Positions 1 to 56,579 of a stretch of 56,579 nt of DNA are shown here, piece by piece. The DNA is from Pseudonocardiales bacterium (GTDB taxonomy: Bacteria; Actinomycetota; Actinomycetes; Mycobacteriales; Pseudonocardiaceae), in contig JAFAWY010000065.1 of NCBI GenBank assembly GCA_019241525.1, positions 1 to 56,579 of the forward strand, written 5' to 3'. A program made the position numbers and the translations under genes. The notes beneath the pieces were generated by a model. That model ran no database searches, had not been told where the DNA came from, and saw only the letters and a list, made by a program, of their open reading frames with translations. Within the stretch, counting starts at the first letter, position 1. Every line of letters begins with the position of its first letter.

Positions 1-111
1 CCGGTGTGGGTGGTTTCGAGTTTCGACGGCGACCTGGTCCTGGTCCCGGCCGATCGGTTGGATGAGGCTTCTGTGGTGCTGCAGGCGGCCGGCCACCAAG
101 TCCGGCGGTAA
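1..111 (+). CDS. ACT-domain protein, C-terminal 36 residues (5' end outside window)
   Basis: An open frame enters from the left edge and ends at TAA 109-111. The residues read like the last strand, helix and strand of the small CASTOR/DUF2241-type ACT domain: [17 protein letters not shown] followed by a helix and AAGHQV. Proteins of this family often have S-T-x-D-x-D-Y-L-V-P at this point. Only the tail is visible, so ligand and role cannot be given. It converges with the UvrA-like gene, whose stop lies 70 bp away. Confidence 0.55.
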
Positions 112-181
112 CCGGGACGCCGGGCGGTGCTTCGTTCCGTTGCCAAGCCGACTCCCACTGGAACGCACCTTTGCTCCGCGG

Positions 182-2566
<2,385 letters not shown>

Positions 2567-2854
2567 GCTCATCATGCCTCCATCTGTTGGGCGGCCCCGC
2601 CTTCGCAGTCCCGGTCGGCGTCGCCTGGCTCGATGTGACCAGCTCCGGGAGGTACGCCTGGTTCTCCTTCGCCGACGCGGTCGCGGCAACGGCGGACCAA
2701 CCAGCGGCCGTCGCGCACTCATCGGTCCTGGAGCAGCCCGGGAACCTTGCCATCCGGGTCGGTGACGGTGGCATGAGGCGGGCGCCGCCGACGTCGTGCG
2801 CGGGCTCCTTCACGGTGGCTTCTGTGCAGGTCATGGCTGCGATCGCCGGACGGC

Positions 2855-3265
<411 letters not shown>

Positions 3266-3270
3266 GGCGG

Positions 3271-3720
3271 TCACGCTAGGTGCGGCTCGGGGACCCGCGC
3301 TTCTCGATTCCTGATCGGTCTGGTCACCTGTTTCGCCACACACGACGGCATCCCCGCGGTGGCGTGCGCCGCCTGGCGCCGGTAGGTGCTGGGCGTCATA
3401 CCGACCAGGTCGGTGAAGCGACTGCTGAAGGTGCCCAGCGACGAGCAGCCGACCGCGAAACAGACCTCGGTGACGCTGAGATCGCCACGACGCAGCAGCG
3501 CCATCGCGCGCTCGATGCGCCGCGTCATCAGGTAGCCATACGGTGACTCCCCGTAGGCGAGCCGGAACTCGCGGCTGAGGTGCCCGGCCGACATGTGCGC
3601 GCCGCGGGCGAGCGCCTCAACGTCCAGCGGCTGCGCGTACTCCCGGTCGATCCGGTCGCGGACGCGGCGCCGCCGCGCGAGGTCGCGCAGGTGCTGCACC
3701 GCGGCGGGTCTGCTGGCCAC
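3271..3720 (-). CDS. AraC-family transcriptional regulator
   Basis: About 149 residues with a C-terminal double helix-turn-helix of the AraC/XylS family. The first HTH runs through LDVEALARGAHMSAGHLSREF and the second through LSVTEVCFAVGCSSLGTFSSRF, ending in the signature GMTPSTYRR. No N-terminal sensor domain fits, so it is a short AraC regulator. The start is uncertain: GTG at 3720 (used here) and GTG at 3699 are both in frame, and the open frame to 3948 upstream looks non-coding. It sits directly before the VOC gene and two genes before the UvrA-like gene, and probably controls them; this is inferred from order only. Confidence 0.8.
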   Translation of the reverse strand: MASRPAAVQHLRDLARRRRVRDRIDREYAQPLDVEALARGAHMSAGHLSREFRLAYGESPYGYLMTRRIERAMALLRRGDLSVTEVCFAVGCSSLGTFSSRFTDLVGMTPSTYRRQAAHATAGMPSCVAKQVTRPIRNREARVPEPHLA

Positions 3721-4096
3721 CTGCGAGATGGTGCCACGTCGTGCCGGAGTTGGACTGGGTGGACCCGGTCGCGGGAACGGCCAAGGCCGCGCAGGTGCTG
3801 TGACCCGGTGGTCGCCTCCCGCGGTTCCACCACGTCTTGCAGTCCCGGCGAAGGTGATGGATGCGCCCAACACCGTGCGTTTCCAACATGTTCGGTGCGG
3901 AGGTGACCCCGCCGCGATCCCTGCGAGTAGACCAAGCTGCTGTGCCACCTACATCCTGGCGGTACCACCCGAACGCTGCCGGAACGTGCTGGCCGAAACG
4001 GCACGACGCACCGGCATCAGCCACTTCCTCTGCTCGTGGAGGGAGCTGGTGACCGTGCCCGCACCCTGGAGAACATCGCCCGCCTCGGTGCCGAAG
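3721..4096. other. Intergenic, 376 bp, no gene recognised
   Basis: Between the AraC regulator and the 3' end of the GNAT gene, both on -. The frames that stay open here give proline- and arginine-rich translations with no recognisable domain. The AraC promoter should lie here. I see no convincing repeat or terminator. Confidence 0.5.
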
Positions 4097-4642
4097 TCAT
4101 TCCCCACGTGCGAGATTGTCAGCATCTGGATGGCAAGAGTCAGGACTCTGGGTATCAAGCACGAGTCCCATGACGATCGCATCCCAAAGTTCCCCGTTGG
4201 CCCGGCGGTAGTGGCGGCGCAGCCGGCCCTCGACGGTAAAGCCGCGGGAACGGTAGAGGGCTATCGCTGCAGCGTTATGGGGCCACACTTCGAGGTTGAT
4301 CTTGTGCGCGCCGCGCACACCTGCCCACCGCACACTTGCATCCAACAGCCGACCACCGATGCCCTGCCCGCGGTGCTCCCGGGCGACCATCATGCCCAGC
4401 GTGGCGACGGCATGGCGCACCTGGACGCTAAGGCTGCCGACAATGGCGTCCTCCCGTGCCGCGACCAGCACGCAGCTGCCATCCCGCTCGATGGATATGA
4501 GGAAGCTGGACTGGCGTTGGGCGACGTCGAAGCCGGGTTCGGTGGCGATGCTGTCTCGTTCCTCGGCGACAGCCGTGAACAGGGCAATGATGCCTGGCAC
4601 ATCAGCTGGGCAGGCCGGACGGATCAGGGTGCCCGGAAGCAT
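4097..4642 (-). CDS. GNAT-family N-acetyltransferase
   Basis: A 181-residue single GNAT domain. The N-terminal strand is LIRPACPADVPGIIALF, the strand before the cofactor loop is ATLGMMVAREHRGQGIG, with R-G-Q-G-I-G as the acetyl-CoA pyrophosphate loop, and the C-terminal part has the LYRSRGFTVEGRLRRHY motif seen in RimJ/RimL- and PhnO-like proteins. The acceptor substrate is unknown. ATG 4642 starts just before the first conserved strand. It is monocistronic as far as visible and diverges from the RibD-C reductase. Confidence 0.88.
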   Translation of the reverse strand: MLPGTLIRPACPADVPGIIALFTAVAEERDSIATEPGFDVAQRQSSFLISIERDGSCVLVAAREDAIVGSLSVQVRHAVATLGMMVAREHRGQGIGGRLLDASVRWAGVRGAHKINLEVWPHNAAAIALYRSRGFTVEGRLRRHYRRANGELWDAIVMGLVLDTQSPDSCHPDADNLARGE

Positions 4643-4793
4643 GGCCTACACCGTATGACTCGACGGTCCGTTGCGGTTTGATGCCGCGGTGCGGCGGGCG
4701 ATGACTTTGCCGCATGGGCGGGGTCTATCTGGTGACCGGTCAGCGCAGAGGCCGCCGAGCAGTGTCTCGACAGCGCCCGATTAAGGAGTAGCG

Positions 4794-5387
4794 ATGCAGC
4801 TCATCCTCAGTCACTTCATGAGCCTGGACGGTGTTGTGCAGGCGCCCGGCGGCCGCGACGAAGACACTGACGGCGGGTTTGCCCACGGCGGCTGGTCGAT
4901 GCCGTACTTCGACGTTGAGACCATGGGCCCGGTGATCGGCGAGTTGCTGGCGATCACGGAGGCGTTGCTGTTCGGCCGGCGCACTTGGCAGACGATGGCC
5001 GCGGCGTGGCCCGGCCGCGCGGGAGATCCCTTCGCCGACCGGATGAACGAAATCCCGAAGTACGTGGCGTCACGCACGCTCACCCAGGACGACCTCACCT
5101 GGTCGGGATCGACCCTGCTGCCTGCCGCTGACGCAATCGGTGCGATGCGCGAGTTGCGCGCACGCGACGGCCAGGCCTTGCAAGTCATGGGCAGCCCCTC
5201 GCTGGCTGCGCAGCTGATCGAGCATGACCTCGTCGATGAGTACCGGCTGATGATCGAGCCGATCCTGCTCGGCGGCGGCAAGCGGTTGTTCCCCTGGGAT
5301 GGGCAAGCACGCCCCCTCGAGCTGGTCTCCACAAGCGCAACCGGGACCGGCGTGCTCATCTGCACCTACCGGCCGGCAGGCCGCTGA
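4794..5387 (+). CDS. Dihydrofolate reductase-family (RibD C-terminal domain) protein
   Basis: A 197-residue protein of the RibD_C/dihydrofolate-reductase-like fold. It begins LILSHFMSLDGVVQAPGG, has the LLFGRRTWQTMA motif, then LQVMGSPSLAAQLIEHDLVDEYRLMI and the LLGGGKRLF loop. These are the landmarks of YwjB/YyaP-type NADPH-dependent reductases whose natural substrate is mostly unknown. AGGAG lies 6-7 nt before the ATG. It converges on the SRPBCC gene. Confidence 0.9.
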   Translation: MQLILSHFMSLDGVVQAPGGRDEDTDGGFAHGGWSMPYFDVETMGPVIGELLAITEALLFGRRTWQTMAAAWPGRAGDPFADRMNEIPKYVASRTLTQDDLTWSGSTLLPAADAIGAMRELRARDGQALQVMGSPSLAAQLIEHDLVDEYRLMIEPILLGGGKRLFPWDGQARPLELVSTSATGTGVLICTYRPAGR

Positions 5388-5406
5388 TCCCCCTCCTAAG
5401 GGTGCT

Positions 5407-5420
5407 GGCTGTTCTCAGCC
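5407..5420. terminator. Possible bidirectional terminator hairpin
   Basis: GGCTG-TTCT-CAGCC forms a 5-bp stem with a 4-nt loop between the convergent reductase (stop 5387) and SRPBCC (stop 5426) genes. There is no T-tract, so support is mainly position and symmetry. Confidence 0.3.
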
Positions 5421-5425
5421 GCATG

Positions 5426-5872
5426 CTATCCCCGGTTTTCGAGGCGATCCTTCAAGGCCCGCAGGTTCGTCGGCATCTCGTTGCGTGCTTGCCGACGCAC
5501 GGCCAGTGACACGAGCAGCTTGCCGATGCCGTGGCCTTCGAAATCGAGATCGATAGTCAGCCGCGACCGCCGTCCCGCGTCGATCGGGTCCACGGTGACG
5601 CTGACGATCGCTCGGATAGGACCGTCGACTCCACGCACCCCCCAGGTGCGGGGCGGCGCGATATGGGTGATCTCAGCGGTGACCGCCCGTTCGGCGAAAC
5701 CGATCCGTCGGGTGGTCACGCACTTCGTGCCAACAGTGCTCAGGCCGTCGGTATCCATGTGCCCGCTGACGACGTTGCGCTGCCATTCAACGAACCGGCT
5801 GGGGTCGGTGACGTAGGTGAACACTTCCTCGGGTGGCCGGTCCACTTCGGTGGTTGTGCTGATCGGTGCCAT
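5426..5872 (-). CDS. SRPBCC-family (polyketide cyclase/START-like) protein
   Basis: A 148-residue SRPBCC domain: TTTEVDRPPEEVFTYVTDPS opens the fold with the usual W-Q-R-N strand, and a C-terminal helix (RRQARNEMPTNLRALKDRLE) closes the cavity. The family binds hydrophobic ligands. ATG 5872 overlaps the TGA of the upstream ArsR-SRPBCC gene by one base (TGATG), with GGAG 6 nt before it, so translation is probably coupled. The longer frame to 5923 is not needed. Two SRPBCC domains are therefore made from one transcript. Confidence 0.87.
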   Translation of the reverse strand: MAPISTTTEVDRPPEEVFTYVTDPSRFVEWQRNVVSGHMDTDGLSTVGTKCVTTRRIGFAERAVTAEITHIAPPRTWGVRGVDGPIRAIVSVTVDPIDAGRRSRLTIDLDFEGHGIGKLLVSLAVRRQARNEMPTNLRALKDRLENRG

Positions 5873-6675
5873 CAGTGCTCCTGATCCAGCAGGTTGGCGA
5901 AGCGCTGCAGGTACAGGGGCCAACCACTTTCGCTGCCGACACCTTCGCTGATTGCTTGCCAGCCTGGGCCGTGCCTGTCGATGTGGCGGTGTTCGAGCTC
6001 CACCCGGGTGCGCTGCGCGGTTTGGCTGATGAAGCGAACTTCGACTTCGCTGGTCCGGTCGGGATCAGATTCAATCTGCCAACGGGGGTCGAGGTTCCAG
6101 CTGAACACGACGCGGTTCGGTGGCTCGTAGACAACCACGCGTGCCCATCTGCACTCGCTGCCGTCGACCGCCCGGTCGTATATGTAGCCGCCCACCCGTG
6201 GCTCGAACACCGTCTCGGCCAGTTCGGCTCCGAGGATGTTGTGCTCCGGAGGTTTAAAGTCACCGAACCGCTCGGTAAATACCGCGAATGCGTGCTCGAT
6301 CGGGACCTCGACGACGATGTCTGTCCGCACCGACGTGTGCCCGGTTTGCGTGGTCATCAACCCTCCCATGTTGTCGTCCTCGGCGAACTGCTTGTAGGCC
6401 GCCAGGGTTCTGGTCCAGAAGCTGTCGAGCTGTGCCCGAAGCGCTGTCACCCCGTCCGGATTGACCTGGTAGATCCTGCGGTTGCCGGCTGGCTGGTCCA
6501 TCACCAAGCCGGCGTCTTTGAGGACTTTCAGGTGCTGCGAGACGGCCGGCCTGCTGACCGGTAACCCGGCGGCCAGTTCACCAACTGTCTGTGCACGGTC
6601 GGCCAGGCGCTCGAAGATCGTTCGTCGGGTGCGATCACCGAGCACCTCCCATCCGTCATGTTCGTAAGTAGGCAC
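5872..6675 (-). CDS. ArsR-type HTH fused to an AHSA1/SRPBCC domain
   Basis: About 267 residues. The first 90 or so are a winged HTH of the ArsR/SmtB class (EVLGDRTRRTIFERLAD, then VSRPAVSQHLKVLKDAGLV). The rest, from about residue 115, is an AHSA1-like SRPBCC domain (VVEVPIEHAFAVFTERFGDF, ending GWPLYLQRFANLL). No cysteine metal site is visible in the HTH part. In many actinobacteria these are two adjacent genes; here they are one frame. GTG 6675 was chosen because a perfect inverted repeat (6680-6697) lies just upstream and would fall inside the coding region if TTG 6699 were used. The product likely represses itself and the coupled SRPBCC gene, with a hydrophobic ligand as possible inducer (inference). 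Confidence 0.8.
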   Translation of the reverse strand: MPTYEHDGWEVLGDRTRRTIFERLADRAQTVGELAAGLPVSRPAVSQHLKVLKDAGLVMDQPAGNRRIYQVNPDGVTALRAQLDSFWTRTLAAYKQFAEDDNMGGLMTTQTGHTSVRTDIVVEVPIEHAFAVFTERFGDFKPPEHNILGAELAETVFEPRVGGYIYDRAVDGSECRWARVVVYEPPNRVVFSWNLDPRWQIESDPDRTSEVEVRFISQTAQRTRVELEHRHIDRHGPGWQAISEGVGSESGWPLYLQRFANLLDQEH

Positions 6676-6679
6676 TAAC

Positions 6680-6697
6680 GGTAAGTCTTTACTTACC
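6680..6697. promoter_or_regulatory. Inverted repeat, probable operator of the ArsR-SRPBCC gene
   Basis: GGTAAGT-CTTT-ACTTACC is a perfect 7-bp inverted repeat with a 4-bp spacer, ending 4 bp before the chosen GTG start on -. A third ACTTAC copy occurs just inside the gene. Its size and position fit autorepression by an ArsR-type dimer. Confidence 0.6.
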
Positions 6698-6699
6698 AA

Positions 6700-7099
6700 C
6701 TTGCGGTGTCAAGAGGTGGTGGGGTGCGGGCACGCCTGAACCTGGCGGCGCGCCGGGCTATTGCCAAGCCGGCTGGAACAAGTACATATACCGGGACGCG
6801 ATACCTTGCACGCTGGTCGCCATTGCCTTGACAAATCTCCTGGATACGAAACCGGCAGACGATCTCGCCCAGCGTGCGCAGCAAAGGTTCTTGGCTGTCC
6901 CTTGTGAGGTTGGTTGCGATCCCTTGGTCGACGAGTAGACGCCCGCTATTCATTTTTGGGGTGCAGCCTCCTGCTACCACGCGGACGTCCTGGGTGGCTA
7001 ATTCTGCGACACCGCGAAGTAATGGCAACAGGCAGGGAATGAGACGTTGGTGTTTTTCAGGGTAGCCGCGTGTGGGCACGGCGTTATGGGTTTTCGCTG
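6700..7099. other. Intergenic, 400 bp, no gene recognised
   Basis: A divergent spacer between the ArsR-SRPBCC gene (-) and glnX (+). The long - frame through it has no recognisable domain and poor codon bias. It should hold both promoters, but no clear -10/-35 pair could be assigned by eye. Confidence 0.5.
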
Positions 7100-8437
7100 A
7101 TGAGCGCCAGTGTGCTGCCGCCTTCAGGCGCTGCACTCAATACGGTAGAGCTATTGCGACGTGTGGTGCGGACATTTCCGGCGGGTTTGACGACGCCCGA
7201 ACGGTTGCGCCGGGTCGCCGCGGTGCTGGTCGTGGGTTGCGTGGTCACTGCCGTGGTCAGTGTGCTGGCTGGGGCGGCGCGCGCCAATGCGGTCCGGGAC
7301 AGCGGTACCCGGATCGCCGCGTTGAGTGCCGACGCCGCTGAGCTGTACCAGTCGCTGGCCGATGCGGATGCGACGGCGACGCGGGGATACGTCTCTGGGG
7401 GTCTGGAACCAACCGCGGTACGCGCCCACTACGACGAGGACATAGCCCGCGCCGCCGATCGGGTGGTGCATGCGGCCAACGGGTTGCCCGGTGGCGATCC
7501 GGCCGCTGCTCAGGTCTCGACGATCGCGTCGCAACTACAGACCTACACCGGGCTTATGGAGACGGCGCGGGCGTATAACCGCGAGGGCCGACCACTGGGC
7601 CAAGCCTATTTAAGTAACGCATCCCGGCTGATGAGCACGTCGATCCTGCCGGCCGTCGAGCAGCTGCGACAGGGGCAAAAAGCGGCGCTGGCGACCGCTT
7701 ACCAGCGCGGTGGCACCGTGCCCTTCGCCGTGTTATTGCTCGGTATCGCCGTGCTCGGTGGGGTGATTGACCACGCTGTGCTGGAACAACGGCGGACCAA
7801 CAAAATTCTCAATACGGGGTTGCTGGCTGCGGGGTTGGCGTTGGTGGCCGCACTGCTGTGGTGGGTGGTGGCCGTCATTGTGGCGGGCAATCACTTGGAC
7901 GCTGCTCGCCGGCACAGTGATGTTGCGATAGCGCTGGATGATTCCCGCACCGCTGTCCTGCTGGCCCGCAGCAACGAAAGTCTGGTCCTAGTTGCTCGTA
8001 GTGGTGGTGAGTCGTCGGACCAGAGCTTCACCACCCAGATGCACCGCGTGGCCGGCTGGGGTGGTGATGACGGATTGCTCGCCGATGCCGTGCACAGCGT
8101 CCCTGCCTCCGCGCCTGAGATTCAGTCGATTCGGACCGCGTTGGAGAAGTGGTGGGCAGCTCACCGCCACGTGCGGGAGTTGGATGACGGTGGTCAGTAT
8201 CTACAGGCCGTTGCCTCGGTCACCGGTACCGATCCCACAAGTTCCAACGCAGCATTCGAGCATCTTGATGCTGTTGTGCACAAAGCCATCGTCGCCGAGA
8301 GAGGGACTTTCACGGTCGAGGACAGTCGTGCAGGTTCGGCATTGACCGGGCTCACGGTGGGGCCGGCGGTGCTGACGTCACTGGCTGCCGCGGCGGTGAT
8401 TATTGGCATCGGCCGGCGGGTGGGGGAATACCGATGA
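7100..8437 (+). CDS. glnX: GlnX-like membrane sensor protein
   Basis: About 445 residues with four predicted membrane helices, at roughly residues 40-60, 207-226, 238-262 and 415-437. They enclose two extracytoplasmic helical domains. This topology and the immediate glnH and pknG neighbourhood match M. tuberculosis Rv0412c (GlnX), which relays amino-acid binding by GlnH to the kinase PknG. No kinase or methyl-accepting domain is present, so signal output depends on a partner. ATG 7100 was chosen; GTG 7070 is in frame and adds 10 residues. Its TGA overlaps the glnH start (ATGA), so the two are translationally coupled. Confidence 0.82.
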   Translation: MSASVLPPSGAALNTVELLRRVVRTFPAGLTTPERLRRVAAVLVVGCVVTAVVSVLAGAARANAVRDSGTRIAALSADAAELYQSLADADATATRGYVSGGLEPTAVRAHYDEDIARAADRVVHAANGLPGGDPAAAQVSTIASQLQTYTGLMETARAYNREGRPLGQAYLSNASRLMSTSILPAVEQLRQGQKAALATAYQRGGTVPFAVLLLGIAVLGGVIDHAVLEQRRTNKILNTGLLAAGLALVAALLWWVVAVIVAGNHLDAARRHSDVAIALDDSRTAVLLARSNESLVLVARSGGESSDQSFTTQMHRVAGWGGDDGLLADAVHSVPASAPEIQSIRTALEKWWAAHRHVRELDDGGQYLQAVASVTGTDPTSSNAAFEHLDAVVHKAIVAERGTFTVEDSRAGSALTGLTVGPAVLTSLAAAAVIIGIGRRVGEYR

Positions 8438-9408
8438 GCGTTGTCAATATCGCTCGGCCGGTCCGCTATTTGTGCGTGGCCGCCGTGTTGGCGGTGGCCA
8501 GCCTATGGGTGGCCGGGGCTGGCACCGCGACGCCGTCCGGTGCCGCGGTCACCGGTGGCGCGCCGGCGCCCGGTACCACCCCGGGGGCTACCTCCGGGTG
8601 CACCCAGACGAAAGAGAGCCTGCGTCCGATGGGCGCGTTGCCGGCGCCAGGTGCCATGCCCCGAGGATCGACGATGGCGGCGATCGCCGGGAGGGGCCGG
8701 CTGATTGCTGGCGTGGATCAGGGCAAGTATCTGGTCGGTTACCGCAACCCGATGACTGGTGACTTGCAGGGTTCGGACATCGACATCGTGCGCCAGATTG
8801 CCGCAGCGATTTTCGGGGATCCAAACCGAGTGCAGTTCGTGGTATTGGATGTTGCTGATCGGGTGGGCGCGATCGAGCGTGGTCAGGTTGATGTAGTGGT
8901 CAACACCTTCACGGTCACCTGCGACCGCCAGCAACACGTCGACTTTTCCACGGCGTATCTGGCGGCCGCGCAGCGAGTGCTGGTGCCGATCAATAGCAAG
9001 GTGACCGAGATTGAGGGTTTGACGGGTGCGCAGGTGTGCACGTCGGTTGGCTCGACGACCGAACAGGTGCTGCGGGCCCTGCCGATCGGCCTGCATGTTG
9101 TCTCGCTGCCGGGCATCCCGGATTGCATGGTTGAATTCCAGCGGGGTCGAGTCGCAGCGGTGTCAAGCGATGACGTGATCCTTGCCGGTTTGGCCGCGCA
9201 GGATCCGCAGACCAAGGTGATTGGCCGGCCACTGGCCCACGCGCTGTACGCGGTGGGCATGAAGCACGACGCGACTGATTTCGTGCGTTTTGTCAATGCT
9301 GTGCTGGAACGCGCCCGGTCTGACGGCAGTCTCGCGCATAGTGACCAGCGCTGGCTGGGAGTGCTCGACCCGGTCCCGCAGCCTGCGCCGGCCCGTTACC
9401 GTGACTAG
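8434..9408 (+). CDS. glnH: GlnH-like extracellular solute-binding protein (family 3)
   Basis: A 324-residue periplasmic-binding-protein fold (SBP_bac_3). After a signal segment (about residues 13-33) and a proline/glycine-rich linker, the mature domain starts near GRLIAGVDQGKYLVGYRNP. It shows the GSDIDIVRQIAAAIFGD helix and the VVVNTFTVTCDRQQHVDFST region usual for polar amino-acid binders. M. tuberculosis GlnH binds Asp/Glu and Asn and signals through GlnX to PknG. No canonical lipobox follows the signal segment; the first cysteine is near residue 56. The protein may thus be anchored by its uncleaved helix. It overlaps glnX by 4 nt and has no ABC permease or ATPase next to it, which fits a sensory rather than transport role. 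Confidence 0.85.
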   Translation: MSVVNIARPVRYLCVAAVLAVASLWVAGAGTATPSGAAVTGGAPAPGTTPGATSGCTQTKESLRPMGALPAPGAMPRGSTMAAIAGRGRLIAGVDQGKYLVGYRNPMTGDLQGSDIDIVRQIAAAIFGDPNRVQFVVLDVADRVGAIERGQVDVVVNTFTVTCDRQQHVDFSTAYLAAAQRVLVPINSKVTEIEGLTGAQVCTSVGSTTEQVLRALPIGLHVVSLPGIPDCMVEFQRGRVAAVSSDDVILAGLAAQDPQTKVIGRPLAHALYAVGMKHDATDFVRFVNAVLERARSDGSLAHSDQRWLGVLDPVPQPAPARYRD

Positions 9409-9434
9409 GCCGTGCCCTGTCTCACCGCAGCCGG

Positions 9435-10076
9435 TCAGCTTGGCGTCGGCGAGCGCGTGATGGTGATTGTCGTCCAGGCCCCTAGCTTGATCCGATCACC
9501 GTGAGCCAGTGTCACCGGGGTGTTCGGCGGGACTGGTTCGGTTGCGTCGCCGATTGTGGTGCCGTTGGTGGAGTCGAGGTCGAGTAGGTCCCATCCGCCT
9601 GGGCGGGCCAGCAGCAGGGCGTGCTGTGCGGACACACCAGGATCGGGCGGCGGTCCGGACAGGTCGATGTCGGGTTCGATGCCGCGGGACCGGCTGCGCC
9701 GCCCGATCGTCAGCCGCCATCCGGACAGGATCACTTGCCGTGGCGGGCAGCCCTGCGGGAACTCCAGGGTCTTCGCGTCCGGGCCGTTGCGTTGCCGGAC
9801 CTCGTCGAACCAGGACCTGTCGGCGCAAATCAACGCCGACCACTCATCGGCCTCGGCGTCGGTTTGCCGAATAACGGGCTTGGCCGCGTCGTGTCCGCAT
9901 TCCTCGCAGAACCGTCCGTCGCGGGCTGCTCCGCAATTGTCGCAGCGTTGTTCGGTCGCCGGCTCGGGGCTGGCCGGGGTGACCGGCTCATCGGCGGTCA
10001 TGGGGATGCCGCAGACGTCGCAGTAGTCCTCGGTGGTCGAATCGTGGCCGATCGGGCAGCGGGGCAGGCCAGACAT
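9435..10076 (-). CDS. Zinc-ribbon plus FHA-domain protein
   Basis: 213 residues. Two short CxxC-type ribbons come first (C7 with C19-x2-C22; then CDNC paired with CEEC around residues 45-60). They are followed by a spacer and a C-terminal FHA domain (about 120-205) with GRRSRSRG, the S-A-Q-H-A loop and the LDLDSTNGTTI strand. FHA domains bind phosphothreonine. The protein is thus a likely reader of phosphorylation by PknG. It is not a plain GarA orthologue, because the N-terminal ETT phospho-motif of GarA is not visible. It starts 2 nt after the VWA stop and is the last gene of the operon. Confidence 0.88.
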   Translation of the reverse strand: MSGLPRCPIGHDSTTEDYCDVCGIPMTADEPVTPASPEPATEQRCDNCGAARDGRFCEECGHDAAKPVIRQTDAEADEWSALICADRSWFDEVRQRNGPDAKTLEFPQGCPPRQVILSGWRLTIGRRSRSRGIEPDIDLSGPPPDPGVSAQHALLLARPGGWDLLDLDSTNGTTIGDATEPVPPNTPVTLAHGDRIKLGAWTTITITRSPTPS

Positions 10077-10078
10077 TG

Positions 10079-11358
10079 TCAGGACCCGCCGCGGACCCGG
10101 ACCGTCTTGGTGGACCGGGTGTCGAGAGTCATCTCGTCGGCCGCCGTCACCTCGGCACGGAGGCGGACGGTTCCGGACGGCGCGTCGATCACCTCGACCA
10201 CACGCTCCAGCAGCTGGGCACTGGCGTCATTGCCGGAGGCAGCGGCCAGTGCCACGGCACGACCTAATCGGGCCGTCGCGGTGGCTTGATCACCTGCTTT
10301 GCGTGCCGTCAAGCCGTCCTGGATTGCGGTGGCCAGCTCGACTTGCCCGGTGTAGTGGGCAACGCCACGGCTGATGCGGGTGGACAATGCGCTGTCATCG
10401 GTCCAGGTGGCGGTGATCAGTCCCTGCGCGAGCTCCTCGTCGGAGCCAGTCTGGATCAGCTTCACCCGCGCAGCGAGAATTTTCTCGCCGACATGTCGCG
10501 GTGTGAGGTGCACTTTGATGTGGTAGTCGCGGGTTTCAGCTCCCCACGATCCGAGCGGGTAATCACCGGTTCGCTTACCCGACTCGATACGCCGGGACGT
10601 CAGATCCTCCACGGTGGGCGCCACCTGCTTGACGAACTGCACGGTGGCATCCGGAGGCGTCCACAGCCGCAAGGCCACATCAGACAGGCGCTTGCCCATT
10701 GCCGTACCCATGATCGCGCGGAAATCGGCAGCCAGGTCGGCGGGATCCGCGACGATGTCCACGCTGCCCAGCAGCGTGGAGGAGATCGCGCGCAGCTCCT
10801 GGACCTCCCAGTCGGTGCCCACCCCGCGGCAGTCGCAGGTGAACTTGCCCACGCAGTCCTGGAGTGCGGCGGCGAATTGGCTCGGGTGCTCACCGTTTTG
10901 GCCGTCGGTGAGCAGGATGGCGTGATTGACGGCGCCCGGATGCTGGTCGGCGATGTGAGCCGCGAGCCGAAGCCAAGCACCAATTCCGGTACCGCCGTCG
11001 GCCTGTAATCGTTGGACCTGCGCCGTTGCTTCCGCCCGCGTGCGGGCGCTCGCCATGGCGCTGGCAGACAACGACGGGTAGACCTGCTCGGCGGTCTCGG
11101 TGCCCGCGATCACGGTGAACGACACGCCCTCGCGCAGCTCCGCGATCGCGGCCTCCGTGGCCCGCCGAGCCGACACGATCTTGTCTCCACTCATCGATGT
11201 GGAGCAGTCGACGATGATGATCTCAAGGGCATTGTCGGTTGGCGGTGCAGCGTCCGTCGCCTCGGTCATCGTCACCGTGACGATCGCATCGACCTGCGAT
11301 CCGCTCACCGGCAGGTAGCTGTTCTGGTCGATGTCGATGGTGAAGCCCCGCGCCTCGG

Positions 11359-11362
<4 letters not shown>
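10079..11362 (-). CDS. von Willebrand factor type A (VWA) domain protein
   Basis: 427 residues. A VWA domain spans about residues 45-230 with an intact MIDAS motif: DCSTS (D52, S54, S56), a downstream T in GGTGIG, and the D of LLTDGQNG. C-terminal beta and helical segments follow, resembling the tail of other stress- and signalling-linked VWA proteins. MIDAS domains bind Mg2+ and mediate protein-protein contacts, so a scaffold role in this phospho-signalling operon is likely. ATG 11362 overlaps the PP2C stop (ATGA) and AGGAG lies 6 nt before it; the upstream extension to 11704 is a shadow. Confidence 0.88.
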
Positions 11363-15805
<4,443 letters not shown>

Positions 15806-16312
15806 TGCGGGCTCCGCAATCCCCGCAGCGCGCTCCAACGAGTTTCCTTGTTCACCGTCTCATCGCTTTTGGGCGTTGGGCTAGGTCGTCGCGAGCCGCG
15901 CGTATTCGAAGATGTCAGCCGGCCCGGAAAAAGGGTCCAGCACCCCGCGTCGACGAGAACTCCGTCGCAGTCCCGTGATTGGCGTGCCGTGATATCAAGC
16001 CACGCTCCAGCCACGTAGCCTCCAAGCACAGCCGGTTGACGCGATGACACTGCCTCCCGAACGTGAACCGAAGAAGTCCAACACGCGACAAAAAGATTGC
16101 GGCAAGGCTCACAAGGGACAGCCAGGTCTTGGTTGCATATCGAAAGCTGTACAAGTGTGGCCAGGCGAACTGATCGCAGCGCTTGCGCCACATCGGTCAG
16201 TGGTTATTTCTTCCATGGTTGGGCTGTCTACCTGGCATTATCAGCTGAGCGGACAATGCACGCCTTCGTCGGTGAGGGGACGCCACGGTGACCCGCCAGA
16301 CCGCTACCGTCC
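15806..16312. other. Intergenic, about 500 bp, no gene recognised
   Basis: Divergent spacer upstream of the pknG operon. On + a short frame near 16090-16170 reads KKIAARLTRDSQVLVAYRKL and then stops; I cannot assign it to a family. The pknG-operon promoter should be here. GC content is slightly lower than in the neighbouring genes. Confidence 0.5.
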
Positions 16313-16608
16313 CGTGATTGGACGTGCCAGGTCCCCCGATATCCCGCTGCTCGGATCAGCCCTGGATCTTCGCCGGATCTGCTGGCGATCTTATGAATAG
16401 GCCACCGTCGCTACGGTGACGTCGTTCGTATCTCCGATTCATCCAGCCGCTGTTCACCCGCCGCCGGGTCGCCGGTTACCTGGAGGTGATCGTGCCCAAC
16501 GGCAGCTGGACGAAGTGGTGGATGGCATCATCAGCCGCCGGCGGTCCGCCAGCTTGGTCGGCGACGACCTGCTGTCGTTGCTACTCATCCCGTGGCTGCC
16601 GGTGACGT
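16313..16608 (+). pseudogene. Cytochrome P450 remnant
   Basis: Scattered P450 pieces appear in order but in different frames. DIPLLGSALDLRR is the N-terminal proline-rich turn. DLLAIL, an in-frame TGA, then GHRRYGDVVRIS follows one frame over. FIQPLFTRRRVAGYLEVI (C-helix region) comes next after a loss of about 70 residues. RQLDEVVDGIISRRRS with GDDLLSLLL (G-helix region) is in a further frame. The I-helix, ExxR and heme-cysteine regions are absent. A functional P450 is about 400 residues, so this is a decayed fragment. The following GNAT gene starts 19 bp later and looks intact. Confidence 0.7.
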
Positions 16609-16626
16609 GATCAGAGAGCATGAGCT

Positions 16627-17379
16627 ATGGCGATCGTTGCCTACCGGTTCTCCGAGCGCCCCGAACTCTGGGACAGGATCGCTGGCCTGTCCGAAGAGGT
16701 GTGGCCGGAATACAACCTCCACGGCGATGTCCTCAATCGCTACTGGGTTCATCTCTACGACTTGTTCGCCGAGTATCAGTTCGTTCTCTACGATCCCGAC
16801 GCCGACGAGGTGCTGGCGGAGGGGCACAGCATCCCCGTTGCCTGGGGCGGGGAACTGGCCGACCTGGGGCCCGGTATCGATGCCAGCATCGCGGCGGGTT
16901 TTGCCCTTCACGCCGAAGGTGGGTCCGCCAGCGCCTTGTGTGCTCTGGCGGCCGAGATCCCACCGCGCCATCGAGAACGGCGCCTAGCTTCGGTGATCCT
17001 GGAACAGATGCGTGCACTTGCCAGCTCAGCAGGGCTTCGATCCCTCATCGCACCGGTGCGTCCCAACTGGAAGCAGCGCTATCCCCTAACTCCGATAGAG
17101 CGCTACGTGACCTGGGTTCGGCCTGACGGGAGCCCATTCGATCCTTGGATCCGGGTCCACGTCCGCCTCGGCGGCAGGATAGGTCCTGCCCTGCCGCGCT
17201 CAATGCGGATCATCGGCTCCGTGGCTGATTGGGAGGCCTGGACGGGCATGGCCTTCCCGGAGTCCGGTCGTTACGTCTTTCCTGCCTGCCTGACCACCGT
17301 GGACATCGATCGGGACGGCGATGTCGGATCGTACTGGGAGCCGAACGTGTGGATCGTCCATTACCTCGACCGGACCTGA
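16627..17379 (+). CDS. GNAT-like acetyltransferase, 250 aa
   Basis: A protein of 250 residues beginning YRFSERPELWDRI and continuing VWPEYNLHGDVLNRYW. It resembles a family of actinobacterial GNAT-superfamily proteins with a conserved YNLHGD stretch. The segment RRLASVILEQMRALASSAGLRSLIAPVRP fits the helix after an acetyl-CoA loop, although the classic R/Q-x-x-G-x-G/A signature is degenerate (RHRERRLAS). The substrate is unknown. The start is ATG 16627 with a weak AGAG upstream. It follows the P450 remnant and precedes another GNAT gene in the same direction. Confidence 0.75.
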   Translation: MAIVAYRFSERPELWDRIAGLSEEVWPEYNLHGDVLNRYWVHLYDLFAEYQFVLYDPDADEVLAEGHSIPVAWGGELADLGPGIDASIAAGFALHAEGGSASALCALAAEIPPRHRERRLASVILEQMRALASSAGLRSLIAPVRPNWKQRYPLTPIERYVTWVRPDGSPFDPWIRVHVRLGGRIGPALPRSMRIIGSVADWEAWTGMAFPESGRYVFPACLTTVDIDRDGDVGSYWEPNVWIVHYLDRT

Positions 17380-17497
17380 TGTACGGCAGGGCATGACGGT
17401 AAGCAGGTACGTCAAGGGAACCCGCCTGGGATCGACCATAGATTCTGTATTTACAAGCTCGGGCGTCGATCGACGATGGATTGTTAATGGAGGATAA

Positions 17498-18082
17498 ATG
17501 CCCACTTCGGCGGCGAACGTTGCACCAATTGTCGATCAGGATCGGGCTATCGGCACCGTTGCGGCTGCATTTCTTTCGGACCCCGTTGCGCGATGGGTGT
17601 TTCGTGACGCGCACCAATACTTGACTTACTTTCCGCAGCTCGTGCCCGTTTTTGCCGGCGGGGCGTTCGACAGTGGGACGGCGCACTCGGTGGAAGCATT
17701 CTCAGGGGTGGCACTGTGGTTGCCGCCGGGCGTGAAGTCCGACGACGACGCGATGGGCGCACTGGCGGAGGAGGCGGTACCCGCGTCAGAGCACACGGAG
17801 GTCTTCGCTTTTCTCGACCAGATGGGCGAATACCACCCGACAGAGCGGCACTGGTATCTGCCGTTGATCGGGGTTGATCCGGTGCGCCAAGGACGTGGGT
17901 ACGGTTCAGCGCTGCTCGCGCACGGGTTGAAGGCGTGCGATGCGCAGGCCATCACGGCCTACCTTGAGGCGACGAGTGAGCGGAACAAGCGGCTGTACGA
18001 GCGTCATGGATTTGAGGAAATCGGCGTCATCCAGAACGGTAGTTCGCCACTGATGTGGCCGATGCTGCGCAAACCGCGGTGA
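17498..18082 (+). CDS. GNAT-family N-acetyltransferase, 194 aa
   Basis: 194 residues with a clear GNAT core: HWYLPLIGVDPVRQGRGYGSALL contains the acetyl-CoA loop Q-G-R-G-Y-G, and AYLEATSERNKRLYERHGFEE is the motif-B region. The acceptor is not evident. GGAGG lies 5 nt before ATG 17498. A perfect 12-bp palindrome (CGTCGATCGACG, 17464-17475) sits just upstream and could be an operator. The gene is preceded by an AT-richer stretch that may hold the promoter. Confidence 0.88.
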   Translation: MPTSAANVAPIVDQDRAIGTVAAAFLSDPVARWVFRDAHQYLTYFPQLVPVFAGGAFDSGTAHSVEAFSGVALWLPPGVKSDDDAMGALAEEAVPASEHTEVFAFLDQMGEYHPTERHWYLPLIGVDPVRQGRGYGSALLAHGLKACDAQAITAYLEATSERNKRLYERHGFEEIGVIQNGSSPLMWPMLRKPR

Positions 18083-18209
18083 CCGCGGGATCGACAGGCA
18101 GTCACCACAGTCTGCTAGTAGTACAGCCTGCGCTGGTTGCGGGTACGGGGTTGCGCTCGCGCGGGCCGGCGCCACCATTCAGCCGACCGCAGACCTTGGG
18201 GCACGACAA

Positions 18210-19742
18210 ATGCGTGATGTGATCGTCATTGGTGCTGGTCCAACCGGGTTGATGTTGGCCGGTGAGCTTGCCCTGGCCGGTGCCGCGGTAGAGGTCATCG
18301 AGCGGCAGGTTGTCCCAAGCGGTCAGTCCCGGGGTGGTGGCATCAACTCGCGCACATCAGAGGTATTGGCGATGCGGGGACTGCTCGACGCGGTGATCGA
18401 ACGCAGCATCCCGACCAAGTCCGCCCGCGGGCACTTCGCGGGCCTGCCGGTACCGCTGGACACCCGGCCATGGCGCACTCGCCACCCGGATGGTGTGCTC
18501 ATCCCGCAAGATCGACTTGAGGCGGTTCTCGAGGATCACCTGCGCGGGCTGGGCGTGGCTGTCCGTCGCGGTACCGAGCTGGTCGGCTTGACCTGCGGCG
18601 AGGCCGGTATCGAAGCCGCCGTCTCGGGTCCCGGTGGCCAGGAAATGATCGAAGGCCGCTACCTGGTGGCCTGCGACGGAGCCCACAGCACGGTTCGGAA
18701 GGTGACCGGGGTGGCCTTCCCCGGGCGAGCTGGCACTCTGGCCGCGGTCAGCGCCGATGTCGAACTGGCCGCGGTGTCGACGACGGTGCCGCGGTCGGTA
18801 TCGCATATCAGCAGGCTGATCCGCACCGGCGGCGGTTTCTGGATGCTGACGAGCCCGCTCGGACCTGCCGGGGTGTACCGCGTGGTGTTCGGCAGCGCAG
18901 AACAGCAGGCCCTGGCACGCCAGGCCCCGGTCACCGCCGATGAAGTAGCTCGGGCCCTGACTGCGGTGCATGGCCCGGAGACAAAACTGGCGAAACTGCG
19001 ATGGGGTAGCCGGTTCAGCGACGCGGCGCGCCAGGTCACCAACTACCGGTACGGCCGAGTGTTGTTCGCCGGTGACGCGGCGCACATCCATTCGCCTATC
19101 GGAGGGCAGGGCCTCAACCTCGGCATCCAGGACGCGATGAATCTGGGCTGGAAACTCGCTGCACACGTGCACGGACGCGCACCGGCCGGGCTGCTCGATA
19201 GCTACCATGCCGAACGCCACCCGGTCGCCGCCCGAGTGCTGGCCACGACACGCGCCCAAGCAGTGCTGATGAGCCCACCACCGGAGGCTGATGACCTCCT
19301 GGCACTGCGCGAGATCGTGACCGAGCTCGCCCGCTTACCCGACGCCAACCGCTATCTCGCCGGACTGATGTCCGGCTTGGACCTGCGTTACGACCTCGGT
19401 GGCTCGGATGCCACTGATCCGCTGGTCGGCACCAGGATGATCGACCTGTCGCTGCAGACTCCGGCTGGTCCGACCACCGTAAGCGCCTTGCTGCAACCCG
19501 GGCGCGGGCTGCTGCTGGAACTCGGTGACCAGCGAGCACCGCGGCTGGCGCTGCCCCCAAACGTCACCGCGGTCACCGCTCGCGTCGTCGACTCCCCTGT
19601 GGGCACCGCGATGGGCGCCTCACCAGGAGTCGATCGCGTCCTCGTCCGACCGGACGGGTACGTCTGCTGGGTCGGTGCCGGGCCGGAATCCTCACCACAG
19701 GCCGCGCTACAGCGATGGTTCGGTGGTCACAACGCTGCTTAA
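18210..19742 (+). CDS. FAD-dependent aromatic monooxygenase (PHBH class)
   Basis: 510 residues of a class A flavoprotein hydroxylase. The dinucleotide-binding GAGPTGLMLAGEL starts at residue 8, the DG motif is in VACDGAHSTVRK, and the GD motif is in LFAGDAAHIHSPIGGQGLNLG. A thioredoxin-like C-terminal domain covers about residues 400-510. Members hydroxylate phenols and polyketides, and the rifampicin monooxygenases (Rox) are in this group. Substrate assignment would be a guess. It stands alone, followed by a small membrane protein on the same strand. Confidence 0.88.
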   Translation: MRDVIVIGAGPTGLMLAGELALAGAAVEVIERQVVPSGQSRGGGINSRTSEVLAMRGLLDAVIERSIPTKSARGHFAGLPVPLDTRPWRTRHPDGVLIPQDRLEAVLEDHLRGLGVAVRRGTELVGLTCGEAGIEAAVSGPGGQEMIEGRYLVACDGAHSTVRKVTGVAFPGRAGTLAAVSADVELAAVSTTVPRSVSHISRLIRTGGGFWMLTSPLGPAGVYRVVFGSAEQQALARQAPVTADEVARALTAVHGPETKLAKLRWGSRFSDAARQVTNYRYGRVLFAGDAAHIHSPIGGQGLNLGIQDAMNLGWKLAAHVHGRAPAGLLDSYHAERHPVAARVLATTRAQAVLMSPPPEADDLLALREIVTELARLPDANRYLAGLMSGLDLRYDLGGSDATDPLVGTRMIDLSLQTPAGPTTVSALLQPGRGLLLELGDQRAPRLALPPNVTAVTARVVDSPVGTAMGASPGVDRVLVRPDGYVCWVGAGPESSPQAALQRWFGGHNAA

Positions 19743-19808
19743 TAGCATGTGTTGCGCTCCTCTGGGGTATCCAGCGGTGGTACCAGCAAACCCGAGGGGG
19801 TAAGTACC

Positions 19809-19976
19809 ATGAGCTACCCGTTATTGATCGCGCTGGGTCTGCTCTTTTTGGCGGCGAGTTTCCTCGTGACGCATTCAACGGCACGGACCGCTCTGGTCGT
19901 TTTGTCGTGTGTCGCGTTTCTCATTGCGGTGATCCTGACGCTTGTCGGGCCTGGGGGAGTGCCTGGTGCCGCGTGA
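19809..19976 (+). CDS. Small two-helix membrane protein
   Basis: 55 residues: two hydrophobic helices (about 3-20 and 26-46) joined by a short polar turn, with no cysteines and no known domain. GAGGGGG precedes ATG 19809 at good spacing, which selects this start over the longer frame. Its 3' end overlaps that of the convergent permease gene by 56 bp. The function is unknown. Confidence 0.55.
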   Translation: MSYPLLIALGLLFLAASFLVTHSTARTALVVLSCVAFLIAVILTLVGPGGVPGAA

Positions 19977-21306
19977 CTGCGTGGATTCCGACGAAGACCG
20001 TGGCGGCGGTGAGGATGCCGATTACGGCGTCGGATAGCCAGGGCGCGAAGGCATGAGCGAGTAACGCCGCGGCCGATCCGGCCGCCCACGCGGCGAAGGA
20101 GGCCCAACGTATCTGGGCGGGGCTTACACCGGTCCGAGAAATGGTGGGTGCGTAGCGGGGTAGCAGGAGCTGGTCGAGGACGAGCACGGTGCCGATCGGG
20201 GGCACGATCACGCCGAGCAGGTTCAGCCATTGCTCGAAGTGGGACCAGATGCCTGCCACTGCCAGGGCGATGCCCACGGCACCGAGGATGACGGTGAGCC
20301 GGCGCATGGTGGTGCCGGTGAGCTGGCCCCAGCCGACCGCGCCGTTGTAGAGGCAGTGCGTGCACACCGAACCGAGGTTGATCAGTACGAACGCGGCGGC
20401 CAGCGGAACCAGAATGCCGCCGTGTGCGATGAGAACGTTGAGGAACGTGCCGCCGTTGGTGGCCGGGTTGCTGGCCGCACCGAGTGCGACGATGACCCCG
20501 CCGACGACCAGCGCGATGGTGTTGCCGATGGGGAACGCGGACACCGAGGCCAGGAACCCTTGACGCCCGGACCGTGACCAGCGGGTGAAGTCGGCGGTCA
20601 TGGTGCCGGAATCGATGAACGAGGCGATGACCAGGGTCACAGCGGCACCAAAGGTCATCGCCGCTTGACTGGCCCCGCCAGGATAGGAAGTGACCGAGGC
20701 AGGCGTGCTGTGTTCAGCGGCGAACCAGATCGCTAGACCACCCAGGACCAGATAGACCGGTGCGGCGATCATGCCGATGACGGAGAGCGCCCGGATGCCC
20801 AGTAGCGTGGCGGCCAGGAAGCCGATCCCGGCGACCAGGGTGGTGAGCTGTTCGTTCCAGCCGAAGCTGTCGTGCAGGATCGAGCCGGTGAGTCCGGTCT
20901 GGAAAGCGAACCAGCCGATCACCACGGTGGCGAGAAACCCAGACGGCACGAGGTAGCCACGTCGGCCGAACGTCTCGACAGCGGTCAGCGCGAAGTTCTT
21001 CCCGCTGCGCCCAGCGATATAGCTCAATGCGCCGACGTAGCCCATGAGCACCAGGTTGCCGAGCACGATCGCCAGCATCCCGCGCCAGAAACCCAGCGAG
21101 TACACGATCAAGCCACCGAATACGGCGCAGGTCAAGATCATCGGGAAGCCCAGCCACACCGCTGAGACCGAGATCAGACCGCGGCGTGCGTGCAGCGGAA
21201 CTGGTATCTCCTCATATTCCGGTACCGAGTGCCGCTGGCTGGTCGAATCCGGTGTGGATGCGGTGGTAGTCCGTGTCGTCGTGGTCGAAGTCGTGGGTGG
21301 CGACAT
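19921..21306 (-). CDS. Cytosine/purine permease-like transporter (NCS1 family)
   Basis: 461 residues with about 12 membrane helices. A Ser/Thr-rich N-terminus leads into VPEYEEIPVPLHARRGLISV, and the core has SVSAVWLGFPMI, SFGWNEQL and DSGTMTADFTRWSRSGRQG, which is the region around the cation and substrate sites in CodB-like carriers. This family imports nucleobases or hydantoins with Na+ or H+. ATG 21306 has GAGGAG upstream. It diverges from a GntR regulator, which probably controls it. No deaminase or nucleobase-catabolic gene is adjacent. Confidence 0.87.
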   Translation of the reverse strand: MSPPTTSTTTTRTTTASTPDSTSQRHSVPEYEEIPVPLHARRGLISVSAVWLGFPMILTCAVFGGLIVYSLGFWRGMLAIVLGNLVLMGYVGALSYIAGRSGKNFALTAVETFGRRGYLVPSGFLATVVIGWFAFQTGLTGSILHDSFGWNEQLTTLVAGIGFLAATLLGIRALSVIGMIAAPVYLVLGGLAIWFAAEHSTPASVTSYPGGASQAAMTFGAAVTLVIASFIDSGTMTADFTRWSRSGRQGFLASVSAFPIGNTIALVVGGVIVALGAASNPATNGGTFLNVLIAHGGILVPLAAAFVLINLGSVCTHCLYNGAVGWGQLTGTTMRRLTVILGAVGIALAVAGIWSHFEQWLNLLGVIVPPIGTVLVLDQLLLPRYAPTISRTGVSPAQIRWASFAAWAAGSAAALLAHAFAPWLSDAVIGILTAATVFVGIHAVTRHQALPQARQASGSPQ

Positions 21307-21339
21307 GGCAGCTCCTCGGCGTGCCCAGAGAATCCGTTT

Positions 21340-21427
21340 TCCTATAGGATCTGTGGTAGGAATTCTTGCTTGGTGACCTCGATGTAAACGGTGGTTACGT
21401 CTTCGTGTTCGAGCTGTCCTATATGAT
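21340..21427. promoter_or_regulatory. Two similar 10-bp palindromic sites between permease and gntR-type gene
   Basis: TCCTATAGGA (21340-21349, perfect palindrome) and TCCTATATGA (21418-21427, one mismatch) lie in the 129-bp divergent spacer, one near each gene. They are candidate operator sites for the GntR protein; the first also overlaps a TATAGGAT that could serve as a -10 element. Confidence 0.4.
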
Positions 21428-21435
21428 TGGCAGGC

Positions 21436-22104
21436 ATGCGGGTCGGGGCTGCTGAGCGGGTCAGGGCGCAAATCGAGGAGTCGATCCTGTCGGGCCAGCT
21501 GCCCGCTGGCGCTCGGGTGATCGCTGATGAGTACGCCCGGCAGATGGGAGTCAGCCACATTCCGGTGCGCGAGGCGTTACACGCCCTGGCCGCCGACGGC
21601 TGGATCGTGCACCGCCGCCATCAAGGCGCGTTCGTGCGCGATTACGACTCGACCGCGCTGGCCGATCTGTTCGAGGCGCGTACTCATCTGGAAGCTACGG
21701 TCGCTGCTCTGGCCGCCGAACGCCGCACCACAACCCAGCTTGCCGAGCTCGGGAAGATCTTGGCCCGTCAGGCCGCCGTCGACGATGCCGGCGAGCTGGC
21801 CCGGATCAATGCTGAATTTCACGTAGCGCTGGCAGGGTGCTCGCACAATTCGATACTCACCAGTTACGTGCGCGACCTGACGAAACAAGTCCGCTTCTAC
21901 TTCTTACCTGCCGCCAGAACCCGGCGTGCCGATTCCCTGTCAGAACACGAGCAGATCATCGATGCCATCCGGCGCCGTGACAGTGAACGCGCCCGCAAGT
22001 TGGTCCTGGCTCACATCACCGACACCAGCGACGCCGTCCGTGCCCTGACGGCTGACGCGGCGATCCACACACACCGCAATGTCGCCCGGAATGGCCAGGG
22101 CTAG
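21436..22104 (+). CDS. GntR-family regulator (FadR/FCD subfamily)
   Basis: 222 residues. The N-terminal winged HTH (VRAQIEESILSGQLPAGARV, then the VREALHALAADGWIVHRR recognition helix and wing) is joined to an FCD effector domain. The FCD has the metal-binding histidine-rich pattern (LFEARTHLE; NAEFHVALA; SEHEQIIDAI). Such proteins usually sense carboxylates or nucleobase-derived ligands. Start is ATG 21436 with TTG 21427 as alternative. It is divergent from the permease. Its stop overlaps the convergent LysR stop in a shared CTAG. Confidence 0.9.
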   Translation: MRVGAAERVRAQIEESILSGQLPAGARVIADEYARQMGVSHIPVREALHALAADGWIVHRRHQGAFVRDYDSTALADLFEARTHLEATVAALAAERRTTTQLAELGKILARQAAVDDAGELARINAEFHVALAGCSHNSILTSYVRDLTKQVRFYFLPAARTRRADSLSEHEQIIDAIRRRDSERARKLVLAHITDTSDAVRALTADAAIHTHRNVARNGQG

Positions 22105-23063
22105 TTGCTGCCGCTGGGTGGGGATGGTGTTGAACGCTGCGCCCATTTCGGTGTCCAGGTTCGGGTGTCGAGGTGATCGGGCTGTGTGGAGCCAAGGTAG
22201 TTGCGTAGTGCGGTGAGCGCGGAGTGCGGGTTGTCGCTGCGCCAGATCAGCGAGTGTGGGTAGACCGGCGTCGGGGCGTGCAGGGAAATGCGACGCAGGT
22301 CGTAGCCGGCAGGCCAGAGCAGCCGGGTGTACTCGCCGACGAAGGTCGCCAGTGTCGAGGAGTCGGCGATCGCGTCCAAGAGGGGCTCGGTGCCGAAGTT
22401 GGGGCCGATCGCGTCGATGGTGAGTCCGAAAGCGGCGGCGAGTTCCTCATAGTAGGCGGCCCACTCGGTCCCGGTGACGATCCCGGGCATCCAGATTCTG
22501 TGCCCGATGAGCTGAACGGGCGTGACCGCGCGGGCAGCGGCGAACTCGTGGGCCGGCCCGGTGAGAAGCTGGACCGGCTCGTCGAGAACCCGGACGGCCT
22601 CGATGCCGTCGGGCAGCTGCCCGTCGGGCAGGGTAACGGCGCGGAAGGACGCGTCGATCGTGCCGCACCGGACAGCGGCAATGGCCGTGTCGGCGTCGAA
22701 GAGAGTCACGACGTCGAGTTCGGTCTCGGGATGCGCGCGATGGAAGGCGCGCAATAGACCTGCCGGTGCGAGCCGCCGGCCGATCACGTCGACGCGCAGC
22801 GCGCGGCGGCCGGGACGCACGGAGGCGGCTGCCCGCTCTTCGACTTGGAGGAGGTGGCGGGCATGGGGCAGCAATGCCCGCCCATCGATGGTGAGCTGGG
22901 ATCCCCGCGCAGTGCGGGTGAACAGCCGGACACCCAGGTCCTTCTCCAGCGCGGCGATGCGCTTGGAGACGGCCTGCTGAGTGATCGACAGATCGGCGGC
23001 GGCTCGCTGGAAGTGGCCTGCGTCCGCGACAGCGACGAAGGTGCGCACGGCATCGAGATCCAT
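22101..23063 (-). CDS. LysR-family transcriptional regulator
   Basis: 320 residues. The N-terminal HTH is typical (MDLDAVRTFVAVADAGHFQR, then AADLSITQQAVSKRIAALEK and LGVRLFTRT), followed by the substrate-binding domain (RVDVIGRRLAP to about residue 290). ATG 23063 is the usual LysR start; the frame upstream to 23135 crosses the operator region. It is divergent from an MFS transporter, and two related inverted repeats lie in the spacer. It therefore probably controls the transporter and itself. Confidence 0.9.
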   Translation of the reverse strand: MDLDAVRTFVAVADAGHFQRAAADLSITQQAVSKRIAALEKDLGVRLFTRTARGSQLTIDGRALLPHARHLLQVEERAAASVRPGRRALRVDVIGRRLAPAGLLRAFHRAHPETELDVVTLFDADTAIAAVRCGTIDASFRAVTLPDGQLPDGIEAVRVLDEPVQLLTGPAHEFAAARAVTPVQLIGHRIWMPGIVTGTEWAAYYEELAAAFGLTIDAIGPNFGTEPLLDAIADSSTLATFVGEYTRLLWPAGYDLRRISLHAPTPVYPHSLIWRSDNPHSALTALRNYLGSTQPDHLDTRTWTPKWAQRSTPSPPSGSN

Positions 23064-23081
23064 GCTGACCGACCTTAAGCG

Positions 23082-23173
23082 CACAACGGCACGTTGTGGC
23101 TCGCCGACGGAGCGGTTGTTTGATCTGCAGGCCATCTGCTCGCTTTGATTTTACTGGGCAACGTGACGTTGTG
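23082..23173. promoter_or_regulatory. Twin inverted repeats in the LysR/MFS spacer
   Basis: CACAACG-GCA-CGTTGTG (23082-23098) is a perfect 7-bp inverted repeat with a 3-bp spacer. A second copy, CAACG-TGA-CGTTG with TG following (23159-23173), keeps the inner 5 bp of both arms. The centres are about 75 bp apart, six to seven helical turns, as in LysR sites bound by two dimers. The second site covers GTG 23171, which argues for the MFS start further downstream. Confidence 0.6.
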
Positions 23174-23200
23174 CAGGCGAGACGGCGAGGTGCGCTCGGC

Positions 23201-24520
23201 GTGGTGGGCAGGCGGTCGCTGGGCCGACAGTTTCAGTGGCTCTGGGCGGCCTATGCAGTCAGCACATTCGGCACGTGGCTGGCGTTCGACGCGTTTGCCT
23301 TGATCGCGATCCTGGTGCTGCACGCCGGACCGACCGCGGTGTCGGTGCTGGCCATGGCGGGGCCCGCGGTCGGGGCTGCTGTGGCGGTCCCCACCGGCCC
23401 GTGGGTGGAGTTCCGCCGCAAGCGGCCGGTAATGGTTGCAATGGACCTGACCCGATTCGCAGCGCTGATCAGCATTCCCGCCGCGTTCGTGTTGGAGTGG
23501 CTGAGCTTTGCCCAGCTCCTCCTCGTATCGGTCATCGTCGCCGCTGCCAACATCATCTTCCAGGCAGCTGGTGGCGCATGCCTCAAAGCGCTGGTGGAGC
23601 CGCAGGACCTGCTTGTCGCCACCGGACGGTTCGAGTCCACAACTTGGACCGCCACCGCCCTCGGACCGCCGCTCGGCGGAGCCGCGATTGGGCTCTTCGG
23701 GCCAGTGACGACCGTGGTGGCCGATGCGGTCAGCTACCTGCTCTCGGCAGCAGGGATCCGCGCGATCAGCGGGAGGGAGCCGCAGCCGATGCGGACCGAT
23801 GCATCGCGGCTGCGAGCTGGCGACCTGATCGACGGGTGGCGGTACATCTTGAGCCACCCGGGGCTGCGCCCGCTGCTTTTCAACACCATCCTGGTCAACG
23901 GCCTGATCATGGCAACCGCCCCGTTGCTTGCCGTTCTGATGCTTGGCCACCTCGGGTTCGCACCCTGGCAGTACGGCCTGGCCTTCGCAGCACCCTGTGT
24001 CGGTGGCCTCATCGGTTCACGGCTGGCCTCCCGACTTGTCGCGCGGTGCGGGCAGCACAAGGTCATGCTCACTGCTGGCGCACTGCGCGCGTGCTGGCCT
24101 GCCGGGCTGACCTTCGTCCACTCGGGCGCTGCCGGGCTTGTGCTGGTCATCGCCGTCGAGCTTGGCTTGATCACGTGCATGGGGGTGTTCAACCCGGTAT
24201 TCGCCACCTACCGGCTCGACCAAACCGCCGCAGATCGGCTTGCCCGCACCCTGTCCGCATGGTCGGTCACCAGCAAAGCCACCATCGCGGCCCTGACTGC
24301 CCTGTGGGGGCTGCTGGCCAGCATCACCAGTCCCCGCACCGCGATCGCGGTCGCCGGTCTGCTGCTGCTGACCACCCCGTTCCTGCTACCGCACCAGGAG
24401 CACGCGCCACGGTGCGGGCCAGATGCACCAAGCCACACGACACCGAAACCACCGCCCTTGCAATCGGGTTCCGCGTCCGAGCGCACGCCTACTTCGCCGG
24501 TCCCGGGATCACCGGACTGA
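23201..24520 (+). CDS. MFS transporter (EntS/DHA3-like)
   Basis: About 439 residues with roughly 12 membrane helices. It begins SLGRQFQWLWAAYAVSTFGTWLAF and has FRRKRPVMVAMDLTRF at the loop 2-3 position, plus VEPQDLLVATGRFESTTW, both typical of the DHA3/EntS branch of exporters. The substrate is unknown. The start is uncertain: GTG 23201 is preferred because the upstream GTG 23171 lies inside the second inverted repeat. The C-terminal 40 or so residues are proline/serine-rich and dispensable-looking. A hairpin follows the stop. Confidence 0.83.
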   Translation: MVGRRSLGRQFQWLWAAYAVSTFGTWLAFDAFALIAILVLHAGPTAVSVLAMAGPAVGAAVAVPTGPWVEFRRKRPVMVAMDLTRFAALISIPAAFVLEWLSFAQLLLVSVIVAAANIIFQAAGGACLKALVEPQDLLVATGRFESTTWTATALGPPLGGAAIGLFGPVTTVVADAVSYLLSAAGIRAISGREPQPMRTDASRLRAGDLIDGWRYILSHPGLRPLLFNTILVNGLIMATAPLLAVLMLGHLGFAPWQYGLAFAAPCVGGLIGSRLASRLVARCGQHKVMLTAGALRACWPAGLTFVHSGAAGLVLVIAVELGLITCMGVFNPVFATYRLDQTAADRLARTLSAWSVTSKATIAALTALWGLLASITSPRTAIAVAGLLLLTTPFLLPHQEHAPRCGPDAPSHTTPKPPPLQSGSASERTPTSPVPGSPD

Positions 24521-24539
24521 TCCGGAACCATTACCGGCC

Positions 24540-24554
24540 ACCGGCAATGCCGGT
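24540..24554. terminator. Hairpin between convergent MFS and CtaG-family genes
   Basis: ACCGGC-AAT-GCCGGT is a perfect 6-bp stem with a 3-nt loop located exactly between the two convergent stops. There is no T-run, as is common in high-GC actinobacteria. It could act in both directions. Confidence 0.45.
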
Positions 24555-25540
24555 CAGCGGTGATGGCGGAATCGTTGCGCCAGTTCTGGATGATCTTCCC
24601 ACCACAGCCGTGCTTGAGGGTGGGCGTCAAGTGAGGGAGTTGGCGAGCCAGCCGGAGTGGCAATTCCTGTTGCGGAGCCCGCCTCCACCGCGTCGAGTTC
24701 AGCATCGATGGCGGCGGCGTGACGTTGATCTTCGTGCATCATGCGGGTGACGACCGCGACGAGGAACGGCAGACCCGCGAGATCGCCGCCGATCCATAGC
24801 ACCCCGGCACCGATGATCTGGTCGAGTCTCGGGTCCGGACCCCACCCCCGGTGCAGGGCCAAGTAGTACTGCGAGGCGACCAATGGACCCAGCCAGAGGA
24901 TCAATCCCAATACGCCATCGAAGATCACCTCTGCGAAGCTGATGGCGATGCTGATCAGGTACGGGTCGGTGCGCGGGGACGGATCGAGCCGGAATCGAGT
25001 CCAGAAATACAGGAATCCGGCGATCACGAGCCCCACGCCGACCGCCGCGCCCACGGCCGCCGACCGCAGGCTGGCTTCATACAGCGGCGTCAGATACACG
25101 AGGTACAACGGCGCGATCAGCATGGCCGTCATCACCAGCGGGAAGGTCAGCAGTCGAGCCGCTCGGCTGTGCAGGATTCGGCTAGCCCGCTGCCTGGCCA
25201 GACGGGGAAGGGTGTCGCGCAGCAGGGTCAGCGGTGCGCCCAGTGCCAGGAACATTGGTGTGATCATCAACAGCACGATGTTCTGCACCGCGCGAGCCCA
25301 GAACAACGTGCCGGCATAGAGCCCGATGACGGTCACCGTCACCAGCAGGATCGACATCAGACCGGCCAGAAACCACCACAGTCGGCCCCTGGGCCAGACC
25401 TTGCCTTGCTGGTGTAACCGCCGCATGCCCAGCCCGTAGGCCACGGCGAGCGCGGCCACTACCACTAGCGCCCCCACGTTGGGAGTCCACGCCGTGGCTA
25501 GCCGGTCCCAGGTCAGCACCGGAGGCACGGAAACGATCAC
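24554..25540 (-). CDS. CtaG-family cytochrome c oxidase assembly protein
   Basis: 328 residues with about seven to nine hydrophobic helices and the caa3_CtaG pattern: WPRGRLWWFLAGL, AVQNIVLLMITPMFLALGAP, TLLRDTLPRL and GVLWIGGDLAGLPFL. Bacterial members are linked to copper insertion into haem-copper oxidases or to copper uptake. The start was set at GTG 25540 because GGAGG lies 5 nt upstream; the longer frame is arginine-rich and unlikely. The charged C-terminus ends HPELAQRFRHHR. A 41-residue membrane protein is encoded divergently next to it. Confidence 0.87.
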   Translation of the reverse strand: MIVSVPPVLTWDRLATAWTPNVGALVVVAALAVAYGLGMRRLHQQGKVWPRGRLWWFLAGLMSILLVTVTVIGLYAGTLFWARAVQNIVLLMITPMFLALGAPLTLLRDTLPRLARQRASRILHSRAARLLTFPLVMTAMLIAPLYLVYLTPLYEASLRSAAVGAAVGVGLVIAGFLYFWTRFRLDPSPRTDPYLISIAISFAEVIFDGVLGLILWLGPLVASQYYLALHRGWGPDPRLDQIIGAGVLWIGGDLAGLPFLVAVVTRMMHEDQRHAAAIDAELDAVEAGSATGIATPAGSPTPSLDAHPQARLWWEDHPELAQRFRHHR

Positions 25541-25680
25541 GGTGACCTCCAAGCGCTCGACTGCACTGCCTGACCGACCGCAGTGACCTGCCCACAGGCT
25601 GCCACCTGAGATGTTGGTGCAGCGTCTAGCCGGTGGATGAGCACACTGCGGGACCACCCATTTCCACTACCGTGACAGCT

Positions 25681-25806
25681 GTGACGTCGCTCGAGGTCGT
25701 CTTGATCATGGTGGGCGTTCCGCTGGTCATCATTGTGGTGTTGGGGTTGCTGACCTTGGGACCGCACTTGTTGCGGGATCGGCGGTCGCGCTCCGGCAGG
25801 CAATGA
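25681..25806 (+). CDS. 41-residue single-helix membrane protein, possibly CtaJ-like
   Basis: GTG 25681 to TGA 25804-25806 encodes one long hydrophobic helix (about residues 5-30, with VLIMVGVPLVIIVVLGLLTL) followed by a short basic tail. Size and layout recall the small aa3-oxidase accessory subunit CtaJ described in mycobacterial respiratory supercomplexes. The neighbouring CtaG-family gene fits, but a protein this short cannot be assigned with confidence. GTG 25672 is in frame and could be the start. Confidence 0.45.
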   Translation: MTSLEVVLIMVGVPLVIIVVLGLLTLGPHLLRDRRSRSGRQ

Positions 25807-25949
25807 CGGTGGTGCGGGCGCCGGCTACCGGCCGGGGTGTTGAGCTCGGCTTGCTGGTGTTTGCCACCGAGCTCGCCATCTGCCCGGGCAACTAACCGCG
25901 TCGGGTGGTTCCGCGTGTCTGCTCGCCGGGCCAGTCGTTGATCTGAGAC

Positions 25950-26882
25950 GTGAGCAGTGACAAGGCCACGACAGCGGCAAGCGTGCAACCGGGAAATGAG
26001 CCCCCGGGGCGTTGGCGTATCCCCAGCTGGGTTTGGCAGTACGGGGTACGCGGGCTGGTCTCCGGCGGTGCGCTGGCGTGCGCAAGTCTGGTAGTGGCGG
26101 TCTTGGGCACGGTAGCTGCTCCGTTGCCTGACCGGGGCCTAGCCTCGCCCTCCCCGGTGGCGATGGCCGCACCTGCGGCGCTACCTGATGTCCCTGAGCC
26201 TGACGCCGCGCCGGTGGCGCCGTCCGCGCCATCCACCAGCGGCGGGCCTGCCCGGACCGTCACGATCCCGGTGCAGATTCCCGCGCAGGCGACCCCACCG
26301 GGTGGACCGCAACTGGCCTACGCCGCCTGGGCTGCCCGGCTGTCTCGGGTCACCGGGATCTCAGTCCGGGCGTTGGAGGCCTACGCCAACGCACATGCGG
26401 TTCTGGCTGCAAGCCATCCCAACTGCCATCTCACCTGGGTGACGTTGGCCGGTATCGCGGCGGTGGAATCCCAGCACGGCACCATCGGGGGCCGCACCCT
26501 GCTGCCTGATGGCCGGCCCTCCTCACCGATCATCGGTGTCCCGCTGGATGGCGCCAACGGCAACCGCGCGATTGCCGCCACCGATGGCGGTCTGCTGACC
26601 GGGGACAAGGTCTGGGAACACGCCGTGGGGCCCTTCCAGTTCATTCCCTCAGCTTGGGCAGTCTGGCGCGCCGATGCACACGGCGACGGCAAGACCGACC
26701 CACAAAACATCGACAACGCCGCTCTGGCCGCCGCGAAATACCTGTGCGCCGACAACCGCAACCTGGCCAACGGGGAAGATTGGTTACGGGCAATTCTGTC
26801 CTACAACAACTCGCTGGATTACGCCAAATCGGTCTACGGATTCGCCCAGGTGTACGCCCGTAACGCCCGGGGTATCACCTGA
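25950..26882 (+). CDS. Lytic murein transglycosylase (SLT/MltB-like)
   Basis: 310 residues. A cytoplasmic N-terminus, a membrane or signal helix (about 32-57) and a proline/alanine-rich linker lead to a transglycosylase domain from about residue 120. Catalytic Glu is in AGIAAVESQHGTIGG; the downstream landmarks AVGPFQFIPSAW and ILSYNNSLDYAKSVYGFA are intact. It cleaves peptidoglycan outside the membrane. The start is GTG 25950. Its 3' end overlaps the convergent DUF2127 gene by about 49 bp. Confidence 0.9.
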   Translation: MSSDKATTAASVQPGNEPPGRWRIPSWVWQYGVRGLVSGGALACASLVVAVLGTVAAPLPDRGLASPSPVAMAAPAALPDVPEPDAAPVAPSAPSTSGGPARTVTIPVQIPAQATPPGGPQLAYAAWAARLSRVTGISVRALEAYANAHAVLAASHPNCHLTWVTLAGIAAVESQHGTIGGRTLLPDGRPSSPIIGVPLDGANGNRAIAATDGGLLTGDKVWEHAVGPFQFIPSAWAVWRADAHGDGKTDPQNIDNAALAAAKYLCADNRNLANGEDWLRAILSYNNSLDYAKSVYGFAQVYARNARGIT

Positions 26883-27484
26883 GCGCAGGAGGTAGGGTTT
26901 GAGGGCTGGTACTCCGCCATCTGGTGCGCGGGTTTTCGTCGGCGGATCACCCGGGAGATCAGGTAAATGACGATGAGCACGTTGAGTACTAGGCCGCCGA
27001 CTGCCGGCCAGGTCGGGTGCTTAAGCAGTTTCTGAACTCCAGGAATGAGCAACAACGCTGTCGATACGATAGTCAGGTATTCACCCCACCGTCGGCGACG
27101 CAGCAGGCCATAGCCTTCCACTGCCTCCAGCGCGCGGTACCCCACGGCGGATCATCCCGTCCCGCTGGGCCTGCCGTGGCCCGAACCCCGCCACCGTGCG
27201 ATCAGCCGGCCGGTCTCGTTGCGGCTCGGGTCCAGGCCGACCTGTTCGGCAAAACGTCGCCCGAGGTCCGTCCAATCGGCATGGGCATGGGTCACCAAGA
27301 CCACACCAACGCCGATCAGAACGACGGCGCGCAGGCCCCGCTCCACGGTCAGTAATGGCAGCAGCCGGTCCCGATCCTGGCTGCCACGGTGGTCGGCGGA
27401 ACGCTGCGGTGCTCTCGCCGTACCGGACTGCTCCGCCGCTGGCGCCATGGTGTGATCTTGCCGGGGTCGCGCTGGGCTGTCCAC
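26834..27484 (-). pseudogene. DUF2127 membrane protein gene with two compensating frameshifts
   Basis: N-terminal DUF2127 sequence (RLLPLLTVERGLRAVVLIGV, then GLDPSRNETGRLIA) runs in one frame from GTG 27484 or ATG 27448. Around 27200 the similarity moves to another frame (VAGFGPRQAQRDGMI) and near 27148 returns to the first (AVGYRALEAVEGYGLLRRRR, WGEYLTIVSTALLLIPG). The first frame read alone meets TGA at 27152-27154. One missing base followed by one extra C at 27148 or nearby would explain it. The 3' part and its membrane helices are intact, so this is a recent lesion or a sequencing error. Confidence 0.65.
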
Positions 27485-27860
27485 ATTTGATCAGCCCACC
27501 CAACTCCTGATAGAGAAACATATCGGGGTTTGGGTGCATGTATGCATTATTGAGCTTTACCGATTTTGCCCGTGAATGGCGGTTGCGCGGAGTTGACGTC
27601 TTTGCCCTTTAGATGGGTATTGGCCATCCGTTGTTCTCATCTGGGGGACCGGATCTGTCATATCTGCCAACTACCCATGCCCGTACCAGAGAAGGTGCGG
27701 GCTTAGCGGTTGTGCTGAGTCGACGGCCAGCGGTGCATGAGTTGGCTCGATGGGTGCGCCCAAGCCGGTGCGTGTACGGGTCGGTGAGGACCTCCTGCGC
27801 AGCAGCTCTTCGACCCTGGCGCTGGCAACAGGGTGATGGTGCTCGAGCACGTGGAGGACA
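27485..27860. other. Intergenic, 376 bp, no gene recognised
   Basis: A divergent spacer between the DUF2127 gene (-) and the MMPL gene (+). Its left part is AT-richer (around 27520-27610) and is the likely promoter area. A short + frame from about 27750 (MGAPKPVRVRVGEDLLRSSS) stops after 27 codons and is not assigned. Confidence 0.45.
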
Positions 27861-30470
27861 GTGGAGCGGTTCATTGAACTTGTGCTGCGGCACCGCCGTG
27901 GGGTGGCCCTGCTGTGGCTCGTGCTGTTTGTCGGCGGGCTGCTGACCGCCGGCCAGTTGGTGGACCGGCTCTCGTTCGACTTCTCGTTGCCCGGTCAGCC
28001 TGGATACGAGACGGAAAAGCAGCTGGTTGCCACCTACGGCGTCAGCTCGGCCGACACGCTGGTGCCGGTACTGACCGTGGCGGAGGGCGAGACAGTGCAA
28101 GGCCGCCGAGCCGACGTGGCGGCGGTCTTCGACACAGTGCGAAAGCAGTTGCCGCAGTTGCGGGTGGTGGATCTGGCCAGCGCCAGAGACGACTCCTTTG
28201 TCTTCGACGGCGGCCGCAGAACATTCGCGCTGGTACAAGGCGGCCTGCCCACTGGTTTCGGACCCGGAACCGAGGCAGCGCTGGCGCCCGTGCTGCACCA
28301 AGCAGCTGCTGCACGTGGCCTGGACAGCGGGCTAACGTCTTACGCGCTGCTGTCAGCCGGCGGCAACAGGTCGGGACCCAGTGTGCTGGTGGAGACGCTT
28401 CTTGGCGCACTGGGTGCGTTGGTCGTGCTGGCCTTTGTGTTCGCGTCTTTGCTGGCACTGGTGCCCCTGATGATCGCGGCGGTGTCCATCCTCACCACGT
28501 TCTTGCTGGTTTTGGGATTGACGTATCTGACCGCGGTGAGTTTTGTCGTGCAGTTCCTCATCTCGCTGGTCGGGCTCGGCGTGGCCATCGATTACTCGCT
28601 GCTCTTGGTTTCGCGCTGGCGGGAGGAGAGGGCGCACGGCCACGACAATCGCGCTGCGGTCGTGATCGCGACGTGCACCGCGGGACGTGCGGTGCTTGCC
28701 TCCGGGCTGACCGTGGGCATCAGCCTGCTGGCCCTGCTTGTCGTGCCGGTGCCGTTCCTGCGCAGCATGGGGTTTGGCGGATTACTCATCCCGCTGGTCA
28801 GCGTCGCGGCGGTACTGACCTTGCTGCCGGTGCTGCTGGCCAGCGTCGGCCCGCGGCTGGACTGGCCGCGTATCCGACACGAAGGCGTCGCGTCGCGTGG
28901 CTGGACGGCGTGGTCGCGCGGCATCGTGGCCCGGCCTTGGCTCGCGGCCGGCGCCGCCATGGTGACGTTGGGACTGCTGATCGCACCGGTGTTCGGTCTC
29001 CGGATCGGCCAAGCGGGCATCGACTCGTTGACCAACAGCGGTCCCGCCTACCAGGTCGTTACCCAGCTGCGCCAGGGCGGCGTGGGTGCCGGCGTGCTGA
29101 CCCCCGTCGAGGTGCTGGTACCCGCCAACCGGGCCGACATTGCGGTGAAGGCAACTCATGGTGTGGCCGGCGTGCGCACTGCTGTGGTGGGCAGTACCCG
29201 CGATGGCACTGCGCTCATTGACGTGCTGCCCTACCGGGAGACTGTGGACAGCGACGGCGCTGCGGTAGTCGAGGCCGTACGCACGGCAGTGGAAGCAGCC
29301 ACCGGGGGAAAGGTGGGCATTACCGGCGCGGGCGCCGCTGTGCAGGACTACTCCACAGCGGTCTACAACAACTTTCCCTACGTGCTGCTCGTCGTCGCAG
29401 CTATCACCTTTGTGCTGCTCATGCGGACGTTCCGGTCAGTGTTGCTGCCGTTAAAGGCTGTGGTGCTGAATCTGGTGTCGCTGGCTGCGGTGTTCGGCTT
29501 CGTCGTGTTGTTCTGGCAGCAGGGCCACGGCTCGCAGGCAGTATTCGGCATCGCACCAACCGGCGCGATCTCATTCTGGTTGCCTGTGATCATCTTCGCG
29601 TTCCTGTTTGGTCTGTCCATGGACTACGAGGTGTTCATCCTGGCCAGGATGCGCGAGGAGTACGACGCGTCGGGTTCGACTTCGGCCGCTGTGGTGGGTG
29701 GGCTGGGCCGGACCGGGCGCCTGGTCACTTCGGCCGCGCTTATCTTGTTCTTCTCCTTTGCCGCGCTGGCCTCGGCGCCTACCACCGACGTCAAGGTGCT
29801 GGGCACCGCGCTAGGGGCGGGCATCCTCATCGACGCCACTGTGGTGCGGGCTCTGCTGGTACCCGCATTGGTCAGGCTGCTTGGCAAGTGGAATTGGTGG
29901 CTGCCCAGTTCACTTGCCGGGCTGCTGCGTGTCCAGCCTTCGCCACTTGCATCGGACGGCCCTGATCGACACCGAATCACGCACGGTCGGCACCGAGCCG
30001 GTGATCGGCGACTGCGTCCGCGGTCACTACCGACGAATGCGGCTACGGGCCTGCCTGAGGTTAATCAGCGTCCCGGGTCGGTGGAGCGTCCCTGCGCGCT
30101 CAGCGGGCACGTGCGTCAGGGCGACGGCGGCTCACTGGCCGCTGCCTCGCTGACCCTTATTGATCTGGCCGGGCAGCAAGTTGGCCTAACCCACACCGGT
30201 GCGGATGGCTCCTACCGGATGGTCGCCCGCATCGAAGGCACCTATGTCCTGGTTGCGATAAGGGCATCCCACCCACCCAGCGCATCCGTGCTCACTCTTC
30301 ACGGCCAAGCGACTGAGTATGACGTGATCTTGCCCGGCAGCCGCATACCGGCTGGAGTGGGCCGCCGCATCACAAACAACGACGGGCACGGCGGTGCGCA
30401 AGGCCCGGATGAACCTCCAGCCGTCGTTGCGCACAACGCTGGTATGAGGACTTCGTCAGGCACTGACTAA
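27861..30470 (+). CDS. MMPL/RND-superfamily transporter with C-terminal carboxypeptidase-regulatory-like domain
   Basis: 869 residues. About 700 residues form an MMPL transporter with 11-12 membrane helices in two repeats. The essential charged motif GLGVAIDYSLLLVSRWREE occurs in the first repeat and GLSMDYEVFILARMREEY in the second. MmpL proteins export lipids or drugs using the proton gradient. After about residue 710 there is a basic, low-complexity stretch, then a carboxypeptidase-regulatory/Cna-B-like beta domain (ALSGHVRQGDGGSLAAASLT, HTGADGSYRM, ATEYDVILPG), which is unusual for this family. GTG 27861 has GGAGG 3 nt upstream. Confidence 0.87.
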   Translation: MERFIELVLRHRRGVALLWLVLFVGGLLTAGQLVDRLSFDFSLPGQPGYETEKQLVATYGVSSADTLVPVLTVAEGETVQGRRADVAAVFDTVRKQLPQLRVVDLASARDDSFVFDGGRRTFALVQGGLPTGFGPGTEAALAPVLHQAAAARGLDSGLTSYALLSAGGNRSGPSVLVETLLGALGALVVLAFVFASLLALVPLMIAAVSILTTFLLVLGLTYLTAVSFVVQFLISLVGLGVAIDYSLLLVSRWREERAHGHDNRAAVVIATCTAGRAVLASGLTVGISLLALLVVPVPFLRSMGFGGLLIPLVSVAAVLTLLPVLLASVGPRLDWPRIRHEGVASRGWTAWSRGIVARPWLAAGAAMVTLGLLIAPVFGLRIGQAGIDSLTNSGPAYQVVTQLRQGGVGAGVLTPVEVLVPANRADIAVKATHGVAGVRTAVVGSTRDGTALIDVLPYRETVDSDGAAVVEAVRTAVEAATGGKVGITGAGAAVQDYSTAVYNNFPYVLLVVAAITFVLLMRTFRSVLLPLKAVVLNLVSLAAVFGFVVLFWQQGHGSQAVFGIAPTGAISFWLPVIIFAFLFGLSMDYEVFILARMREEYDASGSTSAAVVGGLGRTGRLVTSAALILFFSFAALASAPTTDVKVLGTALGAGILIDATVVRALLVPALVRLLGKWNWWLPSSLAGLLRVQPSPLASDGPDRHRITHGRHRAGDRRLRPRSLPTNAATGLPEVNQRPGSVERPCALSGHVRQGDGGSLAAASLTLIDLAGQQVGLTHTGADGSYRMVARIEGTYVLVAIRASHPPSASVLTLHGQATEYDVILPGSRIPAGVGRRITNNDGHGGAQGPDEPPAVVAHNAGMRTSSGTD

Positions 30471-30575
30471 TCACAAAGCCACGGAGAGCCATGCCGGGTC
30501 CACCCTGCTCCTGATTGCCGCCTGGCCGGGGGAACCTCAGTCGGCTATCGAGGTGCGCAGAACTAGGCTGTCCTG

Positions 30576-30800
30576 ATGACGTGCCGTATCGAAGTTTTCC
30601 TCCGCAGCGGCCAGGTCATCGACCTCGAGGTTCAGGATGGAGAGGACCACGCCTTCGCTGCCGCGGTGCACGACGCTTGGTCGTCGCCCGACTCGCCGAT
30701 TACCCGCCTGGCCATCGGTGACCAGGCCGTAGTTCTGGCCAGCGAGGTCGTTGGGTACCGGCTTCACGGCTCGGTGTTGCCGGAGTCAAGTGGGCTGTAA
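30576..30800 (+). CDS. Small conserved-looking hypothetical protein
   Basis: 74 residues, compact alpha/beta composition: IEVFLRSGQVIDLEVQDGED, a helix, then ITRLAIGDQAVVLASEVVGY. It resembles short actinobacterial proteins of unknown role that end in a similar strand pair. There is no signal or membrane segment. The Shine-Dalgarno is weak. It lies alone between the MMPL gene and the ATP-grasp gene on the same strand. Confidence 0.55.
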   Translation: MTCRIEVFLRSGQVIDLEVQDGEDHAFAAAVHDAWSSPDSPITRLAIGDQAVVLASEVVGYRLHGSVLPESSGL

Positions 30801-30978
30801 AGGCCCAAGCTTGAAGATCAGCTAATCAGGGACGGCGCCAGTGACGGGGAGGTCGGGGAATGGTCACTGCCACGGTCCGCCAGCTGGGCAGGAACACGAG
30901 CAACTCCAACGGGCGCTGTCACCCCAGCCGGACGTACTGGTCTCGCCATGCCGCGGTGATACCAGCGGTGTTGTCTTG

Positions 30979-31902
30979 ATGACCGACCATGGGTCACAGG
31001 AGGGAAGTCGCGGCTCGCTGGACAGAGCGGTCGAACTGCTCACCGGAGTGGCGCCGTTGTCGATCGACGCTCGACATTTCCTGGAGGGAGGTCCTGGCCG
31101 AGCGCGCGTAGTTCCGGGTGGTGTGCAGTTGGAAGTCGCATCCGCGGGGCTTGTCGCCAGACCGAAGGTAGTGATCATTTATGAGATTCCTCCGGCCGAT
31201 CGTCGGCGGCTGGAGGCGTTTCAAGGTCATCTACCGGTCCAAGGGCCGCTGTCTTTGAGTGCGAACGTGCAAGCGTGGCGCAATGCCACGGACAAAAAGC
31301 TCGCGGCCGAGTGTTTCCGGCGCGAGGGCGTCGCTCACATGGACACGATCGCCTTGCGCCGCCCAGAGCCTGAAATCGCATACGAGGCCTTTGAGCGACT
31401 GGGTGGCAATGTCTGGGCGCGACCAAGGGTGGGAGTGGGTGGCCGTGACGTTTTCCACCTGACAACCCGAGATCAGCTAGATGCTGCGGCTCGGCATTAC
31501 GCTGCCACGGGCCAGGACTGGTTGATATCCCGTGACGCTGGCAACTTCACCACCGACGGTCGGCGTCACCAGTTTCGGGTGGTGGTGCTGCATGACCAGG
31601 TACTGCGGGTGTGTGAACATGTGCAAGCTAACCTTGATGCGCCGTGCAACGAGTCGCAGGGTGCGATCTCCACGGTCGTGCCCGTGGAGCAGTTTCCGTT
31701 GCAATACCGGCGTCTGGCGATAGCTGCGACGCGATCGTTGGGTTTGCGCTTCGGTGGGGTCGATCTTGCCATCGAGAATGGTGGCGTGATCTTCGAGGTG
31801 AACGTGCATCCCACACTTGCAGTTCCGGGCGGAATTGAGTCAGTCGCCATCCCGTTCGTCGAAGCTCATCTGCCGAATCCGTGCCGGTCGCAAAGGTCGT
31901 GA
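30979..31902 (+). CDS. ATP-grasp (RimK-like) ligase
   Basis: About 307 residues. The C-terminal two-thirds follow the RimK-type ATP-grasp: DKKLAAECFRREGVAHMDTI, then WARPRVGVGGRDVFHLTTRD, the DWLISRDAGNF strand, HQFRVVVLHDQVLRV, and the Mg-binding end GGVDLAIENGGVIFEVNVHP. Such enzymes join a carboxylate to an amine or thiol through an acyl phosphate; the substrate pair is unknown. The start is uncertain: ATG 30979 is used, but the frame is open to 30841 (GTG) and the residues just before (PQPDVLVSPCRGDTSG) could be real. It ends before the convergent flavoenzyme. Confidence 0.75.
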   Translation: MTDHGSQEGSRGSLDRAVELLTGVAPLSIDARHFLEGGPGRARVVPGGVQLEVASAGLVARPKVVIIYEIPPADRRRLEAFQGHLPVQGPLSLSANVQAWRNATDKKLAAECFRREGVAHMDTIALRRPEPEIAYEAFERLGGNVWARPRVGVGGRDVFHLTTRDQLDAAARHYAATGQDWLISRDAGNFTTDGRRHQFRVVVLHDQVLRVCEHVQANLDAPCNESQGAISTVVPVEQFPLQYRRLAIAATRSLGLRFGGVDLAIENGGVIFEVNVHPTLAVPGGIESVAIPFVEAHLPNPCRSQRS

Positions 31903-32028
31903 CGACCGCTTCGGTGGTGCGCACACGAGCCGAAACCGTAGTCGGCCGCGCAGTTCGCAATGGCGGGTGATCAAAGTCGCAAAGCGCGCCTTCGCCGTTC
32001 ATAGTCACGGCATAGTCGGGCGGTTCGC

Positions 32029-33483
32029 TCAGCCGATCGGCTTGGGACAGTGCGGTGCGGAATGCGTGCCGATACCGTAGCCAGGGGTGAGGATGCCGTG
32101 CGGATCGAACTCCTCCTTGGCCGCCTGTAGCTGCCGCCAGCGCGGCCCGAAATGAATGCGCCAATCCGCGGCGGACATCGGCACGGAGTTGATCGGATAC
32201 GTGACCCCACCGCAGGCAACAGCTCGGTCATGAACCACCCGGTTTGCCTCGATCATGGCGGCGACGTCTGCGGGGTTGTCGACGCTGGCGGTGCGCAACA
32301 GTGCAAACAGCCAGGCTAGTTTCGAGTCAGGCGATCGCGTCAGCAGTGTGTGTAACCGGTCGGTGCGGATTGGATACAGCAGGACCAAGCCGGACTGGCC
32401 CAGCTCAGCGGCGGTAAGTCTGGCCAGGATCTCACCGACGAGCGACGCGGTGGCCGCTGAAGGTAGCACGACGGTGAGCCAGGCATGTGGGTAACTCCAT
32501 TCCCCACTGTCCCGCAGCGCTGCCTCGCCAGGAGCCATCCGGTGCGCAAAATCCCGGTAAGAGATGTCGTCAATTTCGTCGGCGATGGTGCCGTAATCTT
32601 GACCATCGATCCGCGTCGCGTCGACAGGTGTTCCTGGTGGCATGTAATAAAGGGCCGCCTCAAGAAGGTACTGCCAAACTCCGGGTGCTGCCGGGAAGAT
32701 CTGGCCCTGAACGAAATCGAATTTCCCATGGTTGATGAGGTGATGCTGAGCGGCGAGAAATGTCGTGAGGTCGCGATACTGTAGCCGGTATCGTCGAACA
32801 CGGGAAGCGGCCGGAATCACGCGCAGGGTAGCGCTGACGATAATCCCGCATTGCCCAAGCCCGGCCCGGGTCGCATCGAACAATCTTCGGTTCTGCCGCA
32901 GCGAGCATGTCACCAGCCGGCCGGTTCCGGTCACTACAGACAGCTCCTCGACACTGTCGACCTGGAATCCGTGCTGGTGACTAGTACCGCCTGCGCCGCC
33001 CACGGACAGGGTGCCGCCCACCGAGGTGCCCAAGTAATCGGTAAGCACCGCGGGCGTGCGCCCGGCAGCAAGAGTGGCGTCCAAGACGTCACTCCACCGG
33101 GCACCGGCCTGCGCAGTGACCCGGTCGGCGCGCACGTCGCTCACCAGGTTCAGCTTCGCCATGTCGATCACGATGCCGCCGTTGGTCTGCGCCTGCCCAT
33201 AAGTGGAGTGACCACTACCGCGCGCCGCGACGCTGAGCCCGGTCTTGCCGGCGAACTCAACGATGGCGGCCACGTCGGCCACCCCACCGGGACGTAGCAC
33301 CGCACGCGGGCGGCGATGGACCGCATGACCGAAGTCCTCGGCGGCCCAGCGGAGGCTGGACTCGTCGCACACCAGCTGCCCAGCGAGCTCGGGCACCAGC
33401 ACGGCTGCCGGACTGTCCCGGCCAACCCACGTACGGGTAACCGGATCAAACGCAACCGGCCACGAGAACCCCTGCTGACTCAC
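32029..33483 (-). CDS. FAD-linked oxidase, cytokinin-dehydrogenase-like
   Basis: 484 residues of the VAO/PCMH fold. The FAD-binding half has AAIVEFAGKTGLSVAARGSG with the GHS motif at residues 91-93 (H92 is the expected covalent FAD site). It continues with GTSVGGTLSVGGAGGTSHQHG and VDSVEELSVVTGTGRLVTCS. The C-terminal half fits the cytokinin-binding domain, ending FDPHGILTPGYGI. Cytokinin dehydrogenases cleave isopentenyl side chains from adenine cytokinins. GTG 33483 has GGAGG 5 nt upstream. It lies alone between convergent and divergent neighbours, with no cytokinin biosynthesis gene in view. Confidence 0.8.
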   Translation of the reverse strand: MSQQGFSWPVAFDPVTRTWVGRDSPAAVLVPELAGQLVCDESSLRWAAEDFGHAVHRRPRAVLRPGGVADVAAIVEFAGKTGLSVAARGSGHSTYGQAQTNGGIVIDMAKLNLVSDVRADRVTAQAGARWSDVLDATLAAGRTPAVLTDYLGTSVGGTLSVGGAGGTSHQHGFQVDSVEELSVVTGTGRLVTCSLRQNRRLFDATRAGLGQCGIIVSATLRVIPAASRVRRYRLQYRDLTTFLAAQHHLINHGKFDFVQGQIFPAAPGVWQYLLEAALYYMPPGTPVDATRIDGQDYGTIADEIDDISYRDFAHRMAPGEAALRDSGEWSYPHAWLTVVLPSAATASLVGEILARLTAAELGQSGLVLLYPIRTDRLHTLLTRSPDSKLAWLFALLRTASVDNPADVAAMIEANRVVHDRAVACGGVTYPINSVPMSAADWRIHFGPRWRQLQAAKEEFDPHGILTPGYGIGTHSAPHCPKPIG

Positions 33484-33688
33484 GCCATCCTCCGGTATGC
33501 CTCAGCCGTGTGGTTGATGGGTGAAGCTCGATCGTTGGCGACGATATCGACGTCACGGCACAACATGCCCGTTCAGTGAAAGTGCTTGGCCACCCCAAAG
33601 AGCATCGTCGTGGGCAATAGGGCTGATCATTTGCATCAACAGGATTGTCACCGCTTCCCCGCACGAAGCTGATCAATAATTTAAATAG

Positions 33689-34342
33689 TCAGAGAGGGAT
33701 ATGGTTGTCATTGCCCGGGGTGAAGCCGGCGGCTGAAGCGTATTCTGACAATGCTTGATTTAACATATCGGGAGTGGCGCCGTCGTTGAGCTGGGCTTGT
33801 AGGTGGTCGGCGGCGAGGGGGGCGAGTAGGGCATGGGCCAATATGCCCGCGTATGCCGGTTGGTGACCGGCTTGTTGGAGCAGTATGTCGAGGTGTTGTT
33901 TCCAGAAGCGGTAGGCGCCGATGCGGTAGCGCGCGCCGGGACTAGCGGTTTCGGACATGCGCAGAAGATCGAGGTTGGCCAGAGCGTAGTCCAGGTAGGC
34001 CGCGACGAACGCGGTGATCCGCTGGTGGGGTTCGGCGCCCGGGCCTAGGGGCGGTGTGCCGCGCAGGATGGCTTGTTGCAGGCTGCGTTCACGGTCGTCC
34101 AGGAGCGCTGCGGCGAGACCTGATTTGTCGCCGAATCGTCGGAACAAGGTGCCTTTGCCTACCCCGGCTGCTGCGGCTATCGCATCAAGGCTGACCGCGG
34201 TGACGCCACATTCGTCGAACAGACGTGCGGCCGCATCGAGGATTTTGCGTCGGTTGCGGGCCGCGTCGGCCCGTTCGGGCCGCGGCTTTGGGTGAGCCGC
34301 GGTTGACGAAGCGGACCGCGGTCCTATAGCGTCTACCGGCAT
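33689..34342 (-). CDS. TetR-family transcriptional regulator
   Basis: 217 residues. The TetR HTH is clear: RNRRKILDAAARLFDECG, VSLDAIAAAAGVGKGTLFRRF and GDKSGLAAALLDDRE. The C-terminal ligand domain is helical and ends FTPGNDNHIPL. ATG 34342 was chosen over the 36-bp longer start (34378) because two operator-like repeats, 34347-34376, lie immediately upstream and would otherwise be coding. It is divergent from a rhodanese-like gene, which it probably represses along with itself. Confidence 0.9.
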   Translation of the reverse strand: MPVDAIGPRSASSTAAHPKPRPERADAARNRRKILDAAARLFDECGVTAVSLDAIAAAAGVGKGTLFRRFGDKSGLAAALLDDRERSLQQAILRGTPPLGPGAEPHQRITAFVAAYLDYALANLDLLRMSETASPGARYRIGAYRFWKQHLDILLQQAGHQPAYAGILAHALLAPLAADHLQAQLNDGATPDMLNQALSEYASAAGFTPGNDNHIPL

Positions 34343-34376
34343 AAGCGGACTGTAGTCCAGTCGGGGACTGCCGTCC
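34313..34376. promoter_or_regulatory. GGAC-N4-GTCC repeats, probable TetR operators
   Basis: GGACTGTAGTCC (34347-34358) and GGACTGCCGTCC (34365-34376) are 18 bp apart in the spacer between the TetR gene and the rhodanese gene. A third, perfect palindrome GGACCGCGGTCC (34313-34324) falls just inside the TetR reading frame. The shared GGAC/GTCC arms suggest dimer sites. Confidence 0.55.
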
Positions 34377-34399
34377 ATTCACGGAAAGGGCACGGAGCT

Positions 34400-34741
34400 G
34401 TGACCACTTTGATCAGTCGTGCAGAGCTGAAGGCCAGGATCGATGCGGGCAGTGTCGTGCCGGTGGATGCGTTGCCGGAAAGTTACTACGTCCAGCGGCA
34501 TTTGCCCGGTGCGCTCAATCTGGTTGCTGAAGATGTGGAGCTCCGTGCGGCCACTCTGCTGCCCGACAAGAACACCGCGATCGTCACTTACTGCTCGAAC
34601 GCCGCATGTCCCAACAGTGGGCAGGTGGCGGCGAAGTTGGAAAGTTTGGGTTACCGCAACGTAGGCAAATATGCCGACGGCATCCAGGACTGGGTCGAGG
34701 CTGGCCTGCCGACCGAGTCTGGGATCCCGGCGCGGCGTTGA
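34400..34741 (+). CDS. Rhodanese-like domain protein
   Basis: 113 residues forming a single rhodanese domain. RAELKARIDAGSVVPVDALP and RHLPGALNL are the usual first half (CH2A-type), and VTYCSNAACPNSG holds the probable active-site cysteine, followed by LESLGYRNVGKYADGIQDWV. Such proteins carry persulfide or act as sulfur-responsive sensors. GTG 34400 is the start. It diverges from the TetR gene and is followed by a DUF1579-like gene about 120 bp downstream. Confidence 0.88.
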   Translation: MTTLISRAELKARIDAGSVVPVDALPESYYVQRHLPGALNLVAEDVELRAATLLPDKNTAIVTYCSNAACPNSGQVAAKLESLGYRNVGKYADGIQDWVEAGLPTESGIPARR

Positions 34742-34860
34742 AGCACACCACCGGTGTCCCTGGTGTCGCTGTATTTGTGCAGTGGTCTGTCACTGCCACG
34801 ATGAGATCGCCGCCCTGTCGACGTCATACCGATCGGAAGACGGCGACAAGAGGTGAGACG

Positions 34861-35301
34861 ATGCGAAACCGCGCATTGCAAAAGCTCGACATGCTCCTCG
34901 GGAACTGGACCCTGACGCTGTCGAACGCATGGTTCCTCGACAGCCTCGACACCCAGCTCCGCGGCGCAGCGACGATCGAGTGGCTTGGCGACGCATTCGT
35001 TGTCTTACGGTCAGACCTCGAGGGCGATCGGGCATGGGATTTCGTGATCGGCCGCAGCGACCCTCACGAGACCTACACCGCGCTCTACCACGACAAGCGG
35101 GGGGTATGCCGGGTATTTCAGATGACGTCCGAGCGTGGCCAATGGAAGCTCGCCCGCGAGGACACCGACTTTTACCAACGCTTCGTCGCCGACGTCGAGG
35201 CCGACCGCATCAGCGGACGGTGGGAGATGTCCGAGGACCAGGGACGCAACTGGCGAACGGACTTCGACCTCACCTTCCAGCGCGTCACTCAGGGCAACTG
35301 A
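34861..35301 (+). CDS. DUF1579-like beta-barrel protein
   Basis: 146 residues: LQKLDMLLGNWTLTLSNAWF opens the protein, followed by alternating strands (AATIEWLGDAFVVLRSD, TYTALYHDKRGVCRVFQM, GRWEMSEDQGRNWRTDFDLT). The pattern of a G-N-W near the N-terminus and a final W-x-x-D-F-D-L-T strand is typical of the DUF1579/lipocalin-like group of unknown function. GAGGTGA lies 5 nt before ATG 34861. It may share the TetR-controlled transcript with the rhodanese gene. Confidence 0.75.
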   Translation: MRNRALQKLDMLLGNWTLTLSNAWFLDSLDTQLRGAATIEWLGDAFVVLRSDLEGDRAWDFVIGRSDPHETYTALYHDKRGVCRVFQMTSERGQWKLAREDTDFYQRFVADVEADRISGRWEMSEDQGRNWRTDFDLTFQRVTQGN

Positions 35302-35366
35302 CGCGGCAGCGACAGAAGCGCGCTGACAGGCGCCCGGATCGCAGTCGCATCCATACTGGGGTTTCG

Positions 35367-36065
35367 CTAGATTCCGGATCGCCCAGCTTCAACACGTCGC
35401 GGGACGATGTCCAAAGCCAAAGCGAGAGACAGGACGGTAACGACCGCCACGCAGCAGCCGGCGATGGTGTCGGTGGTGTAGTGAATGTGCTGGGCGATGA
35501 GAGAGATCGCGACACCGGCCGCGACGGCGGCTGTGGCGAGGGCGGCCGTCAGCCGCAGCACGACACTGCGGGGCCGCTTCGCGCCGGCGAGCAGGATGAT
35601 GATCGCGATAGCGGTCGCGGCCAGGACCGTGGCGTGGCCACTGGGAAAGGTCAAGTGCCCATATCGAAGCCGTCCGGTGAGGGGCTTGAGGATCACCTCA
35701 GTGATCGTCACTGCGATGAGCGGGCCACCGAGGGTAAGGATGACGCCTGACCAACGCCGGGCCACGGCGCCGATGACCGCCACTACCGCAAGCACCAACA
35801 GGGAACGCGGCGAGTAGACGAAGCTGATCACGGCACCGGTCATGCTCTGGTCGCTTCGCAGACGGGTCCTGATGTAGCTATCCAGTGTCCGGTCCAGCGT
35901 GCCGGCCGCCTCTTGATGGGCATAACGCAATGCCAAAACCGCCAGTAGCAGCAGCGCGAGCACGATGATGACGACTGCGGGACGACGCAGGTGAGCAGGC
36001 AACAAGGGCGGGTAAGCGTCCGGTTCGGCAGCCACGAGTTCCGAAGTTGCTGAGGTAGTGACCAT
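35367..36065 (-). CDS. PAP2-family phosphatase (membrane)
   Basis: 232 residues with about six membrane helices and the three PAP2 signature parts: KPLTGRLRYG (motif C1), FPSGHATVLA (C2) and HIHYTTDTIAG (C3, with catalytic His and Asp). The family dephosphorylates lipid phosphates such as phosphatidate or undecaprenyl pyrophosphate. GGGAG lies 9 nt before ATG 36065. A small membrane-protein gene and an LCP gene lie upstream on the same strand, so a cell-envelope role is likely. Confidence 0.88.
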   Translation of the reverse strand: MVTTSATSELVAAEPDAYPPLLPAHLRRPAVVIIVLALLLLAVLALRYAHQEAAGTLDRTLDSYIRTRLRSDQSMTGAVISFVYSPRSLLVLAVVAVIGAVARRWSGVILTLGGPLIAVTITEVILKPLTGRLRYGHLTFPSGHATVLAATAIAIIILLAGAKRPRSVVLRLTAALATAAVAAGVAISLIAQHIHYTTDTIAGCCVAVVTVLSLALALDIVPRRVEAGRSGI

Positions 36066-36097
36066 GCAGTCCGCTCCCGCCTGCTAGCCAACCGGCC

Positions 36098-36301
36098 TCA
36101 GGTCAGCCACCACACCATCACCAGCACAAGGATGATCGTGGCGGGCACGAGCAGCAGCACTCCACCGACCATGCGTGCGGAATCCGACGTGCCGGGGCGT
36201 ACCCCCAGATCATCGCCGGAGGGGGCAGCGTTGCCGGTCGGGCTCCAGCGCGGCGAGACGTGGCTGCCGTTGTGACCCGACGCGGGGACGAGGTAGGTCA
36301 T
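36098..36301 (-). CDS. Small single-helix membrane protein
   Basis: 67 residues: a polar Ser/Pro/Gly-rich N-terminal half and one C-terminal helix (GGVLLLVPATIILVLVMVWW). It is a likely tail-anchored peptide of unknown function. The Shine-Dalgarno is weak. It lies between the LCP and PAP2 genes on the same strand. Confidence 0.5.
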   Translation of the reverse strand: MTYLVPASGHNGSHVSPRWSPTGNAAPSGDDLGVRPGTSDSARMVGGVLLLVPATIILVLVMVWWLT

Positions 36302-36400
36302 GGCAACGACACTACGGAGTAGGTCGTAATCGCTTGGCCCAAGATCGGTTAGCCGTAGGTAAATTCCGGACGCCGGAACGACCGGAGGCCAGGGAGACAG

Positions 36401-37594
36401 CTAGCTGACGCAGGGTATTGATGTGGATATGGGTACGACCGCTGGGGTGATCGGTGCGGCCGAGGGTGGGTTGCCGGAGTGGTCGCCCGCGCCCGTGAGA
36501 TCGCTGATGAATTGCTGTACCTGCTCGGGGTCGACCTGCACCGCCTCCCCATCGCGGGTAGGTAGGTCGGAGCGCCCAGTGGGGATGGTCCGAAACGTGA
36601 TGGATCCTTCAGCCATGGAGCGTGCCTGTGCGATGAGCCCGCTGAGGTCCCAGCCGGCGTCGATGACCACGTAGCGTGCGATCGCCTCGTCGAGCGCGGC
36701 CACTGCGGTGGGGTTGGTCAGCACGTCACCAGACAGCAGCCGGTGGACCAGTCCGGACAGGAACGCTTGCTGGCGCAGGATGCGGTCCAGGTCACCATGA
36801 GGCAGGCCGTAACGTTGCCGCACGAATGCCAATGCCGCCGCGCCGGAGACCGTCTGTGGCCCGGCCGGGAGATTCGCTCCTGAGTAACTGTCGTGGACCG
36901 GGTCCTTCAGGCAGACCGGGACGCCACCGACGGCTTGAGTGATCTCGTAGAACCCGGCCAGGTTGATCTGGACGTAGTGGTCGATGGTCACTCCGGTGAG
37001 TTGTTCCACGGTCTGGACGAGTTGTCGGGCACCGGCCTGACGGGCCAGCAGGCGTAGCTGCGGTTCGTCGACGCCCTGGGCCGCGAGCGCCGATTCCGCA
37101 TCCCGCATTCCCCACTGGTAGGCTGAGTTGATCTTATGAGTGCCGAAGCCCGGCACATTGACATAAGAGTCCCGGGGAATGGACACCGCCACGGCCGGCT
37201 GAGCTGCCCCGGCCGGAACATGCACCAGGATCAGCGTGTCGGCGTTGAGTTCACCCTCGTTGCCGCCAGCGTGCAGTGCGGCCAGCACCTGCTGCGGTAA
37301 GGGATTGCCCTGGTTGTCGGTGCGGCTGTCCATCCCGACGAGCAGCACGTTCATCGGGCCGAGGGCAGCGCCCAACTGCGATTGAGCGGGGTCGGTGCGG
37401 CTGGGGTGGTCAAGCACCGCCGAAGTCGCCAGCGAACTGTTGAACTGTCGCGACAGCGTCCAGCCGTAGCCGGTGAGGATTAACACCACCGCAGAGGCCA
37501 GCGCAATCCCTGTCCGGCCAACCCGCAGCAGCCACCGACGCTGCGAGCCACCCTTGGTGACAACACGTCGCGACACCCACTGGCCTTCCGTCAT
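36401..37594 (-). CDS. LytR-CpsA-Psr (LCP) family protein
   Basis: 397 residues. A basic cytoplasmic N-terminus and one membrane helix (about 25-47) are followed by the LCP domain: MNVLLVGMDSR, LNADTLILVHVP, AVSIPRDSYVNVPGFG with the catalytic arginine, INSAYQWG, FVRQRYGLPHGDLDRILRQQ. LCP enzymes attach arabinogalactan, teichoic acid or capsule to peptidoglycan from polyprenyl pyrophosphate intermediates. The Pro-rich C-terminus ends in a Cys-containing stretch. ATG 37594 is used; the Shine-Dalgarno is poor. Confidence 0.92.
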   Translation of the reverse strand: MTEGQWVSRRVVTKGGSQRRWLLRVGRTGIALASAVVLILTGYGWTLSRQFNSSLATSAVLDHPSRTDPAQSQLGAALGPMNVLLVGMDSRTDNQGNPLPQQVLAALHAGGNEGELNADTLILVHVPAGAAQPAVAVSIPRDSYVNVPGFGTHKINSAYQWGMRDAESALAAQGVDEPQLRLLARQAGARQLVQTVEQLTGVTIDHYVQINLAGFYEITQAVGGVPVCLKDPVHDSYSGANLPAGPQTVSGAAALAFVRQRYGLPHGDLDRILRQQAFLSGLVHRLLSGDVLTNPTAVAALDEAIARYVVIDAGWDLSGLIAQARSMAEGSITFRTIPTGRSDLPTRDGEAVQVDPEQVQQFISDLTGAGDHSGNPPSAAPITPAVVPISTSIPCVS

Positions 37595-37691
37595 TCGATG
37601 GCCCAGGCGAGTTACCCGGAGACGAAGTCCATTACACCTGATCAGCGGCTACCGCAGGTTATTGGGCTATCCGTGGAAGGACGCCAGGTCT

Positions 37692-38930
37692 CTAGTGCCT
37701 GACTCGCTCCATCGGGCGGCGCGCGAACTTCGGGGCGTGCTCGGGCCGCAAGCCAAGGCCGATCAGCCGGGCCGGAATGTATGACAGCTGCGGGAATCGC
37801 TCGAACAACTTGATCATTACCTCGGGTGGGCCGTTGCGCGTGCCCGCCATCACTGGGCGCATCACGGCACGATGCAGTATCCGCTGCAAGGCTTGCACCA
37901 GCATTGTCGGCAGCAGGCGGCGCGAGCGGACCTTCGCCAGATCGGTCGGGGTTGGCCGGCCACGGAGAAGCGGCTCGGCCAGCAACGTTGCAGCAGCGAC
38001 GGCGTCCTGCACGGCCAGGTTGATGCCCACCCCGCCGATCGGCGACATGGCGTGTGCTGCGTCGCCGATGCACTGCAGGCCATCGATGTGCCAGGTGTTC
38101 AGCAGGTTCAGCCGAACGTCCAGGAACTTGACGTCGTCCATCGTCTTGAGCTCATGCACCCGGTCGGCGAACTCGGGACAGACTTCGGTCACGTTCGCCC
38201 GGAACGCCTCGATGCCTTCCTTGCGCAGATCGGCGCCCTTCGGTGCGAGGTAGGCGACCTGGAAGTACCCAGGGCGCGGCAGCGGCACGGCGAACCGGCG
38301 GTTGCGCATCCGCGGGGTCAGCATTCCTTCACCTTCGTCGTCGTGGCGCGAAAGGCGGAACCACCACACGTCGAACGGGCAGTCGTACTCCCTAGGTTCC
38401 AAACCCGCCTCGCGGCGGGCGCGCGACCAGCGGCCATCGGCGGCGATCACCAGATCCGCGCGGAGCTCGCCCTCGGTACCCTGGGCCGTCTGGTAGCGAA
38501 CCCCGGCAACCCGGCCCCCTTCGCGGATCAGGCCGGTCATCTCGGTTTGCATCCGCAGTGTGAACGTTTTTTCTTCAGCGGCGCTGCTGGCGAGCAGGTC
38601 CAGAAAATCCCACTGCGGCACCATTGCGATATACGGGTGTGCCACCTTCAGCCGGCTCATGTCGGCCAGCTTCAGCATCCCGCCGTCTTCGGTGGGGAAT
38701 CCTGCCGCGGTGAGCTCGCTATGCGGTAGTGCGTCGAACTTGTCGCCCAGTCCGAGCTCGTCGAGCAAGGTCAGTGTCGATGGGTGCACCGTGTCGCCGC
38801 GGAAGTCCCGAAGGAAGTCGGCATGTTTTTCCAGCACCGTTACCTCGACTCCGGCCCTGGCCAGCAGCAGCCCGGCCACCATGCCGGCCGGTCCGCCACC
38901 GACGACCACGCAGCCCGTATGCTCGGCCAT
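37692..38930 (-). CDS. FAD-dependent oxidoreductase/monooxygenase
   Basis: About 412 residues. The N-terminal FAD-binding motif is VVVGGGPAGMVAGLLLARAG, then FRGDTVHPSTLTLLDELGLG, the DG region in VIAADGRWSRARRE, and CIGDAAHAMSPIGGVGINLAVQD as the GD motif. This subclass is common in actinobacteria and handles aromatic or polyketide-like substrates; the substrate is unknown. ATG 38930 has GAGG 8 nt upstream; ATG 38951 and 38939 are in frame. The C-terminus is basic. Confidence 0.85.
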   Translation of the reverse strand: MAEHTGCVVVGGGPAGMVAGLLLARAGVEVTVLEKHADFLRDFRGDTVHPSTLTLLDELGLGDKFDALPHSELTAAGFPTEDGGMLKLADMSRLKVAHPYIAMVPQWDFLDLLASSAAEEKTFTLRMQTEMTGLIREGGRVAGVRYQTAQGTEGELRADLVIAADGRWSRARREAGLEPREYDCPFDVWWFRLSRHDDEGEGMLTPRMRNRRFAVPLPRPGYFQVAYLAPKGADLRKEGIEAFRANVTEVCPEFADRVHELKTMDDVKFLDVRLNLLNTWHIDGLQCIGDAAHAMSPIGGVGINLAVQDAVAAATLLAEPLLRGRPTPTDLAKVRSRRLLPTMLVQALQRILHRAVMRPVMAGTRNGPPEVMIKLFERFPQLSYIPARLIGLGLRPEHAPKFARRPMERVRH

Positions 38931-39584
38931 TTCGATCATCCTCTTTTTCATCTCTTGTTGAATAGATTGAGGATGCATCTGAACCGGCCGGTACGTCAAG
39001 TACCAGTGGTGGCGGACACACGGATCAGCGACAGTCACGATTTCCGGGGTTGGGGACGCTCGAACCGGTAGCGCCACACGGTCGGCTCGCGTCGCCCTCC
39101 TCGGTGACGAAGGCGAGTTCCCGGCCGCGGTCAGCGGTCAAGACACGGTCGCGGCGCGCGACCATCGGCACAGCTGCAGCGGTCCGCCCCGGTTATGACC
39201 GACGAATGTGGTGCCTTTAGTCGCACGATCGTGCCGGCTGCCCACTCGACGCCCTTGCACTCAGGGTCCGCCGCCCATCCCAAGCCATGGCTAACGAGTC
39301 CGATCGCGAAAGGGGGCCAGAGCCGCTTCATCCGCATTCCCGAAACTGATGAAGCTTCTCACCGTTGCCTATCCCCTCGATGCCATAGCTGCTCTCACCA
39401 GGTCCCCGCACCAGCGGCCCTACCAAGCGACCCGGCGTTACGTCTCCTATGCGGCGGCAAGCCAGCCTTTGGTTGAGGCGGTAGCTACTCTTGGGTTGTT
39501 CTCCCCACTGATCTTCGTCCGGCGCGTCGGAGGCAACGGTGAGGTGGGTAATCGCTTTGCCACGCGGAAATCTCGGAGGTAGGA
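38931..39584. other. Intergenic, about 650 bp, no gene recognised
   Basis: A divergent spacer between the FAD oxidoreductase (-) and the copper-storage gene (+). Several frames stay open but their translations lack domains and change composition along their length. Promoters for both genes should lie here; I see no copper-box-like palindrome that I can defend. Confidence 0.45.
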
Positions 39585-39998
39585 ATGACTGTTGCGGGCG
39601 AAATGCTCCGGACTTATCCAGCGGACCTCGGTGGGATAGACCGCGATGCCTTGGTCCGTTGCATCGACGAATGCCTGTCATGCGCGCAGGCCTGCACCGC
39701 GTGTGCTGATGCATGCCTGTCGGAATCTGATGACCACCTGCCGATGTTACGGAAGTGCATCCGATCCTGCGAAGATTGCGCCGATATATGCAGTGTCACG
39801 GCCCGAGTCGTTTCTCGGCACACCGGCTATGACGCCAATATCACGCGGAGCGTCCTGCAAACCTGCGCCGCGGTGTGCCGCGCCTGCGGGGACGAATGTG
39901 AGCGGCACGCCGCCATGCACGAGCACTGCCGGGTCTGTGCCGAAGCGTGCCGCCGCTGCCAGCAAGCCTGCGAAGAATTGATCAACGACCTGGGCTGA
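39585..39998 (+). CDS. Four-helix-bundle copper-storage protein (Csp/DUF326)
   Basis: 137 residues with 19 cysteines, mostly as C-x3-C pairs on helix faces (for example RCIDECLSCAQACTACADAC and CRVCAEACRRCQQAC). This is the DUF326 signature. No Tat or Sec signal is present, so it resembles the cytosolic Csp3 class, which binds many Cu(I) ions inside the bundle. GGAGG lies 5 nt before ATG 39585. A Cu/Zn-SOD-like gene and a CDF exporter occur 2-3 kb downstream. Confidence 0.92.
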   Translation: MTVAGEMLRTYPADLGGIDRDALVRCIDECLSCAQACTACADACLSESDDHLPMLRKCIRSCEDCADICSVTARVVSRHTGYDANITRSVLQTCAAVCRACGDECERHAAMHEHCRVCAEACRRCQQACEELINDLG

Positions 39999-40102
39999 CC
40001 TAACCTGCCAGTGGGCGTAGCTCGCTGCGCACCGGGTATCCGGTCAGCGGCTGGGTGTTGGCCGGATCTCCAGACGAGGTTCACGATGGCACGGGGCGTG
40101 GC

Positions 40103-40930
40103 ATGACCCGCACCGCGTTCGTTCTCGGCGGTGGTGGCGTGCTTGGCGCCGCCGAGGCGGGCATGGCGTGGGCGTTGCTTGAGGCCGGCGTGTTCCCAGA
40201 CCTGATCTGTGGCACCTCGATCGGGGCGATCAATGGTGCGGCTCTCGCGGCCGATCCCACGCCTGGTGGCGCGCAGGCGTTGCTGGCGATGTGGGAGATG
40301 CTGGGGGCTGACGGGGTGTTCAGCACGTCGCTGGTCGGCCAGGTGGTGGAGATGGTGCGCAGTGGTATCTCCCTGCACGGCAACACCGAGTTGCGCCAGC
40401 GGCTGTGCGAGTGCATTCCGGTGCACACCTTCGCCGAGCTCGTTGTGCCGTTCGAGTGCGTGGCGGCGAACATCGAGAGGGCGCGTGAGCACTGGTTTTC
40501 CTCCGGCGACCTGATCGACGCGGTGCTGGCGTCGTGCGCGCTGCCCGGTGTCTTCCCACCGGTGGAGATCGCTGGCGAGCATTTCTTCGACGGCGGTCTG
40601 GTCAACAGCATCCCGCTGGGCCGGGCGGTGCAGCACGGTGCGGACACGATATGGGTACTGCACGTTGGGCGCCTGGAGGAAGAGCTGGCGGTGCCTCGCT
40701 TCCCCTGGGAAGTGGGTTTTGTGGCCTTCGAAATCTCCCGCCGGCACCGGTTCTATACCGATCTCGGGCAGATACCAGATGATGTAATCGTGCACGTGCT
40801 GCCGACGGGCTTGCCGCAACGGCGAGCCCCGACGTGGTCGAACCTGCGCTACCGCGACCGCCGGCGCATCGATCAGCGCGCCCAGCTCGCCTACGACGCC
40901 ACCCGTGCCTACCTGGCCGGCTTGCCATGA
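40103..40930 (+). CDS. Patatin-like phospholipase (RssA type)
   Basis: 275 residues with the complete patatin set: the oxyanion GGGGVLGAAEAG near residue 8, the nucleophile elbow GTSIG, and the catalytic Asp in EHFFDGGLVNSIPLG. These are Ser/Asp-dyad lipid acyl hydrolases. ATG 40103 was chosen to start just before the first strand. The last codons overlap the next start (ATGA), so the acyltransferase downstream is translationally coupled. A membrane-lipid remodelling pair is the natural reading. Confidence 0.88.
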   Translation: MTRTAFVLGGGGVLGAAEAGMAWALLEAGVFPDLICGTSIGAINGAALAADPTPGGAQALLAMWEMLGADGVFSTSLVGQVVEMVRSGISLHGNTELRQRLCECIPVHTFAELVVPFECVAANIERAREHWFSSGDLIDAVLASCALPGVFPPVEIAGEHFFDGGLVNSIPLGRAVQHGADTIWVLHVGRLEEELAVPRFPWEVGFVAFEISRRHRFYTDLGQIPDDVIVHVLPTGLPQRRAPTWSNLRYRDRRRIDQRAQLAYDATRAYLAGLP

Positions 40931-41901
40931 CCGCGCTGCGCCGGGCGGTGACCATACCGACGGTCATGGCCCTGGAAATCGTGATTCTCCTCTTCGCACC
41001 ACTGCTGCTGGCCGCCGCTGCCCTGGTAGGCGCCGGGACCCGCTCGACGCGGCCGATACGCAGCGCCGCTCTCATCGTGACTTACGCCGGCATCGAGCTG
41101 GCCACGTTGGGTCGCTTGATCCGGGGTGAAGACCATGACTGGGACGCAGTCCTGCGGGATGTGCTCGCCCGCGCTTACACGGCCGTGCAGGCCATCCTCG
41201 ACGTGCGGCTCGTTCTGGAAGACGGGTCTGCGACGCGCGAACAGCTCACCACGGCAAATGGCCTGCTTGTCCTGGCCCGGCACTGCGGGCCCGGCGACTC
41301 GTTGCTCATTGCCTGGTTGCTGGTCGTGCACTACCAATTGCGGCTGCGCGCGGTGCTGAAGTCCGTGCTGCGATTAGAACCGACCCTCGACCTGGCCAGC
41401 GATTACCTGCCGCTGTGCTTCATAGCCCGCAGCGGGGAGCGCGCTCGCCGCAGGATCTACGACCTCGCGGCCGCGATGTCTCCCGGCGACGCGCTGCTGC
41501 TGTTTCCCGAGGGCGGGAACTTCAGCCATGCGCGATGGCGCCGGGCGGTGTCGTCGCTGTCCATGGCTGGTGCGTACGGTGCGGCCCGGCTTGCCCTTCG
41601 GCGCAGCTACACACTGCCGCCACACCGTGGTGGCGCGGCGGCGGCCCTGATGGGATCACCCAAGGCCGACGTGCTCGTGCTCGCCCATACCGGCTTCGCC
41701 GCCGACGGTCGTGATATGCCATGGTGGTGGCTTCCCGTGCACCGCGAGTTGCTCGTGCGCACCATCCTGGTTCCGGCCGCGACCGTCCCCCGGGACCGGG
41801 AAACGCTGGCCATCTGGCTCGATGACACCTGGTCACAGGTCGACACCTGGGTGCGCAACCATGCCGTCGACATGCGCGCTGGACCATTCTCGCCTCGGTA
41901 A
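40927..41901 (+). CDS. PlsC-type acyltransferase (1-acylglycerol-3-phosphate acyltransferase-like)
   Basis: 324 residues. An N-terminal membrane helix (about 15-37) leads to an acyltransferase domain with the H-x4-D motif in LARHCGPGDS and the second motif in LLLFPEGGNFS (a variant of FPEGTR). A third conserved block, RSYTLPPHRGG, follows. Members acylate lysophospholipids or related acceptors. It overlaps the patatin gene by 4 nt. The divergent EGG in place of EGTR suggests an acceptor different from lysophosphatidate. Confidence 0.82.
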   Translation: MTALRRAVTIPTVMALEIVILLFAPLLLAAAALVGAGTRSTRPIRSAALIVTYAGIELATLGRLIRGEDHDWDAVLRDVLARAYTAVQAILDVRLVLEDGSATREQLTTANGLLVLARHCGPGDSLLIAWLLVVHYQLRLRAVLKSVLRLEPTLDLASDYLPLCFIARSGERARRRIYDLAAAMSPGDALLLFPEGGNFSHARWRRAVSSLSMAGAYGAARLALRRSYTLPPHRGGAAAALMGSPKADVLVLAHTGFAADGRDMPWWWLPVHRELLVRTILVPAATVPRDRETLAIWLDDTWSQVDTWVRNHAVDMRAGPFSPR

Positions 41902-42077
41902 GCCTCTGTTGATCGTTGCTCCCCGGCAACCGGGCTGCGAACGTTACCGGCGCTGCCCTCGCCATCCACCCACCAGTGGGGCACGATACCTCTATGAGGG
42001 GTGTCTGTTTTAGGGGGCAATGTCGGAGTACGAGTTCAAACAAGCAGCTGCTCCTGGAGCGGGCGCTCGCTGATCCT

Positions 42078-42704
42078 GTGACTAGGCGACGATCTACCGT
42101 CGCCATCGCGACGGCCATGGCGGTCGTCTGGCCTACGGCATGCGCCTACAAGGGCCTCGGGATGTCTCCGATCGACGCGGTTACCCTGCACGGTCAGGGC
42201 GCACTTGCCGCGCCGACCCTTTCCTCGACAGCCGAGACGTACAACCCGGCATTAGCGCCCGTTGGTGCCCGGGTGTCGGCCACACTGACCCCGTCGGCTA
42301 ATTCCAGCACGGCCGAATTGACGGTTTCCGGAATGCTGCCCAACCGCAGCTATGCCGCACACGCGCACACCAATGTCTGTGGTCAGACGGGCGCCGCGGC
42401 GGGGCCGCACTACCAGAATCGGATTGATCCCGCGGCCACCCCGCAAAAGCCGTCAACCGATCCGCAGTACGCCAATCCGCGCAACGAAGTCTGGCTCGAA
42501 TTGCGCACTGATGCTGCGGGTTCCGGCACAGCACGTACCACGGTGCCGTTCGTCTTTGGTGACCGCGGGCCTGGCTCGATCGTGGTGCACGAGGGCATGG
42601 AGACGGAAACGACTCCGGGTAAGGCGGGACAAGCGGGTGCCCGGATCGCCTGTGTCACCCTGGCACCGCAGGGTCAAGGCACGGACGTGCACCGCTCCAG
42701 CTAG
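42078..42704 (+). CDS. Cu/Zn superoxide dismutase-like exported protein
   Basis: About 208 residues. After a signal segment (TVAIATAMAVVWPTAC, imperfect lipobox P-T-A-C) comes a SodC-like beta barrel. It has the H-A-H pair of the copper site (AAHAHTNVCG), GPHYQN with the bridging-His position, and IVVHEGMET with the last copper ligand. The usual active-site arginine and the zinc-loop histidine spacing could not be confirmed by eye, so it may be a related non-enzymatic member. GTG 42078 was chosen; the frame is open upstream. Confidence 0.65.
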   Translation: MTRRRSTVAIATAMAVVWPTACAYKGLGMSPIDAVTLHGQGALAAPTLSSTAETYNPALAPVGARVSATLTPSANSSTAELTVSGMLPNRSYAAHAHTNVCGQTGAAAGPHYQNRIDPAATPQKPSTDPQYANPRNEVWLELRTDAAGSGTARTTVPFVFGDRGPGSIVVHEGMETETTPGKAGQAGARIACVTLAPQGQGTDVHRSS

Positions 42705-42773
42705 CTACCTGGCGGCCCGGCGGCTGGCCGTGTGCAATAGCACAAGACCGGTTATCCGCGGAGGGCGGCCAGC

Positions 42774-43802
42774 ATGGGCAGCGACGCGCACCACGACCAT
42801 CATCACTCGCCTACTCCTGGCCGGTGGCATCGATTGTCACACCTCATTACGCCGCATTCGCACGACAGCGCGGAGAAAGTCGATTCCGCACTCGAAACCT
42901 CTCGGGAAGGCATGAGGGCGCTGTGGATTTCCCTGGCCGTCCTTGGCGGCACCGCGATCGTGCAAGCAGCGGTGGTGGCGTTATCCGGATCGGTCGCGCT
43001 GCTGGGCGACACCCTGCATAACGTCGCCGACGCGTTGACTGCTGTGCCGTTGGGGCTTGCCTTCGTGCTGGGTCGTCGGCCGCCGACCCGGCGCTACACG
43101 TACGGCTTTGGCCGTGCAGAGGACGTGGCCGGCATCGTGATCGTGGCGGTCATCGCGGCCTCGTCAGCGCTGGCTGGCTACCAGGCGATCCAGCGGTTGT
43201 TGCATCCCGCGGACGTGTCACACCTACCCGCGGTTGCCGCCGCGGCGCTGGTCGGATTTGTCGGCAACGAGACCGTCGCTCGCTACCGCATCCGGGTGGG
43301 CCGCCGGATCGGCTCGGCGGCGCTGGTCGCCGATGGGCTGCATGCGCGCACCGACGGTTTCACCTCGCTCGCCGTGCTCCTCGGTGCAGGCGGGGTCGCC
43401 GTCGGCTGGCGGTGGGCCGACCCCGTCATCGGTCTGGTCATCACCGCCGCGATCCTGCTGGTACTCAAAGACGCCGCCCGCGAGGTGTACCGGCGGTTGA
43501 TGGACGCGGTTGATCCCACGCTGGTCGACCAGATCGAGGACACGTTGCGGGCCACTTCCGGCGTCATTGCGGTGGGTGCTGTGCACGTGCGGTGGATTGG
43601 TCATCGGCTGCGCGCTGAATGTGACGTCGCGGTGCCGGCTGAGCTGACGGTCGCGGCGGCACATGCCATCGCCGTTGCGGCCGAGCACCGGCTCATTCAC
43701 GCGATACCGCGGCTGACGTCGGCCATCGTGCACACCGACCCGCATAGCCTTGATGGCGCTGACCACCACGCCGACCTTGCGCACCACCGAAGAACCGCTT
43801 AG
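42774..43802 (+). CDS. Cation diffusion facilitator (CDF) metal exporter
   Basis: 342 residues. A His-rich N-terminus (HHDHHH within residues 6-11) is followed by six membrane helices. The CDF metal site is present: LLGDTLHNVADAL in helix II and ADGLHARTDGFTS in helix V. The C-terminal cytoplasmic domain starts around residue 240. The family exports Zn2+, Co2+ or related ions by proton antiport. GGAGGG lies 8 nt before ATG 42774. The stop codon falls inside the first copy of a 31-bp repeat. Confidence 0.92.
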   Translation: MGSDAHHDHHHSPTPGRWHRLSHLITPHSHDSAEKVDSALETSREGMRALWISLAVLGGTAIVQAAVVALSGSVALLGDTLHNVADALTAVPLGLAFVLGRRPPTRRYTYGFGRAEDVAGIVIVAVIAASSALAGYQAIQRLLHPADVSHLPAVAAAALVGFVGNETVARYRIRVGRRIGSAALVADGLHARTDGFTSLAVLLGAGGVAVGWRWADPVIGLVITAAILLVLKDAAREVYRRLMDAVDPTLVDQIEDTLRATSGVIAVGAVHVRWIGHRLRAECDVAVPAELTVAAAHAIAVAAEHRLIHAIPRLTSAIVHTDPHSLDGADHHADLAHHRRTA

Positions 43803-43849
43803 CGGGTTCGAGCATCAACACCGAAGAACCGCTTAGCGGGTTCGAGCAT
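43785..43849. repeat. Two 31-bp direct repeats, each with a hairpin
   Basis: Copy 1 (43785-43815) covers the end of the CDF gene including its TAG; copy 2 (43819-43849) follows after 3 bp and appears identical. Each contains GAACCGC-TTA-GCGGGTTC, a stem with one bulged G. The tandem hairpins sit between the CDF gene and the convergent TrmO-family gene and may act as a terminator. Confidence 0.65.
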
Positions 43850-43907
43850 TAACGCCAGAACCGCTGCATGACATCGAGACGTATCGGGGTTTCTGAGGCC
43901 CGTCTGA

Positions 43908-44324
43908 TCATCGATCGAATCTCGGGTCGAGGACCGGCTTGACGTCCACGATTGGTGTTGCGTTCAGCGCTTCAAGGTTGCGCACGGGCATTCTGCTGCC
44001 CTCGATCGACACGATGGTGACTCGGTGCAACCCGATGGGATTGGGTCGGTGGGGAGATCGGGTGCTGAAGACGCCTTGTTCGGGGTTCGCGGGATCATCG
44101 CGTGGGTGCACCCTCAGCACGTCGCGATTGGCCCGATGCAACCACGTGAGCACGATGACCTCGGTGCCAGCCCGAAGATTTGCAAGGCCCACACTCACCG
44201 AGCGATCGAACACCAGCCACGCTTCAGGTGATCCTTCCTCCCCTTGTTTGGGGGCTGTTGCCGGATCGGTCAGCGACGATTCGACCCACCCGATGGGCCG
44301 CAGTTCATACGAACCATCAGGCAA
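43908..44324 (-). CDS. trmO: TrmO/YaeB-family SAM-dependent methyltransferase
   Basis: 138 residues of the UPF0066/TsaA family: LRPIGWVESSL opens the beta barrel, VIVLTWLHRANRDVLRV lies in the middle, and FSTRSPHRPNPIGLHRVTI is the signature. E. coli TrmO methylates t6A37 of tRNA-Thr. This copy is the short form without the C-terminal extension, so tRNA methylation is likely but not certain. TTG 44324 is supported by GGAGG 4 nt upstream. Confidence 0.88.
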   Translation of the reverse strand: MPDGSYELRPIGWVESSLTDPATAPKQGEEGSPEAWLVFDRSVSVGLANLRAGTEVIVLTWLHRANRDVLRVHPRDDPANPEQGVFSTRSPHRPNPIGLHRVTIVSIEGSRMPVRNLEALNATPIVDVKPVLDPRFDR

Positions 44325-44389
44325 GGCGCCTCCTCAACAGTGCAGCGGGTACCCAGTGCCATGCTAGGCATGGCAGCCGGGGGTGGACG

Positions 44390-45232
44390 TTGAAGCTCAT
44401 TGCATATCGGGACGGCTGTGGTGCCACCATGGCGCGGGTTATGGACGGCGACCGGCTGGCCGTGGTCAGTTCGGTGGACGAGTTCTGGTCAGCACCCCCG
44501 GTCGGTCTCGCGGCGGCACGCCATGCCCTGCCCAGCTCGGTCACCCTTGACCAGGTCGAGCAGCTGCCCCCGGTGCCGCCGACCGCTCGGGTGCTGTGTG
44601 CCGGCCGCAACTACGCGGCGCACGCTGCGGAGGCGAACCTGCGCGTGCCGAAACGCCCGGACCTGTTCGGGCGGTGGCCGTCGACGCTGACCGTCAGTGG
44701 CCGCCCGGTCCCCGTTCCCCCTCGTGAGCAGCGCCTGGACTGGGAAGGCGAACTAGCCTTCGTCCTCGGCAGCCACCTGCGTGACGCCACCGCTGAGCAG
44801 GCGCAGGCAGCGATCCTTGGCTATCTGTGCTTTAACGATCTCACCGCCCGGGACTACCAGCGGGCGGGCAACCAGTGGACTTTGGGCAAGAACGCCGATT
44901 TTTCCGCTCCCATCGGCCCGTGGCTGGTCACCACCGATGAGGTTGCCGAGCCTGTGCGGCTGCGCATCGTCACCCGGGTCAATGGAGAGGTCGTGCAGGA
45001 CGGCTCTACCGCGGACATGATCTTTTCGGCGCCCGAGATCGCCGCCTACGCATCGGGTGCCATGACGCTGTGGCCGGGCGACGTGATCGCCACCGGAACC
45101 CCTGATGGTGTCGGGTTCACTCGCCAGCCACCCCGGTTCTTGCATCCGGGTGACACCGTCGAGGTCGAGATCGAACACATCGGCTGCCTCGTGACGCCCA
45201 TCGCGCCGGCGTTGCCGGCCCACCCCGAATGA
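44390..45232 (+). CDS. Fumarylacetoacetate hydrolase (FAH)-family enzyme
   Basis: 280 residues. The catalytic FAH domain shows VLCAGRNYAAHAAE, RLDWEGELAFVLG (metal-binding Glu), GYLCFNDLTARDYQ, TLGKNADFSAPIGPWLVT and LWPGDVIATGTPDGVGF. Members hydrolyse or decarboxylate 2-oxo acids in aromatic catabolism, or act as oxaloacetate decarboxylase/acylpyruvase. The start is TTG 44390, giving MKLIAYRDG, the usual N-terminus. It converges with the glycerate kinase, 9 bp between stops. Confidence 0.88.
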   Translation: MKLIAYRDGCGATMARVMDGDRLAVVSSVDEFWSAPPVGLAAARHALPSSVTLDQVEQLPPVPPTARVLCAGRNYAAHAAEANLRVPKRPDLFGRWPSTLTVSGRPVPVPPREQRLDWEGELAFVLGSHLRDATAEQAQAAILGYLCFNDLTARDYQRAGNQWTLGKNADFSAPIGPWLVTTDEVAEPVRLRIVTRVNGEVVQDGSTADMIFSAPEIAAYASGAMTLWPGDVIATGTPDGVGFTRQPPRFLHPGDTVEVEIEHIGCLVTPIAPALPAHPE

Positions 45233-45241
45233 GCGTCTTGC

Positions 45242-46501
45242 TCAGGCGATCAGCACAGCGCGGAAGTCGTTGACGTTGGTCAGGGTAGGACCCGTCACGA
45301 TTTGATCGCCCAACGCGGCGAAGAAACGATGTCCATCGTTGTCGGCCAGCGCCCCGGCAGCTGGCACGCCGAGCTGCTCGGCTCGCCGCAGCGTGTCCGG
45401 ACCGACCAGCGCGCCGGCCACCTCCGCCGCGCCATCGACGCCGTCGGTGTCGCACGCGATGGCATACGTTCCTGCCTGCCCTCGCAGCGCTATCGCCAGC
45501 GCGAGCAGCAGTTCGGCGTTGCGGCCGCCGCAGCCGCTACCGCGTACGGTTACGGTCGTCTCGCCCCCGGAGAGCAGCACGCACGGCGCGGGCGCTGGTT
45601 GGCTATGGCGACGCACCTGGCGGGCGATGCCCGCCAGCACGATTCCCACCTCACGAGACTCGCCTTCCAGCGAGTCGCCCAGGATCACCGGCGTGACGCC
45701 GGAGCGGCGGGCGATCTCCGCGGCGGCCTCAAGCGATTGTTGTGGTGCGGCGATCACGTGATTGCGCACCCGCCCCATCCGGGAATCATCGGGTCCTGGG
45801 CAGCCTGGGCTGGTCTCCAGGTGCGCCCGAACCGCTGGCGGCACCGCCACGTGGTAGTTCGCCAGCGCCGCGAGCGCCTGCGCCGGGGTTGAGGCCTCGG
45901 GCACAGTGGGTCCAGAGGCGATGACGGCTGGATCATCGCCCGGAACGTCAGAGATCAGCAGGCCGACGGTCGCGGCCGGGAACGCGGCTGCTGCCAGCCG
46001 CCCGCCCTTGATAGCCGATAGATGCTTGCGTACCAGGTTCATCGTCTCGATCGGCGCTCCACAGCGCAGCAGCGCCGTGTTGGTCGCCTGCTTATCGGCC
46101 AGGGTGATGCCCGGTGCGGGCAGTGCCAGCACGGCTGAGCCGCCTCCTGAGATCAGGGCCAGCACCAGGTCGTCCGCAGTCAGCCCGGACACCAGCTCAA
46201 GAATCCGGCGCGCTGCTTGTTCACCTGCTGCGTCGGGCACCGGATGCGCCGCCTGCACCACCTCTACCTGCGCGCACGGCACCGCATGCCCGTAGCGGGT
46301 GACGACCAGACCGCTTAGCGGGCCATCCCAGGCCTGCTCCACCGCCTGCGCCATCCGCGCCGAGGCCTTGCCCGCACCAACCACGACGACCCGACCCGGC
46401 GGCCGCGGCGGCAGGAATGCCGCCACCCGCTGCAGCGGATCCGCAGCTGCCACGGCCGCGTCGAACATCGCCCGCAACAGTGCCCGTGGATCAGTGACCA
46501 C
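45242..46501 (-). CDS. Glycerate 2-kinase (MOFRL/DUF4147 family)
   Basis: 419 residues. The family landmarks are RVVVVGAGKASARMAQAVEQ near residue 37, LALISGGGSAVLALPAPGIT, LRCGAPIETMNLVRKHLSAIKGG, and the MOFRL C-terminal domain with VLLSGGETTVTVRG, GRNAELLLALAI and DGVDG. These proteins convert D-glycerate to 2-phosphoglycerate (GckA in serine-cycle methylotrophs) and were once called hydroxypyruvate reductase TtuD. It is on the same strand as the serine-cycle operon about 4.5 kb upstream and supplies its next step. Confidence 0.9.
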   Translation of the reverse strand: MVTDPRALLRAMFDAAVAAADPLQRVAAFLPPRPPGRVVVVGAGKASARMAQAVEQAWDGPLSGLVVTRYGHAVPCAQVEVVQAAHPVPDAAGEQAARRILELVSGLTADDLVLALISGGGSAVLALPAPGITLADKQATNTALLRCGAPIETMNLVRKHLSAIKGGRLAAAAFPAATVGLLISDVPGDDPAVIASGPTVPEASTPAQALAALANYHVAVPPAVRAHLETSPGCPGPDDSRMGRVRNHVIAAPQQSLEAAAEIARRSGVTPVILGDSLEGESREVGIVLAGIARQVRRHSQPAPAPCVLLSGGETTVTVRGSGCGGRNAELLLALAIALRGQAGTYAIACDTDGVDGAAEVAGALVGPDTLRRAEQLGVPAAGALADNDGHRFFAALGDQIVTGPTLTNVNDFRAVLIA

Positions 46502-46506
46502 CGGGT

Positions 46507-46704
46507 TCAGCAGTACGGACGGGTGGCCGCCGCCAGCACAGCGAGACCCAGCGTGACCGCGATCGGCTCGGTCAGCACCAGCGGCTGGCCCGGCTCAGCG
46601 CAGGCGACCTCCGCGTAATGGTCCCGGTTGAGCCGGTAGGCAAGGGCGCGGGAACCGGTCTCGCCGAGCTCGCTTCGCAGATAATCCGGCATCGGCGCGG
46701 CCAT
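46507..46704 (-). pseudogene. Uma2-family endonuclease remnant
   Basis: A 65-codon frame whose C-terminal half (YRLNRDHYAEVACAEPG, then LVLTEPIAVTLGLAVLA) resembles the end of Uma2/DUF820 proteins. The PD-(D/E)xK catalytic core that should precede it is missing. It ends just before the glycerate-kinase start. Probably a decayed fragment; possibly only chance similarity. Confidence 0.35.
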
Positions 46705-46794
46705 CGTGCATCACCTCCGCACTGCTCGTTATGGACATGGTCGCATCATCGCGGCTGACCCCGACAGTTCCGGCGATTCTGGTCGCCGGTGAGC

Positions 46795-47895
46795 TCACCT
46801 ACCGGGGCGGGCGAGGCGCAGCACGGTTCCCACTGCCTGCTTGGCGGCGCGGTGACACTTCGCTTCGGCAGCCGCGGTGGGAAGCCTTTCGAAGTAATAA
46901 ACATGCACAGGCACTTCGTGCGCCCCGAAAGTGCTCTTGAATCTTTTTAGTTCCTCAGTCTGGTAGATCCCGAAGTCGTAGCTCAGCCGCCCTTCGGCGC
47001 ACGCCGCCTCGATCGCGTGTCGGTGCAGCAATTCATTGGCGCCGGTGCCCCGCGCCCGTTCCTTGTCCATGGCACCCCGCCAGTAGGTGGCCCGCGGACC
47101 CCGGGTAAGCACGACAATGCCAGCAAGAGGTTCACCGTCGCGCCACGCTATCGACACCGTGCAACGCTGGCCCATCCGGTGTGCCACGGTCGCGAACTTG
47201 CTCTGCGGCTCCCGGCGCTGCGCGCGCCAGCGCATTAACGACAGCGGCTGGCCTCGCTGTTGAGCCCATCTGTCGACGGAACTTCGGTACAGCTCGTCAA
47301 ACACGGGAATAAGTCGACCGGTATTGTCCGATTCTACAACAACGCCTCGACGTTCTGCCTTGCGGGAATTGGATCGTACTTTGCTGGTGAACCGCTGCGA
47401 CCATACTGTCGAAAAACCACCGCTGAGATCGAGTACTTGCGCTGTCCGGGCGGTGGAATACAGCGTGCTTGGAGCCACTGATGCCCATGCCGTGGCGTCG
47501 TGGTCCGCCACCATGACGCGGGTACGCAGACCGGGATGGCGCTGGATCTCCTCGATCAGAGCGCGGATCTCACCGGGCGACGCGGGACCGCCTTCGCTGA
47601 CCAAACCACCTGCATCAGCGCCCAGACCCCACCCCTGCGGCGGTGATTCAAATGGACCCAGGAACGAAGGAGTTCCTGTTTTTCGCAGGCGGGGCAGGAT
47701 CAGTCGCCGGCCATCTTCTCCGCGGAACAGCAAGGTCGCATCTGAGAACCGGCTACAACTACATATGCAGTCAATCCACTCGGGAGTCTTGGACAGTGCA
47801 ATGCTCTCATCGCGGGCCACGAGGTCATCCCACACCGGGCGAGCGTCTCCACCTTCGGCTTCAAGGGAGACCCGATACGCCTGAGAAAGCACCAT
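46795..47895 (-). CDS. FemAB/GNAT-fold protein, copy 1
   Basis: 366 residues. The C-terminal half is a GNAT-like/FemAB-type domain: FTSKVRSNSRKAERRGVVVE, FATVAHRMGQRCTVSIAWRD, LAGIVVLTRGPRATYWRGAM, then the LLHRHAIEAACAEGRLSYDF and FKSTFGA motifs typical of FemAB-related polysaccharide-cluster proteins. Such proteins transfer aminoacyl groups to lipid-linked precursors or modify exported glycans. The sequence is about three-quarters identical by eye to copy 2 (49526-50623). GAGG precedes the ATG closely; GTG one codon later is also possible. It is the last gene of the cluster. Confidence 0.78.
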   Translation of the reverse strand: MVLSQAYRVSLEAEGGDARPVWDDLVARDESIALSKTPEWIDCICSCSRFSDATLLFRGEDGRRLILPRLRKTGTPSFLGPFESPPQGWGLGADAGGLVSEGGPASPGEIRALIEEIQRHPGLRTRVMVADHDATAWASVAPSTLYSTARTAQVLDLSGGFSTVWSQRFTSKVRSNSRKAERRGVVVESDNTGRLIPVFDELYRSSVDRWAQQRGQPLSLMRWRAQRREPQSKFATVAHRMGQRCTVSIAWRDGEPLAGIVVLTRGPRATYWRGAMDKERARGTGANELLHRHAIEAACAEGRLSYDFGIYQTEELKRFKSTFGAHEVPVHVYYFERLPTAAAEAKCHRAAKQAVGTVLRLARPGR

Positions 47896-47928
47896 ATCCT
47901 CAGACCCTTCCCCATACTTGGTTCGAAG

Positions 47929-49524
47929 TCATGACGCGCTGGCCCAGCGCGTCATGGTGGCCCGGAGCACGAGTATGTAGACGCCAAGCGCCACAATCCC
48001 GCCCAAGGCAAGAAGCCCTAGAGTGCCGAGCTGACCGCCGTTGTGGACATGCTGCACCCACCACACCGCAGCGGCCACCGGCACCATTGCGACCGCGGCT
48101 AAGAGCGCGCCGGCAATGGGGCGGGGCTCGACAAATTGCTCGGGCCGCATTTCCCGGCGCAGCCTGGTCAGCACCATCCCTGCGGCGGCGAGCTCACCGG
48201 CCAGGATGGCCACCACCAGCCAGACCAGTCGGGACCCGCCTGCCGGGACGAGCAGCGCCGACATGGCGACGAGGACCTTGACCGCGAACGCCACCTGGCT
48301 GGCCCGCCGCGGGATGCGGTCGTCCAATCGTGCGTAGAGGGCCTGGTATCCGAGATCGCTTACGCCGCCGACGAGCTGAGCAACTGCCACCACCGCCAAG
48401 CAGGTGGCCAGTGGGCCGATCAGCGCGGCATGGCGCAGCTCACCGTTGGCAAGGATGTTCGCCGTAGGCCCGGACAGCACCGCCAGCAACACCAGCAGCG
48501 GCAGGCTGGCGATCACGGCATAGGACAACCCCTGGCGCCAGGCCGAACCGAACGTGGCGGTGTCCTCGCTGTGGGCGGCGTGCGCTAGTCCGGGCAGCGC
48601 GGCCATCGACACCGCCCGAGCACTGACGTAGGACAGCGAGAACAACACCGCGTAGGACAGCTGCACGACGAACACGCCACCGGGCACCGAACCGGCCAGT
48701 GCAAGGAGCACGTACATGGCCGCTGCCGGGCAGGCCGCCACTCCCACCGAGCGCATCAGCCTGCGGGTCACCGCGAGCGCCTCGGCATCGTGCCGCCAGC
48801 CCAGCGACGGTCGGGTCAGCAGCCCTACCCGGGCTGCGCCGAACAGCTGTAGTGCTGTATGCAGCACCACTGCCAACGTACTGCCCGCTCCTAGCGTGAT
48901 CACCAGTTCGATCGGCACATGATCAAAGTCGAGACCTGTCCCGTAATACCAGCCGGCGAGCACCACCGTCAGGGTTACCCCGATGTTCTCCACCGCCGGG
49001 GCGGCCGACGCCAACGCGAAACGTCCACGTGCTCGTTGTGCGGCCACGCCGAGATCAGCCAGGCAATACAGCAGGATCTGGGGCGCGACGAGCAGCACCA
49101 GCAACGTGGTCAGCCAGAGGCCGCGCCCCCGTTGTGCCGGATCGGGGATCCCCGCGCTCAGCGTCCACGCCACCGCCGGGGCAGCAATGATCAACAACGC
49201 GACCACTCCGGCCGACACGGCGAGCAACCATCCTGTCACCCGGCCGAGGGTCTCCCGAGCCTGGGGCAGGCCGCCGACGTCGATGGTCCGGACCACCGCG
49301 GGTACCAGCACCATCGCCAGCACCGGCCCGGCGATCAACGTGAAGACGATGTTCGGCACGAAATAGCTGGCCTGGAAGGAGTTGGCGAAGTAGGTGGGAC
49401 CCAGTACCGCACCGATCACTACCACCCGGAGCAGTCCGGTGGCCCGGCTGACCAGCGTCCACCCGGCAACGGTGGCGGAGTTGCGCGCCGTGGTGCTGGG
49501 AATTGTCTCTTCGAGGGCTGTCAC
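47929..49524 (-). CDS. MurJ/MviN-like lipid flippase
   Basis: 531 residues with about 13-14 membrane helices and the MOP/MviN pattern: AGWTLVSRATGLLRVVVIGA, FQASYFVPNIVFTLIAGPVLAMV, and SYAVLFSLSYVSARAVSMAA in the middle. Members flip lipid II or other polyprenyl-linked units across the membrane. GTG 49524 was chosen: it lies 1 nt after the TAA of FemAB copy 2 and has AGGTGG upstream. Together the three genes form a likely polymer-export module. Housekeeping MurJ is often longer in actinobacteria, so this may be an accessory flippase. Confidence 0.85.
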   Translation of the reverse strand: MTALEETIPSTTARNSATVAGWTLVSRATGLLRVVVIGAVLGPTYFANSFQASYFVPNIVFTLIAGPVLAMVLVPAVVRTIDVGGLPQARETLGRVTGWLLAVSAGVVALLIIAAPAVAWTLSAGIPDPAQRGRGLWLTTLLVLLVAPQILLYCLADLGVAAQRARGRFALASAAPAVENIGVTLTVVLAGWYYGTGLDFDHVPIELVITLGAGSTLAVVLHTALQLFGAARVGLLTRPSLGWRHDAEALAVTRRLMRSVGVAACPAAAMYVLLALAGSVPGGVFVVQLSYAVLFSLSYVSARAVSMAALPGLAHAAHSEDTATFGSAWRQGLSYAVIASLPLLVLLAVLSGPTANILANGELRHAALIGPLATCLAVVAVAQLVGGVSDLGYQALYARLDDRIPRRASQVAFAVKVLVAMSALLVPAGGSRLVWLVVAILAGELAAAGMVLTRLRREMRPEQFVEPRPIAGALLAAVAMVPVAAAVWWVQHVHNGGQLGTLGLLALGGIVALGVYILVLRATMTRWASAS

Positions 49525-49525
49525 C

Positions 49526-50623
49526 TTACCCACCTGCATGCGCAAGGCGCATTACCGCTCGGATAGCGTGCTTCGCCGCGCCATAACACCGGTCTTCGGC
49601 GGCTGCTGTGGGAATCTTTTCGAGGTAGTAGACGTGCACAGGAACTTCGGTTGCTCCGAAGGTGCCCTTGAACCTCTTGAGATGGTCAGTCTGGGAGAGA
49701 CCGAAATCGTAGCTTTGCCGTCCGCTGGCGCATGCGGCCTCGATCGCGCAACGATGGAGAAGCTCGTTGGCGCCAGTTCCACTGGCACGTTCTTTGTCCA
49801 TGGCGCCGCGCCAATAGGTTGCCCGTGGACCCTTGGCCAAAACGATGATGCCTGCGATGGGCTCGCCGTGCCGCCAGGCTATCCACACGGTGCACTGCTC
49901 GCCTAGTACCCTTGCTACTGTGGCGAACTTGCTTTGCGGATGTTGGCGCTGCGAAAGCCAACGCATCAACGTGACCGGATGGCCCCGTTCCTGAGCCCAC
50001 CTGTCGACGGAAATCCGATACAGCTGGTCGAATACGGGGATGAGCCGGCCAGTGTTGTCCGATTCCACCACAACGCCGCGTCGCTCTGCTTTGCGCGAAT
50101 TGGAGCGGACTTTGCTCGTAAACCGCTTCGACCAAACAGTAGAAAAACTGCCCTGGAGGTCAAGGACCTGCGCAGTCCGTGCAATCGAGTAGGTCCTCGG
50201 CGGAGTAACTGATGCCCATGCCCGAGCATCGTCGCCGCCGACCACAATGCGAGTACGCAGACCGGACTGGCGTCGGACCTCTTGGATCAGCGCACCGATC
50301 TCGTAGGGTGACGCGGGCCCTCCTTCGCTGACGAAACCACTCGCGTCGGCGCCAAGATTCCAATGCCTGGGGGGTGATGAATAGATACCCGGTAGCGAGG
50401 CTCCGGTTTTCCGAACCCGTGGCAGAATAAGTCGACGCCCGTCTTCGCCGCGAAATAGTAACGTCGCATCTGAGAACTGATCGGAACTGCATATGCAGTC
50501 GGACCATTGTGGTGTCTTCGATAGTGCGGTGCTTGGATCCTGGCTGACCAGCTCTTCCCAGGCCAGCCGGGCATCTATACCCTCAGCCTCAACAGAAACC
50601 CGATGGGCTCGCGAAATCACCAT
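49526..50623 (-). CDS. FemAB/GNAT-fold protein, copy 2
   Basis: About 365 residues, co-linear with copy 1 over the whole length (LSKTP near residue 36; FTSKVRSNSRKAERRGVVVE; RATYWRGAMDKERASGTGAN; RLAHAGG at the end). The high similarity indicates a duplication on both sides of the flippase gene. ATG 50623 aligns with the start of copy 1; the frame upstream to 50704 is read-through. Its stop abuts the flippase start. A role in envelope-polymer modification is inferred. Confidence 0.78.
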   Translation of the reverse strand: MVISRAHRVSVEAEGIDARLAWEELVSQDPSTALSKTPQWSDCICSSDQFSDATLLFRGEDGRRLILPRVRKTGASLPGIYSSPPRHWNLGADASGFVSEGGPASPYEIGALIQEVRRQSGLRTRIVVGGDDARAWASVTPPRTYSIARTAQVLDLQGSFSTVWSKRFTSKVRSNSRKAERRGVVVESDNTGRLIPVFDQLYRISVDRWAQERGHPVTLMRWLSQRQHPQSKFATVARVLGEQCTVWIAWRHGEPIAGIIVLAKGPRATYWRGAMDKERASGTGANELLHRCAIEAACASGRQSYDFGLSQTDHLKRFKGTFGATEVPVHVYYLEKIPTAAAEDRCYGAAKHAIRAVMRLAHAGG

Positions 50624-50981
50624 GCAGCCGGCCTCTCTCGGTGCTCGCTTCTGCGGGGTGGAGTCCTCGGCAACAGGCAGATTGTCCTGCCCGGGCCGCA
50701 GCATCGCCAGTGCTGGCTGGTAGATCGAGTGAGCAGTTGGGGCGCCGCGGCGGCATCGTCGGCAGGCGCGCGAATAGCGGCAGCGCTAATGGCTGCGAGT
50801 TCCCCCAGCATATCCTTGTCATCGTGTTAACGGCCGATGACGTTACGGAACGTGGCGCAGTCGGCACGTAACCACACGACTGGGTGGCGGCAAGGTGCCC
50901 CGACCTGGGGAGAACCCGGCGTATGTGCTCGCCCACCACCCGATAGTGGTGGACAGTGGTGGCTCGTCGAGCTACTACACC
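50624..50981. other. Intergenic, 358 bp, possible small upstream ORF
   Basis: Between the 3' end of the hydroxypyruvate reductase and FemAB copy 2, both on -. A 64-codon frame on - (50811-50617) begins MLGELAAISAAAIRAPADD and ends in a TGA that overlaps the ATG of copy 2, but its second half looks non-coding. The promoter of the FemAB-flippase cluster should be here. Confidence 0.35.
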
Positions 50982-51950
50982 TCAGGCGACGCGACAGGAG
51001 GGTTCGCGACCCTCCAGGAAGTCCTGCAGGTTATCCAGCACGAGCATGCCCATGGCAGTGCGGGTTTCCAGGGTGGCGCTGCCCAGATGGGGCAGCAGCA
51101 CGGCGTTGTCCAGCTCGATCAGCTCTTGCGTGATTTGCGGCTCGTTTTCGTAGACGTCAAGTCCGGCACCGGCGATTGTCCCCGACTTCAGCGCCTCGAT
51201 CAGCGCCTTCTGGTCGACGACGTCGCCGCGAGCGCTGTTGATCAGGAAGGCGGTGGGCTTCATCTGAGCCAGCGCCGCGGCATCGATGAGATGGGTGTTC
51301 CCGCTGCTTCCCGGCATGTGTAGGGACACGAAGTCAGCGGTCTGAAGGACTTCTTCCTTGGTGCTGACCCGGCGGGCACCGGGGATGCCGTGGTCGGGTT
51401 CGAAGTCCACCGGGTCGTAGAAGACCACCGGCATACCAAAGCCGAAGTGGCCGCGGCGCGCTACCGCCACCCCGATCCGGCCCATGCCGAGGATGCCCAG
51501 TGTCTTGCCGGTGACATCGGCGCCCATCATGTGGGTGGGTCGCCACCCGGTCCAGCGCCCCGCGCGGACCTCACGTTCCCCCTCGCCGGCCCGGCGGGCC
51601 ACCATCAGCATGAGAGTCATCGCGGTGTCCGCGGTGGTGTTGGTGAGCACTCGTGGTGTGTTGGTGACCACGATCCCGGCCTTGGCGGCGGCCTCGACGT
51701 CGATGTGGTTGTAACCGACGCCGAAGTTGCCCAGAAATCGAGTCCGCACCTCACCCTCGAACAGTTCGGCCGGCAGGCGGTCGGAGACGGTGGGTAACAC
51801 CACATCGGCCTGCTCCAACGCAGCCCGTAGCCCGTCGCGGCCCAGTGGCACGTCGTCGGCGTTGAGCTGGACATGGGGGAATCGGCGCGCAAGCTCCTGC
51901 TCGACCGATTCAGGCCAGCGCCGGGTGACGACGATGACGGGTTCGTCCAC
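50982..51950 (-). CDS. D-2-hydroxyacid dehydrogenase, probable hydroxypyruvate/glyoxylate reductase
   Basis: 322 residues. The NAD(P)-binding GILGMGRIG is near residue 152. Catalytic residues are in NSARGDVVD (R241), DVYENEP (E270) and LLPHLGSAT (H288). The FGVGYNHIDVEAA stretch is typical of GyaR/HprA. In the serine cycle this enzyme reduces hydroxypyruvate to D-glycerate; glyoxylate is an alternative substrate. GTG 51950 has GGAGG 6 nt upstream. It starts 17 bp after the mtkB stop and is the last gene of the operon. Confidence 0.9.
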   Translation of the reverse strand: MDEPVIVVTRRWPESVEQELARRFPHVQLNADDVPLGRDGLRAALEQADVVLPTVSDRLPAELFEGEVRTRFLGNFGVGYNHIDVEAAAKAGIVVTNTPRVLTNTTADTAMTLMLMVARRAGEGEREVRAGRWTGWRPTHMMGADVTGKTLGILGMGRIGVAVARRGHFGFGMPVVFYDPVDFEPDHGIPGARRVSTKEEVLQTADFVSLHMPGSSGNTHLIDAAALAQMKPTAFLINSARGDVVDQKALIEALKSGTIAGAGLDVYENEPQITQELIELDNAVLLPHLGSATLETRTAMGMLVLDNLQDFLEGREPSCRVA

Positions 51951-51967
51951 GAGGATCCTCCAGCAGC

Positions 51968-52966
51968 TCAGTTTTCCCGGGTTGAATGCTGTTGAAGATG
52001 ATCAATAGGGGGGTTGGTTGCTCCTGAAAAGCCACCAACTGCAGGGGAGCTACCGACCTCGGAACACCGGCCAAGGAGGGCGTGCTCGGCCAGGACACGG
52101 GCGACGGTCTCGCCGATGCACGACGGGTTGGGCGCCACGGTGATCCCGGCGGCGGTCAGGATCTCGATTTTTTCCTGGGCGGATTCTCCGGCCCCGGAAA
52201 CGATCGCACCGGCGTGGCCCATTTTGCGGCCCTTGGGAGCCGACAGCCCAGCGATGTAGGCGATGACCGGTTTGGTCATGTGCTGGCGGACGTACTCAGC
52301 GCCCTCGACTTCCTGCGGGCCACCGATCTCGCCGACCATGACCACCGCGTCGGTGTCCGGATCGGCTTCGAACAACGCGAGGTGGTCACGGAACGACGTC
52401 CCGTTGACCGGATCGCCGCCGATGCCCACCGACGTGGACACCCCGAGACCCAGCGCCTTCATTTGCGAGGCGGCCTCGTAGCCCAGGGTGCCGGAGCGAC
52501 CGATCACCCCGACCCGGCCAGGCAGGTAGATGTGGCCGGGCATGATGCCCAGCAGCGACCGCCCGGGGGAGATGGTGCCCGCGCAGTTCGGTCCGGTCAG
52601 GGTCATCTTCTGCTGGGCCCGGTAGCGCCGCATGTACCGCTTGACCTTGAGCATGTCGTGCATCGGGATGCCGTCGGTGATGCAGGCGCAAAACCGGATT
52701 CCCGCGTCGGCGGCTTCCATCAAGGCGTCGGCTGCGAACGGAGGCGGTACAAACACGATCGAGGCGGTGGCCCCGGTATGTGCCACAGCCTCTTTCATGG
52801 TGTTGAACACGGGGAGGTCGAGCACGGTGTCGCCACCCTTGCCGGGGGTGACTCCGGCGACGACCTGCGTGCCGTAGCTGATCATTTCCTCGGTGTGGAA
52901 GCGGCCGATACGCCCGGTGATGCCCTGCACCACCACCCGGGTGTGCTCGTCGATCAAGATGGCCAT
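51968..52966 (-). CDS. mtkB: Malate-CoA ligase alpha subunit (SucD-like)
   Basis: 332 residues of the CoA-binding/ligase fold. VVVQGITGRIGRFHTEEMI starts the CoA domain, GPNCAGTISPG and GVIGRSGTLGYEA follow, and the phosphohistidine loop is KGRKMGHAGAI (H251). By sequence alone it could be succinyl-CoA synthetase alpha. The neighbours (malyl-CoA lyase, aminotransferase) point to malate thiokinase, which makes malyl-CoA. About 35 extra residues end the protein. AGGAGG lies 3 nt before ATG 52966. Confidence 0.85.
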   Translation of the reverse strand: MAILIDEHTRVVVQGITGRIGRFHTEEMISYGTQVVAGVTPGKGGDTVLDLPVFNTMKEAVAHTGATASIVFVPPPFAADALMEAADAGIRFCACITDGIPMHDMLKVKRYMRRYRAQQKMTLTGPNCAGTISPGRSLLGIMPGHIYLPGRVGVIGRSGTLGYEAASQMKALGLGVSTSVGIGGDPVNGTSFRDHLALFEADPDTDAVVMVGEIGGPQEVEGAEYVRQHMTKPVIAYIAGLSAPKGRKMGHAGAIVSGAGESAQEKIEILTAAGITVAPNPSCIGETVARVLAEHALLGRCSEVGSSPAVGGFSGATNPPIDHLQQHSTREN

Positions 52967-53028
52967 GACCCTCCTCAGTTCGTGGCCTCCACCAGCGGAT
53001 CTCGACCAGCGGATGTCAACCCGCGGCG

Positions 53029-53061
53029 CTCAACCGGTCCTCAACCGGCCCTCAACCGGCA
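53029..53061. repeat. Three 11-bp tandem repeats (CTCAACCGGYC) at the mtkA-mtkB junction
   Basis: CTCAACCGGTC, CTCAACCGGCC and CTCAACCGGCA are contiguous; the last runs over the mtkA stop (53052). Two copies of ACCAGCGGAT occur just beyond. Probably slippage-derived spacer sequence. Confidence 0.6.
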
Positions 53062-54227
53062 CTGACGCTGCCCACAACGGCGACGGCTTTCTGAGCCGCG
53101 TCAGCCAGAGAGTCCGCGGTGATGATGGGTAGTCCCGAATCCCGGAGCATGGCCTGGCCCTCCTCGACGTGGGTGCCGGCCAGCCGCACCACTACGGGGA
53201 TTTTCACCTCGAGTTGCTTGAACGCGTCGATGATGCCCTGGGCGACCCAGTCGCACCGGTTGATCCCGGCGAAGATGTTGATCAACATTGTCTCGACGTT
53301 CTTGTCGTGCAGGACCGCGCGGAATGCCTTGAGCACCCGCTCGGGTGAGGCGCCGCCGCCGATATCCAGAAAATTCGCTGGTTCGCCTCCGGCCAGCTTG
53401 ATCATGTCCATGGTCGCCATCGCCAAGCCGGCCCCGTTGATCATGCAGCCGATGTTGCCGTCCAGGCCGACGTAGGCCAGCCCGCGATCGGCGGCATGGC
53501 TTTCCCGGGCGTCTTCCTGGCTGCGGTCGCGCAGCTCGGAGATCTCCAGGTGCCGGAAAAGCGCGTTGTCGTCAAAGGACATCTTGGCGTCCACCGCGAC
53601 CAGGCTGCCCTTGGTCGTGACCACCAGTGGGTTGATCTCCAGCATGGTGGCCTCAAGATCACGAAAGGCGCGGTAGGCCCGCCGGAACACCCGGGTGGCC
53701 TGGGCGGTCAGCGTCGGGGGCAGACCCAGCGCGAAGGCGATCTCGCGAGCCTGGAATTCAAGGAAACCGACCGCAGGCTCGATCGTGGTCCGGATCAGCG
53801 CCTCCGGTTTGGATGTGGCCAACTCCTCGATCTCCATGCCGCCCTCGGTTGAGGCGATGATGCACACCCGCTCGATGCGGCGGTCCAGCACGATGCCGAA
53901 GTACAGCTCCCGGGCGATATCAGTGGCCTCCTCCACGTATACCCGGTAGATCAGCTTGCCCCGGGGGGCGGACTGCTTGGTGACCAGCCGCCGGCCGAAC
54001 ATGCTGTTGGCGACGTCTTGCACCTCGTGGTCGGAATAGCAGATCTTCACCCCGCCGGCCGCACCGCGGCCGCCGGCGTGCACCTGGGCCTTGACGACCC
54101 AGGCCGACCCGCCGATCTCGGTGCACCGGTAGGACGCCTGCTCGGGGCTGTAGGCCAGGCCACCGCGGGGGACAGGTACGTCGAACCGGGCGAGGATCTC
54201 CTTGGCCTGGTACTCGTGAATGTCCAC
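53052..54227 (-). CDS. mtkA: Malate-CoA ligase beta subunit (SucC-like ATP-grasp)
   Basis: 391 residues. [20 protein letters not shown] is the N-terminus, [11 protein letters not shown] the ATP-grasp glycine loop, [16 protein letters not shown] the Mg site, and [19 protein letters not shown] with [13 protein letters not shown] the CoA-ligase part. FDDNALFRH and [11 protein letters not shown] correspond to regions conserved in MtkA. It makes malyl-CoA together with the alpha subunit, using ATP. GTG 54227 has GGGGA 7 nt upstream, 13 bp after the lyase stop. Confidence 0.87.
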
Positions 54228-54240
54228 TCGCAGTCCCCTT

Positions 54241-55194
54241 TCAGGCTCGGCTGGCCGCGGCCGCCCTGATTGCCGTGTCCATCGCGATCACCGTCTGCGC
54301 CATCCGCTCCGATGCGGCGTCAATCATCTTGCCGTCCACCGAGGCCGCGCCCCTGCCTTGGGCCTCCGCTTGGCGCAGCGCGTCGATAATCCGCCGGGCC
54401 CGGTCGACCTCAGCTTCCGGGGGGCTGAACACTTCGTTTGCCAGCTCAATCTGGCTGGGGTGGATCGCCCACTTGCCCTCACATCCGAGTGCCGCGGCCC
54501 GCCGTGCGCTGGACCGGAAACCGTCGGGATCGGAGTAGTCGCCGAACGGGCCATCGATCGGGCGCAACCCGTAGGCGCGGCACGCCACGATCATCCGGGA
54601 CAGCGCGAAGTGCCACTGGTCGCCGGGGTAATCCGGGTTCAGGCCGCCGATGCTGACTGTGCGGGCCCGGTTGCTGGCGGCGTAGTCGGCCACCCCGAAG
54701 TGCAACGCCTCCAACCGGCCAGGCGCGGCGGCGATGGCTTCCACGTTGGCCATTCCCAGCGCGGTCTCGATCAGCGCCTCGAGACCGACCCGGCGCTCGT
54801 ATCCCTGTGCCTGCTCGATCTGCGTCACCAGGGTTTCCACGCAGTACAGATCTGCGGGCACGCCGACTTTGGGCACCAGGATGGTGTGCAGGCGGTCACC
54901 GGCCTGTTCCATAATGTCGATGACGTCGCGGTACATGTAGTGGGTGTCCAGCCCGTTGATCCGCACCGACACCGCCTTGCCCTTAGCCGCCCAGTCGATG
55001 TCTCGCAGCGCCTGGATCACATTGCGGCGGGCCTGTTCCTTGTCCGGCGGTGCTACGGCGTCCTCGAGGTCGAGAAAGACGACGTCGGCCGCGCTGTTCG
55101 CCGCCTTCTCGATAAAGGTGGGATTGGATCCGGGCACTGCCAGCTCACTGCGCTGCAATCGCGGCCGGCGCATCGGGTAGAAGGTGTGGCTCAT
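54241..55194 (-). CDS. mcl: Malyl-CoA lyase (HpcH/HpaI/CitE-family CoA-ester lyase)
   Basis: 317 residues. The TIM-barrel CitE-like signature is complete: [76 protein letters not shown] (metal-binding Glu), [13 protein letters not shown] and [19 protein letters not shown]. It splits malyl-CoA to acetyl-CoA and glyoxylate. Related lyases act on citramalyl- or methylmalyl-CoA, but the operon argues for malyl-CoA. AGGAGG lies about 10 nt before ATG 55194. The aminotransferase stop is 75 bp upstream. Confidence 0.9.
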
Positions 55195-55269
55195 CGCACT
55201 GGCTCCTCCTTGAGCACAGCTGTTGCTCGGAAGTTCCGGGACGGCTACTGCACCACGTATTGGGGCAAT

Positions 55270-56487
55270 CTATTGGGGTGAGGTGGCCCCCTGTCCACCA
55301 ACGTCCGTCCCGGTTTCCAGTGCGGCGCGGTAATAGTTCTGGGCCGCCGCGACGCCGGCCCCGAGTTCTACCTTCGCCCCGGCGTCGGCCAGTGACATCT
55401 CCGCGCTGGCCAGCGCTGCCAGGCACATCACCTCGTTGAGATCGCCGAGGTGGCCGATCCGGAACACCTTGCCAGCGACTTTGGACAGCCCGGCACCGAA
55501 GGAGGTGCGGTACCGGTAGTAGCCGATCCGGCACACCTCCGCAGCGTCCACCTCTTCCGGGGTTCGGATGGCGGTGACGGTGTCGGAGTACCACTTCGGG
55601 TCCACTGCGCACAGCGACAGGCCCAACCCGTCCACCCCCCGGCGCACCCCTTCGGCAAGCCGGTGATGGCGGGCGAACACCTGCGGCAGGCCTTCGGCGA
55701 AGAGCAGATCCAGCGAGGCCCGCAGGCCGTGCAGCATCGGTACAGATGGGGTGTAGGGGAAATAACCTGCGTCGTTGCTCTTGAGCATGTCTTCGAAGCT
55801 GAAGTAGCAGCGTTCCATCCGGGATGACTTGTGCGCCTCCAACGCCTTGGCGCTGACTCCCAGCATGGACATCCCGGCTGGCAGCATGAAGCCCTTCTGG
55901 GAGCCGGTCACTGCCAGGTCGACGCCCCAGGCATCCTGCTCGAACGGGATCGAGGCGAGCGAGGACACTGCATCGACGTAGAGCAGCGCCTCGGAGCCGG
56001 CCTCGTCCATCACCTGACGCACCGCGGCGATGTCCGAGGTTACCCCGGTGGCCGTTTCGTTGTGGCAGGCAAAGACTCCTCTGATGCTCGGATCATCGGA
56101 CAGGTGGCGGGCGTAGTCGTCCAGCGGGACGCCCTCACCCCACTCGCGGTCGACGCAGATGACGTCCAGACCCAGCCGCCTCGCCATGTCGGCCCACAGG
56201 TGGGAGAACTGTCCGAACCGCGACATCAGCACTCGGTCACCACGGTTGAGGGTGTTGCTGATCGCCGCTTCCCACGCCCCTGTGCCCGACGACGGGTACA
56301 TGAACACCCGGCCGGTCTCGTTGGCGAAGACCCTTTTCAGATCAGCAAATAGCGGCAGGGTCAGGTCCGGGAAATCTGGTGCCCGGTGATCCTGCTGGGG
56401 AACGTTCATCGCGCGGCGCACCGCGTCGGGGACGTTGGTCGGGCCGGGGACGTATAAGTGCACGGGTCCTGTTGCCATGGCGGTCAC
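55270..56487 (-). CDS. sga: Serine-glyoxylate aminotransferase (class V PLP enzyme)
   Basis: 405 residues. LYVPGPTNVPDAVRRAMNVP and DHRAPDFPDLTLPLF are the family N-terminus, YPSSGTGAWEAAI is the PLP-phosphate region, DAVSSLASIPF holds the ring-stacking Asp, and VTGSQKGFMLPAG carries the Schiff-base lysine K198. It moves the amino group of serine to glyoxylate, giving hydroxypyruvate and glycine. GTG 56487 overlaps the upstream glyA stop (GTGA); ATG 56478 is an alternative. Confidence 0.92.
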   Translation of the reverse strand: MTAMATGPVHLYVPGPTNVPDAVRRAMNVPQQDHRAPDFPDLTLPLFADLKRVFANETGRVFMYPSSGTGAWEAAISNTLNRGDRVLMSRFGQFSHLWADMARRLGLDVICVDREWGEGVPLDDYARHLSDDPSIRGVFACHNETATGVTSDIAAVRQVMDEAGSEALLYVDAVSSLASIPFEQDAWGVDLAVTGSQKGFMLPAGMSMLGVSAKALEAHKSSRMERCYFSFEDMLKSNDAGYFPYTPSVPMLHGLRASLDLLFAEGLPQVFARHHRLAEGVRRGVDGLGLSLCAVDPKWYSDTVTAIRTPEEVDAAEVCRIGYYRYRTSFGAGLSKVAGKVFRIGHLGDLNEVMCLAALASAEMSLADAGAKVELGAGVAAAQNYYRAALETGTDVGGQGATSPQ

Positions 56488-56579
56488 CGTGCCGCGTGGG
56501 CGGTGAGCTGCGGGTACAGCGGGTAGCGCTTGGCCAGCGCGCTGGTGCGCTCAAGCAATGCCGCCCTTTTGGCGTCATC
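56484..56579 (-). CDS. glyA: Serine hydroxymethyltransferase, C-terminal 31 residues (rest outside window)
   Basis: The frame ends RTSALAKRYPLYPQL and a short tail before TGA 56484-56486. A V/L-x-x-L-x-x-R/K-F/Y-P-L-Y-P ending is the normal C-terminus of GlyA. Identity rests on about 20 residues plus context: SHMT supplies serine from glycine and methylene-THF for the next gene. Its stop overlaps the aminotransferase start by 4 nt. Confidence 0.72.
   Translation of the reverse strand, partial: DDAKRAALLERTSALAKRYPLYPQLTAHAAR

Follow-up and report, generated by a model that had tools for sequence, protein, structure and literature searches.

A serine-cycle-type gene cluster of probable alphaproteobacterial origin in an uncultured Pseudonocardiaceae-like genus

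Introduction

A gene cluster at the end of an actinobacterial contig raises the question of whether the serine cycle, a pathway that makes biomass out of C1 compounds and CO2 and that to our knowledge is not usually credited to actinobacteria, is encoded in this phylum. The pathway itself is known, and it is the host lineage that is new. In Methylobacterium (Methylorubrum) extorquens AM1, the serine cycle is described as comprising serine hydroxymethyltransferase (SHMT), serine-glyoxylate aminotransferase, hydroxypyruvate reductase, glycerate kinase, PEP carboxylase (Ppc), malate-CoA ligase and malyl-CoA lyase, with formate entering through tetrahydrofolate (THF), in an organism described as having no functioning glyoxylate cycle (PMC2948502). 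Methylotrophy in Gram-positive bacteria is presented as formaldehyde assimilation by the RuMP cycle (PMC5023230). The RuMP cycle of Arthrobacter, Mycobacterium and Bacillus, as outlined there, is also a C1-assimilating and partly actinobacterial system but a different pathway.

Results and discussion

Gene content of the cluster

The window, which is the whole 56,579-nucleotide stretch analysed, corresponds to contig C135 (positions 1–56579) of genome G000. A preliminary description had called six genes of a serine-cycle operon and a glycerate 2-kinase gene 4.5 kb further on the same strand. These calls, their strand and their order are correct, and the open reading frames lie where they had been placed:

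56484–56579, minus strand: glyA (serine hydroxymethyltransferase), 3' portion only, truncated where the contig stops; translation and alignment with relatives
55270–56487, minus strand: sga, serine–glyoxylate aminotransferase (class V); Pfam Aminotran_5, PDB 6pk1
54241–55194, minus strand: mcl, malyl-CoA lyase; HpcH_HpaI, PDB 5ugr
53052–54227, minus strand: mtkA, malate–CoA ligase beta subunit; NF010647 over cut-off
51968–52966, minus strand: mtkB, malate–CoA ligase alpha subunit; SucD-type models and position after mtkA
50982–51950, minus strand: hpr, NAD(P)-dependent hydroxypyruvate reductase; 2-Hacid_dh domains and position
46795–50704, minus strand: femAB, murJ-like and femAB block between hpr and gck; Pfam, outside the pathway
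45242–46501, minus strand: gck, glycerate 2-kinase, presumably the final gene of the cluster in its ancestral form; DUF4147 and MOFRL

The glyA and sga genes overlap by 4 bases, and the subsequent genes are separated by 75 (sga–mcl), 13 (mcl–mtkA), 85 (mtkA–mtkB) and 17 (mtkB–hpr) bases. The full glyA gene is unreadable in this assembly because the contig stops at position 56579. The 31 codons that are present align with the C-termini of GlyA in six related loci (L021 and L024–L028), and the complete upstream glyA expected in the preliminary description is seen at the same place in relatives (438 residues with a stop codon in L026).

The sga product matches serine–glyoxylate aminotransferase 6pk1 best in the PDB (E value of 5e-119). 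It scores 561 bits against the BhcA model, under the cut-off of 650; its neighbours are mcl and glyA, and no bhcBCD genes adjoin it, so that the locus does not have the make-up of a β-hydroxyaspartate cycle. The best-scoring model for hpr is that of glyoxylate reductase, yet the score falls under the curated cut-off, and the protein belongs to the D-2-hydroxyacid dehydrogenase family. The gck product exceeds the Pfam cut-offs for DUF4147 and MOFRL but not those of the two NCBIfam glycerate 2-kinase models. In the family-model search of the window, none of the NCBIfam cut-offs specific to MtkB, Sga, Hpr or Gck was reached. Judged by homology and position, the sga, hpr and gck genes of the serine cycle appear to be present.

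The central reactions would be catalysed by the mcl and mtkAB products. Mcl is a member of the HpcH/HpaI aldolase family with malyl-CoA lyase 5ugr as its top PDB match (E value of 3e-129), and MtkA scores 668 bits against the malate–CoA ligase beta-subunit model NF010647 (cut-off of 604). For MtkB, the only models passed are alpha models of the SucD type, and CitE-like homologues are common in the order (44–53% identity among the matches listed). Both observations would fit paralogues with other substrates, namely a succinyl-CoA synthetase and a citramalyl-CoA lyase-like CitE without malate activation. This reading is nevertheless very improbable: MtkA scores above the cut-off of a model specific for malate and stands well apart from the SucC-like protein of its own genome, which is encoded by a separate gene (on contig C30) and falls in a separate clade, and Mcl is nearer to 5ugr than to other CitE-like chains. 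A malate–CoA ligase distinct from succinyl-CoA synthetase and a malyl-CoA lyase are both predicted.

Conservation in the genus

Eleven genomes of the genus, G000 included, were compared, all of them drafts of 50 to 610 contigs. The mtkA gene is found in all 10 of the other genomes with 80–98% identity (in two pieces on two contigs in G008). The gene order of the window is repeated in five fetched relative loci (L021, L025, L026, L027 and L028) and is thus not due to chance; in loci L023 and L024, the cluster is interrupted by the end of a contig. The dN/dS values of six genes in 27 comparisons range from 0.05 to 0.16, and the cluster is kept under selection in the genus. Among 80 loci retrieved by MtkA, 33 show the order sga-mcl-mtkA-mtkB with all four genes on the same strand, followed by hpr in 13 and by hpr-gck in 2; mtkB follows mtkA in the relatives and in most of the 80 loci.

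Mcl and MtkA resemble proteobacterial proteins, and G000 is a 148-contig draft with an estimated contamination of 2.7%, as might be expected of a proteobacterial contig mis-binned into an actinobacterial metagenome assembly. Such an error is, however, extremely unlikely, given the recurrence of mtkA throughout the genus, the presence of PknG, MMPL, LytR-CpsA-Psr and CtaG-type genes on the same contig and a cluster G+C content that matches the window.

Origin of the cluster

In both the MtkA and Mcl trees, the window copies cluster with those of Pseudonocardia and Actinophytocola, inside otherwise proteobacterial trees. Identities within this group are 74–84%. The Mcl of the window is 83–84% identical to its Pseudonocardiaceae counterparts and up to 79% identical to rhizobial Mcl (74–79% in Phyllobacteriaceae and Rhizobiaceae loci; ∼78% on Aminobacter and Sinorhizobium plasmids). 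Aminobacter, Mesorhizobium and Sinorhizobium possess serine-cycle clusters that are among the closest known systems. The order in the window genus, sga-mcl-mtkA-mtkB-hpr-gck, is that of locus L035 and is shared by Aminobacter and Mesorhizobium; in Mesorhizobium sp. ES1-4 (L101), ppc and glyA precede the same series of genes. The best reading is that the cluster was acquired horizontally from a proteobacterium, probably an alphaproteobacterium, by a Pseudonocardiaceae-type ancestor, the direction of transfer being inferred. In contrast to Mcl, the glyA, ppc and gck products are only 55%, 32% and 37–38% identical, respectively, to those of L101 and L035, and these genes may therefore differ in origin from the proteobacterial core and be actinobacterial.

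Carriers in Pseudonocardia and Actinophytocola

Three carriers outside the genus, found in this analysis, belong to the same MtkA/Mcl group as the window. In Pseudonocardia nigra DSM 104088, one 60-kb contig, read as two fetched stretches with an identical overlap, contains fdh, glyA, ppc, sga-mcl-mtkA-mtkB-hpr and ftfL-fchA-folD, together with genes for a TMAO permease, a TMAO demethylase and a trimethylamine monooxygenase. The Actinophytocola MAG (L198) contains ftfL, folD, a LysR gene and sga-mcl-mtkA-mtkB-hpr-glyA-ppc. Both thus carry ppc and ftfL on the contig of the cluster, whereas ppc and the start of ftfL are located on other contigs in the window genome. Pseudonocardia sp. N23 has mcl-mtkA-mtkB without a matching sga or hpr in its 21-kb locus, and its ftfL is represented by only four short pieces of 29–74 residues.

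PEP carboxylase and entry of C1 units

The ppc gene, named in the preliminary description as one to look for along with ftfL and fchA, is present in the window genome (C104, 8849–11536; 951 bits) and in 9 of the 11 genus genomes (not found in G002 and G008); it was found in neither of the two other genera of the family that were examined. The ftfL gene exceeds the cut-off in 6 of the 11. In the window genome, its first 35 residues (80% identical) are encoded downstream of a mycobacterial-type MTHFR gene before the contig ends (C49, 59006). The fchA gene follows ftfL in G001, G004, G007 and G009 (below the model cut-off in G009, 102 vs 275), and a FolD-like gene lies beside the ftfL-fchA region of G009, a difference from AM1. 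Formate dehydrogenase-type genes are found in G004, G005, G007, G008 and G009, and that of G007 surpasses the Fdh-alpha cut-off (789 vs 666).

Searches of the window genome yielded no formate dehydrogenase (E≤1e-50), no PQQ methanol/ethanol dehydrogenase, no NDMA-methanol dehydrogenase and no N-methylglutamate synthase homologue (E≤1e-30). This absence of a primary C1-oxidising enzyme applies to these four kinds. P. nigra has trimethylamine and TMAO genes; in the genus, the search for amine genes covered N-methylglutamate synthase. Moreover, ftfL was not found in G002, G003, G006 and G010, which form one MtkA subclade (SH-aLRT of 82) and include a 97% complete genome (G006), although mtkA is kept in all four.

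Because of these four genomes, a C2/glyoxylate module without C1 growth stays a rival, and the caution to this effect in the preliminary description stands, also in view of the missing C1-oxidising enzymes. The glyoxylate of such a module would stem from glycolate, purines or similar compounds and be aminated to glycine. Two glycines would yield serine via glycine cleavage and GlyA, and Hpr and Gck would lead to 2-phosphoglycerate, with MtkAB and Mcl working forwards or backwards to keep malate, acetyl-CoA and glyoxylate in balance. The gene content of N23 is also consistent with this reading, and a methylotrophic dioxane degrader is described as handling glyoxylate by several routes (PMC8508750). 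We nonetheless regard the module as unlikely, if worth keeping in mind: ATP-spending malate activation combined with ppc and ftfL-fchA-fdh is a serine-cycle combination, and the contig of the cluster carries ftfL in the Actinophytocola MAG and ftfL, fdh and methylated-amine genes in P. nigra.

Regeneration of glyoxylate

Isocitrate lyase was found in none of the 11 genus genomes, a likeness to AM1 as that strain is described. Ccr exceeds the cut-off in all 11, and the Ccr locus of the window genome also contains a thiolase, a 3-hydroxyacyl-CoA dehydrogenase and a methylmalonyl-CoA mutase-type gene. Matches to mesaconyl-CoA hydratase of the ethylmalonyl-CoA pathway are weak and partial, which makes this pathway a candidate route here, a point of difference from AM1; they reach at most 49 bits (31 in the window genome against a Pfam cut-off of 26.5) and exceed that cut-off in 7 of the 11 genomes.

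These genes would also suit acetate assimilation of the ethylmalonyl-CoA type, in which Mcl would cleave β-methylmalyl-CoA and condense acetyl-CoA with glyoxylate, and MtkAB would run in reverse, freeing malate and recovering ATP. This is improbable as the role of the cluster, since it leaves sga, hpr, gck, glyA and ppc unexplained and the hydratase matches are weak. Ccr is, furthermore, not tied to the cluster, because it is above the cut-off in 8 of 10 genomes outside the genus as well.

Proposed function

What is observed comprises the content and order of the genes, their conservation and selection, and their phylogeny. On this basis, the cluster is likely to represent that half of a serine cycle which is not housekeeping, taken over from a proteobacterium, kept by selection and fed by THF-bound C1 units. 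The serine-cycle reading of the preliminary description gains support at the sequence level from the malate-specific beta-subunit model, the trees, the alphaproteobacterial gene order, the full glyA of relatives, the ppc of the window genome and the ftfL, fchA and FolD-like genes of genus members. By its genes, the window genus would have the same enzyme set as that described for AM1 but in an actinobacterial host and, in the window genome, with neither PQQ nor NDMA methanol dehydrogenase found.

In the predicted direction of flux, THF-bound C1, presumably supplied as a rule by formate and in many genus members via FtfL, FchA and FolD, would be added to glycine by GlyA. Sga would convert serine and glyoxylate into hydroxypyruvate and glycine, and Hpr and Gck would produce 2-phosphoglycerate. 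Enolase and malate dehydrogenase, both presumed, would act with Ppc to form oxaloacetate and then malate, which MtkAB would activate to malyl-CoA for cleavage by Mcl into acetyl-CoA and glyoxylate. Each turn would turn one C1 and one CO2 into acetyl-CoA, and a Ccr-based route may supply glyoxylate in place of isocitrate lyase.

A broader proposal, to which we give slightly less than an even chance, is that the uncultured Pseudonocardiaceae-like genus and scattered Pseudonocardia are partly formate- or methyl-group-fed serine-cycle assimilators without isocitrate lyase and mostly without known methanol dehydrogenases. If true, Actinomycetota would possess a route from formate and CO2 to acetyl-CoA that joins an alphaproteobacterial mtk-mcl-sga-hpr core to glyA, ppc and folate genes of actinobacterial descent. 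The conserved cluster and the one-contig C1 island of P. nigra would widen the known range of serine-cycle hosts and add a way for actinobacteria to make acetyl-CoA from CO2 and formate or methylamines, and DSM 104088 is a named strain in which the pathway could be tested.

The region between hpr and gck

The femAB-murJ-femAB block that separates hpr from gck in the window is also found in G009 (L023) and is missing from this position in L021, L025 and L028. Since gck directly follows hpr in these three relatives, the block was probably inserted between the two genes.

A probable serine-cycle gene cluster on the minus strand

The preliminary description placed a serine-cycle operon of six minus-strand genes in the window, with C2 or glyoxylate salvage as an alternative role, and ORF calls locate all six genes at the positions that it gave.

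50982–56579, minus strand: 3′ end of glyA, then sga, mcl, mtkA, mtkB and hpr
46795–50704: femAB-murJ-femAB block, two FemAB-like genes on either side of a MurJ-like gene
45242–46501: glycerate 2-kinase gene (gck)

The sga, mcl, mtkA, mtkB and hpr genes were identified by family scans and PDB sequence matches. There is a 4-base overlap between the end of glyA and sga. The PDB entry 5ugr is presumably a Methylobacterium enzyme. MtkA passes the malate–CoA ligase beta model (668 versus a cut-off of 604), and MtkB passes SucD-type models only. Sga, Hpr and Gck each fall in the expected family but score below the cut-offs of the specific NCBIfam models. The femAB-murJ-femAB block separates hpr from gck only in the window and the same-genus genome G009 among the loci examined. 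The GC3 of its femAB genes is 0.63–0.66, compared with 0.82–0.87 for sga to hpr, and each window femAB gene exhibits ∼71% DNA identity to the G009 counterpart of the other femAB gene.

With enolase and malate dehydrogenase excepted from the comparison, the set of encoded enzymes equals that of the Methylobacterium extorquens serine cycle in the passage of PMC2948502 that enumerates its enzymes. A passage of PMC5023230 assigns Gram-positive methylotrophs to the RuMP pathway. A passage of PMC8262859 reports that genome-resolved metagenomics found formaldehyde oxidation and assimilation and other methylotrophy signatures in several phyla, including Actinobacteria, and this mention, made there without detail, bears against novelty. 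Searches of the open-access (PMC) literature listed no paper describing a serine cycle for Pseudonocardiaceae. The cluster represents a known pathway, probably of horizontal origin, in a lineage for which no report was found.

Conservation in the genus

A draft genome of 4.7 Mb and 98% completeness (G000) includes the window as its contig C135. Gene similarity suggests that its genus belongs to Pseudonocardiaceae. The mtkA gene is present in 10 of 10 same-genus genomes searched (G001–G010) with identities of 80–98%, and the G008 copy is divided into two pieces on two contigs. Matches from the genomes outside the genus (G011–G020) are SucC-like and 41–44% identical. The glyA-sga-mcl-mtkA-mtkB-hpr order is observed in the fetched loci of G007, G006, G002, G003 and G004, and the fetched loci of G001 and G009 are truncated by contig ends. 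The gck gene directly follows hpr in G007, G006 and G004 and has no match within the fetched loci of G002 and G003. Nei–Gojobori dN/dS values range from 0.05 to 0.16 in 27 comparisons of six genes between the window and up to five relatives, and these comparisons contain no stops. A candidate internal stop in G002 mtkA was rejected as the gene's own last codon.

Remaining genes of the cycle

Of the genes for which the preliminary description proposed a check, ppc is present in the window genome, ftfL is represented there only by a 35-residue start, and fchA follows ftfL in four relatives (G001, G004, G007 and G009). Nine of the 11 genus genomes carry ppc, which was not found in the two further genera of the family that were examined. 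The ftfL gene scores over the cut-off in 6 of 11 genus genomes. In the window genome, contig C49 ends with the first 35 residues of FtfL (80% identical), encoded downstream of an MTHFR gene of mycobacterial type, and ftfL therefore appears to be cut by the assembly. The G009 FchA scores 102 versus a cut-off of 275. The FolD assignments at locus L129 and at Pseudonocardia nigra locus L197 are based on 42–58% identity of these proteins to each other and to the protein of L198, an Actinophytocola metagenome-assembled genome (MAG) locus, which matches FolD models.

Formate dehydrogenase-type genes occur in G004, G005, G007 and G008 (77–78% identical to the P. nigra protein) and in G009, and the G007 protein passes the Fdh-alpha cut-off. 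At E ≤ 1e-50, G000, G003, G006 and G010 gave no match, and the matches in G001 and G002 are NasC-like in appearance. A NasC-like molybdopterin oxidoreductase gene directly adjoins ppc in G001 (L194) and G005 (L195), and in G007 (L131) it lies beside ppc as pieces only. G009 contains two formate dehydrogenase alpha copies with 95% identity on different contigs (C341 and C268), so this draft may mix strains.

Origin and distribution

A contig search with MtkA yielded at least 587 confirmed stretches, of which the best 80 were kept. Among these 80, the nearest MtkA proteins come from Pseudonocardia sp. N23 (78%), the Actinophytocola MAG (75%) and P. nigra (75%), followed mostly by those of Alphaproteobacteria. 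The sga-mcl-mtkA-mtkB order occurs in 33 of these 80 best loci, 13 of which also carry hpr; both hpr and gck follow in Aminobacter (L035) and Mesorhizobium sp. ES1-4 (L101).

Trees were built by a quick method with SH-aLRT as the sole support measure, after removal of matches shorter than 85% of the query length. Outside the genus, the named actinobacteria and SucC, every second row was sampled (MtkA, 64 of 101 rows; Mcl, 46 of 78, with 9 of 11 genus rows). The MtkA tree unites 14 actinobacterial rows, those from the genus and from Pseudonocardia and Actinophytocola, in one clade (SH-aLRT 97) that adjoins five Rhodobacterales-type rows (98), and the SucC genes of the order, including the window genome's own, are located far outside it. 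The Mcl tree, midpoint-rooted without an outgroup, gives a similar picture at lower support (93). The serine-cycle cluster was thus probably acquired horizontally. Identities to the alphaproteobacterial loci L101 and L035 are much lower for GlyA (55%), Ppc (32%) and Gck (37–38%), and the cluster therefore looks grafted onto actinobacterial genes. Both trees place two Acidimicrobiales MAGs (L110 and L111) apart from this clade, which makes it likely that another actinobacterial order acquired the genes independently, in a second event. These two MAGs carry ppc nearby on the other strand.

An Mcl survey drew 397 genomes of the order, 251 of which matched at E ≤ 1e-60; outside the window genome, none of the matches listed exceeds 53% identity, and the trait therefore looks rare in the order, in a draw that contained no other same-genus genome and need not include the Pseudonocardia carriers. 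A plasmid search with Mcl returned 96 records, mostly proteobacterial by name; five Rhodococcus records among them are listed without an identity value.

C1 donors and glyoxylate regeneration

A search of the window genome for primary C1-oxidizing enzymes found none of four kinds (PQQ methanol/ethanol dehydrogenase, NDMA-methanol dehydrogenase, formate dehydrogenase and N-methylglutamate synthase). Isocitrate lyase is found in 0 of 11 genus genomes and in 6 of 10 outside the genus. Ccr scores over the cut-off in 11 of 11 genus genomes and in 8 of 10 outside it. Mesaconyl-CoA hydratase gave partial, weak matches, which nevertheless pass the Pfam threshold in 7 of 11 genus genomes. The ftfL gene was not found in four genus genomes, which form one MtkA subclade (SH-aLRT 82). 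Given the lack of these C1-oxidizing enzymes and of isocitrate lyase, the patchy ftfL and the weak mesaconyl-CoA hydratase, net C3/C4 synthesis from C1 alone is only putative. Mixotrophic use or C2/glyoxylate use of the cluster is possible, and the missing C1-oxidizing enzymes, the four genomes without an ftfL match and the reduced gene set of Pseudonocardia sp. N23 speak for the latter. In N23 (G409), four short ftfL-like pieces span ∼500 bases (C29:99987–100505), perhaps a decayed ftfL in an mcl-mtkAB carrier, and sga and hpr were not found at the mcl-mtkAB locus.

Several C1 donors were considered and rejected. For methanol, the model of the PQQ methanol/ethanol family, which does not separate the two enzymes, has matches over the cut-off in just two of 21 genomes, G009 and G010, and none in G000. 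NDMA-methanol dehydrogenase gave nothing over the cut-off in the 21 genomes searched, and the N-methylglutamate synthase-like protein of P. nigra gave a single distant match in the genus (G004, 32%). The PQQ-dependent alcohol dehydrogenase gene of G009 is located beside pqqB and pqqE with ORFs between (L132 6366–11370, on G009 contig C109), and L132 presumably also carries pqqC and pqqD. The GC3 of this stretch is higher than that of its flanks, and it could be an island or contamination.

Carriers outside the genus

In P. nigra DSM 104088, a formate dehydrogenase-type gene, glyA, ppc, the cluster, amine genes and ftfL-fchA-folD are all on one 60,053-base contig (L034 and L197). Scores exceed the cut-offs for the TMAO permease (818 versus 690), TMAO demethylase (1187 versus 1100) and trimethylamine monooxygenase (810 versus 675). 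The sarcosine-oxidase-type genes are below the cut-offs, and the formate dehydrogenase-type ORF, truncated by the locus end, scores 353 bits versus 666. From this gene content, P. nigra is predicted to be an amine-fed serine-cycle methylotroph. Glutamine synthetase III-like and glutamate-synthase-like genes are located near ftfL-fchA-folD and the cluster, and L034 contains a gene that we take to be folC.

In the Actinophytocola MAG, sga-mcl-mtkA-mtkB-hpr-glyA shares one contig with ftfL, folD, ppc and a LysR gene. This MAG may be a mixture, because sga-mcl-mtkA recurs on another contig (L033) and ftfL is present twice.

Other genes

Locus L130 contains genes that we take to be metK and ahcY, and L032 presumably contains a dioxygenase and a P450. 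A run of genes at window positions 10079–14588 encodes a PknG-type kinase together with PP2C-like and von Willebrand factor A proteins, an arrangement known from mycobacteria and relatives.
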